A stretch of DNA of 41,423 nt. Source: Actinomycetota bacterium (GTDB lineage: Bacteria > Actinomycetota > Coriobacteriia > Anaerosomatales > Anaerosomataceae). Both the position numbers and the translations under genes were made by a program. Every line of letters starts with the position of its first letter. Position 1 is the first letter of the stretch. The notes below the pieces were generated by a model. It saw only the letters and a program-made list of their open reading frames with translations, was not told the origin of the DNA and did not search any database. The stretch is from the NCBI GenBank assembly GCA_009773565.1, contig WSXY01000014.1, positions 1 through 41,423 of the forward strand, read 5' to 3'. Of the stretch, positions 1-41,423 are shown piece after piece.

Positions 1-62
1 AAGCGGCAAGAGGATAGAGCAATACGCAAGGGGAAGGACGAAGATCGAGCCCCGCCAGACTC

Positions 63-82
63 AGTGCAAGAGGCTTTGCACT
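63..82. terminator. Small perfect hairpin, possible end of an upstream gene
   Basis: A 7-bp perfect inverted repeat (AGTGCAA / TTGCACT) surrounds a 6-nt loop. No U-tract follows, so a terminator role is only possible. No convincing coding region is visible in bases 1-148. Confidence 0.25.
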
Positions 83-148
83 AACTTCTGCAATCAAGGT
101 CGTGTTCCGATTCGTTGCGTCTGTGTCGCCGCCTTTCGCCCTGCCGTG

Positions 149-154
149 TATAAT
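149..154 (+). promoter_or_regulatory. Probable -10 box for the tRNA-Ser gene
   Basis: A perfect TATAAT lies 22 bases before the tRNA-Ser gene. No good -35 hexamer sits at 16-18 bp upstream, so the call rests on the -10 match and position. Confidence 0.45.
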
Positions 155-176
155 CACTTCCGCGTCTCAGACGCGC

Positions 177-270
177 GGAGAGTTGGCCGAGTCGGTTGAA
201 GGCGCTCGCCTGCTAAGCGAGTAAAGGGCTTGAAGCCCTTTCGAGGGTTCGAATCCCTCACTCTCCGCCA
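177..270 (+). tRNA. tRNA-Ser (anticodon GCT)
   Basis: The acceptor arms GGAGAGT (177-183) and ACTCTCC (260-266) pair perfectly and CCA is encoded at 268-270. The anticodon arm is CTCGC-CTGCTAA-GCGAG, giving anticodon GCT, which reads AGC/AGU serine codons. A long variable arm (GGGCTTGAAGCCC) identifies it as a class II tRNA, as expected for serine. The T arm carries GGTTCGAATCC. The gene for seryl-tRNA synthetase is about 6 kb downstream but is not linked in an operon. Confidence 0.97.
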
Positions 271-353
271 GTTAACAACAGCTCCTGCCCCGATGCTCCC
301 GATTGACAGCAGCGGCACTTCGGTGGCAGGATACGTGAGCCTTTACGGCCCGC

Positions 354-429
354 GCGCCCTTAGCTCAGTGGATAGAGCGTCCGGCTACGAACCGGGAGGT
401 CGCAGGTTCGAATCCTGCAGGGCGCACCA
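354..429 (+). tRNA. tRNA-Arg (anticodon ACG)
   Basis: The acceptor arms GCGCCCT (354-360) and AGGGCGC (419-425) pair fully and CCA is encoded at 427-429. The anticodon arm CCGG-CTACGAA-CCGG gives ACG, normally deaminated to ICG and reading CGU/CGC/CGA. D-arm (AGCTCAGTGGATAGAGC) and T-arm (GGTTCGAATCC) are canonical. It lies 83 bases after tRNA-Ser and is probably cotranscribed with it. Confidence 0.97.
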
Positions 430-441
430 TTGCACTTGCGA

Positions 442-473
442 GACCCCGCCACGCCGGCGGGGTCTTTCGTTTT
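442..473 (+). terminator. Intrinsic terminator of the tRNA pair
   Basis: GACCCCGCC and GGCGGGGTC form a 9-bp GC-rich stem with a 5-nt loop, followed by TTTCGTTTT. It begins 12 bases after the tRNA-Arg CCA. Confidence 0.85.
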
Positions 474-563
474 CCCGAAAACCCCGAGGGGAATACAAGC
501 GTCTGAACGACAACAGAGTAGTCGTGGCGACCCTCACGGTCGCCCGAAGCAGAAAGGCACATC

Positions 564-1304
564 ATGGCGCGCAACAGAACGCTGGCAACCCTCGCGGTCA
601 TACTCCTCACAATCACAGTTGGACTCGCGGGTTGCGCTGCACAAGTGGCGAAGGAGCCCACTCCAGGCGTCCCCAACACGGTGACTGCCTCTGGTGAGGG
701 TAAGGAGCTCGCTGCACCAGACCAGGCCGAAATGAGCTTCGGCGTCTCGGTGCAGGGCACCGACGCGAAGAAGACACTTGCGGACGCCGGGAAGAAGGCT
801 GAAACGATCATCGCTGCCCTCAAGAAAGCAGGGGTCGATGCGAAGGACATCCAGACATCAGGCGTGAACCTCTATCCCCAGCAGGATTACTACCCCGGCA
901 AGGCGCCGCGAATCACCGGCTACCAGGCCTCGGTGCAGGTGCGAACGACGATCAAAGACATAGCAAAGGTCGGAGACGTGATCACCGCTGGTACGAATGC
1001 CGGCGCGAACGAGATCAACGGACCATCGTTCACCCTCTCCGAGAAATCAACGTCACGCGCCGCAGCGATCGAGAAGGCTGTCGCTGACGCCCGTGCGCGC
1101 GCTGACGCTATGGCGAAAGCCGCGGGTAAGAGCGTCGGCGAGGTCTTGAGCATCAGTGAGGCCGGAGTCAATGTTCCACCGGTCAACTGGGGTCTGTCGC
1201 GTGGAGCGCAATCGTATGCGCTCGACGCCGCCGCGGCTGTACCCATCGAAAAGGGCACCCTCGACATCACCGCGAATGTGACGGTCATCTTCGAACTGAA
1301 GTAA
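564..1304 (+). CDS. SIMPL-domain (DUF541/YggE-like) lipoprotein
   Basis: The 246-residue product starts with a lipoprotein signal peptide: two basic residues, a hydrophobic stretch and the lipobox LAGC with Cys24. It should be anchored outside the cytoplasmic membrane. Residues about 40-245 match the SIMPL/DUF541 fold: an early TASGEGKE strand, a helix rich in Lys/Ala, a central INGPSFTLS segment, and an Ala/Arg-rich helix (AIEKAVADARARADAMAKAAGK) before a C-terminal TLDITANVTVIFEL strand. Members such as E. coli YggE are tied to oxidative stress defence, but the biochemical role is not known. The ATG follows AGAAAGG. It is a single gene closed by a strong hairpin at 1332-1355. Confidence 0.85.
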   Translation: MARNRTLATLAVILLTITVGLAGCAAQVAKEPTPGVPNTVTASGEGKELAAPDQAEMSFGVSVQGTDAKKTLADAGKKAETIIAALKKAGVDAKDIQTSGVNLYPQQDYYPGKAPRITGYQASVQVRTTIKDIAKVGDVITAGTNAGANEINGPSFTLSEKSTSRAAAIEKAVADARARADAMAKAAGKSVGEVLSISEAGVNVPPVNWGLSRGAQSYALDAAAAVPIEKGTLDITANVTVIFELK

Positions 1305-1331
1305 CATCGGCCTGAGGGAACGACAGCATCC

Positions 1332-1362
1332 GGGCGGCCCTCAACGGGGCCGCCCTTCTCTG
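1332..1362 (+). terminator. Intrinsic terminator after the SIMPL lipoprotein gene
   Basis: GGGCGGCCC and GGGCCGCCC form a 9-bp stem with a short loop, followed by TTCTCT. It lies 28 bases beyond the TAA stop and 23 bases before the next gene. Confidence 0.7.
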
Positions 1363-1384
1363 TGCCTCGCCGGAAGGAGCACGC

Positions 1385-2203
1385 ATGGCTGGCTCACTCA
1401 GCGACAAGGTAATCGTCGTCACGGGGTCCACGCGCGGCATCGGGCGCGCGATCGCGGAGGCGTGCGCGGACGCGGGTGCGACCGTCGTCTTGTCGTCTCG
1501 CACCGCAGGCGCAGTGCGAGACGCCGTGAGCGCCTTCGAAACGTGCGGCAGGTGCTGCTCGGGCATCGCGGCTGACGTCGCGAGCGCACAGGATGTGCAG
1601 GCGCTCTACGATCATGCACTTGCGACCCACGGGCGCATCGACGCGTGGGTCAGCAACGCGGGCATCTCGCTCGGCTACCGGCCGCTCGACGAGCTTTCGG
1701 TATCCGAGATCGACGACATCGTTGGCATCAACCTTCTCGGCAGCCTGTACGCGATGCGGCTGCTCGTTCCATACTTCCGCGAGCATGGCGGCCAGCTCCT
1801 CAACATGTCAGGACGCGGCTACCGCGGCGAGGCAACACCGCACACCGCGGCATACGCCGCCACCAAGACCGCGATCGCCAGCATCACAAAGAGCGTCGCC
1901 GAGGAGAACGAGGACTGCGACCGCATCTCGGTGAACGCGCTCGTGCCGGGGATGGTGCTCACCGACTTCTACGTCGACATGAAGACGAGTCCCCGGCTGG
2001 TGTCCACGGTCGGCAACTGGCGTCTCGCGATGGACGCTTTCGGCGTGCCGTTGGAGACCGTCGGACTCGAGGCGGTGCGCGTGCTCTCGATCCCTCCCGG
2101 ACGCGAGACCGGCCGCATCTACAGTCTGCTGCGGGGAACGAGGCTGGCGCGGGGCATCGCGCTCATGTCATGGTATGGAATGAGCGGGAAGATGAAGAAG
2201 TAG
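1385..2203 (+). CDS. Short-chain dehydrogenase/reductase (classical SDR)
   Basis: This 272-residue Rossmann enzyme has the glycine-rich NAD(P) motif TGSTRGIG at residues 13-20, the NAG motif (SNAGIS), a catalytic Ser region (LNMSGRGY) and the catalytic YAATK with Tyr157 and Lys161. An Arg in the glycine motif and SSRT after the second strand suggest NADP(H) preference. The substrate cannot be told from sequence. An ideal ribosome site, GGAAGGAG, precedes the ATG by five bases. The C-terminus is extended and basic (SWYGMSGKMKK). A Cys pair region (ETCGRCCSG, about 57-65) is unusual for the family. It is followed after 21 bases by the PEGA/beta-propeller gene on the same strand. Confidence 0.85.
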   Translation: MAGSLSDKVIVVTGSTRGIGRAIAEACADAGATVVLSSRTAGAVRDAVSAFETCGRCCSGIAADVASAQDVQALYDHALATHGRIDAWVSNAGISLGYRPLDELSVSEIDDIVGINLLGSLYAMRLLVPYFREHGGQLLNMSGRGYRGEATPHTAAYAATKTAIASITKSVAEENEDCDRISVNALVPGMVLTDFYVDMKTSPRLVSTVGNWRLAMDAFGVPLETVGLEAVRVLSIPPGRETGRIYSLLRGTRLARGIALMSWYGMSGKMKK

Positions 2204-2224
2204 CACGGGGCGCCAGGGGGCGGC

Positions 2225-3967
2225 TTGAGCGACTACGAGTACAGACGACGTGAACCGGCACCGCGCTCGCGGTCATCGCGCATGCGCAAGGTTGCGCCGC
2301 CCGAGCGCGCTACGCGCGTGTCGAAAGTCGAATCGCACACCTCCGGCATCTTCTCGCAACCGGGAGGTGGCGGCTGGGGCGGGGGCAACCTGCACACCCG
2401 CAGCCATAAGGGCCGTCACCGCGAAACGGCAATCTTCACCGGGAGCAGCCGGCGCAACACCGCGACCATCGGGTTCGTCGCCCTCGTCATCGGCGTTCTC
2501 GCGCTCACCATCGGCATCACGGCCTGGCTGCTGACGCGACCGGCGTCGATCGCCATCGCCGCAACGCCTTCGGATGCGAGCATCGTCTTCAACGGCTCTC
2601 AGAACGCCTCTGGCACGCTCACAGCAGGCGACCTCAAGCCCGGTCGATACACAGTGGCAGTCACACGTAAGGGCTTCGCACCCGTGAGTGTCTCGGTCGA
2701 TCTCAAGCGCGGCAAGAAGACAAAGCTCACCTACTCACTCAAGCCGATGCCGTTTGCGGTCTCGGTCACAACGCATCCCAAGGGCGCGGCCTGCACGCTC
2801 ACCACTGCCGCTGGCACGGCACTCACCGGCACGGCTCCATTCGAACAGCAGGCGACCGCCGGGAAGTGCACGCTCACGGTCGTGATGGCGGGCTACAACA
2901 CCATCAAGCGCGAGGTCTTCCTCGATGAATCACTCTCCTTCAACTTCTACCTCGATCCCGAGGGCCAGGTGCTCCGCGGTCTCGGCACCATCACCACGAA
3001 AGGGGCGCCCAAGGGCGTCTCGGTCACGCCAGATGGCAGCGAAGCGTGGACGTCGATCCTGAACGGCCCGCCGTCTATCGAGATCTTCGAGCCGAGGAGC
3101 GGGAAGAAGATCGGCGAGGTCGACATCGGTAAGTACGGTGCCGTGGAGGTCATCTTCAACAAGGCCGGAACCCTTGCCTACACGTCGCAGATGGAGACGG
3201 CCGAGTGCTTCGAGATCGACGTGAAGACCCGAAAGGTCCTGCGCGAGTTCAAGAGCGGCAGCGCGTGGACGAAGTGGGTGCAGCTCTCGCCAGACGAGAA
3301 GACGCTCTATGCCAGCAACTGGTCGGGCGATGACGTCTCGATCATCGACCTGACGACCGGCGAGCTCACGAAGCGCATCGGCGTATCGAACACGCCGCGC
3401 GGGATGTACGCGACCGCTGACGGGAAGACGCTCTACGTCGCGGGCTTCGACTCGGGCTTCCTCGACAAGATCGACCTGGCGAGCGGAACGGTCACGACGG
3501 TCTACAAGAGTGGCGGCGCGCTCCGTCACCTCGTGGCCGACGAAAAGACCGGCCGGCTGTTCATCTCGGACATGTCAAAGGACAAGATCTACGTCCACGA
3601 CATGAAGACGGGCACCACGAAGACGTTCGTGGATGTCGACGAGAAGCCGAATACCATCGATCTCGCACTCGACGGCAAAGTCCTCTTCGTGAGTTGCCGC
3701 GGCGAGAACAACCCGAAGTCGTACTACATCCCCGGCCCCGAGTGGGGCTCCATCCTCGTCTTTGACGCGGCCACCGCCAAACCGCTCGACGCAGTCATCG
3801 GTGGCAATCAGTGCACGGCACTCGACGTGAGTGACGACGGCAAGATCCTCATCTTCAGCGACTTCCTCGACAATCGTTTGCGCGTCTACGAAGTGCCATC
3901 GTACGAGACGCTCGTCAAGGGCAACGGCGGTCGCTATCAGGCGCACTTTGCGCAGATCAAGAAGTAG
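2225..3967 (+). CDS. Membrane-anchored PEGA and beta-propeller (YVTN-type) protein
   Basis: The start is TTG at 2225 behind an AGGGGG ribosome site; no better ATG/GTG fits before the membrane segment. The 580-residue product has a basic, Gly-rich N-terminal cytoplasmic part (1-78), one membrane helix (81-103) and a large extracytoplasmic part. Residues about 107-175 and 176-250 look like two PEGA repeats (GDLKPGRYTVAVTRKGF; ATAGKCTLTVVMAGY). Residues about 250-575 are repeating blades with SPDEKTLYASNWSGDDVSIID- and TADGKTLYVAGFDSG-type units, as in YVTN/lactonase-like propellers. It is probably a surface or envelope protein with a binding rather than catalytic role; the ligand is unknown. 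Confidence 0.8.
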   Translation: MSDYEYRRREPAPRSRSSRMRKVAPPERATRVSKVESHTSGIFSQPGGGGWGGGNLHTRSHKGRHRETAIFTGSSRRNTATIGFVALVIGVLALTIGITAWLLTRPASIAIAATPSDASIVFNGSQNASGTLTAGDLKPGRYTVAVTRKGFAPVSVSVDLKRGKKTKLTYSLKPMPFAVSVTTHPKGAACTLTTAAGTALTGTAPFEQQATAGKCTLTVVMAGYNTIKREVFLDESLSFNFYLDPEGQVLRGLGTITTKGAPKGVSVTPDGSEAWTSILNGPPSIEIFEPRSGKKIGEVDIGKYGAVEVIFNKAGTLAYTSQMETAECFEIDVKTRKVLREFKSGSAWTKWVQLSPDEKTLYASNWSGDDVSIIDLTTGELTKRIGVSNTPRGMYATADGKTLYVAGFDSGFLDKIDLASGTVTTVYKSGGALRHLVADEKTGRLFISDMSKDKIYVHDMKTGTTKTFVDVDEKPNTIDLALDGKVLFVSCRGENNPKSYYIPGPEWGSILVFDAATAKPLDAVIGGNQCTALDVSDDGKILIFSDFLDNRLRVYEVPSYETLVKGNGGRYQAHFAQIKK

Positions 3968-3982
3968 ACGGCGCGACGCCCG

Positions 3983-6349
3983 CTAACCGATCGCGTGCCC
4001 GCCAAAGCGGTTCCGAAGCGCCGAAAGCACTCGCCCCGCGTACGATGGCGCGGTTTCGGACTCGCGGCGCACCTCGAGCGCATCGCGTATCACCCGCGCG
4101 TCCACGCCGAGCGCCTCGGCGGCCTTCACGGTCCACTCGCCTTCGCCGGTGCTCGCGACGGTGCCCGACACGCTCTCGAGGTCCTGCCCAAAGGTCCGGA
4201 AAGCGTCCTCAAGCCAGCCGACGAGCCGGGACTCGATGACGCTGCCCCGGTTGTAGACCTCCGCGGCGGCATCGAGATCGATCTGGAACGGCGAGCGCTT
4301 CATGATCGCGAAACCCTCGGCGATGGCCTCCATCATCCCGTACTCGATACCGTTGTGGACCATCTTCACGAAGTGCCCAGCGCCGTGACCGTCGAAGAAC
4401 CGGTAGCCGTCACGCACCGACGCGTCGCGCCAGAGGTGCTCGAGGCGGTCGAAGTCGGCGCGCTCGCCGCCCACCATCAAACACGCGCCGTTGCGCGCTC
4501 CGCCGGGGCCGCCCGACGTACCGGAGTCAAGGAAGCGCAGCCCGAGCGCGGCGAGCTTCGGTGCCCGCTCGATCGTCTCGATGTAGTGAGAATTGCCGCC
4601 GTCGATGACCGTGTCGCCGGGCTCGAGCAGGCTTGCAAGGCCGCCCTCGCCGAAGAGCACCTGGTCCACCGGCGCACCCGACGGCACCATCAACCACACC
4701 GTCCTCGGTGGATCGAGCGCCGCGACGAGGTCGGCCAGCGATTCGACCGCTTCGAGACCCTCGGCCTCCATCGCCTCTGCAACCGCATTCGTGCGGTTCC
4801 AGCCGACGACCCGCCACCGGTGGTCGATGAGGTTGCGTGCAAGGTTCGCGCCCATCTTCCCGAGACCCGCGACGCCTATCTCGAGCTTCGCAACCGGGGA
4901 CGCGTCCACGCGCTCGCGCGCGAGCGCGGTCACGCTCGAGCTATCAGGCGTGTAGGTCTCGAGCGGTACGGCGCCGCTCCCCCACGCTCGCGTGAACGGG
5001 TCGATGAACGCCCACATCGCGCGAACCTCATCGGTCGCAACGAAGAGCGTCTGGTCGCCGGCGATCGCATCGAGCAGCAGCTTCGCGTACTCCTCGACGT
5101 ACTGGACCTTCTCCTCCTTCTCGTAGAGGAAGAAGGTGAACTCGCGCAGTTCGAGCTCACGCTCGAACCCGGGCTTCTTCGCCCAGAACTCTATCTTGAT
5201 GCTCTCCTCGGGCTCCAGTCGGAACGTCACGCGGTTCTCGAAGTGTCCGGGACCGGCTGCGTCACACAGACACGCCTCGGGGGCTCGGAACGTGACGGCG
5301 ATCTCCTTGAGCGGCGTTCCCATCCGCTTGCCAGACTCCATCGTGACCGGCACGCCGCCCCAGCGCCCGCCATGTAGCGCGAACCGCAGTCGGAAGTACG
5401 TCTCGGTGTCCGAGCAAGGATCGACACCCGTTATCTCGCGATAGCCGTCGTACTGCGCACGGAACGAGTATGCGGCGATATCGTCCGCAGACGGCGCGCG
5501 CAGATCCTCCAGGAAGCGGACGCGATTGGCGCGAATCGACTCAGCCGACAGGTCGCGCGGCCGGTCCATCAGCACGAGCGCGAGCATCTGCAGCAGGTGG
5601 TTCTGCCCGACATCGCGCAGCGCCCCGACGCCGTCGTAGAAGGCACCGCGTTTCTCGACACCGATCGACTCCAGCAGCGTGATGTCGATGCGGTCGATGG
5701 ATCCCGCATCCCACGACGGCTCGAACAGCGTGTTCGAGAACCGGAACGACATGATGCCCTGGAGCATCTCCTTCGCGAGGTAGTGATCGATGCGGTACAC
5801 CTGCTCTTCGGCGAACAAACTGCCGAGGAGTTCGTCCAGCTCCTGCGCCGTGGCGCCGTCTCTCCCGAACGGCTTCTCCACGAGCACGCGAGTCCATCCG
5901 GTGTCATCGCTACACCCCTGGGTGAGTCCGCTTGCCGAAAGCCGCTCGAAAATGGTGCGGTAGTTCTCCGGGGGGACGGCGAGGTAGTAGAGCTTGCTCG
6001 AACATAGGCCCCAAGTATCGTCGATGGCCTGCACGTCGGCGGCGAGCGCTTCATACGCGGCGCCGTCATCGAAGGTGCCGCGTTGGTACGTGAACATCCC
6101 GAGAAACGCCTCGCGCGCGTCGCCCTCGGGCGCAAGGCCCTGGTAGGCATCGAGGATGCCCCTCACGTGGTCGCGAAGATCGTCATCGCTCCAGTCACGC
6201 CGTGAGAACCCGATGACCCGAAAGCGCTCCGGCAGACGGCCCTTTACCTGCAGGTACGCAAGCGACGGGACGATCTTGCGCGCCATGAGGTCGCCGGTCG
6301 CGCCGAAGACGGTAAGGATCGTCGGGCGGTTGCTCTCGGGTGTCGTCAC
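3983..6349 (-). CDS. zwf-gnd: Fused glucose-6-phosphate dehydrogenase / 6-phosphogluconate dehydrogenase
   Basis: One uninterrupted 788-codon frame encodes both NADP(H)-forming dehydrogenases of the oxidative pentose phosphate pathway. Residues 1-480 are G6PD: GATGDL nucleotide motif at 16-21, the substrate-site motif RIDHYLAKE from Arg186, and DVGQNHLLQ. Residues about 489-788 are a short-type (GndA/YqeC-like, about 300-residue) 6PGDH: IGVAGLGKMG at 491-500, NRTNA after strand 2, DGGNSHY, SGGPGGARNGACLMVGG, and the catalytic KMVHNGIEYGMM. A roughly 20-residue linker (ETYTPDSSSVTALARERVDASPVAK) joins them. Start chosen: GTG at 6349 with GGAG eight bases before; the open frame continues further upstream but as non-homologous sequence overlapping serS. 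It lies 64 bases after serS on the same strand. 6-phosphogluconolactonase is not nearby. Confidence 0.9.
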   Translation of the reverse strand: MTTPESNRPTILTVFGATGDLMARKIVPSLAYLQVKGRLPERFRVIGFSRRDWSDDDLRDHVRGILDAYQGLAPEGDAREAFLGMFTYQRGTFDDGAAYEALAADVQAIDDTWGLCSSKLYYLAVPPENYRTIFERLSASGLTQGCSDDTGWTRVLVEKPFGRDGATAQELDELLGSLFAEEQVYRIDHYLAKEMLQGIMSFRFSNTLFEPSWDAGSIDRIDITLLESIGVEKRGAFYDGVGALRDVGQNHLLQMLALVLMDRPRDLSAESIRANRVRFLEDLRAPSADDIAAYSFRAQYDGYREITGVDPCSDTETYFRLRFALHGGRWGGVPVTMESGKRMGTPLKEIAVTFRAPEACLCDAAGPGHFENRVTFRLEPEESIKIEFWAKKPGFERELELREFTFFLYEKEEKVQYVEEYAKLLLDAIAGDQTLFVATDEVRAMWAFIDPFTRAWGSGAVPLETYTPDSSSVTALARERVDASPVAKLEIGVAGLGKMGANLARNLIDHRWRVVGWNRTNAVAEAMEAEGLEAVESLADLVAALDPPRTVWLMVPSGAPVDQVLFGEGGLASLLEPGDTVIDGGNSHYIETIERAPKLAALGLRFLDSGTSGGPGGARNGACLMVGGERADFDRLEHLWRDASVRDGYRFFDGHGAGHFVKMVHNGIEYGMMEAIAEGFAIMKRSPFQIDLDAAAEVYNRGSVIESRLVGWLEDAFRTFGQDLESVSGTVASTGEGEWTVKAAEALGVDARVIRDALEVRRESETAPSYAGRVLSALRNRFGGHAIG

Positions 6350-6413
6350 GGGTGTCGCTCCTCGGGGAAGTCGGGTGTACACAAAGGATTCTTCCCTCAA
6401 ACCCGCGACGCTG

Positions 6414-7694
6414 TTACCCGAGTGGTCGAATGACGTCCTGCCCACCCATGTACGGGCGCAGCACCTCCGGCACGACGACCGATCCGTCGGCCTGCTGGTA
6501 GTTCTCAAGAACCGCCACCAGCGTCCGACCGACAGCAAGCCCGCTCCCATTGAGCGTGTGCACGAAGCGGCTGCCCTTGAACTCGCCGCCGCGGTACTTG
6601 ATGCCTGCGCGTCGTGCCTGGAAGTCGGTACAGTTGCTGCAGGACGAGATCTCCTTGTACGCGATGTAGCTCGGCAGCCAGACCTCAAGGTCGTACGTCT
6701 TGGCGGCGCCAAATCCCATGTCGCCGGTGCAGAGCGTGATCACGCGATACGGCAGTCCGAGAAGTTCGAGGATGTTTCCGGCATCGCCGACCATATCTTC
6801 GAGTTCGTCAAAGCTTGTATCGGGCGCCGAGAACTTCACCATCTCGACCTTATCGAACTGGTGCACGCGGATCATCCCGCGTGTGTCACGGCCCGCAGAT
6901 CCTGCCTCCTCGCGGAAGCAGGGCGTGTACGCACAGTACTTCAGCGGCAGCTCCGCAGCCTCAAGCACTTCGTCGCGGTGCAGGTTGGTCAGCTGCACTT
7001 CGGCGGTCGGGATGAGGTACAGGCCGTCGGCCGTCTTGAAGAGGTCATCTTCGAACTTGGGCAGCTGTCCGGTGCCGGTGAGCGTCTCGGCATTGGCCAT
7101 CGCAGGCACCGACCATTCGGTGTAGCCGCGCGCGCCGTGCGTGTCGAGCATGAAGTTGATGAGCGCACGGTTGAGCCGCGCGCCGTCTTTGCCGAGGACG
7201 ACGAAACGCGACTTTGCCAGCTTCACGCCACGATCGAAGTCGATGACGCCAAGCGCCGGACCGAGGTCCCAGTGAGCGATGGGTTCGAAGTCGAACTCGC
7301 GAGGCGTGCCCCACCGGGTCACCTCAACGTTCGCGCTCTCGTTCGGGCCGACCGGCACGCTCGCATCCGGCATGTTCGGGATGCGCAGCAGCATGTCGCG
7401 CACGTCCACGTCGACTTGCTCCAGGTGCGCCTCATCGGCGGCGATCTCGTCGTTGATGACCCGAACCTGCTCCTTGCGCGCCTCCGCAGCATCGCGGTCG
7501 CCGGCCTTCATGAGCGCACCAATCTCTTTCGATGCCTCGTTGCGCCGGGCCTGCCGCGACTCGACCTCGCCGATCAGCCTGCGCCGCTCCTCGTCCAGCT
7601 CAAGGAACCGGTCGAAATCCCACGTACCCTGGCGGTTCGTCACCGCGGCGCGAACGGCGTCGATGTTCTCGCGGACGAAGCGTGCGTCGAGCAT
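6414..7694 (-). CDS. serS: Seryl-tRNA synthetase
   Basis: The 426-residue class II synthetase charges tRNA-Ser with serine. The N-terminal 110 residues form the tRNA-binding helical hairpin (MLDARFVRENIDAVRAAV and Arg/Glu-rich helices). Motif 2 is CFREEAGSAGRDTRGMIRVHQF and motif 3 is SGLAVGRTLVAVLENYQ, followed by the conserved C-terminal end VVVPEVLRPYMGG. Length is normal for bacterial SerRS. The ATG follows GGAGGCTTACC. No T-box leader is seen in the roughly 150 bases upstream. The pentose-phosphate fusion gene lies just downstream on the same strand. Confidence 0.97.
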   Translation of the reverse strand: MLDARFVRENIDAVRAAVTNRQGTWDFDRFLELDEERRRLIGEVESRQARRNEASKEIGALMKAGDRDAAEARKEQVRVINDEIAADEAHLEQVDVDVRDMLLRIPNMPDASVPVGPNESANVEVTRWGTPREFDFEPIAHWDLGPALGVIDFDRGVKLAKSRFVVLGKDGARLNRALINFMLDTHGARGYTEWSVPAMANAETLTGTGQLPKFEDDLFKTADGLYLIPTAEVQLTNLHRDEVLEAAELPLKYCAYTPCFREEAGSAGRDTRGMIRVHQFDKVEMVKFSAPDTSFDELEDMVGDAGNILELLGLPYRVITLCTGDMGFGAAKTYDLEVWLPSYIAYKEISSCSNCTDFQARRAGIKYRGGEFKGSRFVHTLNGSGLAVGRTLVAVLENYQQADGSVVVPEVLRPYMGGQDVIRPLG

Positions 7695-7796
7695 GGTAAG
7701 CCTCCGGTCAGAGCGCGTTCAGGTTCTGTTCAGCGTCTGCTGGCAGTATAGCCGAGGAGTCCGTGCCGGCGCGCGATGGAGGTGGTGGAGTATGGG

Positions 7797-7815
7797 TAGT
7801 ATCATAGTGGTATCA
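7797..7815 (+). promoter_or_regulatory. Direct-repeat operator of the first FitAB-like module
   Basis: TAGTATCA and TGGTATCA are spaced exactly 11 bp apart, one helical turn, 27 bases before the antitoxin ATG. The same layout (TGCTATCA twice, 11 bp apart) precedes the second module at 30247-30265. Autoregulation by antitoxin is the inferred role. Confidence 0.5.
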
Positions 7816-7842
7816 CGGTCAAACCAGACCAAGGAGCCGACC

Positions 7843-8073
7843 ATGTCCGACTTCCTGCTGCGCGACGTGGATAGCCACGTCATCGAGCAACTCAAAAGGC
7901 GAGCCTGCGAGAACGGCCGATCGCTCCAGGCCGAGATCCACGACACACTCAAGCGCTCGGTGCGGTTGAGTAAGGCCGAGTCGATTGCGATGCTGAAAGC
8001 GCTGCGAGGTCGGCTCCCCGCTAGTACCCGGGATTCCACCGAGGACATCAGAGCAGATCGGGACTCCCGGTGA
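7843..8073 (+). CDS. FitA/VapB-type antitoxin
   Basis: A 76-residue protein with an N-terminal ribbon-helix-helix-like DNA-binding part (LLRDVDSHVIEQLKRRACENGRSLQAEI) typical of FitA-like antitoxins, and an acidic/basic C-terminal tail (TEDIRADRDSR) expected to wrap the toxin. The ATG at 7843 follows AAGGAG. It overlaps the PIN toxin gene by four bases (GTGA), the usual toxin-antitoxin arrangement. Its C-terminal end is nearly the same as that of the antitoxin at 30286 (IREDRDSR), so the two modules are related copies. Confidence 0.85.
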   Translation: MSDFLLRDVDSHVIEQLKRRACENGRSLQAEIHDTLKRSVRLSKAESIAMLKALRGRLPASTRDSTEDIRADRDSR

Positions 8074-8483
8074 ACGCCGCAGTATTCGACGCGAGTGTGC
8101 TGGTGAAGCTCGCAATCGAGGAGCCACACTCCGGCGAGGCGGCGCGCCTCTACAAGGACATCGAGATGGCAATCGCACCCGACTGCGCCTCTATAGAATG
8201 TACCAGCGCGCTTTGGAAGAAGCGCCGCTACGAAGGCTACGACCCCGCGTGTATCTCAGAGGCGTTCCGACTACTCAGATCGATCGATGTTGCGGTCTTC
8301 GAGTCGGCTCCACTCCTTGAGAACGCACTCGAAATTGCGCTGTCGCTCGATCACCCGGTGTACGACTGTATCTACCTCGCGCTCGCTCTTCAGGAGGGCA
8401 TCCCGCTCGTCACCGCCGATGCCCGGCTGCGGGACGTGGCAGGTGTTGTGGGAATCGACGTGCTCTGGGTGGGGGCACTGTAG
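8070..8483 (+). CDS. PIN-domain ribonuclease toxin (VapC/FitB type)
   Basis: This 137-residue PIN protein is the toxin partner of the gene before it. Acidic metal-binding positions are visible: Asp7 in VFDASVLVKL, Glu in the SIECTSALW segment, Asp in DHPVYDCIYLALA, and Asp in TADARL. VapC-type toxins cleave tRNA or rRNA; the target here cannot be read. Start is GTG at 8070 within the antitoxin stop (translational coupling). A close relative is at 30519. Confidence 0.88.
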   Translation: MNAAVFDASVLVKLAIEEPHSGEAARLYKDIEMAIAPDCASIECTSALWKKRRYEGYDPACISEAFRLLRSIDVAVFESAPLLENALEIALSLDHPVYDCIYLALALQEGIPLVTADARLRDVAGVVGIDVLWVGAL

Positions 8484-8548
8484 CAGCGGGACTTACCGTC
8501 CCGAGGCTCATCTTCCCTCGCGGACGCATTCCCCCTATAGTGCACCTT

Positions 8549-9091
8549 ATGATTCCTGAAGAAATACGCCTCGGTAGCCGCCTCATCCGTCTCGTGCGCG
8601 GTGACATAACTGCGGAGCACGTCGATGCGATCGTGAACGCGACGAACGCCAGTCTGCGCGCGGGCGGCGGAGTGTGCGGTGCGATCTATGCGGCTGCAGG
8701 TCCCGCGCTCGCCGAGGACGCCCGCCGCGTGATGGCAGACCGTGGCCCGCTCACGCCCGGCGAGGCCGTCGCCACCGTCGCCGGCGACCTGCACGCTCGT
8801 TATGTCATTCACGCTCTCGGACCCGTCTGGCACGGTGGCGAGCAGAGCGAGGCTGAAGCGCTCGCAAACGCGTACCGCAACTCCATCAAACTCGCTGACG
8901 CGCTCGGCCTCCAGTCGATAGCGTTCCCGAGCATCTCAACGGGCATCTACGGGTACCCGCTCATGAATGCGGCTCACGTCGCGCTGCGAACACTGCGCGA
9001 CGCGCTCAAGAACGCCACGTCAGTCCGTGAAGTCCACGTGGTGCTCTTTGATCAGCGTACGTACGACACCTGGCTCGGCGCAGCCCGGTAG
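8549..9091 (+). CDS. Macro-domain protein (ADP-ribose binding/hydrolase)
   Basis: The 180-residue product is a single macro domain. It shows GDITAEHVDAIVNATNASL, a glycine-rich loop (RAGGGVCGAIYAAAG) and the second ligand loop PSISTGIYGYP. Stand-alone bacterial macro proteins of this MacroD/YmdB kind hydrolyse O-acetyl-ADP-ribose or remove ADP-ribose from proteins. ATG at 8549 was chosen because homology begins with IRLGSRLIRLVRGDIT. No ribosome site precedes it, but TATAGT lies seven bases upstream, suggesting a leaderless mRNA. A GTG at 8540 is an alternative start. Confidence 0.85.
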   Translation: MIPEEIRLGSRLIRLVRGDITAEHVDAIVNATNASLRAGGGVCGAIYAAAGPALAEDARRVMADRGPLTPGEAVATVAGDLHARYVIHALGPVWHGGEQSEAEALANAYRNSIKLADALGLQSIAFPSISTGIYGYPLMNAAHVALRTLRDALKNATSVREVHVVLFDQRTYDTWLGAAR

Positions 9092-9134
9092 CGCGTAACC
9101 TTCGGCCCTTCTCCCTCTTGAAAAGCACGGCCAT

Positions 9135-9160
9135 CACGGTATGGTTGCATGGATACCGTG
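9135..9160. promoter_or_regulatory. Perfect inverted repeat upstream of ord
   Basis: CACGGTAT and ATACCGTG are separated by 10 bases, giving half-site centres 18 bp apart. It lies 40 bases before the ord start and may be the operator for the ord-ortA-ortB operon. No regulator gene is adjacent. Confidence 0.45.
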
Positions 9161-9199
9161 CGCTTCTGCATATCCAAACTCGCCCGAGGAGAGTCTCGC

Positions 9200-10210
9200 A
9201 TGATCAAGGTCGCCGTATGGGGTACTGGAATGATGGGTCAGGGTCTGCTTGGCTACATCCTCGACAGGCCGAATGATATCGAGCTCGTCGGCGTGATCGA
9301 CAGACACCCGGAAAAGCACGGCCGCACCGTGGGCGAGGTCGTCGGCCGGGAATGCGACATTCCCGTGACCGCCGACTCCGCAGCGGTGCTGGCGCTCAAG
9401 CCCGATGTCGTATGCATCCTGACCGCGAGTAACCTGCACGAAATCACCGACCAGGTCGAGGCTGCGATTCGCGCTGAGGCCGACGTCATCGGAATCGCCG
9501 AAACGCTCAGCTACCCGTGGGCGACCGACCCCGCGTGGGCCGCGCGAATCGATGCGCTCGCACGCGAACACGGTGTGAGCGTGCTCGGCACCGGCGTCAA
9601 CCCGGGTTTCGTCCTCGACGCGCTGCCGATCCTGCTCTCCTCGGCATGCCTTAGCATCGAGCGCATCGAAGCCGCACGCATCAACGACCTCTCGCCGTTC
9701 GGGCCGACCGTCATGGAGAGTCAGGGCGTGGGTACCACCGTCGAGCAGTTCAACGCGGGGATCGCCGACGGCTCAATCGTCGGGCACATCGGCTTCCAGG
9801 AGTCCGTCGGACTCATCGCCTACGCGCTCGGCTGGGAGATCGACGAGGTCGTCGAGACGCGCGAACCGATCGTCTCGACGGTGGAGCGCTCCACGCCGCA
9901 CGTTCACGTCGCCCCCGGCGACGTTGCAGGCTGTCGCCACATCGCTCGCGCCTACAGCAAAGGCGAACTCAAGATCGAACTTGTGCACCCGCAGCAGATC
10001 CACCCGCACCTTGAGGGTGTCGAGACCGGTGACTACATCACCATCGTGGGCGAGCCGAACATCAGCTTCCATGACGGCCCCGAGATTCCCGGCGGCAAGG
10101 GCACGTACGCGAGCACCGGCAACTACATCCCGCTCATCGGCGCAGCAGCACCCGGCATCCAGACCGTGGTCGACATGCCGCTTCCACGCTTCTGGTCCCC
10201 GACCGTCTAG
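9200..10210 (+). CDS. ord: 2,4-diaminopentanoate dehydrogenase
   Basis: The 336-residue enzyme oxidatively deaminates 2,4-diaminopentanoate at C4 to 2-amino-4-oxopentanoate, using NAD(P)+. The N-terminal Rossmann motif is VWGTGMMGQG (about residues 5-14), followed by a DRHPEKHGRTVGEVVG segment as in dihydrodipicolinate-reductase-like enzymes. The C-terminal half contains GVNPGFVLDALPI and TTVEQFNAGIADGSIVGHIGFQES, which I associate with Ord. ATG at 9200 has GAGGAG eight bases before. It is directly followed by ortA and ortB, the same order as in clostridial ornithine clusters, which makes the assignment firm. Confidence 0.9.
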   Translation: MIKVAVWGTGMMGQGLLGYILDRPNDIELVGVIDRHPEKHGRTVGEVVGRECDIPVTADSAAVLALKPDVVCILTASNLHEITDQVEAAIRAEADVIGIAETLSYPWATDPAWAARIDALAREHGVSVLGTGVNPGFVLDALPILLSSACLSIERIEAARINDLSPFGPTVMESQGVGTTVEQFNAGIADGSIVGHIGFQESVGLIAYALGWEIDEVVETREPIVSTVERSTPHVHVAPGDVAGCRHIARAYSKGELKIELVHPQQIHPHLEGVETGDYITIVGEPNISFHDGPEIPGGKGTYASTGNYIPLIGAAAPGIQTVVDMPLPRFWSPTV

Positions 10211-10222
10211 GAGATTGCCCCC

Positions 10223-10561
10223 ATGGCTGACATCACGCGCTGCACCGCTGGCGACTGGGTGGAAGTCGAGCGCGTCTTGCTCGAACCCGTCGACCGCTCG
10301 ACCAATCTGCCCGAGGACACCGCCGCCCAGCCGCTCATGGTGTGGGTGAAGGGCTTTGCGCTTACCGATGCGGCCCTCGGCGACGAGCTGTCGCTCGAGA
10401 CGATGACCGGCCGCACCGTCTCCGGGCGTCTCTCGGCGATCAACCCCGGCTACTTCCACACATTCGGCAGGCCCGCGCCCGAACTCACGCACGTCGGCCG
10501 CGACCTGCGTGCGCGCGTGGCCGCGTACCGCGCGAGCGCTCCCGCGAAGGCGGGTGAGTAA
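10223..10561 (+). CDS. ortA: 2-amino-4-oxopentanoate thiolase, alpha subunit
   Basis: The 112-residue small subunit acts with OrtB to cleave 2-amino-4-oxopentanoate with CoA, giving acetyl-CoA and D-alanine. The sequence has the OrtA features GDWVEVERVLLEP near the start, a central VWVKGFAL, and NPGYFHTFGRPAPEL near the end. Size agrees with the family. It starts 12 bases after ord with GGAGATTGCCCCC before the ATG, and ends two bases before the ortB GTG. Confidence 0.9.
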   Translation: MADITRCTAGDWVEVERVLLEPVDRSTNLPEDTAAQPLMVWVKGFALTDAALGDELSLETMTGRTVSGRLSAINPGYFHTFGRPAPELTHVGRDLRARVAAYRASAPAKAGE

Positions 10562-10562
10562 C

Positions 10563-11972
10563 GTGGCGAATCGCACCGAGGCGATCCTCGCGCGCAAGGG
10601 CGAAATCATGAGGCGCGCGCTGGGGATGGATTACTCGCAGTTTGAGCGCAGCCCCATCGCATTCGACTACGACGGCATGATGGCCGCGCACGGCTACTCG
10701 CTTCAGGACATCGTCGGCATCCAGCGGGCCGGTGGCGTAGGTCAGACGCCATTGCTCGAGCTCCGCAACCTGACAGACCTCGTACGCTCGTACTCCGAGC
10801 CGGGACACGGCGCGCGCATCTTCGTGAAAGACGAGGCCGCCAACATGGCCGGCTCCTTCAAGGACCGCCGCGCGAGCGTGAGCATCCACGTGGCGAAGGA
10901 GAAGGGCTACGCGGGCGTCATCGCCGCAACGTCTGGCAACTACGGCGCCGCAGTCTCCAGCCAGGCGGCGCGCGCGGGCCTCGCGTGCATCATCGTGCAG
11001 GAGGCGTTCGACTCGCGCCACGTCGGCCAGCCCGAGATCGTCGAGAAGTCGCGCATCTGCGAGGCGTTCGGCGCCGAGGTCGTGCAGCTCTCGGTCGGGC
11101 CCGAACTCTTCAGCCACATGCTCGAGCTCCTCGATGAAACCGGCTACCTCGCGGCGTCGCTCTACTCAGCGTTCGGCGTGTCGGGCATCGAGACGCTCGG
11201 CTGGGAGCTTGCGGAGGAGATGACGGCCGTCACCGGTGCACCGCCAACGCACGTCATCGTCACGCACGCCGGCGGCGGCAACACGACCGGCACGGCACGC
11301 GGCCTCAAGCGCGCTGGCGCGAGGACCGAGATCGTCAGCGCCAGCGTCGACCTTTCGGGCCTCCATATGGCCAGCGACGCCGACTTCAACCGCAAGAGTT
11401 TCACGACCGGGCACACCGGCTTCGGCGTGCCGTTCGCGACCTGGCCCGACCGCGCCGACGTACCGCGCAACGCGGCCCGGGCGCTCCGCTACATGGACCG
11501 GTACCTCACCGTGAGCCAGGGCGAGGTCTTCTACGTGACCGAGGCGATGGCCAAGCTCGAAGGCCTCGAGCGCGGGCCGAGCGGTAACACCGCCATGGCC
11601 GCCGCGATGTCACTCGCCCGCGACCTGCCGACCGACGCGACCGTCGTCGTGCAGGAGACCGAGTACACCGGCGCCGGCAAGCACCACTGGGCACAGCTCA
11701 ACTTCGCACGCGAGAACGGCGTCGAGGTCCGCGCAGGCGACCCGACCGAGAACGTGCCCGGCAAGAGCATCATCATCCCCGAGCGACCCGAGCAGATCCG
11801 CGCAAGGGACTTCGACCTCGGCAAGATTAGGCGCTCCTACGTCCGCAACGCTCTCGCACACGCGGGCGAGGGTTACGTACCGACGACGGACGACATCGAG
11901 TTCCTCGCAGCCGACACTAACAGCACGCCCGCCGCGGTCGAGGAGATCATCGCCGCGCTTAAGGCAACGTAG
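10563..11972 (+). CDS. ortB: 2-amino-4-oxopentanoate thiolase, beta subunit (PLP)
   Basis: The 469-residue PLP enzyme is of fold type II, related to threonine synthase. It is the catalytic partner of OrtA in the thiolytic cleavage of 2-amino-4-oxopentanoate. The PLP lysine is Lys100 in NMAGSFKDRRAS. A phosphate-binding glycine loop is visible (THAGGGNTTGTARG). GTG at 10563 was chosen because it follows the ortA TAA by one base and homology begins at once (ILARKGEIMRRALGMDY). The gene ends 19 bases before the convergent transporter operon. Confidence 0.92.
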   Translation: MANRTEAILARKGEIMRRALGMDYSQFERSPIAFDYDGMMAAHGYSLQDIVGIQRAGGVGQTPLLELRNLTDLVRSYSEPGHGARIFVKDEAANMAGSFKDRRASVSIHVAKEKGYAGVIAATSGNYGAAVSSQAARAGLACIIVQEAFDSRHVGQPEIVEKSRICEAFGAEVVQLSVGPELFSHMLELLDETGYLAASLYSAFGVSGIETLGWELAEEMTAVTGAPPTHVIVTHAGGGNTTGTARGLKRAGARTEIVSASVDLSGLHMASDADFNRKSFTTGHTGFGVPFATWPDRADVPRNAARALRYMDRYLTVSQGEVFYVTEAMAKLEGLERGPSGNTAMAAAMSLARDLPTDATVVVQETEYTGAGKHHWAQLNFARENGVEVRAGDPTENVPGKSIIIPERPEQIRARDFDLGKIRRSYVRNALAHAGEGYVPTTDDIEFLAADTNSTPAAVEEIIAALKAT

Positions 11973-11991
11973 TTCGGGTAGGAACCCTTCA

Positions 11992-12774
11992 TCACGTGTA
12001 AGCGGCGCCGCTGGTCCCCCCGGCGGCGTTGCCGCATTCAGGGCAGACTCGCAACCCCGCAGGCCGCTCGAGCGCACTCGCCTCGAGGAGCGCATCATCG
12101 GTGAAGATCTCCCGGGTCGCCCCGTCGGCAACGACACGGCCCTCATGGAGCACGATCGTCCGCTCGCACAGATCGAGCGCCAGATCCAGGTCGTGTGTCG
12201 CGATGATCTTGGTGTGCTCGAACGTCGCGAGCAGCTCGATGAGACGTCTGCGCGCCCTCGGGTCTAGGTTCGAGCTCGGCTCGTCCATCACGAGAACGCT
12301 CGGGTTCATCGCTAACACCGTCGCGATGGATACCGCGCGCTTCTCGCCGCCCGACAGTCGATACGGCGGCCGGTCCTTGAGCTTGAGTGCACCGACGCGG
12401 TCAAGCGCTTCGGTCGCACGCCTCAACACGTCGGCCTCGGGCAGCCCGAGGTTCGCGGGACCGAATGAGACGTCCTCAAGCACCGTCGGCATGAACAGTT
12501 GATCGTCGGGGTCCTGAAAGACCATCCCCACCGTCTTGCGGATGTCGGGCAGCGTGCCCTTCGTGACCGGCGTGCCACCGATACCGACTGTGCCCGAGCA
12601 TGGCGATAGCAGCCCGTTCAGGTGCATGAGCAGCGTCGACTTGCCCGCTCCGTTAGCGCCGACGAGCGCGATCGATTCCCCGTGGCCGATATGGAACGAG
12701 ACGCCGTCGAGCGCACACGTCCCGTCCGGGTACGTGAAGCCGAGCGCATCGACGTCGATCGTGTGGTGGCTCAT
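11992..12774 (-). CDS. cbiO: ECF-type nickel/cobalt transporter ATPase (CbiO/NikO-like)
   Basis: The 260-residue ABC ATPase energises metal import with the CbiQ- and CbiM-like proteins encoded alongside. Walker A is GANGAGKST, the Q-loop is in VFQDPDDQLFMPTV, the signature is LSGGEKR, Walker B is VLVMDEPSSNLD and the H-loop is ATHDLD. ATG at 12774 overlaps the cbiQ stop (ATGA). The C-terminal tail has an unusual CPECG motif, resembling half of a zinc ribbon or a metal-binding site. Nickel or cobalt cannot be decided from the ATPase; NikR nearby favours nickel, the B12-dependent aminomutase favours cobalt. Confidence 0.9.
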   Translation of the reverse strand: MSHHTIDVDALGFTYPDGTCALDGVSFHIGHGESIALVGANGAGKSTLLMHLNGLLSPCSGTVGIGGTPVTKGTLPDIRKTVGMVFQDPDDQLFMPTVLEDVSFGPANLGLPEADVLRRATEALDRVGALKLKDRPPYRLSGGEKRAVSIATVLAMNPSVLVMDEPSSNLDPRARRRLIELLATFEHTKIIATHDLDLALDLCERTIVLHEGRVVADGATREIFTDDALLEASALERPAGLRVCPECGNAAGGTSGAAYT

Positions 12775-13583
12775 GATCCCAACCTCATAACGACACTCCC
12801 GAGCAACAGAGGGATATTCAACAGCCGGAACGCGAGAAACGCGCCACACCAACCGAGGATGAAGACGGCGTCGCGTGCGGTGAATACGAGACGCCGACCC
12901 GAACGCACCTGACCCGTGAAGCCCCGGCCGAGCATCGCCGCATAGATCCGCTCCGCGCGCGCGAACGTGCGCAGGAGCAGCTGGCCAAGCATCTGGATGT
13001 AGACGCGCATCCCCATCCCCCGGTCGCCAAAGGAGCGAAGCGTCCGCGCGCGAGACATGCGCATGACCTCCTCGGCCAGAACGAAGATGTAGCGGTAGAG
13101 GAGAAGGAGTTGCGTCGCGAGAACCTCGGGCATGCCGATGCGCTGGAGCGCCAGCACGACGTCGTTGAAGCGCGTCGTGCCGATGAGGACGAGTGCTGCG
13201 CTTACCGTCAGCACGAAGCGCGCGAGTATCGACGCGTACGATACCCACCCACCGCTGATCGCGATGCTTCCGATGTGCGCGACGATCTCGCGATCAAGAA
13301 GCGGGTTGAAGATACCGACGAACACAGCAAACGGCGCCGCAATCAGGAGTCTCTTCCCGATGAGCCCGAACGACAGCCCGCCTTCCGAGGCTAGCGCGAT
13401 CGGGAACACCATGAACGGCAGCATCGGGAGGACATCGTACTTACCGAACGAGACGATGCACACGATGAACACCAGCGTGGTGATCACTTTGGCGCGCGGA
13501 TCGAGGCGGTGCACCGGCGTGTCGGCGCAGGCCGCCTGATCGAGGCGCCCAAGTTCGTAGAGTCCCTGTTCGAGTGTGCTCAC
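12771..13583 (-). CDS. cbiQ: ECF-type nickel/cobalt transporter transmembrane protein (CbiQ/NikQ-like)
   Basis: The 270-residue protein is the energy-coupling transmembrane component. Several hydrophobic helices are visible (for example VITTLVFIVCIVSF, FAVFVGIFNPLL, ILARFVLTVSAALVL). The coupling motifs for the ATPase are MSRARTLRSFGDRG and RAERIYAAMLGRGF, the A-R-G pattern typical of CbiQ. GTG start at 13583. It sits between nikR (13 bases upstream) and cbiO (four-base overlap). Confidence 0.9.
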   Translation of the reverse strand: MSTLEQGLYELGRLDQAACADTPVHRLDPRAKVITTLVFIVCIVSFGKYDVLPMLPFMVFPIALASEGGLSFGLIGKRLLIAAPFAVFVGIFNPLLDREIVAHIGSIAISGGWVSYASILARFVLTVSAALVLIGTTRFNDVVLALQRIGMPEVLATQLLLLYRYIFVLAEEVMRMSRARTLRSFGDRGMGMRVYIQMLGQLLLRTFARAERIYAAMLGRGFTGQVRSGRRLVFTARDAVFILGWCGAFLAFRLLNIPLLLGSVVMRLGS

Positions 13584-13595
13584 TGCCGCAGACGC

Positions 13596-14015
13596 CTACA
13601 CGAGGCCTTCGCCGGTCGTGCTCGCGACGAACTTGCCGTGCTTGACGCCCTTTGTGCCGATGAGCTCGTCAGCGATGCGCTTGATGTCGCGACCCGGACC
13701 GCGAAGGACGACGACCTCGAGGCAGTGATGCGCGTCCATGTGGATGTGGAGCGTCGAGACGATTCTCTCGTGATGTGAGTGCTGATGCTCGGTGAGCTTG
13801 TCGCCGAGGTCACTTGCGTGGTGGTCGTACACGAGCGTGACGGTACCGACGGCTTCCTCGTCCCCCACCGCCCACTGCTCTTCCACGAGCGAGTTTCGGA
13901 TGAGGTCGCGGACAGCCTCGGAGCGGTTCACGTAACCCTTCTCGGCGATAAGCGCGTCGAACTTCTCGAGCAGGCGCTCGTCGGCAGAGATGCCGAACCT
14001 CACGACTTCGGGCAT
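13596..14015 (-). CDS. nikR: Nickel-responsive regulator NikR
   Basis: The 139-residue repressor has an N-terminal ribbon-helix-helix ([38 protein letters not shown]) and a C-terminal ACT-like metal domain. The nickel ligands are recognisable in [20 protein letters not shown]: the H-x-H pair and the Cys correspond to His87, His89 and Cys95 of E. coli NikR, with an earlier His in [13 protein letters not shown] at 14015 has AGGAG eight bases upstream. It heads the minus-strand operon nikR-cbiQ-cbiO and is divergent from the cbiM-like gene, upstream of which a NikR-type operator is found. Confidence 0.93.
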
Positions 14016-14050
14016 GTCAGAACTCCTTCGTGCTCGGTTCGTGCTACTGA

Positions 14051-14068
14051 TGCGGTTGCGCAATCGCA
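14051..14068. promoter_or_regulatory. Near-perfect palindrome in the nikR leader
   Basis: TGCGGTTGCGCAATCGCA is an 18-bp palindrome with one mismatched pair, centred on TTGCGCAA, 36 bases before the nikR ATG. It does not resemble the NikR consensus, so a second regulator may act here. Confidence 0.35.
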
Positions 14069-14115
14069 CGTACAACACACTCGGTGACCAGTAGTTGCGA
14101 ATTGCCACGATATGC

Positions 14116-14144
14116 TTGACCTGCAGTTTTTCACGTCGTACGGT
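14116..14144 (+). promoter_or_regulatory. Probable promoter of the cbiM-like gene
   Basis: TTGACC and TACGGT are separated by 17 bp. The NikR-like operator begins nine bases after the -10, covering the expected transcription start, consistent with repression by metal-loaded NikR. Confidence 0.5.
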
Positions 14145-14153
14145 CTTTTGGAA

Positions 14154-14182
14154 GTGTAGCACGAGTTTCTAATGCGTAACAC
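14154..14182. promoter_or_regulatory. NikR operator
   Basis: GTGTAGC-N15-GTAACAC is a one-mismatch match to the GTGTTAC/GTAACAC type of NikR operator that I recall for non-enterobacterial NikR proteins. It lies between the divergent nikR and cbiM-like genes, 55 bases before the cbiM ATG. Confidence 0.7.
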
Positions 14183-14237
14183 GCATAGAAGACGCCTGAG
14201 CCCGAAGCGCGACACAGTCAACGAGGGGGACGTACGC

Positions 14238-15230
14238 ATGCACATGGCCGACGCACTCATCTCGCCGGCAGTCGGTGGAACGATGTTGGTCGCCACAGGC
14301 GCCACCGCCGTTTATTGCGCGAAGAAGATCAAGGAAGACCTCGACCAGAGCAAGATTCCACTCATGGGCGTGCTCGGGGCTTTCATCTTCGCTGCGCAGA
14401 TGGTCAACTTCACGATTCCTGGCACCGGCTCTAGTGGTCACCTCGGCGGCGGAATGATCCTCGCCGTGCTACTCGGGCCATACGCTGCGTTCCTCGTGAT
14501 GGCGTCGGTCCTCGGCGTACAAGCGCTCTTCTTCGCCGACGGCGGGCTGCTCGCCCTTGGCGCCAACGTGTTCAACCTTGGCTTCTTCCCGGCGTTCGTC
14601 GCCTACCCGCTCATCTATAAGCGCATCGTCGGGAACAACCCGTCGCGCAACCGGCTCGTCGCAGGCGCGATCGCCGCAGTTGTCGTCGGGCTCTCGCTCG
14701 GCGCGTTCGGCGTCGTCCTCGAGACGACCGCATCGAGCATCAGTGAGCTACCCTTCGGGACGTTCGCCGCGGCCATGATGCCCATTCACCTTGCCATCGG
14801 CATCGTCGAAGGTCTCGTCACCGCGGGCGTGATTCTCTTCGTGAAGAGTGCTCGCCCTGAGCTGCTCGCTCGTGTATCGGCAGGCCGTCCGCTCGGCGGA
14901 CTCGACCTCAAGCCGGTCCTCATCGGTCTGCTCACCGCCGCAGTCATCGCTGGCGGCGCGCTGTCGTGGTTCGCGTCGTCGAACCCCGACGGTCTTGAGT
15001 GGTCGATTGCCGGCGTCACAGGCGTCGAGGAGATCGAGGGCGCCGGATCGGGTGTCCACGAAGCCTCGACGGCGCTTCAAGAGAAGACGGCCTTCATGCC
15101 GGACTACGGTACCGGTACCGCCGCGAGCACCAGCACCGCCGGTATCGTCGGCGGAGGTATCACGCTTGTTATGGCGGCGCTCATCGGCTTCGCGCTCAAG
15201 AGGCGGCGCGGCGCGGGTGCAACGCGTTAG
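14238..15230 (+). CDS. cbiM: ECF-type nickel/cobalt transporter substrate-binding membrane protein, CbiM/NikM fused to CbiN/NikN-like part
   Basis: The 330-residue membrane protein begins MHMADAL, the family's N-terminal metal-binding motif (His2 with the amino terminus). Helices carry the conserved segments QMVNFTIPGTGSSGHLGGG and ALGANVFNLGFFPAF. After about residue 225 a PDGLEW motif and a final membrane helix before KRRR match the CbiN/NikN (PDGLE) module, so the two small components are fused. ATG at 14238 has GAGGGGG upstream. It is divergent from nikR-cbiQ-cbiO and under a NikR-type operator, which points to nickel, although cobalt supply for the ornithine aminomutase would also make sense. 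Confidence 0.88.
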   Translation: MHMADALISPAVGGTMLVATGATAVYCAKKIKEDLDQSKIPLMGVLGAFIFAAQMVNFTIPGTGSSGHLGGGMILAVLLGPYAAFLVMASVLGVQALFFADGGLLALGANVFNLGFFPAFVAYPLIYKRIVGNNPSRNRLVAGAIAAVVVGLSLGAFGVVLETTASSISELPFGTFAAAMMPIHLAIGIVEGLVTAGVILFVKSARPELLARVSAGRPLGGLDLKPVLIGLLTAAVIAGGALSWFASSNPDGLEWSIAGVTGVEEIEGAGSGVHEASTALQEKTAFMPDYGTGTAASTSTAGIVGGGITLVMAALIGFALKRRRGAGATR

Positions 15231-15251
15231 TTGCGCTCGTATTGCCCTGCG

Positions 15252-15782
15252 CTACGCCGCCTCGAGGTACTTGAGCAACTCGGCGACCCGCTCGAGTGAG
15301 AGCTTGGTTGGATTGGCCTGCGTCAGGTAGGCGTGCAGGTTACCCGGATTCAGCCCCAGGTCTTTTGCCATCCGATAGCGCGTCACCTTCTTGCGCGCCT
15401 CAAGGGCGAGGACTCTCTTTCGCGCCTCGAGCCGGAGCTCCGCATCGCGGGCCACCGCGTCGCGTCGCACTACATAGCTCCGCCAGACCTTTGAGTACTC
15501 AGGTCGCTGGCCGGGGTCTTCGGTGGCCAACGCACGCTGAAGCGATCCAGTTTCCTGGAGTGCTACAAGCGACGCGAGTTCCCGCTGAACGTCTTCCCGA
15601 CCCTTCAGTAGACCATTCAGACGATCGGCACGATTCGTGGCGACTGCCCAGAGGAGCATGGGCTCGACGAGCCGCGGCTCAGCCCCGCTGAGATTCACAA
15701 GCCTGGGTAGGGCCAGTGTCCTCTCGCCCGCCAGGGCACGGACGTAAGACTCCAGGAATCCGGCGAATGTCAGGCGTCGCAT
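15252..15782 (-). CDS. Antitoxin-like protein with C-terminal HTH
   Basis: The 176-residue protein is encoded 13 bases overlapping the end of a nucleotidyltransferase-like gene. Its last 60 residues (KKVTRYRMAKDLGLNPGNLHAYLTQANPTKLSLERVAELLKYLEAA) look like a DNA-binding helix-turn-helix. The N-terminal part is helical without a recognised fold. Pairing with a DUF6036-type nucleotidyltransferase suggests a type IV/AbiE-like toxin-antitoxin unit; the function is inferred from arrangement only. Confidence 0.6.
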   Translation of the reverse strand: MRRLTFAGFLESYVRALAGERTLALPRLVNLSGAEPRLVEPMLLWAVATNRADRLNGLLKGREDVQRELASLVALQETGSLQRALATEDPGQRPEYSKVWRSYVVRRDAVARDAELRLEARKRVLALEARKKVTRYRMAKDLGLNPGNLHAYLTQANPTKLSLERVAELLKYLEAA

Positions 15783-16306
15783 GGTACGTGCTCCTTTCGG
15801 TACTCCGTGTAGTGATGGAGAAACTGTTCGTACCGGCGCTCGTTCATCATGCTGCCCTGCATGTCGGTCGCCACTTCAGCCAAGCGCTCCCAGTCGAGCG
15901 CCTCAAGGACTTCCGGACGGCGGATATCATGCGCGTCCGTCTCTCTATCCGAGTACAGCTTGGAGGCAACCACATCCTCGAGTGACGCGGCGTAACACTC
16001 GACTGCCGTGGTTCCCAGGTCTAGAGCAACGAGCCTGTCCTCGAGGTTGTACGCAAAGTGGTCCAGGTAGGCAGTTACCCGGCTGCTGATGTCGTACTTG
16101 CCCATCAGGGTGACTAGCTCGCGTGGAACCTCCAGTGTGTCCAGATCAGCCGTTGACCGCGCGAGGCAGCCGAGTAGAACCATTGCTCCACCGCCGACCA
16201 GCACCAGGCGGAAGGATCGGCCCGGGTACAGGAGCGTGACTGCACGATCGAATTCTCGCAGTCGGTTCTCCAGCTCTTCCTTTCCGAGTTCTAGTAATCC
16301 TGCCAT
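15770..16306 (-). CDS. DUF6036-like nucleotidyltransferase (AbiEii-type toxin candidate)
   Basis: The 178-residue protein has a nucleotidyltransferase signature: LVLVGGGAMVLLGCLARSTADLDTLEV gives the glycine-rich start and the acidic pair D-x-D. A later segment (DVVASKLYSDRETDAHDIRRPEVL) matches the K-x3-R-x-KD-xxD region of AbiEii-type proteins. ATG at 16306 was chosen: GAAGGG lies six bases before it and the predicted promoter (16338-16366) would start transcription near 16331. An in-frame ATG at 16327 is the alternative. Downstream it overlaps the HTH protein gene. Confidence 0.65.
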   Translation of the reverse strand: MAGLLELGKEELENRLREFDRAVTLLYPGRSFRLVLVGGGAMVLLGCLARSTADLDTLEVPRELVTLMGKYDISSRVTAYLDHFAYNLEDRLVALDLGTTAVECYAASLEDVVASKLYSDRETDAHDIRRPEVLEALDWERLAEVATDMQGSMMNERRYEQFLHHYTEYRKEHVPCDA

Positions 16307-16337
16307 CTCTCGCCCTTCGAGATTCATCTTTTGCAGA

Positions 16338-16366
16338 ATACTATTCTTCAATACTCCTCTTGTCAA
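16338..16366 (-). promoter_or_regulatory. Sigma-70-type promoter of the nucleotidyltransferase/HTH pair
   Basis: On the minus strand TTGACA (16366-16361) and TAGTAT (16343-16338) are exactly 17 bp apart. Repeated AGTATT elements lie in and just after the spacer and could be an operator. The local AT content is higher than in the surroundings. Confidence 0.7.
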
Positions 16367-16491
16367 ACGCCTGCAAGCGTCCTTCTGCCATCATCATCGT
16401 CTCCAAGCCTCTCGCACGGAACTCCTCGCGACGTGTATGCTTGCATCATCAGCGAGCAGTTCTGCATAACCTGCAGGGATAGGAGTGCTTA

Positions 16492-16854
16492 GTGGCACGC
16501 GAAGACACCTTCCGAGACGCCCGGGAACACCTCCAGGGGCTCTCTGATGAAGCCCTCGAGGCCCGCTTCTGGGAACTCTCGCAGCAGTGCGTGGATCCGC
16601 TCGTGGAGCTCGCCCGCACGCATACGTCGCCGTCAATCGAGCGCAGCGTGCTCATGCGCATGGGTATCGACTCGCGCACGTGTATGGCGGTCGTCGGCGA
16701 GTGCGAGAAGCGCGGTCTCCTCGGCCATGGCGCCGGACACGTGCTGCTCGTCTGCATGCAGGCGTGGTCGTGCGATGCTCGCACCGCCGCCGCAAAACTC
16801 GCGACCGGCGAGGGCTGGGAAACGCCCGCTGCGAAGTGGGGCGGTGCGCGATGA
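16492..16854 (+). CDS. oraS: D-ornithine 4,5-aminomutase, small subunit
   Basis: The 120-residue OraS protein forms a heterodimer with OraE. Typical features are FWELSQQCVDPLVELARTHTSPSIERSVLMRMGIDS and GHGAGHVLLVCMQ. Length matches known OraS (about 120 residues). Start is GTG at 16492, with AGGAG seven bases before. The stop overlaps the oraE ATG (ATGA), so translation is coupled. Confidence 0.93.
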   Translation: MAREDTFRDAREHLQGLSDEALEARFWELSQQCVDPLVELARTHTSPSIERSVLMRMGIDSRTCMAVVGECEKRGLLGHGAGHVLLVCMQAWSCDARTAAAKLATGEGWETPAAKWGGAR

Positions 16855-19061
16855 GCGATCGTCTGCCGCCGCTCGACCCTAACAAGAAGCTCGACGTCGC
16901 AGCCCTGCTCGACGGACTCGACACCTACCGTCCCCGCCGTAGCGCGTGGCACTGGCGCGAGCAGGTACCCGGGCAGCGCCTCTACGAGTTCACCTATCAC
17001 GAGACCTCAAAGGGTCTCAAGCACTCCGTTCCGCTGCCCGCCGCGCACTACTTCGAGAACATCGACCCGCAGCCGGACTGCGTCATCACGACCGAGATCG
17101 CATCCGGCAGGCCTGAAGACGACATCCGCCGCATGCGCATGGCGGCCTGGCACGGCGCTGACCACATGATGGTCATCCGTACGGCCGGCCAGTCGCACAT
17201 GGACGGGCTGCTCGAAGGCACGCCGGAGGGCGTCGGCGGCATCGCCATCACCCGCAAGCAGCTACGTCTCACGCGCCGCGCGCTCGACCTCATCGAGGAC
17301 GAGGTCGGTCGCCTCATCAACTTCCACAGCTACGTCAGCGGCGTGGCCGGCCCCGAGATGGCCGTCATGTTCGCCGAGGAGGGCGTCAACGGCGCCCACC
17401 AGGACCCGCAGTACAACATCCTGTATCGCAACATCAACATGTACCGCTCGTTCGTGGATGCCGCGGTCGCCAAGCATGTGATGGCGTCGGTCGGGATGCT
17501 CCAGATCGACGGGGCGCACAACGCCAATGCCACGGCTGTGAAGGCGTGGAAGGTCATGCCGGAGCTCCTCGTCCAGCACGCCATCAACTGCGCGTTCTCT
17601 GAGGCGGTCGGCATGCCGAAGGAGAGCATCGCGCTTTCCACCGTGCCGCCGGACGCCGCGCCCGCGCCCTGCATGCGCATGGATCTCCCGTACGCGATCG
17701 CACTACGCGACCTCTTCGGGCAGTACAAGATGCGCGCACAGCAGAACACGCGCTACATGGAGTCCGAAGGCCGCGACGCGACCGTCTCGCACGTGATGAA
17801 CCTGATGATCTCGCGGCTGACCTCTGCCGATATCCAGTCGACGATCACGCCCGACGAGGGCCGAAACGTGCCGTGGCACTACAACAACGTCGCAGCCGTG
17901 AATACTGCGAAGCAGTCGCTCGTGGGTATGGACGGCCTGCGCGAGATGGTGAAGATCGACCGCGAGAACCCCGAACTCAAGAGCCGCATCCGCGAGCTCA
18001 AGGAGCGCGCGGTGCTCTTCCTCGAGGCGATGATCGCTGACGGCGGCTACTTCGCCGGCGTCGAGGATGCGTACTTCGTCGACTCGGGCGAATACCCCGA
18101 GACCAACGACGACGGCATCGCACGATGCTCCGACGGCGGCGTGGCCGTGGACACGATAGTCCCGCGCGCCGACGACTACCTCGCACCCGTCTGCCACCAC
18201 TTCGGTGTGAATCACCTGCCCGAGGGCGTCGTGAACGCCTGCACCCTCATCGGCGGATGCACGCTCTGCGACGACACAAAGGTGCCGTACGCCGACGAGC
18301 TCGACCCCGAGGACAACGTGAACACCCGTCTGGCGGCAACCGCCGAGCAGCGCGAACGCGACCTCATCACGCCCGAGGTCGAGTGGGCTGGCGACGGCAT
18401 GGTGGCCGTCACGATGTTCCTCCCCGCCTCCGAGCGTGTGGCCGAAGCCGCCGCGCTTGAGATCGGGCGCGCCATGAACCTCATCGACCCGGAGGTCATC
18501 CACCGCCAGGTCATGCACCCCGCCGAAGGCACGCTTGTGGAGATCAAGGGCCGCCTCGACGTGGCGATCGACCCGACGACGCTCGTGATTCCCGAGCCGC
18601 CCGAAGTCCTCACCGATGAGGAGATCCGCGAGTTCGTGCACGCGCGCGAGCTGCGCGTGGTCGCGGCCACCGTGGGCGCTGACGAGCACTCGGTCGGCAT
18701 GCGCGAGATCATCGACATCAAGCACGGCGGGCTCGAGAAGTGGGGCTTCGGCATCACCTACCTCGGCACGTCCGTGCCGATCGAGAAGCTGCTCGACGCC
18801 GCCATTGAGCACGCCGCAAGCGCGGTGCTCATCTCGACGATCATCACGCACGGCGACATGCACCGCGACAACATGGAGAAGCTCGCCGACCTCGCCGCCG
18901 AGAAGGGTGTGCGCGACAAGCTGCTGCTCATCGCAGGCGGCACGCAGGTCACCGACGAGCAGGCATGCGGCTGGGGCATGGACGCCGGTTTCGGCCGCAG
19001 GACCAAGGGCATCGACGTCGCCAGCTTCATCGTGAAGACGATGCGCGAGCGAGGGTTGTAG
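16851..19061 (+). CDS. oraE: D-ornithine 4,5-aminomutase, large B12/PLP subunit
   Basis: The 736-residue subunit carries out the radical 1,2-shift of the terminal amino group of D-ornithine, giving (2R,4S)-2,4-diaminopentanoate. It uses adenosylcobalamin and PLP. The large N-terminal barrel includes GQYKMRAQQNTRYMESEG and DGGVAVDTIVPRADDYLAPVCHHFGVNHLPEG. The C-terminal B12-binding domain has base-off motif D611-x-H613-x-x-G616 (GADEHSVGM), followed by GFGITYLGTSVPIEKLL and LLLIAGGTQVTDEQACGWGMDAGF. It is one of the longest and best conserved genes here. The cluster continues with the reactivator and racemase genes about 2.2 kb downstream. Confidence 0.96.
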   Translation: MSDRLPPLDPNKKLDVAALLDGLDTYRPRRSAWHWREQVPGQRLYEFTYHETSKGLKHSVPLPAAHYFENIDPQPDCVITTEIASGRPEDDIRRMRMAAWHGADHMMVIRTAGQSHMDGLLEGTPEGVGGIAITRKQLRLTRRALDLIEDEVGRLINFHSYVSGVAGPEMAVMFAEEGVNGAHQDPQYNILYRNINMYRSFVDAAVAKHVMASVGMLQIDGAHNANATAVKAWKVMPELLVQHAINCAFSEAVGMPKESIALSTVPPDAAPAPCMRMDLPYAIALRDLFGQYKMRAQQNTRYMESEGRDATVSHVMNLMISRLTSADIQSTITPDEGRNVPWHYNNVAAVNTAKQSLVGMDGLREMVKIDRENPELKSRIRELKERAVLFLEAMIADGGYFAGVEDAYFVDSGEYPETNDDGIARCSDGGVAVDTIVPRADDYLAPVCHHFGVNHLPEGVVNACTLIGGCTLCDDTKVPYADELDPEDNVNTRLAATAEQRERDLITPEVEWAGDGMVAVTMFLPASERVAEAAALEIGRAMNLIDPEVIHRQVMHPAEGTLVEIKGRLDVAIDPTTLVIPEPPEVLTDEEIREFVHARELRVVAATVGADEHSVGMREIIDIKHGGLEKWGFGITYLGTSVPIEKLLDAAIEHAASAVLISTIITHGDMHRDNMEKLADLAAEKGVRDKLLLIAGGTQVTDEQACGWGMDAGFGRRTKGIDVASFIVKTMRERGL

Positions 19062-19110
19062 GGTCACTGAGGCCCTTGCGACGGGGCTCCGCATCCACCA
19101 GCAGGTACCG

Positions 19111-19341
19111 CTAGCAGCGGTCGGACACCAGCGCCGCCGGATCTACTTCCAGTGCCTTCGCGAGCCGCGCGATGGTTCTTATGGTCGCGTTACGTCTTCC
19201 AGCCTCGCAACTACTCACGTAGGTGCGGTCGAGTTGCGCAATGTGCGCAAGTTGCTCCTGCGATAGACCGCGCTCTTGACGAAGGCATCGCAAGCGTCGC
19301 CCGAAGTCCACGCAGTAGGGGTCTAGTAGTGGTTTCTCCAT
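19111..19341 (-). CDS. Small XRE-family transcriptional regulator
   Basis: The 76-residue protein is almost entirely one Cro/C1-type helix-turn-helix: FGRRLRCLRQERGLSQEQLAHIAQLDRTYVSSCEAGRRNATIRTIARLAKALEVDPAAL. Such stand-alone domains resemble C-proteins of restriction-modification systems, but no modification genes are adjacent. It is divergent from the DUF4352 gene, and an inverted repeat lies between them (19379-19431). Confidence 0.85.
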   Translation of the reverse strand: MEKPLLDPYCVDFGRRLRCLRQERGLSQEQLAHIAQLDRTYVSSCEAGRRNATIRTIARLAKALEVDPAALVSDRC

Positions 19342-19378
19342 GCCTGAAGTGAATGCCGGTGTTGACCATAGGTCTACG

Positions 19379-19431
19379 GACTATGAGTCACACCCCGCTT
19401 ACGCTAACATCAAGAATGTTGACGTATAGTC
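19379..19431. promoter_or_regulatory. Inverted repeat between the XRE regulator and DUF4352 genes
   Basis: GACTATGAGTCA (19379-19390) and TGACGTATAGTC (19420-19431) are inverted copies matching at 10 of 12 positions, about 41 bp centre to centre. A smaller repeat AACAT-N5-ATGTT lies between them. It is a candidate operator for the divergent XRE protein. Confidence 0.35.
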
Positions 19432-19482
19432 ATCACCGCGGATAAGCAAACCCGGTGCAGTTCCTACTGATAGGGGGGTCTG

Positions 19483-20082
19483 ATGGCAGACGAAGTTGTA
19501 GGTAAGCCGAAGAAGCCGTTTTACAAGAAAGTGTGGTTCTGGATCCTCGCCATCCTGGTTCTTAGCGTCATCGCGTCGAGTGGGGGCGGCGGCACAAAGA
19601 GCACCGATACCGCGAAGACTCCAGCATCCAGTGAGTCCACATCAACGACCTCTGCGGAGAAGCCCGCAGCTGCGCCCGCGGAGAAGATAGCCAAGATCGG
19701 CGACGCACTCAAGGTGGGCGACCTCGTCTTCACGGTTGTCGACGCGAAGGCGACCAAGCAACTGAAGAGCCCACTCGGCAACAAGACCGGCAACTGGATG
19801 GTTGTCACCGTCACCGTGAAGAATGAATCGAAGGAGGCCGTCACAATAGACTCCTCGTACTTCAAGCTCCTCGAGGGTGATGGCACCGCTTACGAGACTG
19901 ATAGCGACAACATCATGTACCTGGATGCGGAGCAGAGCTTCTTCCTCGAAAAGATCAACCCGAAGCTCGAGAAGCAGGGTAAGGTACTGTTCGCCATTCC
20001 TGAAGGCGTAAAGGATCTCAAGCTGCAGGTTCAGACAGGTCTATTTGGGACAGAGACAGGCGAGATCTCCCTGTCCAAGTAA
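19483..20082 (+). CDS. DUF4352-domain membrane-anchored protein
   Basis: The 199-residue product has a short basic N-terminus, one membrane helix (about 17-34, VWFWILAILVLSVIASS), and a Ser/Thr/Ala-rich low-complexity linker to about residue 68. The rest is a beta-rich DUF4352/telokin-like domain, containing NWMVVTVTVKNESKEAVTIDSSYFKLLEGDGTAYETD and KQGKVLFAIPEGVKDLKLQVQ. The domain is found outside the membrane; its ligand is unknown. The ATG follows AGGGGGGTCTG. A terminator follows directly. Confidence 0.85.
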   Translation: MADEVVGKPKKPFYKKVWFWILAILVLSVIASSGGGGTKSTDTAKTPASSESTSTTSAEKPAAAPAEKIAKIGDALKVGDLVFTVVDAKATKQLKSPLGNKTGNWMVVTVTVKNESKEAVTIDSSYFKLLEGDGTAYETDSDNIMYLDAEQSFFLEKINPKLEKQGKVLFAIPEGVKDLKLQVQTGLFGTETGEISLSK

Positions 20083-20104
20083 TCCTCACAGAACTGCGTG
20101 ACTA

Positions 20105-20138
20105 CAGAGGGTGCCGTGTGGCGCCCTCTGTTGCATTT
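20105..20138 (+). terminator. Terminator after the DUF4352 gene
   Basis: CAGAGGGTGCC and GGCGCCCTCTG form an 11-bp stem with one non-Watson-Crick pair and a GTGT loop, followed by TTGCATTT. Confidence 0.7.
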
Positions 20139-20171
20139 GCCCTGGCTACCAAATCGAGCACGCTATGGAGC

Positions 20172-20202
20172 GGTTTACTTTCCCTATGGGTAGGTTTACT
20201 TT
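20172..20202 (+). promoter_or_regulatory. Twin direct repeats upstream of the MNT/HEPN pair
   Basis: GGTTTACTTT occurs twice, 21 bp apart (two helical turns), ending six bases before the ATG at 20209. No ribosome site is seen. It is a likely autoregulatory site for the HTH-containing first gene. Confidence 0.45.
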
Positions 20203-20208
20203 ACATAT

Positions 20209-20862
20209 ATGCCTTCAACACACTCAGTCGAGGACATTCTCGGCAACCGGAGCAGAATCCGCGTCCTGCGAGTACTTAACGGCGTCAGTGTGCCGCTTAA
20301 CGCCGCGCAGATTGCGCGTCGTACCACGCTGTCGAAACCTGCAGTTGCGACAGCTCTTGATGATCTGATCGAGATGGGTCTCGTGGGCTTCAGCCCAATT
20401 GGACGGGCGACGGCTTACTGGATCATCCACGAGAACATCTACGTGCAAGAGATTGTTAAGCCCCTGTTTGAATTCGAGTTAGAGGTCCCCGATATACTCG
20501 AGTCTGACCTCAAGAAGGTGTTCTGCACGGATTCAGTCTCGGTAATCCTCTTCGGCAGCTACGCGCGCGGAGATCAGCGCCGCGACAGCGACATCGATGT
20601 GATTGTGGTGGGCGCCGATGAGGCAGCGAAAGAGCGTCTGCAGGAGACGTATTTACAGCAATCGCGCGAACTCACATCGCGATACGGGGCACCGATATCC
20701 GTCATTGCATACAGCCTTGCTGAGGCGGCCGGACTACGAGATCGGTCTCCCGCTTTTTACGGGGAATTGCGCAAGGACGGTCTGGTTGTGTCCGGACTTG
20801 CTCCTTACGAATGGAAATGGGATGACAAGCAGGCGAACAACCAGGACGGTGTCGGGGCATGA
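20209..20862 (+). CDS. MNT-type nucleotidyltransferase with N-terminal winged HTH (antitoxin candidate)
   Basis: The 217-residue protein has an N-terminal winged helix (about 5-75: NRSRIRVLRVLNGVSVPLNAAQIARRTTLSKPAVATALDDLIEMGLV). A minimal nucleotidyltransferase domain follows from about 105, with the signature LFGSYARGDQRRDSDIDVIVV, the GS-x10-13-DxD motif of the MNT family. In HEPN-MNT toxin-antitoxin pairs the MNT protein neutralises the HEPN RNase by AMPylation. The HTH is a plausible autorepressor acting at the direct repeats upstream. It overlaps the next gene by 41 bases. Confidence 0.8.
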   Translation: MPSTHSVEDILGNRSRIRVLRVLNGVSVPLNAAQIARRTTLSKPAVATALDDLIEMGLVGFSPIGRATAYWIIHENIYVQEIVKPLFEFELEVPDILESDLKKVFCTDSVSVILFGSYARGDQRRDSDIDVIVVGADEAAKERLQETYLQQSRELTSRYGAPISVIAYSLAEAAGLRDRSPAFYGELRKDGLVVSGLAPYEWKWDDKQANNQDGVGA

Positions 20863-21241
20863 CGCCCGCGCGTCCTTCAGCAAGGCCCGGGAGTTCGTTG
20901 CTGCGGCGCACGACGACCAGAATGCAAGCCGCTGGAACGCAGCCGGGCTAGCGGCAGTCCATGCCGGAATCTGTGCTGGTGACGCAATCACCATCTCAGT
21001 TCTGGGGGTCAGGAGCACATCGCCGGATCATGCTGCTGTGATCGAGTTGCTCGGCGGAGTGGAAGCGTTTGGCGCGCCTCAGCGAAGGCAGCTAGTCGGG
21101 CTTCTCAGCATGAAGAATGCCGTTGCTTACGAGCAGCGACTCCTCACTAAGACCGAAGCGAAACAGCTCGTTGACCAGGCTGAGCGCTTCCTGGCGTGGG
21201 CCGAGCGGGCTACTCAAGGACCCTTGGGCGAGTCACGCTGA
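20822..21241 (+). CDS. HEPN-domain protein (toxin candidate)
   Basis: The 139-residue helical protein overlaps the nucleotidyltransferase gene. The segment SFSKAREFVAAAHDDQNASRWNAAGLAAVHAGICAGDAITISVLG resembles the first helices of HEPN domains (the ARSAYYAAFHA-like region). A full R-x4-6-H ribonuclease motif cannot be identified with certainty. ATG at 20822 was chosen because the sequence upstream in this frame is not homologous. Gene order and overlap agree with a HEPN-MNT module. Confidence 0.65.
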   Translation: MTSRRTTRTVSGHDARASFSKAREFVAAAHDDQNASRWNAAGLAAVHAGICAGDAITISVLGVRSTSPDHAAVIELLGGVEAFGAPQRRQLVGLLSMKNAVAYEQRLLTKTEAKQLVDQAERFLAWAERATQGPLGESR

Positions 21242-21308
21242 TACACATCGCGGCATACTCATGCCATCATCAGCGTATGTGCACCCGACTCTCAGAGAGC
21301 GATTCGAG

Positions 21309-22655
21309 ATGACCTCCCCACGCCCCATCGATGCACTCGTCGCCGAGATCGGCTCGACGACGACGGTCGTCTCGGCGTTCGACGGCCTCGCGACCGGCGC
21401 TGACGGCGCTCCCCGACTCCTCGGCCAGGGCTTCGCGCCGACTTCGGTGGCAGAAGGTGACGTGCGCATCGGCCTCGATGCTGCTCGCGCAATGCTCGAG
21501 GAATCGCTCGGAGCGCTCGAGCCGACCGTCACGCTCGCGACGTCGTCGGCGGCGGGCGGACTGCGCATGACCGTGCACGGGCTCACGCAGAAGATGACGG
21601 CTGCTGCCGCACACGAGGCGGCTCTCGGCGCTGGCGCGGTCGTCGAGTACACCACCGCCGGTCGGCTACGTGATGGCGACCTGCGGCGCATCGAAGAGGT
21701 GCATCCCAGTCTCATCCTCCTCGCCGGTGGTGTCGAAGGCGGTGACAGCGAGGTCGTGCTCCACAACGCCGCGCGGCTCGCGGAGCTCTCCATTCGCCCG
21801 ATCATCGTCTACGGCGGCAACTCCGTGGTGGCCGAGGAGGCCCGCACGCTGCTCGAAAGCGCCGGTTTCCGCGTGCGCGTCACCGCTAACGTCTACCCTG
21901 GCATCGACGAACTCGATATCGTGCCGGCCCGCACGGTCATCCACGACGCCTTCGAGGAGCACATCACGCACGCACCGGGCATGGAGCGCATCGGCGGCTT
22001 CGTCACCGGCCGCATCCTACCCACCCCGGGCGCGGTCCTCATCGCGAGCGAGCTTCTCGCGGCCGAACTCGGCGACCTCGTGCTCGTCGACGTCGGTGGC
22101 GCGACCTCCGACGTGCACTCGATCACCGACGGAAGCCCGGAAATCGCGGCTATCTCCGTGGAGCCCCAGCCGCACTCAAAGCGCACCGTCGAGGGCGACC
22201 TCGGCACGTTCGTGAGCGCGGCGCACGTCGCCGCACTGCTGCCACCTGCGGAGCGCCCTAACCCACTACCGCCCGCAATCCCGCTCACGCCCGCGGACGT
22301 CGCGGCCGCGGCCGCGCTCGCGCGCATCGCAACCGTCACCGCAGTCGAGCGTCACGCGGGTCACCTCTCGCATCTCTACACGCCAAGCGGCCGCAAGACG
22401 GTCGCTCGCGGCCGCGACCTCACCGCGTGTCGCCTGATCGTCGGCACCGGCGGCGCACTCACGCGGCTGCCGGGTGGCCTGGAGGCGCTCGAAGCAGTAC
22501 GCGCGGGTTCTGCGGCAAGCGACAAGCTGTTGCCGCCCGCTGACTCGCGCGCGGTACTCGATCGCGATTACATCTTCGCGTGCTGCGGCGCGCTCTCGAC
22601 GCACTTCCCCGCCGGCGCCGTGGTCGCGCTTATGCGGACAAGCATCGGGCTTTAG
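21309..22655 (+). CDS. GlmL/MutL-like ASKHA-family protein of the ornithine cluster
   Basis: The 448-residue protein belongs to the GlmL/MutL family of ASKHA ATPases found beside B12-dependent mutases. Seen here are the phosphate-1 loop (LVAEIGSTTTVVSAFDG, about 8-24), a LILLAGGVEGGDSEV segment, and DLVLVDVGGATSDVHSI. The likely role is reactivation or cofactor chaperoning of OraSE, by analogy with genes in glutamate mutase and ornithine aminomutase clusters. ATG at 21309 was taken because homology begins there; an in-frame ATG at 21261 is possible. The stop TAG overlaps the ribosome site of the racemase gene. Confidence 0.85.
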   Translation: MTSPRPIDALVAEIGSTTTVVSAFDGLATGADGAPRLLGQGFAPTSVAEGDVRIGLDAARAMLEESLGALEPTVTLATSSAAGGLRMTVHGLTQKMTAAAAHEAALGAGAVVEYTTAGRLRDGDLRRIEEVHPSLILLAGGVEGGDSEVVLHNAARLAELSIRPIIVYGGNSVVAEEARTLLESAGFRVRVTANVYPGIDELDIVPARTVIHDAFEEHITHAPGMERIGGFVTGRILPTPGAVLIASELLAAELGDLVLVDVGGATSDVHSITDGSPEIAAISVEPQPHSKRTVEGDLGTFVSAAHVAALLPPAERPNPLPPAIPLTPADVAAAAALARIATVTAVERHAGHLSHLYTPSGRKTVARGRDLTACRLIVGTGGALTRLPGGLEALEAVRAGSAASDKLLPPADSRAVLDRDYIFACCGALSTHFPAGAVVALMRTSIGL

Positions 22656-22663
22656 GAGCCGTC

Positions 22664-23737
22664 ATGCATTCACGAGCCACCGTCACCATCGACCTCGCCA
22701 TGATTACCGAGAACACTCGCTGCATCGTCGATGCACTCGGGGGTCGAGAGGTCATCGGCGTCACGAAGGTGACCTGCGCGTCGCCCGAGGTCGCACGCGC
22801 GATGCTCGCCGGTGGTGCGAGCGGCCTCGCCGACTCCCGCCTTGAGAACATCGCGCATCTGCGCGAAGCGGGTATCACCGCACCCATCTGGCTGCTTCGC
22901 TCGCCAACACCGGCGCTCGCCGACGAGACCGTTCGCTATGCGGATGTGTCACTCGAGAGTGAGCTTGTGACGGTACGGGCGCTCGACGCGGCCGCCCGCG
23001 AAGCTGGCACGCGGCACGGGATCATCGCGATGGTCGACCTCGGCGACCTCCGCGAGGGAGTCATGCCCGAGGAGTTGCCGCGCTTCCTCAAGGGCGTCAT
23101 GGCGCTCGAGAACATCGACATCATCGGCATCGGCACAAGCCTCACCTGCTACGGCGCGATCATTCCGACGGCAGACAACCTGGGAATGCTCGCCGCGCTG
23201 GCTTCCGTTTCTGAGAAGGAAGTGGGTCACCCGCTTGTCGTGAGTGGTGGCATGTCGAGTTCGCTCGATGCGCTCGTAGCCGGTGACCTGCCGCCTGCCG
23301 TGACCAACTTACGCATCGGGGAGAGCATCCTTCTCGGGGTCAGCACCGTCACTCGCGAGCCCATCCTCGGGCTGCACACCGATGCCATCACCCTGTCGGC
23401 TCCGATCATCGAGTGCCTGCGCAAACCGTCGAAGCCGCGCGGCACAAGCGCGCAAGATGCATTCGGCGGACGGCCGAGCTTCCAGGATCGCGGCGTACGG
23501 CGGCGCGCGATCTGTGCAATCGGCCGCCAGGACGCACCGCCCGAGGGACTCATCGCCGTCGACCCGCGAGCGCAGGTACTCGGCGCCTCAAGCGACCATC
23601 TCATCGTGGACGTCGAGGATCTTCCTACCGTGCCGAAGGTGGGCGATACGCTGAAGTTCGTGCCGAACTACTCGGCAATGTTGCGGCTCTTCACCTCGCC
23701 GTACGTGGACAAAGTGTTCATGACGCCTATGCGATGA
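22664..23737 (+). CDS. orr: Ornithine racemase (alanine racemase-like, PLP)
   Basis: The 357-residue fold-type III PLP enzyme converts L-ornithine to D-ornithine, the substrate of OraSE. The PLP lysine is Lys35 in GVTKVTCASP. The barrel motifs include SRLENIAHLREAGI, IIAMVDLGDLREGVMPEELPRFL (the DLGDLREG motif of ornithine/lysine racemases) and VSGGMSSSL with TNLRIGESILLG. Context in the ornithine cluster supports ornithine rather than alanine. GGAG precedes the ATG by five bases. The 3' end overlaps the convergent PIN gene by 11 bases. Confidence 0.92.
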   Translation: MHSRATVTIDLAMITENTRCIVDALGGREVIGVTKVTCASPEVARAMLAGGASGLADSRLENIAHLREAGITAPIWLLRSPTPALADETVRYADVSLESELVTVRALDAAAREAGTRHGIIAMVDLGDLREGVMPEELPRFLKGVMALENIDIIGIGTSLTCYGAIIPTADNLGMLAALASVSEKEVGHPLVVSGGMSSSLDALVAGDLPPAVTNLRIGESILLGVSTVTREPILGLHTDAITLSAPIIECLRKPSKPRGTSAQDAFGGRPSFQDRGVRRRAICAIGRQDAPPEGLIAVDPRAQVLGASSDHLIVDVEDLPTVPKVGDTLKFVPNYSAMLRLFTSPYVDKVFMTPMR

Positions 23738-24158
23738 GGTGCACGCGACACGATGTCGTCGCGGCCTGACGCAGGTCCGCCGTGGCGAGCTCGGCGTCGA
23801 GACGCGCCGCAAGCGCGATGAAGGCAGCGTCGTAGAGGGCGAGCTTCTCGGTGCTCGCGATGCGCGCGGCATCCACGAGAAGCCCCTCATCGACGGGCGC
23901 CATGAGTAGACCGACGTCGGTGAGCAGCCGAATCGCGCGCTCGGCGTCGTCGCTATCAGCCCCGAGGTAGGTGAGCACGTTGATGACCTCGATGGGCAGA
24001 TCGGCCGGCGCCACGAGCGTGACCTCGTCTCGTTCGTGCTGACGCAGGAGCTCGATAGCGGGGCCGGCACCGTCCTCAGCGGGATAGAACCATTTGAGGA
24101 CGATCGAGGTGTCAACGACGACCGGTGCGCCCGTCGAGGAGCGAGAGCCGCTACTCAT
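23727..24158 (-). CDS. PIN-domain toxin
   Basis: The 143-residue protein has PIN-domain features: VVVDTSIVLKWFYPAED (first Asp), PIEVINVL (Glu), LYDAAFIALAARLDAELATAD (later Asp residues). It is the likely ribonuclease toxin of a pair with the upstream ribbon-helix-helix antitoxin, which it overlaps by eight bases. Its 3' end overlaps that of the racemase gene on the other strand. Confidence 0.85.
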   Translation of the reverse strand: MSSGSRSSTGAPVVVDTSIVLKWFYPAEDGAGPAIELLRQHERDEVTLVAPADLPIEVINVLTYLGADSDDAERAIRLLTDVGLLMAPVDEGLLVDAARIASTEKLALYDAAFIALAARLDAELATADLRQAATTSCRVHLIA

Positions 24159-24447
24159 CGCCAGTCGTCCGCTGCTCGATCCAAACGGGCGTGGCGTCCC
24201 GAAGCTGGCGCAGGAGAGACACGCCGTCCGAACCGCCGGGCAGGCCGCGACCGATCTCGCGCATGCCTACGATTGCCCGCTCGATCCTATCGACGCGCAC
24301 GACGCGCGCAAGGTCCCGGTCAAGCTCGGCGATGTAACGGGTGACGGCTTCCTGGATGAAGGCGCTCCGGGTCGTGGCCGACGCTTCCGATCGCTGATCG
24401 ACCGCCTCAAGCATGCCCTCCGGGAACGAGATGTTTGCCTTACCCAC
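24151..24447 (-). CDS. Ribbon-helix-helix antitoxin
   Basis: The 98-residue protein has an N-terminal RHH motif (KANISFPEGMLEAVDQRSEASATTRSAFIQEAVTRYI) and a C-terminal toxin-binding-like tail (GSDGVSLLRQLRDATPVWIEQR). GTG at 24447 was chosen because GGAGG lies seven bases upstream and the RHH begins at once; the open frame extends further but as non-homologous sequence. A triple direct repeat lies just upstream. Confidence 0.8.
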   Translation of the reverse strand: MGKANISFPEGMLEAVDQRSEASATTRSAFIQEAVTRYIAELDRDLARVVRVDRIERAIVGMREIGRGLPGGSDGVSLLRQLRDATPVWIEQRTTGDE

Positions 24448-24461
24448 GATAGCCCTCCGAG

Positions 24462-24492
24462 TAGCACCTGCTATAGCACCTCTGGTAGCACC
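24462..24492. promoter_or_regulatory. Triple direct repeat operator of the RHH/PIN pair
   Basis: TAGCACC occurs at 24462-24468, 24474-24480 and 24486-24492, with an exact 12-bp period, 15 bases upstream of the antitoxin start. Iterated short half-sites are typical for RHH repressors. Confidence 0.55.
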
Positions 24493-24546
24493 GAGACTAC
24501 GCCGCGAGGAGCGCAGGGTCAAGTGCGCTTCGGGTAGACTCGACAC

Positions 24547-25191
24547 ATGAAGACTCACATCACGCTCACGCCCGACTCCCCGGAGGTCCTGCACCTCTCG
24601 GCAGTCGATCCGGTACTGGGCGAGATCATCTCGAGGGTCGGGCCAATCGATCAGCAGCTCGAATCTGACGCGTTCGGGTCGCTTGCAAGCGCGATCGTTA
24701 GCCAGCAGCTCTCGGATGCGGCAGCGCGCACGATCTTGGGGCGCGTCGTCGGCGTGCTCGACAGCGTCGCGCCAGCAGCGGTGCTCGCCGCGGACACCGA
24801 GACGCTCCGCGGCGCGGGACTCTCGCGCAGCAAGGTCGCGTTCTTGCAGGATCTCGCAGTGCGCGTTGACGACGGCCGGCTTGACCTCACTGCGCTCGCC
24901 GCCCTCACCGACGATGAGATCGTCGACGCGCTTGTGTCGGTCAAGGGCATCGGTCGCTGGACCGCCGAGATGTTCCTCATCTTCTCGCTTGGCCGACCGG
25001 ACGTTCTGGCGGTCGATGACAGCGCACTACGAGCGACCGTCGCGTGGCTGTACGGACTCGATGACGCCAACGACCGCGAACCCATCGCCCGCATCGGCGA
25101 AGCGTGGCGTCCGTACCGGACGGCAGCGTCGCTCTACCTGTGGCGCGGACTCGCGCTACGCCGAGCCGAGGAGAGGGCCGCGCGAGGATAA
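24547..25191 (+). CDS. DNA-3-methyladenine glycosylase II-like (HhH-GPD)
   Basis: The 214-residue base-excision enzyme belongs to the HhH-GPD superfamily, AlkA branch. It shows ASAIVSQQLSDAAARTILGRV, the helix-hairpin-helix LVSVKGIGRWTAEMFLIFSL and the catalytic Asp region RPDVLAVDD. No iron-sulfur Cys cluster is present, as usual for AlkA types. It lacks the N-terminal domain of E. coli AlkA, which is common in short bacterial and yeast Mag1-like enzymes. No ribosome site precedes the ATG; TAGACT six bases upstream suggests a leaderless transcript. Confidence 0.87.
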   Translation: MKTHITLTPDSPEVLHLSAVDPVLGEIISRVGPIDQQLESDAFGSLASAIVSQQLSDAAARTILGRVVGVLDSVAPAAVLAADTETLRGAGLSRSKVAFLQDLAVRVDDGRLDLTALAALTDDEIVDALVSVKGIGRWTAEMFLIFSLGRPDVLAVDDSALRATVAWLYGLDDANDREPIARIGEAWRPYRTAASLYLWRGLALRRAEERAARG

Positions 25192-25196
25192 GGTCA

Positions 25197-25221
25197 ATTT
25201 TGTCGCCAGTGGCGACAAAAT
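25197..25221. repeat. Perfect palindrome A (DUF1016-linked family)
   Basis: A 25-bp palindrome has 12-base arms ATTTTGTCGCCA / TGGCGACAAAAT around one central base. It lies 5 bases after the glycosylase stop. Read on the minus strand it gives LSPLATKLT, a relic of the same protein segment as in copies B and C. Confidence 0.85.
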
Positions 25222-25400
25222 CACCGGATGGGGACAGAGCTCGGTAAACTCAGGGCCCTCTTTGACCACCACTCCTGGGCGGCGTATGTGGGGAGGAAAT
25301 CGCGTTTCTGCTGATTAGATACGGTGAGAGCGATGACAACGTTCGTCCACGTCAATTGTGTCGCCAGTGGCGACACAATCTCCTGAAGCCAGAGACGCCA
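25221..25400 (-). pseudogene. Decayed fragment of a second DUF1016 (YhcG-like) gene
   Basis: Translated on the minus strand this piece gives a stretch that parallels the intact DUF1016 protein encoded just beyond: IVSPLATQLTWTNV against IVAPVARQLTWTNV, then QQKRDF, then WWSKR against RWSKR. A stop (TGA, 25221-25223) follows soon after, and no start or nuclease domain remains. DNA similarity to 26040-26170 is also visible. It is a relic of duplication or of a replaced paralogue. Confidence 0.75.
25355..25379. repeat. Perfect palindrome B (DUF1016-linked family)
   Basis: A 25-bp palindrome with arms ATTGTGTCGCCA / TGGCGACACAAT lies inside the DUF1016 gene fragment. It shares the core CGCCA-N-TGGCG with copies A and C while the outer arm bases differ in a compensated way. 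Confidence 0.85.
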
Positions 25401-25436
25401 GAGACGAGGGTACCTTCGCTGTGCGCATGGATTGGG

Positions 25437-26465
25437 TCATCTACCACTCGCCTCCCGCAACTCTTGAACGGTTGCTGTCAGCCTGCGCGACAACTCCTCG
25501 CGTATTGGCTCCGTTATGTAGCGAGCTGCACGAATCTCCCCTTCGTCCAGTCCGAGAAGCGCCGCCTGCTGTGGTCCCTTGTCAGTACACAGGATGAGGC
25601 CCACAGGCGCTTCGTCGCCCGGCCCGCGCTCGTGGGCGTCGAGCCAGCGCAGGTAGAGCGTCATCTGACCGTAGTCGCCCGGCTCAAGTTTGCGTGTCTT
25701 CAGCTCCACCGCCACGAAACAACGCATCCGATAGTGATAGAAAAGTAAGTCGAGGTAGAAGTCCTCCCCATCGACGATGATGCGCTTCTGCCGTGCGACG
25801 AACGCGAAGCCTGAGCCGAGTTCGAGCAAGAACTGCTGCATCTCATTGAGAATCGCGCGCTCGAGATCGGCCTCGCATTGCTGCGGAGGGAGCCCAAGGA
25901 AATCGAGAACATAGGGGTCACGGAACGCCAATCCGCGCGCGGAACCAGTTTCTCTTGGGGCAGCAAGTTCATCTTGAAGACCAACCACCGAACCCCGAGC
26001 CGCGATGGTGCGCTCGTATAGTTTGCCGTTGATGCGCGAACGCAGGGTTCTCTTTGACCAGCGTTCGTGCGCAGCCGATAGTAGGTAGAAGTCGCGTTTC
26101 TGCTGGTCAGGTATGGTGAGGAGAATCGTGACATTGGTCCATGTCAATTGTCGCGCCACTGGCGCGACAATTGACTCATGCTGGTAGAGGTCAGCGAACT
26201 GAACCATCCTCAGTAGGTTCGACTTGCCGTATCCTGCACCATATCGTCTGGTCAGCGCGTTGGCCAACCGCTGCACCACCACCTGCCCATACCCCGCCCG
26301 CTCACCACCCAGCACGTCCTCGCGGATACGCTTGCCGATAGACCAGTAGAGCATCACGAGCTCGCTGTTGACGGCCACCGCGGCCCGGGTTCGAGCGCGC
26401 TCGATGAGGCCGGTGACTTCAGACAGCAGGGCGTCGTCAACGGGCAGATCAATTCCTTGGCTCAC
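25437..26465 (-). CDS. DUF1016/YhcG-type PD-(D/E)XK nuclease-domain protein
   Basis: The 342-residue protein has the two-part DUF1016 layout. The N-terminal helical domain has YWSIGKRIREDVLGGERAGYGQVVVQRLANALTRRYGAGYGKSNLLRMVQF. The C-terminal PD-(D/E)XK domain has FVARQKRIIVDGEDFYLDLLFYHYRMRCFVAVELKTRKLEPGDYGQM, with a catalytic D and the E-x-K triad. These proteins often sit near type I restriction genes or in defence islands; no hsd genes are present. GTG at 26465 follows AGGAG. A 33-bp perfect palindrome lies inside the coding region at 26143-26175. Confidence 0.88.
   Translation of the reverse strand: MSQGIDLPVDDALLSEVTGLIERARTRAAVAVNSELVMLYWSIGKRIREDVLGGERAGYGQVVVQRLANALTRRYGAGYGKSNLLRMVQFADLYQHESIVAPVARQLTWTNVTILLTIPDQQKRDFYLLSAAHERWSKRTLRSRINGKLYERTIAARGSVVGLQDELAAPRETGSARGLAFRDPYVLDFLGLPPQQCEADLERAILNEMQQFLLELGSGFAFVARQKRIIVDGEDFYLDLLFYHYRMRCFVAVELKTRKLEPGDYGQMTLYLRWLDAHERGPGDEAPVGLILCTDKGPQQAALLGLDEGEIRAARYITEPIREELSRRLTATVQELREASGR
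26143..26175. repeat. Perfect 33-bp palindrome C inside the DUF1016 gene
   Basis: Arms GTCAATTGTCGCGCCA and TGGCGCGACAATTGAC (16 bases each) flank one central base. It encodes the SIVAPVARQLTW part of the protein. It shares the core CGCCA-N-TGGCG with palindromes A and B. Confidence 0.9.
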
Positions 26466-26598
26466 GGCAGGGCTCCTCTCGCTGAGTTCTTTGAGCGTAG
26501 GTGCCGAGCCTTACCCGGGTCTGTCCAGAATCCAACCCCGCCGCTGCCGAGCGCTACAATCGCACCATGCACACCAAAGCCGACCACCGGGGAGCGCG

Positions 26599-26949
26599 AT
26601 GAGTCGCACGCAGCAGATTCCGCCGGCGATGATGGCCGCGTTCGCCGGGCTCCAGGGCGGCAGCGGCATTGCTGGCGCGTTCGTGATGGCGCGCGTGATG
26701 TACGCGCTGAAACCGTGGACTGCGCCGACCGAAGCCGAGCTCTCGCGCGCACTACGCTCCGCCGAGCGCTACAAGCTCTCCGGGGATCTCGCGAGGTTCT
26801 TGCCGCCCGAGCCGGGACGCTTTTCCGCTCGCGCACGTAAGGACGAGTACAAGGGCGTCGTTATCGCGCTCAAGCGCGTCGACGAACTAGCGGCCGAAGA
26901 GCGCGCCGAGGCGATCGAGCAGGTGCGGGGGCTGCTGGGGGCGGGATAA
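26599..26949 (+). CDS. Hypothetical protein
   Basis: The 116-residue protein is not recognised. It begins MSRTQQIPPAMMAAFAGLQGGSGIAGAFVMARVMYAL, moderately hydrophobic with several Gly and Met, followed by a charged helical second half (TEAELSRALRSAERYKLSGDLARFL, then DEYKGVVIALKRVDELAAEERAEAIEQVRGLL). No catalytic motif is visible. GGGGAG precedes the ATG by four bases. Codon use is like that of the other genes, so it is likely real. It is divergent from the DUF1016 gene. Confidence 0.65.
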   Translation: MSRTQQIPPAMMAAFAGLQGGSGIAGAFVMARVMYALKPWTAPTEAELSRALRSAERYKLSGDLARFLPPEPGRFSARARKDEYKGVVIALKRVDELAAEERAEAIEQVRGLLGAG

Positions 26950-27011
26950 GAAATCGCCGACGTCGATCACACTAGCGGATAAGGTAGACTTGCTCCGGGG
27001 AGGTGAAGCGC

Positions 27012-27956
27012 GTGGGGACTGCATACCAAATTGACGCACGTCATCGCGAAGCACTTCTCTGGTTTGAGTCCCACGCGGCGCAGGAGTTCGCCAAGCGACC
27101 ATTCGATGTCGGTCTCCAGATCAAAGTCACCTCTCAGCAGCGAGGAATTTGGAAGCCATCCGGCACGCCCTATGCCATCAGCGTTGTGCAGACACACAAG
27201 GGCATTTACGACGATCAAGACCCCCTTTACTACCTGGACGACACCTGGCGTTACTTCTATCACCAAGAGGGCAAGACGGCCGAAGACTTTCAAGACCCTG
27301 GACACTTGTACTCGAATGCCGCGCTATTCGCCTGCATGCGCGACAGGGTCCCCGTCGGAGTCATCATCCCGGCCGAGAACGGTCGCGGTTACCACGTGCT
27401 TGGACTGGCAATGGTCGAGAGCTATGCGTCGGGCTATTTCGAACTCGTTGGACCGATTTCGGTTGTCGCACCAGCAGAGCTCATCGCAGCCGAGGCGCCA
27501 TCGACGCTCTCGGTCTCGCTTGTCAGCCTCCCGCTCGGAGCGTTCGATCCCAATGCCGAGGAAGACAGCCGCCTGAAGGTCGTCGCTGAGGTGTATCGGC
27601 GTCAGGGCGCTCCCCGATTCCGACGAGCACTACTGCACGCATACCAGGGGCGGTGCGCGGTGACCCGGTACGACGCGGAACCCGCTCTTGAGGCGGCACA
27701 CATCGTCCCGTACCGAGGACCACAAACCAATCACCCCACAAATGGCTTGCTCCTCCGGGCGGATATGCACGACCTATTCGACCTCGGCTTGATGGCCGTG
27801 GATACGGACTCAATGCGATTGCGGCTCGCGAGCGAACTCCAGGGAACCATGTACGAACAGTATGCCGAGCAACCACTCTGGATCCCTCGTGACGCCGAGG
27901 CACGACCGAACCTTGAAGCACTCGACAAGCATCGAATGCGCTCTGCGGTTGCATAG
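27012..27956 (+). CDS. HNH endonuclease with N-terminal sensor-like domain
   Basis: The 314-residue protein ends in an HNH nuclease domain: RRALLHAYQGRCAVTRYDAEPALEAAHIVPYRGPQTNHPTNGLLLRADMHDLFDLGLMAVD, with the AAHI His, the central Asn and the final MHDLFD His. The N-terminal 190 residues (QQRGIWKPSG..., DDTWRYFYHQEG) are not assigned; the plan resembles modification-dependent restriction enzymes with a DNA-reading domain before HNH. GTG at 27012 was preferred because GGAGGTG lies six bases before it; a GTG at 27003 is an alternative. Its lower GC content and position in an accessory stretch suggest transfer. Confidence 0.8.
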   Translation: MGTAYQIDARHREALLWFESHAAQEFAKRPFDVGLQIKVTSQQRGIWKPSGTPYAISVVQTHKGIYDDQDPLYYLDDTWRYFYHQEGKTAEDFQDPGHLYSNAALFACMRDRVPVGVIIPAENGRGYHVLGLAMVESYASGYFELVGPISVVAPAELIAAEAPSTLSVSLVSLPLGAFDPNAEEDSRLKVVAEVYRRQGAPRFRRALLHAYQGRCAVTRYDAEPALEAAHIVPYRGPQTNHPTNGLLLRADMHDLFDLGLMAVDTDSMRLRLASELQGTMYEQYAEQPLWIPRDAEARPNLEALDKHRMRSAVA

Positions 27957-27998
27957 TGCCTTGTTCTACTCAGTGCGCGACACCAAGGATGGATCATC

Positions 27999-28193
27999 AT
28001 GGCAACTCACACCCCAGCCCCTGAAGGCTCGCCTCAGGATGCGGACGCTCAGGCGCGCTCGGAGCGAATCCGTGCCGCAGTCGTCAAGATGCGCGAGGTC
28101 GCAGAACACACGCCGCCTGGAACCGACGGAACAGCGATTATTCGACACTTTCGCGACGCCGCCGAGCCGTGGTTGACCGAGAAGCGGCCATAG
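27999..28193 (+). CDS. Orphan antitoxin-tail-like small protein
   Basis: The 64-residue protein resembles the C-terminal part of the RHH antitoxin at 24151: PPGTDGTAIIRHFRDAAEPW against PGGSDGVSLLRQLRDATPVW. It has no recognisable DNA-binding domain and no PIN gene follows. It may be an anti-toxin decoy, a remnant, or an unrelated small protein. AAGGA lies nine bases before the ATG. Confidence 0.5.
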   Translation: MATHTPAPEGSPQDADAQARSERIRAAVVKMREVAEHTPPGTDGTAIIRHFRDAAEPWLTEKRP

Positions 28194-28257
28194 AGCCACC
28201 GCTGGCTCGCGATCAACTCTGTTCGGCCCAGTCCGCTCGCTAGTCTTTACTCCGTAA

Positions 28258-28298
28258 TCTACTCGGAAGCCTTGTCGCTTCCAACACTTCTGAGTAGA
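28258..28298 (+). promoter_or_regulatory. Nested inverted repeat in the leader of the AlbA_2 gene
   Basis: TCTACTC (28258-28264) pairs with GAGTAGA (28292-28298). Inside lies GGAAGC-cttgtc-GCTTCC. It ends nine bases before the ATG and could be an operator for the HTH-bearing product or a leader hairpin. Confidence 0.4.
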
Positions 28299-28307
28299 GT
28301 TCCGACT

Positions 28308-29684
28308 ATGGAACTTGCAGACCTCATGCGCCAAACCGAAGGCAAGACGCTCGAATTCAAGCGCGATGCCTCCTCGGCAGGGCCGATTCTTCGCACGGTG
28401 TGCGCATTCGCCAACACCGCTGGCGGCACGCTGCTCATCGGCATCGAAGACCGCACGGGCGACGTTCTCGGCGTGGCCGATCCACTCGACACCGAAGAGC
28501 GGCTCGCAAGCATCATCGCTGACGGCATCGCACCCACACTCGTGCCGGACATCGAGCTCATCCCCTGGCGCGACACGCGTGTGATCGCCGTGCGCGTCTA
28601 CCCGGGACCGTCGCGCCCGTATCGAGTGACGTCGGGAAGTGCGCAGCCGGGCGCCTATGTGCGTATCGGCTCCACCAATCGCATCGCAGACGACGTGCTC
28701 GCAGCAGAGCTCGCCCGTGGCGCCCGCAACGAGGGTTTCGACGAGATACCCGTGCCCGAGCTCGAGCAAGACGCGCTTGACCTCGATGCCGCGCGCGAGG
28801 CGCTGGACAGCGTGCGAGAGTTGCGGCCTCGCGAACTCAAGACGCTCCGCCTCATCACCGAACATCAGGGACGCGAGGTCGCCACGACCGGCGCCGTGCT
28901 CATGTTCGGCAGAAACCGCCTGGACCAGTTCCCTGATGCCTGGATCCAGGTCGGTCGCTTCAAGGGTTGTGACAAGACCACGGTCATCGACTCGGCCGAC
29001 CTGAACGAATACCCCGTGCGAGCGATCGAGCACGCGATTGCGTTCGTCACCCGCAACACATCGGTCGCGTACGAGATCAGCGGCACGCGGCGGCTCGAGG
29101 TTCCCGAGTATCCTCCCGTGGCAGTACGCGAGGCCATCGTCAATGCCGTGGTGCACGCCGACTACTCACAACGCGGCGCACCCATCCGGATCGCCATCTT
29201 CGATGACCGCATCGAGATAACCAGTCCCGGCATCCTCGTCGCGGGTCTCACGATCGCCGATGTCCTCTCCGGCGTATCGAAGCTTCGAAACCGCGTGATC
29301 GGTCGCGTGTTCCGCGAAGCCGGCCTCATCGAGCAGTGGGGCAGCGGCATCCAGCGGATGCGGGAGGCATGCCTGACGGCGGGCCTGGGCGAGCCGCTCA
29401 TCGAAGAAGTCGCCACGACCTTCCGGGTGACGCTTTTCGCCACAAGGACGGGCGCGCGCCCACTCGATGCCCTGGATGAGGCGACGCTCTCCACGCTGCG
29501 CGATACGGACGGCTTGAGCACCAGAGAGATCGCCGAACGCATCAACCGCACGCCGCGGGCCACTCGAACACGGCTACAGCGACTTATCGAAGCGGGACTT
29601 GTCGTGGAGATCGGCAGCGCGCCGAACGATCCTCATCGGCGCTACTATGTCGCCGAGGAACCGGCGCGTTACGGCCGCGACTGA
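28308..29684 (+). CDS. AlbA_2/divergent-AAA-type regulator with C-terminal ATPase-like and HTH parts
   Basis: The 458-residue protein has an N-terminal AlbA_2 (Schlafen-like/AAA_4) domain: LEFKRDASSAGPILRTVCAFANTAGGTLLIGIEDRTGDVLGV. The middle has HATPase_c_4-type motifs: REAIVNAVVHADYSQRGAPIRIAIFDDRIEITSPG and IEQWGSGIQRM. The last 70 residues form a winged helix (LSTREIAERINRTPRATRTRLQRLIEAGLV). Such proteins are common in accessory regions as putative regulators. ATG at 28308 is not preceded by a good ribosome site. Confidence 0.85.
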   Translation: MELADLMRQTEGKTLEFKRDASSAGPILRTVCAFANTAGGTLLIGIEDRTGDVLGVADPLDTEERLASIIADGIAPTLVPDIELIPWRDTRVIAVRVYPGPSRPYRVTSGSAQPGAYVRIGSTNRIADDVLAAELARGARNEGFDEIPVPELEQDALDLDAAREALDSVRELRPRELKTLRLITEHQGREVATTGAVLMFGRNRLDQFPDAWIQVGRFKGCDKTTVIDSADLNEYPVRAIEHAIAFVTRNTSVAYEISGTRRLEVPEYPPVAVREAIVNAVVHADYSQRGAPIRIAIFDDRIEITSPGILVAGLTIADVLSGVSKLRNRVIGRVFREAGLIEQWGSGIQRMREACLTAGLGEPLIEEVATTFRVTLFATRTGARPLDALDEATLSTLRDTDGLSTREIAERINRTPRATRTRLQRLIEAGLVVEIGSAPNDPHRRYYVAEEPARYGRD

Positions 29685-29687
29685 CCC

Positions 29688-30137
29688 CTACTTCCCCAGC
29701 TCGCTCGTGCACGCCGAGCACTTCACGGCAGCAAGCGGCACCGCGGTGAGGCAGAACGGGCACTCCTTGGTGGTCGCGTCCTCGGGCCCGGGACGGTGCA
29801 GCTTATTGAGCGCCTTGACGACCAGAAACACCACCCCGGCAATCAGCACGAAGCTCACGATGGCGTTGATGAACTGCCCGTAGTTGAGCGTGAGCGCGCC
29901 GGCCTTGGTCGCGGCGTCGAGTGTCTCGTATGGCCCGGGAGTCGTCCCCGACTGGAGCAAGGCGAAGCGATTGATGAGGTCGACGCGGCCGAGCAGCAGC
30001 CCGATCGGCGGCATGATGATGTCTTTGACAAGCGAGTTCACGATCGCCGTGAATGCGGCGCCGATGACGATACCGACGGCCAGGTCGATCGCGTTGCCCT
30101 TGAGCGCGAACTCCTTGAACTCCTTGAACACGTGCAT
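29688..30137 (-). CDS. mscL: Large-conductance mechanosensitive channel
   Basis: The 149-residue protein forms the homopentameric osmotic safety valve. The first helix is FKEFALKGNAIDLAVGIVIGAAFTAIVNSLVKDIIMPPIG, the MscL signature, and the second membrane helix is GQFINAIVSFVLIAGVVFLVVKAL. The C-terminus carries CPFCLTAVPLAAVKCSACTSEL, a zinc-ribbon-like pair of C-x2-C motifs. ATG at 30137 follows GAGGGAACG. It is convergent with the AlbA_2 gene. Confidence 0.95.
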   Translation of the reverse strand: MHVFKEFKEFALKGNAIDLAVGIVIGAAFTAIVNSLVKDIIMPPIGLLLGRVDLINRFALLQSGTTPGPYETLDAATKAGALTLNYGQFINAIVSFVLIAGVVFLVVKALNKLHRPGPEDATTKECPFCLTAVPLAAVKCSACTSELGK

Positions 30138-30246
30138 CGTTCCCTCCTTCTTTGCCTGCAGCAAGTATGCCTCAATGCTTCCGGTTTGGGTTCTGGTGAG
30201 GATCCGCACAGGTCGCGCCGCTACGATGTTCGCGTGTCCTTCTCGG

Positions 30247-30265
30247 TGCTATCATAATGCTATCA
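30247..30265 (+). promoter_or_regulatory. Direct-repeat operator of the second FitAB-like module
   Basis: TGCTATCA occurs twice 11 bp apart, 20 bases before the antitoxin ATG, matching in layout and sequence the site at 7797-7815. Confidence 0.5.
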
Positions 30266-30285
30266 CCCGACCGAGGAGGCGCGAC

Positions 30286-30522
30286 ATGCCCGATTTGCTC
30301 ATCCGCAACGTCTCGGAGGACCTCGTGGCCAAGCTCAAAGAGCGCGCCGCCGCCAAGAACCACTCGCTTCAGGTGGAGCTCACCTCCATTCTGCATGCCG
30401 CGGTGAAGCCCACGTGGGAAGAGTGGTGGGCCAAGGCGGATGAGTTCCGCGCCAGATCCCGGGAGTGGAATATCACCGACGACAGCACCGACCTCATCCG
30501 TGAGGATCGGGATTCGCGATGA
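30286..30522 (+). CDS. FitA/VapB-type antitoxin (second copy)
   Basis: The 78-residue antitoxin has an RHH-like N-terminus (LLIRNVSEDLVAKLKERAAAKNHSLQVELTSIL) and a tail ending TDLIREDRDSR. GAGGAGG precedes the ATG. It overlaps the toxin gene by four bases (ATGA). It is a paralogue of the antitoxin at 7843. Confidence 0.87.
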   Translation: MPDLLIRNVSEDLVAKLKERAAAKNHSLQVELTSILHAAVKPTWEEWWAKADEFRARSREWNITDDSTDLIREDRDSR

Positions 30523-30935
30523 CCGGACTGGTCGCGGATGCTTCGGCGCTCGTGAAGTGCCTGGTCGAGGAGCCAGGCTCACCGGAGGCTGTACACATCA
30601 TGCGAGAAGCCACGAACATCGTTGCTCCGGACCTCGTCTACGCCGAGTGCGCAAATGCCCTGTGGAAGCGAGCGCGTCGCGGCGGGCTGTCGGGAGTCGA
30701 CACCGAGACAGCCCTCGCTCGTCTCACGGAGTACCCGATGGAAGCCCTGCCGCTGGCCGACCTCACCGCCGACGCACTCGGCATCGCACTCAGGTTCGAC
30801 CACTCGATCTACGACTGCTATTACGTCGCGGCAGCGATACAGACCGGCCACACGCTCGTGACCGCCGATCGCGTGCTCGCAGGAATCGCTCGCGAGGTAG
30901 GGCTTGGGGAACAGGTGCTGCTACTCGGCGAGTGA
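30519..30935 (+). CDS. PIN-domain ribonuclease toxin (VapC/FitB type, second copy)
   Basis: The 138-residue PIN protein carries VADASALVKCLVEEPGSPEA (first Asp), YAECANALWKRAR (Glu), DHSIYDCYYVAAAI and TADRVLA. It is a paralogue of the toxin at 8070, sharing DxS-LVK and DH-YDC-Y motifs. It is partner of the antitoxin just upstream. Confidence 0.9.
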   Translation: MTGLVADASALVKCLVEEPGSPEAVHIMREATNIVAPDLVYAECANALWKRARRGGLSGVDTETALARLTEYPMEALPLADLTADALGIALRFDHSIYDCYYVAAAIQTGHTLVTADRVLAGIAREVGLGEQVLLLGE

Positions 30936-30974
30936 CTCGAAGCGTCGCGACTGACCGAGCGCGACCCCGTGTGA

Positions 30975-32147
30975 CTACAGCATCTGCTCGACGAACGCCT
31001 CGATTCGGGTTCTCAGCTGGCCTTCATCAGCTGCGGAGTAGTCCGTCTCGATCTTGAGACACGGGACGTTGAGTTCCTCTCGGCAGGCACGCTGGACGAT
31101 GACCGACTCAACGTTGAACGTATGGCACGCCTGCCACACTGTATCGATCACGCCTTCGACGCCGTACGTCGAGACGCTGCTCCGGAGCAAGTCGACCCGA
31201 CCGTCATTCGGGCTCATGCACGCGCACGGGATGTAGAGCGTGTATCGGGTGAGCGCGTCGAGTGGGTCGCCCTCCTCGTCAACGAGCCTGTCGAACATCT
31301 TGGTGCCGCTGCATGCGTCATGCGCGACCACGAGCGCCCCCGACTCCTCGGCAATGCGCATGACCTTGTTCGTCTCGGGAGACATCGGCGAACCGGTGAC
31401 GAGAACGCGCGGCATACGGCCAGACGTCGACGCATCACCGACGGCCGCATCGGCCACAGAAACCGCCTCGGCGAGTTCCTCGATGAGCGCGAGATACGGT
31501 GCCCGGTCGACGACGAAGTCGGTGAGCGAGCGCACCGACAACATCTGGGTCCACGTAAGGGACGGTACTGGACGCTCGAAAGTACGCACGATGCGCTGGA
31601 GCACGCGCCGGAGCTCGTTCTCGTAGTAGATCTCGGCCGAGAGCCGTTCGGGGGTCGGCTCGATGCCTGTGACGCCCACGAGAAACTCAGAGACACGCTT
31701 CATCTCGCTGCGCCACTGGTCAAGCGCGCCCGGAGCGTTCTTGTCGTACGGCAATTGCATGACGTGCACAGGACGAAGCCGGGCAAGTAACTCGAAGACC
31801 TTCTTCTTCCCGTCGCACGTCGTCTCACCGATGAGCGCGTCGGCGAAGTGGAAGAACGGGCAGGTGTCGGTAATGGCGAGCCCATAGCTTGACTTGATGA
31901 GCGGGCAGAAGTTCCGCGGCAGCTCCAGCTCGGCGCTCGGAATCGCATCCGCGTCGCTACCGCACAAGGAGACCGGTATTGCACCCACGGCGCGAACGAG
32001 TTCGAACGGGATGTAGCCACAATACAGGCCAATGACCTTGAGGCCGGATTCCTTGGCCTCTTTGAAGCGGATCTGTGCCCACTCAAGACGCTGATCGACC
32101 TCTGCGAGAATCTCACCGATTGTGCGACCCACGTGTCCTCTTCTCAT
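30975..32147 (-). CDS. 2-hydroxyacyl-CoA dehydratase/benzoyl-CoA reductase-type (HgdB-like) protein, second copy
   Basis: The 390-residue protein belongs to the HgdB/BcrB/double-cubane family of iron-sulfur proteins that take electrons from an ATP-driven activase. Five N-terminal Cys have the same spacing (19, 19, 15, 15) as in the paralogue at 39734: Cys43 (YCGYIP), 62, 81 (FCPLIKSS), 96 and 111 (GETTCDGKKK). Later Cys occur in DACSG, PCACMSPNDGR and QACHTFN. No partner alpha subunit follows, so it may act alone like double-cubane proteins. Start: ATG 32147 or GTG 32132 (behind AGAGGA). It lies beyond a hairpin at 32213-32245 after the SAO-like operon. Confidence 0.85.
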   Translation of the reverse strand: MRRGHVGRTIGEILAEVDQRLEWAQIRFKEAKESGLKVIGLYCGYIPFELVRAVGAIPVSLCGSDADAIPSAELELPRNFCPLIKSSYGLAITDTCPFFHFADALIGETTCDGKKKVFELLARLRPVHVMQLPYDKNAPGALDQWRSEMKRVSEFLVGVTGIEPTPERLSAEIYYENELRRVLQRIVRTFERPVPSLTWTQMLSVRSLTDFVVDRAPYLALIEELAEAVSVADAAVGDASTSGRMPRVLVTGSPMSPETNKVMRIAEESGALVVAHDACSGTKMFDRLVDEEGDPLDALTRYTLYIPCACMSPNDGRVDLLRSSVSTYGVEGVIDTVWQACHTFNVESVIVQRACREELNVPCLKIETDYSAADEGQLRTRIEAFVEQML

Positions 32148-32212
32148 CGACGCAGTCAGGCTTTTGGAGCGACCGCTGCACAAGTCTATCGCACCCTGCG
32201 TGACCGGGCGCA

Positions 32213-32245
32213 GCGGTGGGCGCGCGGCGTCCGCGCACCCACCGC
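32213..32245 (-). terminator. Strong hairpin between the DsrE-like and second HgdB-like genes
   Basis: Two 15-base arms (GCGGTGGGCGCGCGG / CCGCGCACCCACCGC) with one mismatch and a 3-base loop lie 12 bases after the DsrE-like stop. No U-tract follows, so termination may be partial or Rho-assisted; RNA processing is another option. Confidence 0.6.
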
Positions 32246-32256
32246 CAGCCGTCTTC

Positions 32257-32589
32257 CTAGAGCGTGATGACCTGATCCGGAGCGGCGGGGCCGAGTGCGG
32301 CGTACAGATCGGGGAAGCACCCGATACCGGCGCCCGGAATGAGCTTGTCGGCGATGTGGCGCTCATACGCGCACTGGTCGCACGCCATCAGCAGCATGCC
32401 TGTCTTCTCCTGGAGTGCCTGCAGCTTGCGGCCCGTCTCGGTGCCATCGAGCAGGAAGAACGTGTTGTCGACAAAGAAGAACATACCGAGGACGTCAACG
32501 CCGTGCCTGCCTTCTTCCATCTGCGGGATAATCATGGTGTCAAGGATCTTCTGACTCGTGGTCGTGGCAAATACGTACGCTACTTTCAT
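32257..32589 (-). CDS. saoD: DsrE-like small protein of the SAO cassette (SaoD-like)
   Basis: The 110-residue protein has the DsrE/DsrF-like alpha/beta fold: VAYVFATTTSQKILDTMIIPQ, HGVDVLGMFFFVDNTFFLL, GMLLMACDQCAYERHIADKLIPGAGIGCFPDLYAAL. The Cys70-x2-Cys73 pair and Cys91 could carry sulfur, selenium or a metal. ATG at 32589 with GAAGGGAAGG upstream; the longer frame is not homologous. It follows the IscU-like gene by 31 bases. The Sao name is given by gene order and from memory of that family. Confidence 0.75.
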   Translation of the reverse strand: MKVAYVFATTTSQKILDTMIIPQMEEGRHGVDVLGMFFFVDNTFFLLDGTETGRKLQALQEKTGMLLMACDQCAYERHIADKLIPGAGIGCFPDLYAALGPAAPDQVITL

Positions 32590-32620
32590 GTTCCCTTCCC
32601 TTCGTTGTGTGTCAGACCTG

Positions 32621-32980
32621 TCATGAGGCCGCGGCTGCATCTGCAAGCGCGCGACGTAGAACCTCCACAGCCAATTTGCACCGGCCCATTCGCCTCGCGG
32701 GAATCCCGCCGACGACCACGGCAACATCATCTGCAGTGATCGCACGTGCTTCGTTGACCGGAAGACCGGTCGCCATCTCGGTCAACGCGCTACAGCACGC
32801 GACCGCGACCACGCACGTCGTTGAGCGGAAGCGAGCCACCTCGACCAGGCCACCCGAAATGCGGACGCTCATCCGAACGGTGACCCAATCGAGCGAGAGC
32901 TCGGTCGAACCATCGCACGGCTCGACATCGCCGACATTCCGGGGTTCGTGGAAGTGGGAGAGCATACGGGAGGTGTACAT
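32621..32980 (-). CDS. Degenerate IscU/NifU-like scaffold protein
   Basis: The 119-residue protein matches the N-terminal IscU/NifU fold: MYTSRMLSHFHEPRNVGDVE, then FRSTTCVVAVACCSALTEMATGL, ITADDVAVVVGGIPARRM and CKLAVEVLRRAL. The first cluster Cys (the N-x-x-CGD motif) is missing, replaced by STELSLD. Cys56 and Cys101 remain at the second and third ligand positions, and Cys62-Cys63 form an extra pair. It may therefore carry metal or selenium/sulfur in a different way from true scaffolds. It starts 16 bases after the selenoprotein gene's TAG, so it is a cassette member by position. The ribosome site is weak. Confidence 0.75.
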   Translation of the reverse strand: MYTSRMLSHFHEPRNVGDVEPCDGSTELSLDWVTVRMSVRISGGLVEVARFRSTTCVVAVACCSALTEMATGLPVNEARAITADDVAVVVGGIPARRMGRCKLAVEVLRRALADAAAAS

Positions 32981-32996
32981 CACGCACCGCCAGACG

Positions 32997-33644
32997 CTAC
33001 GCCGAGAAGAGCCACTCCGCGACGACGATCGCCTCGGCAACGGGCAGAATGAACAGGTCCTCGGCAGAGTGACCTCTCGCCTCGGCCCATTCCTCGAAGT
33101 GCGCCTTCGCACAGAAGGCGTTCATGTCGTTTCAACAGCTACCCGCCCAGTTCTCCTGCACGTTCAAGTCCGCGTGCACCACGTGAAGACCCGCAGGCTC
33201 GACGTCTACGACCTCGCCGTCGCGGACGACGACACGAATCGGCGTACGGCACCGATGGCAGGAGGTCGCTACTTCGATGTCCTGGCGGAAGGTGAACGCG
33301 CTTCCGAGAGCGTCGATCGCGCACATGGCGTGGAACGCACGTCCATCCGCAAGCGAAACGCGATGTGCCGTCGGCATGGCGGACACGGGATACGAGACCC
33401 GGATAGCGCCATCATCACCGGCTACGACGACGTTCTTCTCGGCCAATGACGCGGTCAGCGAGCGCGCGACCTCGGTTCCCACGCCGAGTCGACCCGCGAC
33501 ACTATCAGGATGCACGATACCGCCACGGTCGATGATCGCGTTCATGATCGCGAATCGCATCGCGCGCTCGTCCGGGGTGCACCGCGAGTCGATGCTGGAG
33601 ATGCGGAGGCGCTCCTCAGGGTAGTCGGTGAATCGTCCGGTCAT
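32997..33644 (-). CDS. saoL: MerB-like organometal lyase, selenoprotein (SaoL-like, UGA = Sec171)
   Basis: The 215-residue protein is read through an in-frame TGA at 33134-33132. The family model is organomercurial lyase MerB, which cleaves carbon-metal bonds using Cys96, Asp99 and Cys159. Here C108-A-I-D111 matches Cys96-Asp99, Cys129 and Cys132 lie in ATSCHRCRTP, VVDVEPAGLHV matches AVEPAGMAV, and Cys170-Sec171 takes the place of the Cys159-Cys160 pair. After the TGA the frame stays open for 44 codons, with MerB-like NAFCAKAHFEEWAEARGHSAEDL and VAEAIVVAEW, ending in TAG. Total length equals MerB (about 212). A SECIS-like hairpin follows the TGA. ATG at 33644 overlaps the ABC ATPase stop. 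Confidence 0.88.
33103..33134 (-). promoter_or_regulatory. Sec UGA codon and bacterial SECIS-like hairpin
   Basis: On the minus strand the TGA (33134-33132) is followed after 12 bases by GCCTTC-TGTGC-GAAGGC, a perfect 6-bp stem with a 5-base loop. The loop begins 18 bases after the UGA and has G at its second position, both as expected for a bacterial SECIS element bound by SelB. Confidence 0.8.
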
Positions 33645-34405
33645 GGGCGCTCACCGTCCACGAATGCCTGCTGGAGCAGATCGATGAGCTGGTCCTCGTA
33701 CTGGTGGTAGATCTCGCCTCGGCGTTCGCGCGGCCGGGGAAGGTCGATCGGGAGGTCCGCCATGATGCGCCCGCCGTGCCCCGACATCACGATGACGCGG
33801 TCGGACATGTAGATTGCCTCCTGGACGTCGTGCGTAACCATGAGGACGGTGGTGCGATTCTTCAACCAGAGTCGCTCCATCTCCTCTTGCATCATGAGTC
33901 GCATCTGAAAGTCGACGGCACCGAACGGCTCGTCCATGAGCAGTACTTGTGGTCGCCCTGCAAGCGCGCGTACGACTGCCGTGCGTTGCTTCATCCCACC
34001 TGAGAGTTGGTGCGGGTAGAGATGCCCTTTGCCGTCAAGACGGGCCATGCTTAGAAGGTCGTCCAGACGCTTCTCCCGCTCGTCCTTCGGCACGCCTTGA
34101 CGCTTCATCGGATAGCGCACGTTGTCCGCAAGAGACATCCAGGGAAAGAGCGCGTAGCTCTGGAAGATGAATCCCCTGTCGGGTCCGGGCTTCGACACCT
34201 CGCGCTCCGCGACCCGGATGGTGCCCCGATCGGCCGCAATGAACCCGGCGACGATGTTAAGGAGCGTCGTCTTGCCACATCCCGACGGCCCCAGGAGCGT
34301 AACGTACTGACCCTCGCCGACGGTAAGGCTCACGTCAGAGAGCACGGTGTGCGGAGCGCCCGCGTTCGCATACTGCTTGTGGATGCCTCGGACTTCCAGC
34401 TTCAC
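33641..34405 (-). CDS. ABC transporter ATPase (nitrate/sulfonate/taurine type) of the SAO cassette
   Basis: The 254-residue ATPase is of the SsuB/TauB/NrtD class. Walker A is GPSGCGKTT, the Q-loop is in FIFQSYALFPWMSL, the signature is LSGGMKQR, Walker B is VLLMDEPFGAVD and the H-loop is VTHDVQEA. It powers uptake with the permease and the two binding lipoproteins encoded upstream. GTG at 34405 overlaps the permease stop (GTGA). Its stop overlaps the MerB-like gene's ATG, tying import directly to cleavage. Confidence 0.92.
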   Translation of the reverse strand: MKLEVRGIHKQYANAGAPHTVLSDVSLTVGEGQYVTLLGPSGCGKTTLLNIVAGFIAADRGTIRVAEREVSKPGPDRGFIFQSYALFPWMSLADNVRYPMKRQGVPKDEREKRLDDLLSMARLDGKGHLYPHQLSGGMKQRTAVVRALAGRPQVLLMDEPFGAVDFQMRLMMQEEMERLWLKNRTTVLMVTHDVQEAIYMSDRVIVMSGHGGRIMADLPIDLPRPRERRGEIYHQYEDQLIDLLQQAFVDGERP

Positions 34406-35229
34406 TCGGCAAACCTCCACTTCGCGAGCGAGTGGTTGAGCTTGATGAGCCCGCGGTCGATTGTGAAGCCGACCAAGGCCGCCATCAGCATCAATGCCAT
34501 GAGCGTGCCGGTTTCAAGCTGCGTCTGGGCGCGTACCATCACGTACCCGAAGCCGGCGCTCGTGGCGATGAACTCTGCGCAGATGACGGATCCCCAGCCA
34601 GCTCCCAGCGCCAGTCTGGCGCCGGTGATGATATCCGGCACGGTTGCCGGCAGGATTACGTTGGTGAGTATCTGAAGACGCCCCGCTCCCATGCTGCGAG
34701 CGGCGTCATAGTAGTCCTTCGGAATCGAACGGACGCCGGCAATCGTGCTCAGAATGACGGCGAACACGCCCACGAACGCGATGATGAAGATCGTCGGCCC
34801 ATCACCAAGGCCGAACCACACGATCGACAGCGGAACCCACGCCATGATCGGAATCTGACGCAGCGTATTGATGAGTGGATCGATGACCGCGCTGGCGCGC
34901 TGCGAATAGCCCATAAGGTATCCGAGCGGCACACCGATGAGCATCGCGATGCTGAAGCCGATGAGGACCCGCTTGATCGTGATTCCCATATTGAGCAGGA
35001 TCTCCGGGTCGCGGACAGCTCTCCACAAGGCCGCAAGCGCGTCGAGCGGTGGCGGCATAAGCAAGACGCTGTCGTATGAGTACGCCGCGAACTGCCAGAT
35101 CGCGAACACGATCGCTATCGACAGCAGCCACCACCACGACCTCTTGCGGCCACCCCCGAGAACCCGGGTGCCGTCTAGAATCTCGCGGTCTCTGACACGT
35201 GCAGCAGCCGAACCCTCAGAGTCTGCCAT
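34402..35229 (-). CDS. saoP: ABC transporter permease of the SAO cassette (SaoP-like)
   Basis: The 275-residue inner-membrane protein has about six helices and the SsuC/TauC-type layout: WWWLLSIAIVFAIWQFAAY at the start, MLIGVPLGYLMGY, PIMAWVPLSIVWFGLGDGPTIFIIAFVGVF, and a coupling loop DYYDAARSMGAGRLQILTNVILPATVPDIITGARLALGAGW. The ATG at 35229 overlaps the end of the binding-protein gene by 55 bases, but GAGGAGGTGGAGGA directly before it supports this start. It ends in a four-base overlap with the ATPase. Confidence 0.9.
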   Translation of the reverse strand: MADSEGSAAARVRDREILDGTRVLGGGRKRSWWWLLSIAIVFAIWQFAAYSYDSVLLMPPPLDALAALWRAVRDPEILLNMGITIKRVLIGFSIAMLIGVPLGYLMGYSQRASAVIDPLINTLRQIPIMAWVPLSIVWFGLGDGPTIFIIAFVGVFAVILSTIAGVRSIPKDYYDAARSMGAGRLQILTNVILPATVPDIITGARLALGAGWGSVICAEFIATSAGFGYVMVRAQTQLETGTLMALMLMAALVGFTIDRGLIKLNHSLAKWRFAE

Positions 35230-35984
35230 TCCTCCACCTCCTCTGCCGTCACTGAACGTCCCGTTGCGCGTGATGCTTCTTCGCCGAACACCGCCGGATC
35301 ATTAAGCGCTTCGGCAGCCCTTCCAAGCAGGTCGATGGCCATGCTATAGCGCTCCGAGCCGAGCAGGTCCTCACGCGCGACCAACACGTACGTCACGCGA
35401 TCTCCCTGTGCCGGAGCCGACGGTCGACGGTCTCCGGGCACGGACAGCGCCTTGACCGCATCGATCACGATCCCGTCCACGATGCCCTTCTCGAGCGCGT
35501 AGGGCAGGCTCGTCGTCATCATCGGGACGACAGTCGCCTCAGAGCCGACGACTTCTCTCACAATGTCCAACTGGTAGGACCGGTTCTGGGTGACTCCCAT
35601 GCGCGCGACAATCGCTCCCGATCGCGTGACAACGACATCCGAGTTCTCGATCAGCGGACCAATGACCACGAACCGGCGATCCTTGCTCACGAGATCCGCT
35701 GCCGCACCAGGGCACAGCACCGCCAGGTCGAGCGAGTCCGATGACAGCGCGTATTGCGAATTCGTCGAGCAGCAGTCCCTGAGTCCATACACTTCAAGCC
35801 CGTCATCCGTGCGCTGCAGGTTGGTCGGAGCGAGGCGCACCGCTCTATCAACCAGCATCCCGGCGATATCGTCAGGAGCCCCGATTCGCACTGAACCGCC
35901 GCAACCCGCGGGCTGGACCGGCGTACACGCCGCCGATCCAGCCCCGAGCGCAACGATCAGTATCACGGTCGCGATCAGTTTCAC
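35175..35984 (-). CDS. saoB: Substrate-binding lipoprotein with Cys-Cys pair (SaoB-like)
   Basis: The 269-residue lipoprotein has a signal peptide with lipobox-like GSAAC (Cys20). The mature part looks like a diverged periplasmic binding protein of the NMT1/SsuA type (VRIGAPDDIAGMLVDRAVRLAP, LDLAVLCPGAAADLVSKD, GIVDGIVIDAVKAL). Cys71-Cys72 in GLRDCCSTNSQYAL is a vicinal pair of the sort that I recall being Cys-Sec in related SaoB proteins; here both are Cys codons (no UGA). It may hold a soft metal or organometal. It follows the second binding-protein gene by 26 bases. Confidence 0.75.
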   Translation of the reverse strand: MKLIATVILIVALGAGSAACTPVQPAGCGGSVRIGAPDDIAGMLVDRAVRLAPTNLQRTDDGLEVYGLRDCCSTNSQYALSSDSLDLAVLCPGAAADLVSKDRRFVVIGPLIENSDVVVTRSGAIVARMGVTQNRSYQLDIVREVVGSEATVVPMMTTSLPYALEKGIVDGIVIDAVKALSVPGDRRPSAPAQGDRVTYVLVAREDLLGSERYSMAIDLLGRAAEALNDPAVFGEEASRATGRSVTAEEVEEWQTLRVRLLHVSETARF

Positions 35985-36010
35985 ACAGAGTCCCTCGCAG
36001 TTAGACCGCT

Positions 36011-37102
36011 CTAGGCGCCGATCGCCTTGAGCCAGTCCTCATACGTCATGCCGAGCGGATACTTCGGATCCACGTTCTCCTTGATGAAGGTGTCGAAATC
36101 CTTGGTGCCCGCCGCGTCGAGCGTGGAGCTGTCGAGCCACTCGGCAATCGGTGGAACATCGATGGGCACGACCGACTTCGCGTAGTCGAACTCGGCCTTG
36201 AAGCGCTCCGGCTCGATCTTCCACGTGAGCGTGCGACCGTCCTTGTTGGTCTTCATGTAGATGGTGCGAAGGGCGACCTTCTCGTCGATGCCCTTCTCCT
36301 TGGCGAAGATCTTCGCTGCCTCGAGCGGGTTCTCGTAGATGTACTGCACCGCCAGGGAGTGCGCCAGAATCATCTTCTTGGCGAGCTCAGGATGTTCCTT
36401 CTGGAACTTGCGGTTCATCGAGTACACGCAGCACGAGCCGTACTCGCCGTTGGGGAGCTTGGCTTCTGTCGGGACGATCTTGCCCGAACCGTCCAGATCC
36501 GATGCCGAGCACCACGGGTCGCAGTCGACAAAGCCGTCGAGCTGTCCGTTCTTCACGGCGATGTAGGCGTCACTGCCACCAATAGCCGTCGCCTTGTACG
36601 AGGCCGGGCTGGCAGGGATGCCGGCGTCGGCCGCCATACGGACCCAGTAGGAATCATTCTTGTCCGCATCCGGCGCTATGCCGAACCGCTTGCCCACGAG
36701 GTCCTTCACGTCCTTGAGCTTCGACGAGATGACGATGTAGAACGAGCCGCCGAGGTGGTTGTTCGCCGCGACGAAGATCGGCGAACCTTTGGCCTCGGCG
36801 CGTACGACACCCTCGGTGCCGACATAGCCGACGTCCATCTTCCCAGCCGCCATAGCCTCGGGGACGTTGCCGCCGCCAACCGAGTTGACCTTGATGCCGA
36901 GCTTGTCGTAGATGCCAGCGTCGCGCGCCACCGCCGCGGCCACCATGTGGTCGCAACCGTAGTAGCCAAGCTGGACGACGTAGTTCATGTCTTCAGTCGG
37001 GGTCGTCCCTTCCGTGGTGGGCTTCTTGTCAGCCGACGCGCACCCCGCCAGCGCCACAGCCAACATCCCGATAACCAAGATCAGTGCCGTCAACCTCCGC
37101 AT
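36011..37102 (-). CDS. saoX: ABC substrate-binding lipoprotein (SaoX-like)
   Basis: The 363-residue protein has a lipoprotein signal (LAVALAGC, Cys21) and an NMT1/SsuA-like binding fold: VVQLGYYGCDHMVAAAVARDAGIYDKLGIKVNSVGGGN, KMDVGYVGTEGVVRAEAKG, and DLVGKRFGIAPDA. Cys residues are unusual for this family and lie where ligand could bind: Cys50, Cys194 and Cys198 (DCDPWCSA) and the vicinal pair Cys224-Cys225 (GSCCVYSM). This suggests a thiophilic ligand. GAGGAGGAACGT precedes the ATG. An 80-base gap separates it from the upstream lipoprotein gene. Confidence 0.82.
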   Translation of the reverse strand: MRRLTALILVIGMLAVALAGCASADKKPTTEGTTPTEDMNYVVQLGYYGCDHMVAAAVARDAGIYDKLGIKVNSVGGGNVPEAMAAGKMDVGYVGTEGVVRAEAKGSPIFVAANNHLGGSFYIVISSKLKDVKDLVGKRFGIAPDADKNDSYWVRMAADAGIPASPASYKATAIGGSDAYIAVKNGQLDGFVDCDPWCSASDLDGSGKIVPTEAKLPNGEYGSCCVYSMNRKFQKEHPELAKKMILAHSLAVQYIYENPLEAAKIFAKEKGIDEKVALRTIYMKTNKDGRTLTWKIEPERFKAEFDYAKSVVPIDVPPIAEWLDSSTLDAAGTKDFDTFIKENVDPKYPLGMTYEDWLKAIGA

Positions 37103-37182
37103 ACGTTCCTCCTCTGTGTGTTTGTAGTCAGCCCCTGGCCTTCCACACCGACACGACCGTGCACTAGCCCGGTCGCCTTCCC

Positions 37183-37626
37183 CTATCTACCGCAGCAGTT
37201 CGCCATGCCACTATCGAACACGTCGACAAGCTGGTCGCCTTCGACGCGGTAGACCGCATATCCGACTGCACCGTTCTTCGAGCCGCGCACGATGACCTCG
37301 ACCGGTTGCTTGTCGTCGATGTCGCGCAGTTGGACAGCCTGTGCCTCGACAGGCGCCTTGAACTCATTCGTGACTGTCGCGCTACCTTCGTGCGACAACA
37401 GGGCGCGCGTGCGGAAGGTGCCCTCCGCCGTGCGGTAAACGACGGCAAGATCTTGCGTCCCGTCGGCATCTATGTCGCCGCTCCGCGCAGAGATCACGGT
37501 CGTGCCCGGTACGGCCTCCTCAAACGCGTGCACGAGTGTCGCGTCCGCCGCCGGCGCCGACGTCGACGCACACCCGCCTACCAGAAACGTACAGACCGCA
37601 GCCGTAGCAAACAAAAGCAGCCTCAT
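37183..37626 (-). CDS. saoC: Lipoprotein with C-terminal Cys-Cys (SaoC-like)
   Basis: The 147-residue product has a lipoprotein signal with VGGC (Cys19). The body is beta-rich with an integrin/VCBS-like GDIDADGTQDLAVVYRT segment and VQLRDIDDKQPVEVIVRGSKNGAVGYAVY. It ends NCCGR, so Cys144-Cys145 lie two residues from the carboxyl end. I recall a Cys-Cys-COOH (seleno)protein SaoC from SAO cassettes; here both are Cys codons. It could accept metal outside the membrane or shuttle electrons. The ATG overlaps the permease stop. Confidence 0.75.
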   Translation of the reverse strand: MRLLLFATAAVCTFLVGGCASTSAPAADATLVHAFEEAVPGTTVISARSGDIDADGTQDLAVVYRTAEGTFRTRALLSHEGSATVTNEFKAPVEAQAVQLRDIDDKQPVEVIVRGSKNGAVGYAVYRVEGDQLVDVFDSGMANCCGR

Positions 37627-38711
37627 GCCTCCGCCCGCCTCAGACGGGCGAGCGCTGCGGGAGCGTTCGAGGCCCAGGAATACGCCGCGAGTCCAATGAT
37701 CACGGCCGCGCAGACGTATTGCGCGAACTCGGGAATCCCCTCCAACGCAAGCCCGCTCGCGACCCGCAGGGCCAGGGTCGCACCGGAGGTGTCGAAGACG
37801 GGCGTGAACCCGCTTCCCAGCACAGCGTTCGCGAAGAGCCCCACAGCGAAGGCGCCCGTCACCATGCAGCCCACGTAGATGAGAACCGAGCGTCGGCCCA
37901 TCAGCTTCCAGATGCTCACCAGTTCTGGGATGTTGGTGCCGACACCCGCCATGAGGAACGTGATCGCCAGCCCCGGAGCCGCTCCGGCGGCGACAAGCGC
38001 GGCGGTGAGCGGGATGTGGCCCACCGCGCACACATGCATCACGCCGCCGAGCGCTGCAGCGGCGCCAATCGAAAGCACCCCGGGATTGCCCAGGTAGGAC
38101 TGGATGAAGGCGTCGGGCACGAGCGCGATGATCCCGCCCGCCAGGAGCATGCCGACCAGCGCGTAGCGACTCATCATCGCGCCCAGCTCCAGGAAGCCCC
38201 AGCGCTGACCCGCCAGCACCCGCCGGGGAAACGGCTCGCGCCGCACGGCCGCCCGGGCCTCGACCGCCGACTCGGGGACGTCCATCTTGAGCTCCGGACC
38301 GCCAAACCGGTTACCCGCGACCCCGACGGCGATCGACACAAGGAAGCCCCCTAATGCGTAGATGGTCGCAATCTTGGGACCGAGTAACGCGTATGCGAGA
38401 ATCAGAGCGGCGGGGTTGATGATCGGGGCGGCGGTCATGAACGCCAGAGTCGGCCCCAGGTACGCGCCGGAGTAGTAGAGACTCAGGCCGATTGGGATGA
38501 TGCCGCAGCTGCAGAGCGGCAGCATCATGCCGGAGAACGCAGCCTTGAAGAGTGTGCTGATACGTCGGTTGCCGAGGACACGCTGGAGCCCGACTGGGTC
38601 GGCGAACGAATGGACGAGGCCTGCCAGCACGAAGCTCATGACGAGCCACACCGAGGCGCCCGCAAGAATCGCGAACGCTGTAGCGAGAACGTCTTTGGCG
38701 ACGGCGAGCAC
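37623..38711 (-). CDS. saoE: DUF318/ArsP-type permease (SaoE-like efflux protein)
   Basis: The 362-residue protein has about eight to ten membrane helices and belongs to the permease family PF03773, which includes ArsP (organoarsenical efflux). Conserved family features are LPLCSCGIIPIGLSLYYSGAYLGPTLAFMTAAPIINPAA, with Cys67 and Cys69 in the CSCG motif, and VMHVCAVGHIPLTAALVAAGAAPGLAITFLMAGVGTNIPEL. Export of the metal released after cleavage of an organometal is the natural inference. GTG at 38711 overlaps the thioredoxin-like gene's TAG by one base. Confidence 0.85.
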   Translation of the reverse strand: MLAVAKDVLATAFAILAGASVWLVMSFVLAGLVHSFADPVGLQRVLGNRRISTLFKAAFSGMMLPLCSCGIIPIGLSLYYSGAYLGPTLAFMTAAPIINPAALILAYALLGPKIATIYALGGFLVSIAVGVAGNRFGGPELKMDVPESAVEARAAVRREPFPRRVLAGQRWGFLELGAMMSRYALVGMLLAGGIIALVPDAFIQSYLGNPGVLSIGAAAALGGVMHVCAVGHIPLTAALVAAGAAPGLAITFLMAGVGTNIPELVSIWKLMGRRSVLIYVGCMVTGAFAVGLFANAVLGSGFTPVFDTSGATLALRVASGLALEGIPEFAQYVCAAVIIGLAAYSWASNAPAALARLRRAEA

Positions 38712-38977
38712 TATGCCTCCGCCATCGCTTCGGCTACGGCGCGTTCAATGACACCACGGCTGGGCTCCTCGTAGCGCACGGTCTCGTTCACTATCAGCGT
38801 CCCGCGGGTGATCACACCGTAGCGGCGCACATAGTCGAAGTCCTTGCCGGCCACGTAGAAGCGCGTCTCGACCGCATCACCGTACTGCGCCGCTACATCG
38901 CGGACGTCGCGCTCGTGACCCGCGCAATGCGGGCACGTGTTCACGAATTCCAGAAGTACCTTCGCCACCCTGGCCAC
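38711..38977 (-). CDS. saoT: Thioredoxin-like protein (SaoT-like)
   Basis: The 88-residue thioredoxin-fold protein has the redox motif Cys15-P-H-Cys18 (VNTCPHCAG), then FYVAGKDFDYVRRYGVITRGTLIVNETVRYEEPSRGVIERAV, including the region before the cis-Pro strand. In SAO cassettes I recall this protein sometimes having Sec; here both residues are Cys codons. GTG at 38977 directly follows the activase stop and has GGAGG five bases upstream. Confidence 0.82.
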   Translation of the reverse strand: MARVAKVLLEFVNTCPHCAGHERDVRDVAAQYGDAVETRFYVAGKDFDYVRRYGVITRGTLIVNETVRYEEPSRGVIERAVAEAMAEA

Positions 38978-39730
38978 CTACGCCTCCGACCGTGCCGCGC
39001 ACAACGCAGCTCCGAACGCTCCGACAGTCTGAGCCTCAGCGGGGACGAGCACCGCACCGTCGAAGCCCTTTGCGACCAACTCGACCATCGCCGGGTTCTT
39101 GGCCACGCCCCCAGCGAAGACCAGCGGTCCCTTCGCGCCAATGCGACGCAGCGAGCCGAGCGTGCGAGTCACAATTGACTCATGAAGGCCGCGAGCGATG
39201 CGCCCTCGGTCTTCGCCGCGGTGGACGAGGCCCGTGACTTCGCTCTCGGCGAAGACGGTGCACATCGACGAGATGACGACCCCGGACTTGGCGGCGAGGG
39301 CAGCTGCGGCCATTTCCTCGAGTGTGAAACCGAGCGCCCGTGCCATGACTTCAAGGAACTTACCTGTCCCGGCGGCGCATTTATCGTTCATCTCAAAGTC
39401 GGTGACTTTACCGGCAGACCCGAGTGAGATCACTTTGGTGTCCTGCCCACCGATATCGAGCACCGAGGCGACGTCGGGGTGCAGTGCCGCAGCACCGATG
39501 CCGTATGCGGTAATCTCGGTGATGGCCGTGCCGCCAAAACGCTCGCGCGCAGCATGACGACCGTACCCGGTAGAGACGATCGCATCATGCGCGCCTCGAT
39601 CGACAAATATGGCGGCGGCCGACCCGGGGTCGAATCCCGAGTCGGCCACCGCCCAATCAACAATCCGGCCGTCGTCGAGCCAGACGGCATCTACACTGCG
39701 CGAACCGATGTCGAGGCCGAGAACACGCAT
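38978..39730 (-). CDS. HgdC/BcrAD-type ATP-dependent activase
   Basis: The 250-residue ASKHA-fold protein is of the 2-hydroxyacyl-CoA dehydratase activator family. It couples ATP hydrolysis to low-potential electron transfer. It shows LGLDIGSRSVDAVWLD (phosphate loop), VLDIGGQDTKVISL, and the two cluster Cys, Cys118 in NDKCAAGTGKF and Cys157 in SSMCTVFAESEV, that bind one [4Fe-4S] across the dimer. It is three bases downstream of an HgdB-like gene, its obvious partner, and joined to the thioredoxin-like gene. Confidence 0.92.
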   Translation of the reverse strand: MRVLGLDIGSRSVDAVWLDDGRIVDWAVADSGFDPGSAAAIFVDRGAHDAIVSTGYGRHAARERFGGTAITEITAYGIGAAALHPDVASVLDIGGQDTKVISLGSAGKVTDFEMNDKCAAGTGKFLEVMARALGFTLEEMAAAALAAKSGVVISSMCTVFAESEVTGLVHRGEDRGRIARGLHESIVTRTLGSLRRIGAKGPLVFAGGVAKNPAMVELVAKGFDGAVLVPAEAQTVGAFGAALCAARSEA

Positions 39731-39733
39731 CCT

Positions 39734-41014
39734 CTACAGCATCTCCAGGAATGCTTCAACGCGCGTCGAAAGCTGGCCGACATCCTCGGCCGAGTAATCG
39801 GTGTCGATGCTCAGCACAGGGAGGCCTGCGTCGTGGACCGTCTTCTGGACCGCGGTCGACTCGATCTGATAGGTCCCGCAGAACTGCAGCGAATAGTCGA
39901 TCACACCGTCAGCCTTGAGATTCCTCGCCATACGCACGACGTCGTCGAGTCGACCCTCGTTGGGAGTGAAGCATGCGCAGTTGATGTCGAGGTACTTCGC
40001 CGCAAGATCGTCGAGCATCTCGTCCAGCGTGGACGCATCCTCGTTCACGAGCTTCTCGAAGTAGCGAGAACCGGTGCACATCTCTTCGCCGACAACGACG
40101 CCGCCGGCCGTCTCCACGATCTGGTGCAGCTTCCAGTTAGGCAGCGCCATGGGCGTTCCTGTGATCAGAACGCGCTTGGCACCCGTCGGCGCGACACCGA
40201 CACCGTCCGCGACGCGCGCCTCAAGCTCGTCGGCGAGCGCATTCATCATCTGCGTGAAGCGTGGCACATCGTCATAGAAGGCGACCTGCACCGCGAGAAG
40301 GGAGTCGAGACCGGAGATTGGCGCAGGGTCGGCCGCACGCGCGGCATTGACACGCTGCAATGCCCTGCGCTTGTCGTTTACCTCCTTGATGGATGCCTTC
40401 AGCGACTCGGCGGTGACCTTCTTACCGGTGAGTGCCTCGAGCTTCGCAATGAGGTCGACGAGCTCGCTGCGCCAGAACGCCACGTCCTTGGCCCGCTTCA
40501 TCTGCGGCAGCTCCATGACGTACATGTTCTGCAACTTGCCAAGCTCCTCGTACGCCTTCTTCTTACCGTCGCACGTGGTCTCGCCGACGAGCAGATCGGC
40601 CTCTTCGAGATACGGGCAGACCTTGCCGAGCTTGAAGCCCATCATGGACTTGATGAGCGCGCAGGTGTTGCGCGGGAGAATCTGCTCGACCTGATCGTAG
40701 GCCCACTCGGCACCCGCACAGATGCCGACCGACCAGGCGCCCGCCGCCCGGATGAGCTCCTCGGGCACGTAGAGACAGTACGTTCCAACGACTTTTCCGC
40801 CCGACTTGCGGAAGTCGTCAAGTTCTTTGATGCGAAGGCCATGGACTTCGCTCATGACAAAGTCCAGGTAGCCCATACCCTCGGGGCGGTTGGCTTGCGT
40901 CATGAATGTCTGGCCGTACATGCCGCCGACTGCCTCGAGCAGCGCGTCATGCATGGGGAGATCGAGGCCGAGTTCGGCCCACATCGGACGGTAGTCAACA
41001 CCTTCGCCGGCCAT
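39734..41014 (-). CDS. 2-hydroxyacyl-CoA dehydratase-type (HgdB-like/double-cubane) protein, first copy
   Basis: The 426-residue iron-sulfur protein has family motifs VVGTYCLYVPEELIRAAGAW, PRNTCALIKSM, GETTCDGKKKAYEEL, INCACFTPNEGR and LQFCGTYQIES. Cys80, 99, 118, 133 and 148 have the same spacing as in the copy at 30975. No HgdA-type second subunit is present, so a homodimeric double-cubane-like reductase is likely; the substrate is unknown. ATG at 41014 was chosen over an upstream TTG because GGAG lies seven bases before it. It is the first gene of the long operon driven from the promoter at 41069-41097. Confidence 0.87.
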   Translation of the reverse strand: MAGEGVDYRPMWAELGLDLPMHDALLEAVGGMYGQTFMTQANRPEGMGYLDFVMSEVHGLRIKELDDFRKSGGKVVGTYCLYVPEELIRAAGAWSVGICAGAEWAYDQVEQILPRNTCALIKSMMGFKLGKVCPYLEEADLLVGETTCDGKKKAYEELGKLQNMYVMELPQMKRAKDVAFWRSELVDLIAKLEALTGKKVTAESLKASIKEVNDKRRALQRVNAARAADPAPISGLDSLLAVQVAFYDDVPRFTQMMNALADELEARVADGVGVAPTGAKRVLITGTPMALPNWKLHQIVETAGGVVVGEEMCTGSRYFEKLVNEDASTLDEMLDDLAAKYLDINCACFTPNEGRLDDVVRMARNLKADGVIDYSLQFCGTYQIESTAVQKTVHDAGLPVLSIDTDYSAEDVGQLSTRVEAFLEML

Positions 41015-41068
41015 CAGGGACTCCAATCAATCTCACCGTATCTGCGCTTATAGTTGTGTTGCATGTTT

Positions 41069-41097
41069 CTTATACCTTGCCTCGCGCCTGAAAGCAA
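41069..41097 (-). promoter_or_regulatory. Promoter of the HgdB-HgdC-Sao operon
   Basis: On the minus strand TTGCTT (41097-41092) and TATAAG (41074-41069) are 17 bp apart, about 55 bases before the first ATG. The genes down to 32257 are all on this strand with overlaps or small gaps, so this is probably the main promoter. Confidence 0.65.
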
Positions 41098-41163
41098 CGA
41101 ATCACACAACACCTGCCGGCGCCGTGCATGTCGCGCTGACGCCCTCATCGCCCCTACACGCGC

Positions 41164-41202
41164 GAGAGGGGCTGGAGCCCGGTCAAGGGTCCAGCCCCTC
41201 TC
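41164..41202. terminator. Strong hairpin upstream of the operon promoter
   Basis: GAGAGGGGCTGGA and TCCAGCCCCTCTC form a 13-bp perfect stem with a 13-base loop. It lies between the hydrogenase gene end and the operon promoter and may stop transcription from the former. No U-tract is seen. Confidence 0.55.
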
Positions 41203-41220
41203 TCAAGGAGGGTTATGGCA

Positions 41221-41236
41221 TGGCGCTGGAGCGCCA
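41221..41236. terminator. Short hairpin after the hydrogenase cytochrome b gene
   Basis: TGGCGC-tgga-GCGCCA lies seven bases beyond the stop of the minus-strand gene at the window edge. It may assist termination together with the larger hairpin further downstream. Confidence 0.4.
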
Positions 41237-41242
41237 GATGCC

Positions 41243-41423
41243 CTAGTGATCGCCCTTGGAGGGCGTCTCTTTCCACAAGAAGATGATCTTCGAGGGATTG
41301 AGGTTGTAGATGTTCGCCAGGTATGCGTGAACCATCGTGAACAGGATGAAGACCCACATCATGAAGTAGTGGATGATCCGCATGTTCATCGGTCCGCCCA
41401 CGAGCGTCATGGCACCGGAGAAG
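41243..41423 (-). CDS. [NiFe]-hydrogenase b-type cytochrome subunit, 3' part
   Basis: Only the last 60 codons lie in the window. They read NMRIIHYFMMWVFILFTMVH, then YLANIYNLNPSKIIFLWKE, then a short hydrophilic end and TAG. This is the last membrane helix of HyaC/HydC-type cytochrome b: R-x-x-H-x3-MW at the start and F-x3-H-x-Y later are typical, with His as heme ligands. Its presence would explain a cellular need for nickel and the NikR found elsewhere in the window. The assignment rests on this fragment only. Confidence 0.75.
   Translation of the reverse strand, partial: FSGAMTLVGGPMNMRIIHYFMMWVFILFTMVHAYLANIYNLNPSKIIFLWKETPSKGDH

Follow-up and report, generated by a model that had tools for sequence, protein, structure and literature searches.

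SaoL of an actinobacterial SAO locus, a MerB-fold protein with a predicted selenocysteine in place of the catalytic cysteine

A MerB-like gene of an uncultured, probably anaerobic actinobacterium contains an in-frame TGA, which raises the question of whether the protein ends at this codon or continues through a selenocysteine (Sec). The gene lies in the window, the whole stretch of 41,423 nucleotides analysed here (contig WSXY01000014.1). Its frame, on the minus strand, starts with ATG at 33644, runs for 170 codons to the TGA at 33134–33132, and continues for 44 codons to a TAG at 32999–32997. A preliminary description of this DNA had read the frame in the same way, with a MerB-like sequence beyond the TGA, and had proposed a “hidden” selenoprotein. 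The gene is hidden only from gene calling with translation table 11, since the SaoL family to which it belongs is itself curated and published. The features concerned are as follows.

32997–33644, minus strand: saoL, predicted MerB-like organometallic lyase of 215 residues, with the UGA read as Sec at residue 171 (NF040728, Pfam MerB)
33132–33134, minus strand: in-frame TGA, codon 171, predicted Sec, aligned with the MerB catalytic Cys159 (alignments; TGA in 20 of 20 SaoL loci)
33000–33131, minus strand: 44-codon tail of saoL 3′ of the UGA, constrained at the protein level as the head is (Pfam MerB, dN/dS)
33102–33120, minus strand: candidate SECIS hairpin of the bacterial type, with a stem of 7 bp (CGCCTTC/GAAGGCG) and the loop TGTGC, 11 nt past the TGA (geometry, covariation)

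If the TGA were a plain stop, as table-11 calling has it, the product would have 170 residues and the tail would be left-over coding sequence. The open frame of the tail was rejected as evidence for Sec, because in 39% of simulations a stretch of 44 random codons at 64% G+C had no stop; the case rests instead on homology and conservation. The 170-residue head alone matched Pfam MerB at model positions 2–73 (72.7 bits) and the 44-residue tail alone at positions 87–125 (E 0.0019), while the read-through protein gave one match over positions 2–125 (106.6 bits against a cut-off of 27; E 1.1e-30), with the register kept on both sides of the TGA. The MerB-like character claimed for the tail was thus borne out by the Pfam model.

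The gene was compared across 20 SaoL loci, namely the window and 19 named loci of a public genome set, among which four genomes of the same class recur. The loci come from Actinomycetota, from Firmicutes (among them Tissierella, Clostridioides difficile, and Lachnospiraceae), and from Desulfobacteraceae, Desulfuromonas, Desulfatitalea, and Syntrophobacteraceae, and thereby from at least three phyla; several are strains of one species, which leaves about a dozen independent lineages. The relatives are 35–54% identical to the window protein. In all 20 loci, the TGA occupies the same codon and is followed by an N-x-M-N-x-F motif and the conserved MerB tail, whereas the preliminary description had named a lack of conservation downstream of the UGA as the ground on which its claim should be given up. 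The dN/dS of the tail (about 0.31–0.55, from a dN of 0.31–0.45 and a dS of 0.74–1.08) was similar to that of the head (0.25–0.43). A MerB-like tail under purifying selection, behind a TGA in every locus, argues against a plain stop, as does the loss of the catalytic position that such a stop would entail; we regard this explanation as very improbable. A search of plasmids for relatives returned distant MerB proteins only: all 33 records were below 60% identity, and among the matches listed none exceeded 33.1%. A SaoL gene with TGA in Desulfatitalea (L061:8001-8615) has no SAO transporter genes within 8 kb, and its upstream neighbor encodes a VTT-domain plus FeS/CCG protein.

In bacterial SECIS elements, the apical loop lies 16–37 nt downstream of the UGA, and a G occupies one of the first two loop positions. 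The preliminary description had noted a 6-bp hairpin with G at the second loop position behind the TGA of saoL; we confirmed this hairpin and found one further pair, giving a perfect 7-bp stem (33120–33114 paired with 33108–33102) after a spacer of 11 nt. Its loop starts 19 nt past the UGA, within the SECIS range, and its G conforms to the bacterial pattern. Among the 1177 TGAs of the window, both strands counted, one is followed by the exact geometry, while a loose hairpin (6-bp stem, loop of 3–8, loop start 16–37 nt past the TGA) occurs at 2.8% of the window TGAs. In an alignment of 15 loci, four of the seven pairs showed changes on both sides, and 88.6% of the hairpin cells were paired, compared with 56–71% for slid partners; none of 500 shuffles reached this value. 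Phe176 and Lys181 of most relatives are both replaced by Ala in the window SaoL, and the stem pairing is retained. The saoL hairpins of Lachnospiraceae and Lagierella are incomplete or shifted, with the stem not intact at the window register. The folding energy of the hairpin was also considered as evidence and set aside, as it was by itself not significant (z −1.05). An Rfam scan of the window returned two tRNAs and no other match.

The source genome carries selA (605.3 bits), selB (379.7 bits), selD (370.6 bits), and a tRNA-Sec (anticodon TCA). These genes lie together within 12 kb of a single contig (C16), and the selD has its own in-frame TGA, in ..KAGUAAK... All four genes selA, selB, selC, and selD, which the preliminary description had proposed to look for, are therefore present.

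The residue encoded by the UGA was placed by alignment. With phmmer against MerB structures, S169 aligned with S157, C170 with F158, U171 with C159, and N172 with C160, and the C160S mutant entry 3f2g served as a marker for the register. In an alignment of 18 MerB-like sequences, columns 108 and 171 were the only invariant Cys columns; C108 corresponds to MerB Cys96 and D111 to Asp99, and both catalytic Cys positions and Asp111 are retained in all SaoL sequences. These alignments show the predicted Sec171 in the place of the MerB catalytic Cys159, with Cys170 as an extra neighboring thiol that is conserved in SaoL and not generally in MerB relatives. The preliminary description had assigned Cys159 to the Cys before the UGA and had regarded Sec as a substitute for the second Cys of a vicinal pair; both assignments have to be corrected, since the UGA codon itself falls on Cys159 and Cys170 is the added residue. 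Because the UGA is the catalytic position, a product ending there lacks the catalytic residue, which ordinary gene calling consequently loses. The same alignment bears on the proposal that the UGA is read, without selenium, as another amino acid, by insertion of Trp or by leaky readthrough. The column of residue 171 holds Cys, never Trp, in all non-Sec relatives, and the full Sec machinery, the in-frame UGA of SelD itself, and the covarying hairpin also speak against this proposal, to which we give hardly any credence. Judged from sequence, the decoding of UGA codon 171 of saoL as selenocysteine is supported by the conservation and the machinery, and the selenoprotein claim of the preliminary description stands: the Sec machinery is present, the TGA and the tail are conserved in all relatives read, and the hairpin covaries.

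The window protein scored 166.1 bits with the SaoL model NF040728, above the curated equivalog cut-off of 140, which bears out the link to SaoL suggested earlier. The match runs to the last model position (159/159), which corresponds to residue 170, directly before the UGA; from this end point we infer that NF040728 was built from proteins truncated at the same place. The scores with the NCBIfam MerB equivalogs were far below their cut-offs (70 of 193 bits and 54.5 of 200 bits), and SaoL is therefore not MerB proper. An AlphaFold model of SaoL (pLDDT 91.6) had mercury-bound MerB2 (5c17, TM 0.73) and MerB as its best matches among solved structures. Like MerB and MerB2 (PF03243; 3f0o, 5c17), SaoL thus has the MerB fold, with Cys108/Asp111 at Cys96/Asp99; unlike them, it has the predicted Sec for Cys159, the added Cys170, and SAO rather than mer-operon neighbors. 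An alkylmercury-lyase-like selenoprotein is listed in a 2022 review (PMC9312934), and in a 2026 review (PMC13188914), which cites Haft & Gwadz 2023, SaoL (NF040728) appears among the CU selenoproteins, along with a description of the SAO operon. The gene is therefore a member of a known family and not its first case; SaoL and its Sec-assisted gene cluster were previously described, and the window provides a further, unusually lean example.

The window holds the whole SAO locus, saoT-E-C-X-B-P-A-L, in which every partner scored above its curated NCBIfam cut-off. The partners and their neighbors are as follows.

30975–32366, minus strand: second double-cubane-cluster reductase, downstream of saoL (NF040772, 430.8 bits); the true start probably lies inside this ORF
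32621–32980, minus strand: NifU_N-like protein between saoL and the reductase, ATG at 32980 or 32965 (Pfam NifU_N; NCBIfam NifU below cut-off)
33641–34420, minus strand: saoA, ABC transporter ATP-binding protein (NF040729, 394 bits)
34402–35229, minus strand: saoP, ABC permease, with Cys217 at the site of a TGA in most relatives (NF040733, 369.7 bits)
35175–35984, minus strand: saoB, substrate-binding protein with Cys-Cys where Firmicutes have Cys-Sec (NF040727, 241 bits)
36011–37102, minus strand: saoX, substrate-binding protein, Cys form (NF040735, 434.9 bits)
37183–37626, minus strand: saoC, Cys form, with a Cys-Cys pair close to the C terminus (NF040734, 130.3 bits, scored on the longer ORF 37183–38031, within which this start was chosen)
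37623–38711, minus strand: saoE, efflux permease of the ArsP_1 family (NF040736, 426.2 bits; Pfam ArsP_1)
38711–38977, minus strand: saoT, thioredoxin-like protein, CPHC (Cys form) (NF040730, 121.5 bits)
38978–39730, minus strand: acyl-CoA dehydratase-type activase (ATPase), adjoining saoT (TIGR00241, 196.7 bits)
39734–41026, minus strand: double-cubane-cluster reductase, a conserved neighbor (NF040772, 488.5 bits)

As in C. difficile and the other SAO systems, the window SaoL has the CU motif and the same locus partners, and saoA lies directly upstream of saoL as in C. difficile. In contrast to those systems, the locus is actinobacterial, has a G+C content of 64%, and is flanked by double-cubane-cluster reductases and an activase; its SaoL is 35–41% identical to SaoL of Firmicutes. 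SaoT, SaoB, and SaoP also carry TGA in C. difficile, whereas SaoL is the sole TGA-bearing Sao protein in the window, as it is in the pair L057/L062.

The activase is kept beside SAO in four actinobacterial relatives. Double-cubane-cluster reductases occur beside or inside the SAO loci of four actinobacteria, a Tissierella, and a Syntrophobacteraceae (the window, L055, L056, L057, L062, L058, L063), in most of which the activase accompanies them, and the source genome has only three such reductase genes, two of which flank its SAO locus. A low-potential reductase may belong to the SAO pathway. A homologue of the NifU_N-like gene is found 5 kb downstream of saoL in L057/L062 and is absent from the other loci; a gene caller may extend this gene upstream to GTG 33112, across the saoL tail.

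From sequence and by analogy with MerB, we consider it highly probable that saoL encodes a MerB-fold selenoprotein of a complete SAO (Sec-assisted organometallic) locus, in which UGA171 is read as Sec and the lyase chemistry would resemble that of MerB. SelA, SelB, SelC, and SelD, aided by the hairpin 11 nt downstream, would insert Sec at UGA 171. Judging from the protein families, the ABC importer SaoX/B/P/A would bring the substrate in. Cys108 and the selenolate of Sec171 would then bind the metal of an organometal, for example R-Hg+. Delivery of a proton to the carbon by Asp111 would break the carbon–metal bond, and the Cys/Sec pair would keep the metal until its transfer to other thiols. 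Cys170 may assist in retaining the metal or passing it on, and the removal of a product would fall to the ArsP-like SaoE. Compared with a thiolate, a selenolate is the stronger ligand for soft metals, and at neutral pH it is ionised. The substrate may be something other than mercury; organoarsenicals remain candidates because SaoE is ArsP-like.

SaoL could instead be a selenoprotein that uses the MerB fold as a metal or metalloid carrier and not as a lyase, with Cys108, Cys170, and Sec171 taking cargo from the transporter and passing it on. The conservation of Cys170 beside Sec171 in SaoL would suit such a role, as would the similar CC/CU pairs in SaoB and SaoC, whose Sec, according to the review cited above, may be a metal ligand (PMC13188914). 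A mere carrier would, however, need neither both catalytic Cys positions nor Asp111, which all SaoL proteins keep, and we consider a carrier function unlikely relative to the MerB-like lyase.

The distribution of Sec among the Sao proteins is relevant to the selenium dependence of the pathway. SaoB, SaoP, and SaoT have TGA in some loci and Cys in others, and SaoX has TGA once. No Cys form of SaoL was found among the 20 loci; Cys codons at this position were the target of one search pattern, so that Cys forms were not selected against. The constancy of Sec in SaoL, against partners that alternate between Sec and Cys, is perhaps less known. Sec in SaoL at every locus read, while the partners drift, points to its predicted catalytic Sec as the reason why the SAO pathway depends on selenium. 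The known SAO loci are joined here by a lean actinobacterial one, where SaoL alone would need selenium.

Weaker matches of the phylum search yielded further MerB-like genes with TGA. In nine loci of other Actinomycetota (L028, L030, L031, L032, L033, L035, L042, L043, L046), MerB-domain genes have one TGA at the Cys159 position, preceded by Thr or Asn; they lie at about position 1500–2150 in each locus (198–869 in L032), and their hairpin is strongly conserved as CTCTTCC-GGTC-GGAAGAG or close variants. Two other genes, L044:83-1681 (minus strand) and L047:1456-3018 (plus strand), carry two TGAs each, one at the Cys96 and one at the Cys159 position, and are fused to an AAA ATPase. These two genes, from genomes G591 and G600, are 79% identical over the MerB part, and the changes between the TGAs number 5, 2, and 35 at the three codon positions; the third position dominates on both sides of each TGA, which places both TGAs inside coding sequence. 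Both genomes have selA. None of the curated NCBIfam models was passed by the five single- and double-TGA MerB-like proteins scanned. From these sequences it seems probable that selenoenzymes arose on the MerB fold on more than one occasion, with Sec where MerB has Cys159: in SaoL without exception, and in two actinobacterial families without a curated NCBIfam model, one with a single UGA after Thr or Asn and the other with UGAs at Cys96 and Cys159 and the AAA ATPase fusion. The double-UGA family, if true, would represent an organometal lyase whose two paired catalytic residues are both selenocysteines. One of the double-TGA genes lies beside prophage genes (terminase, capsid, integrase).
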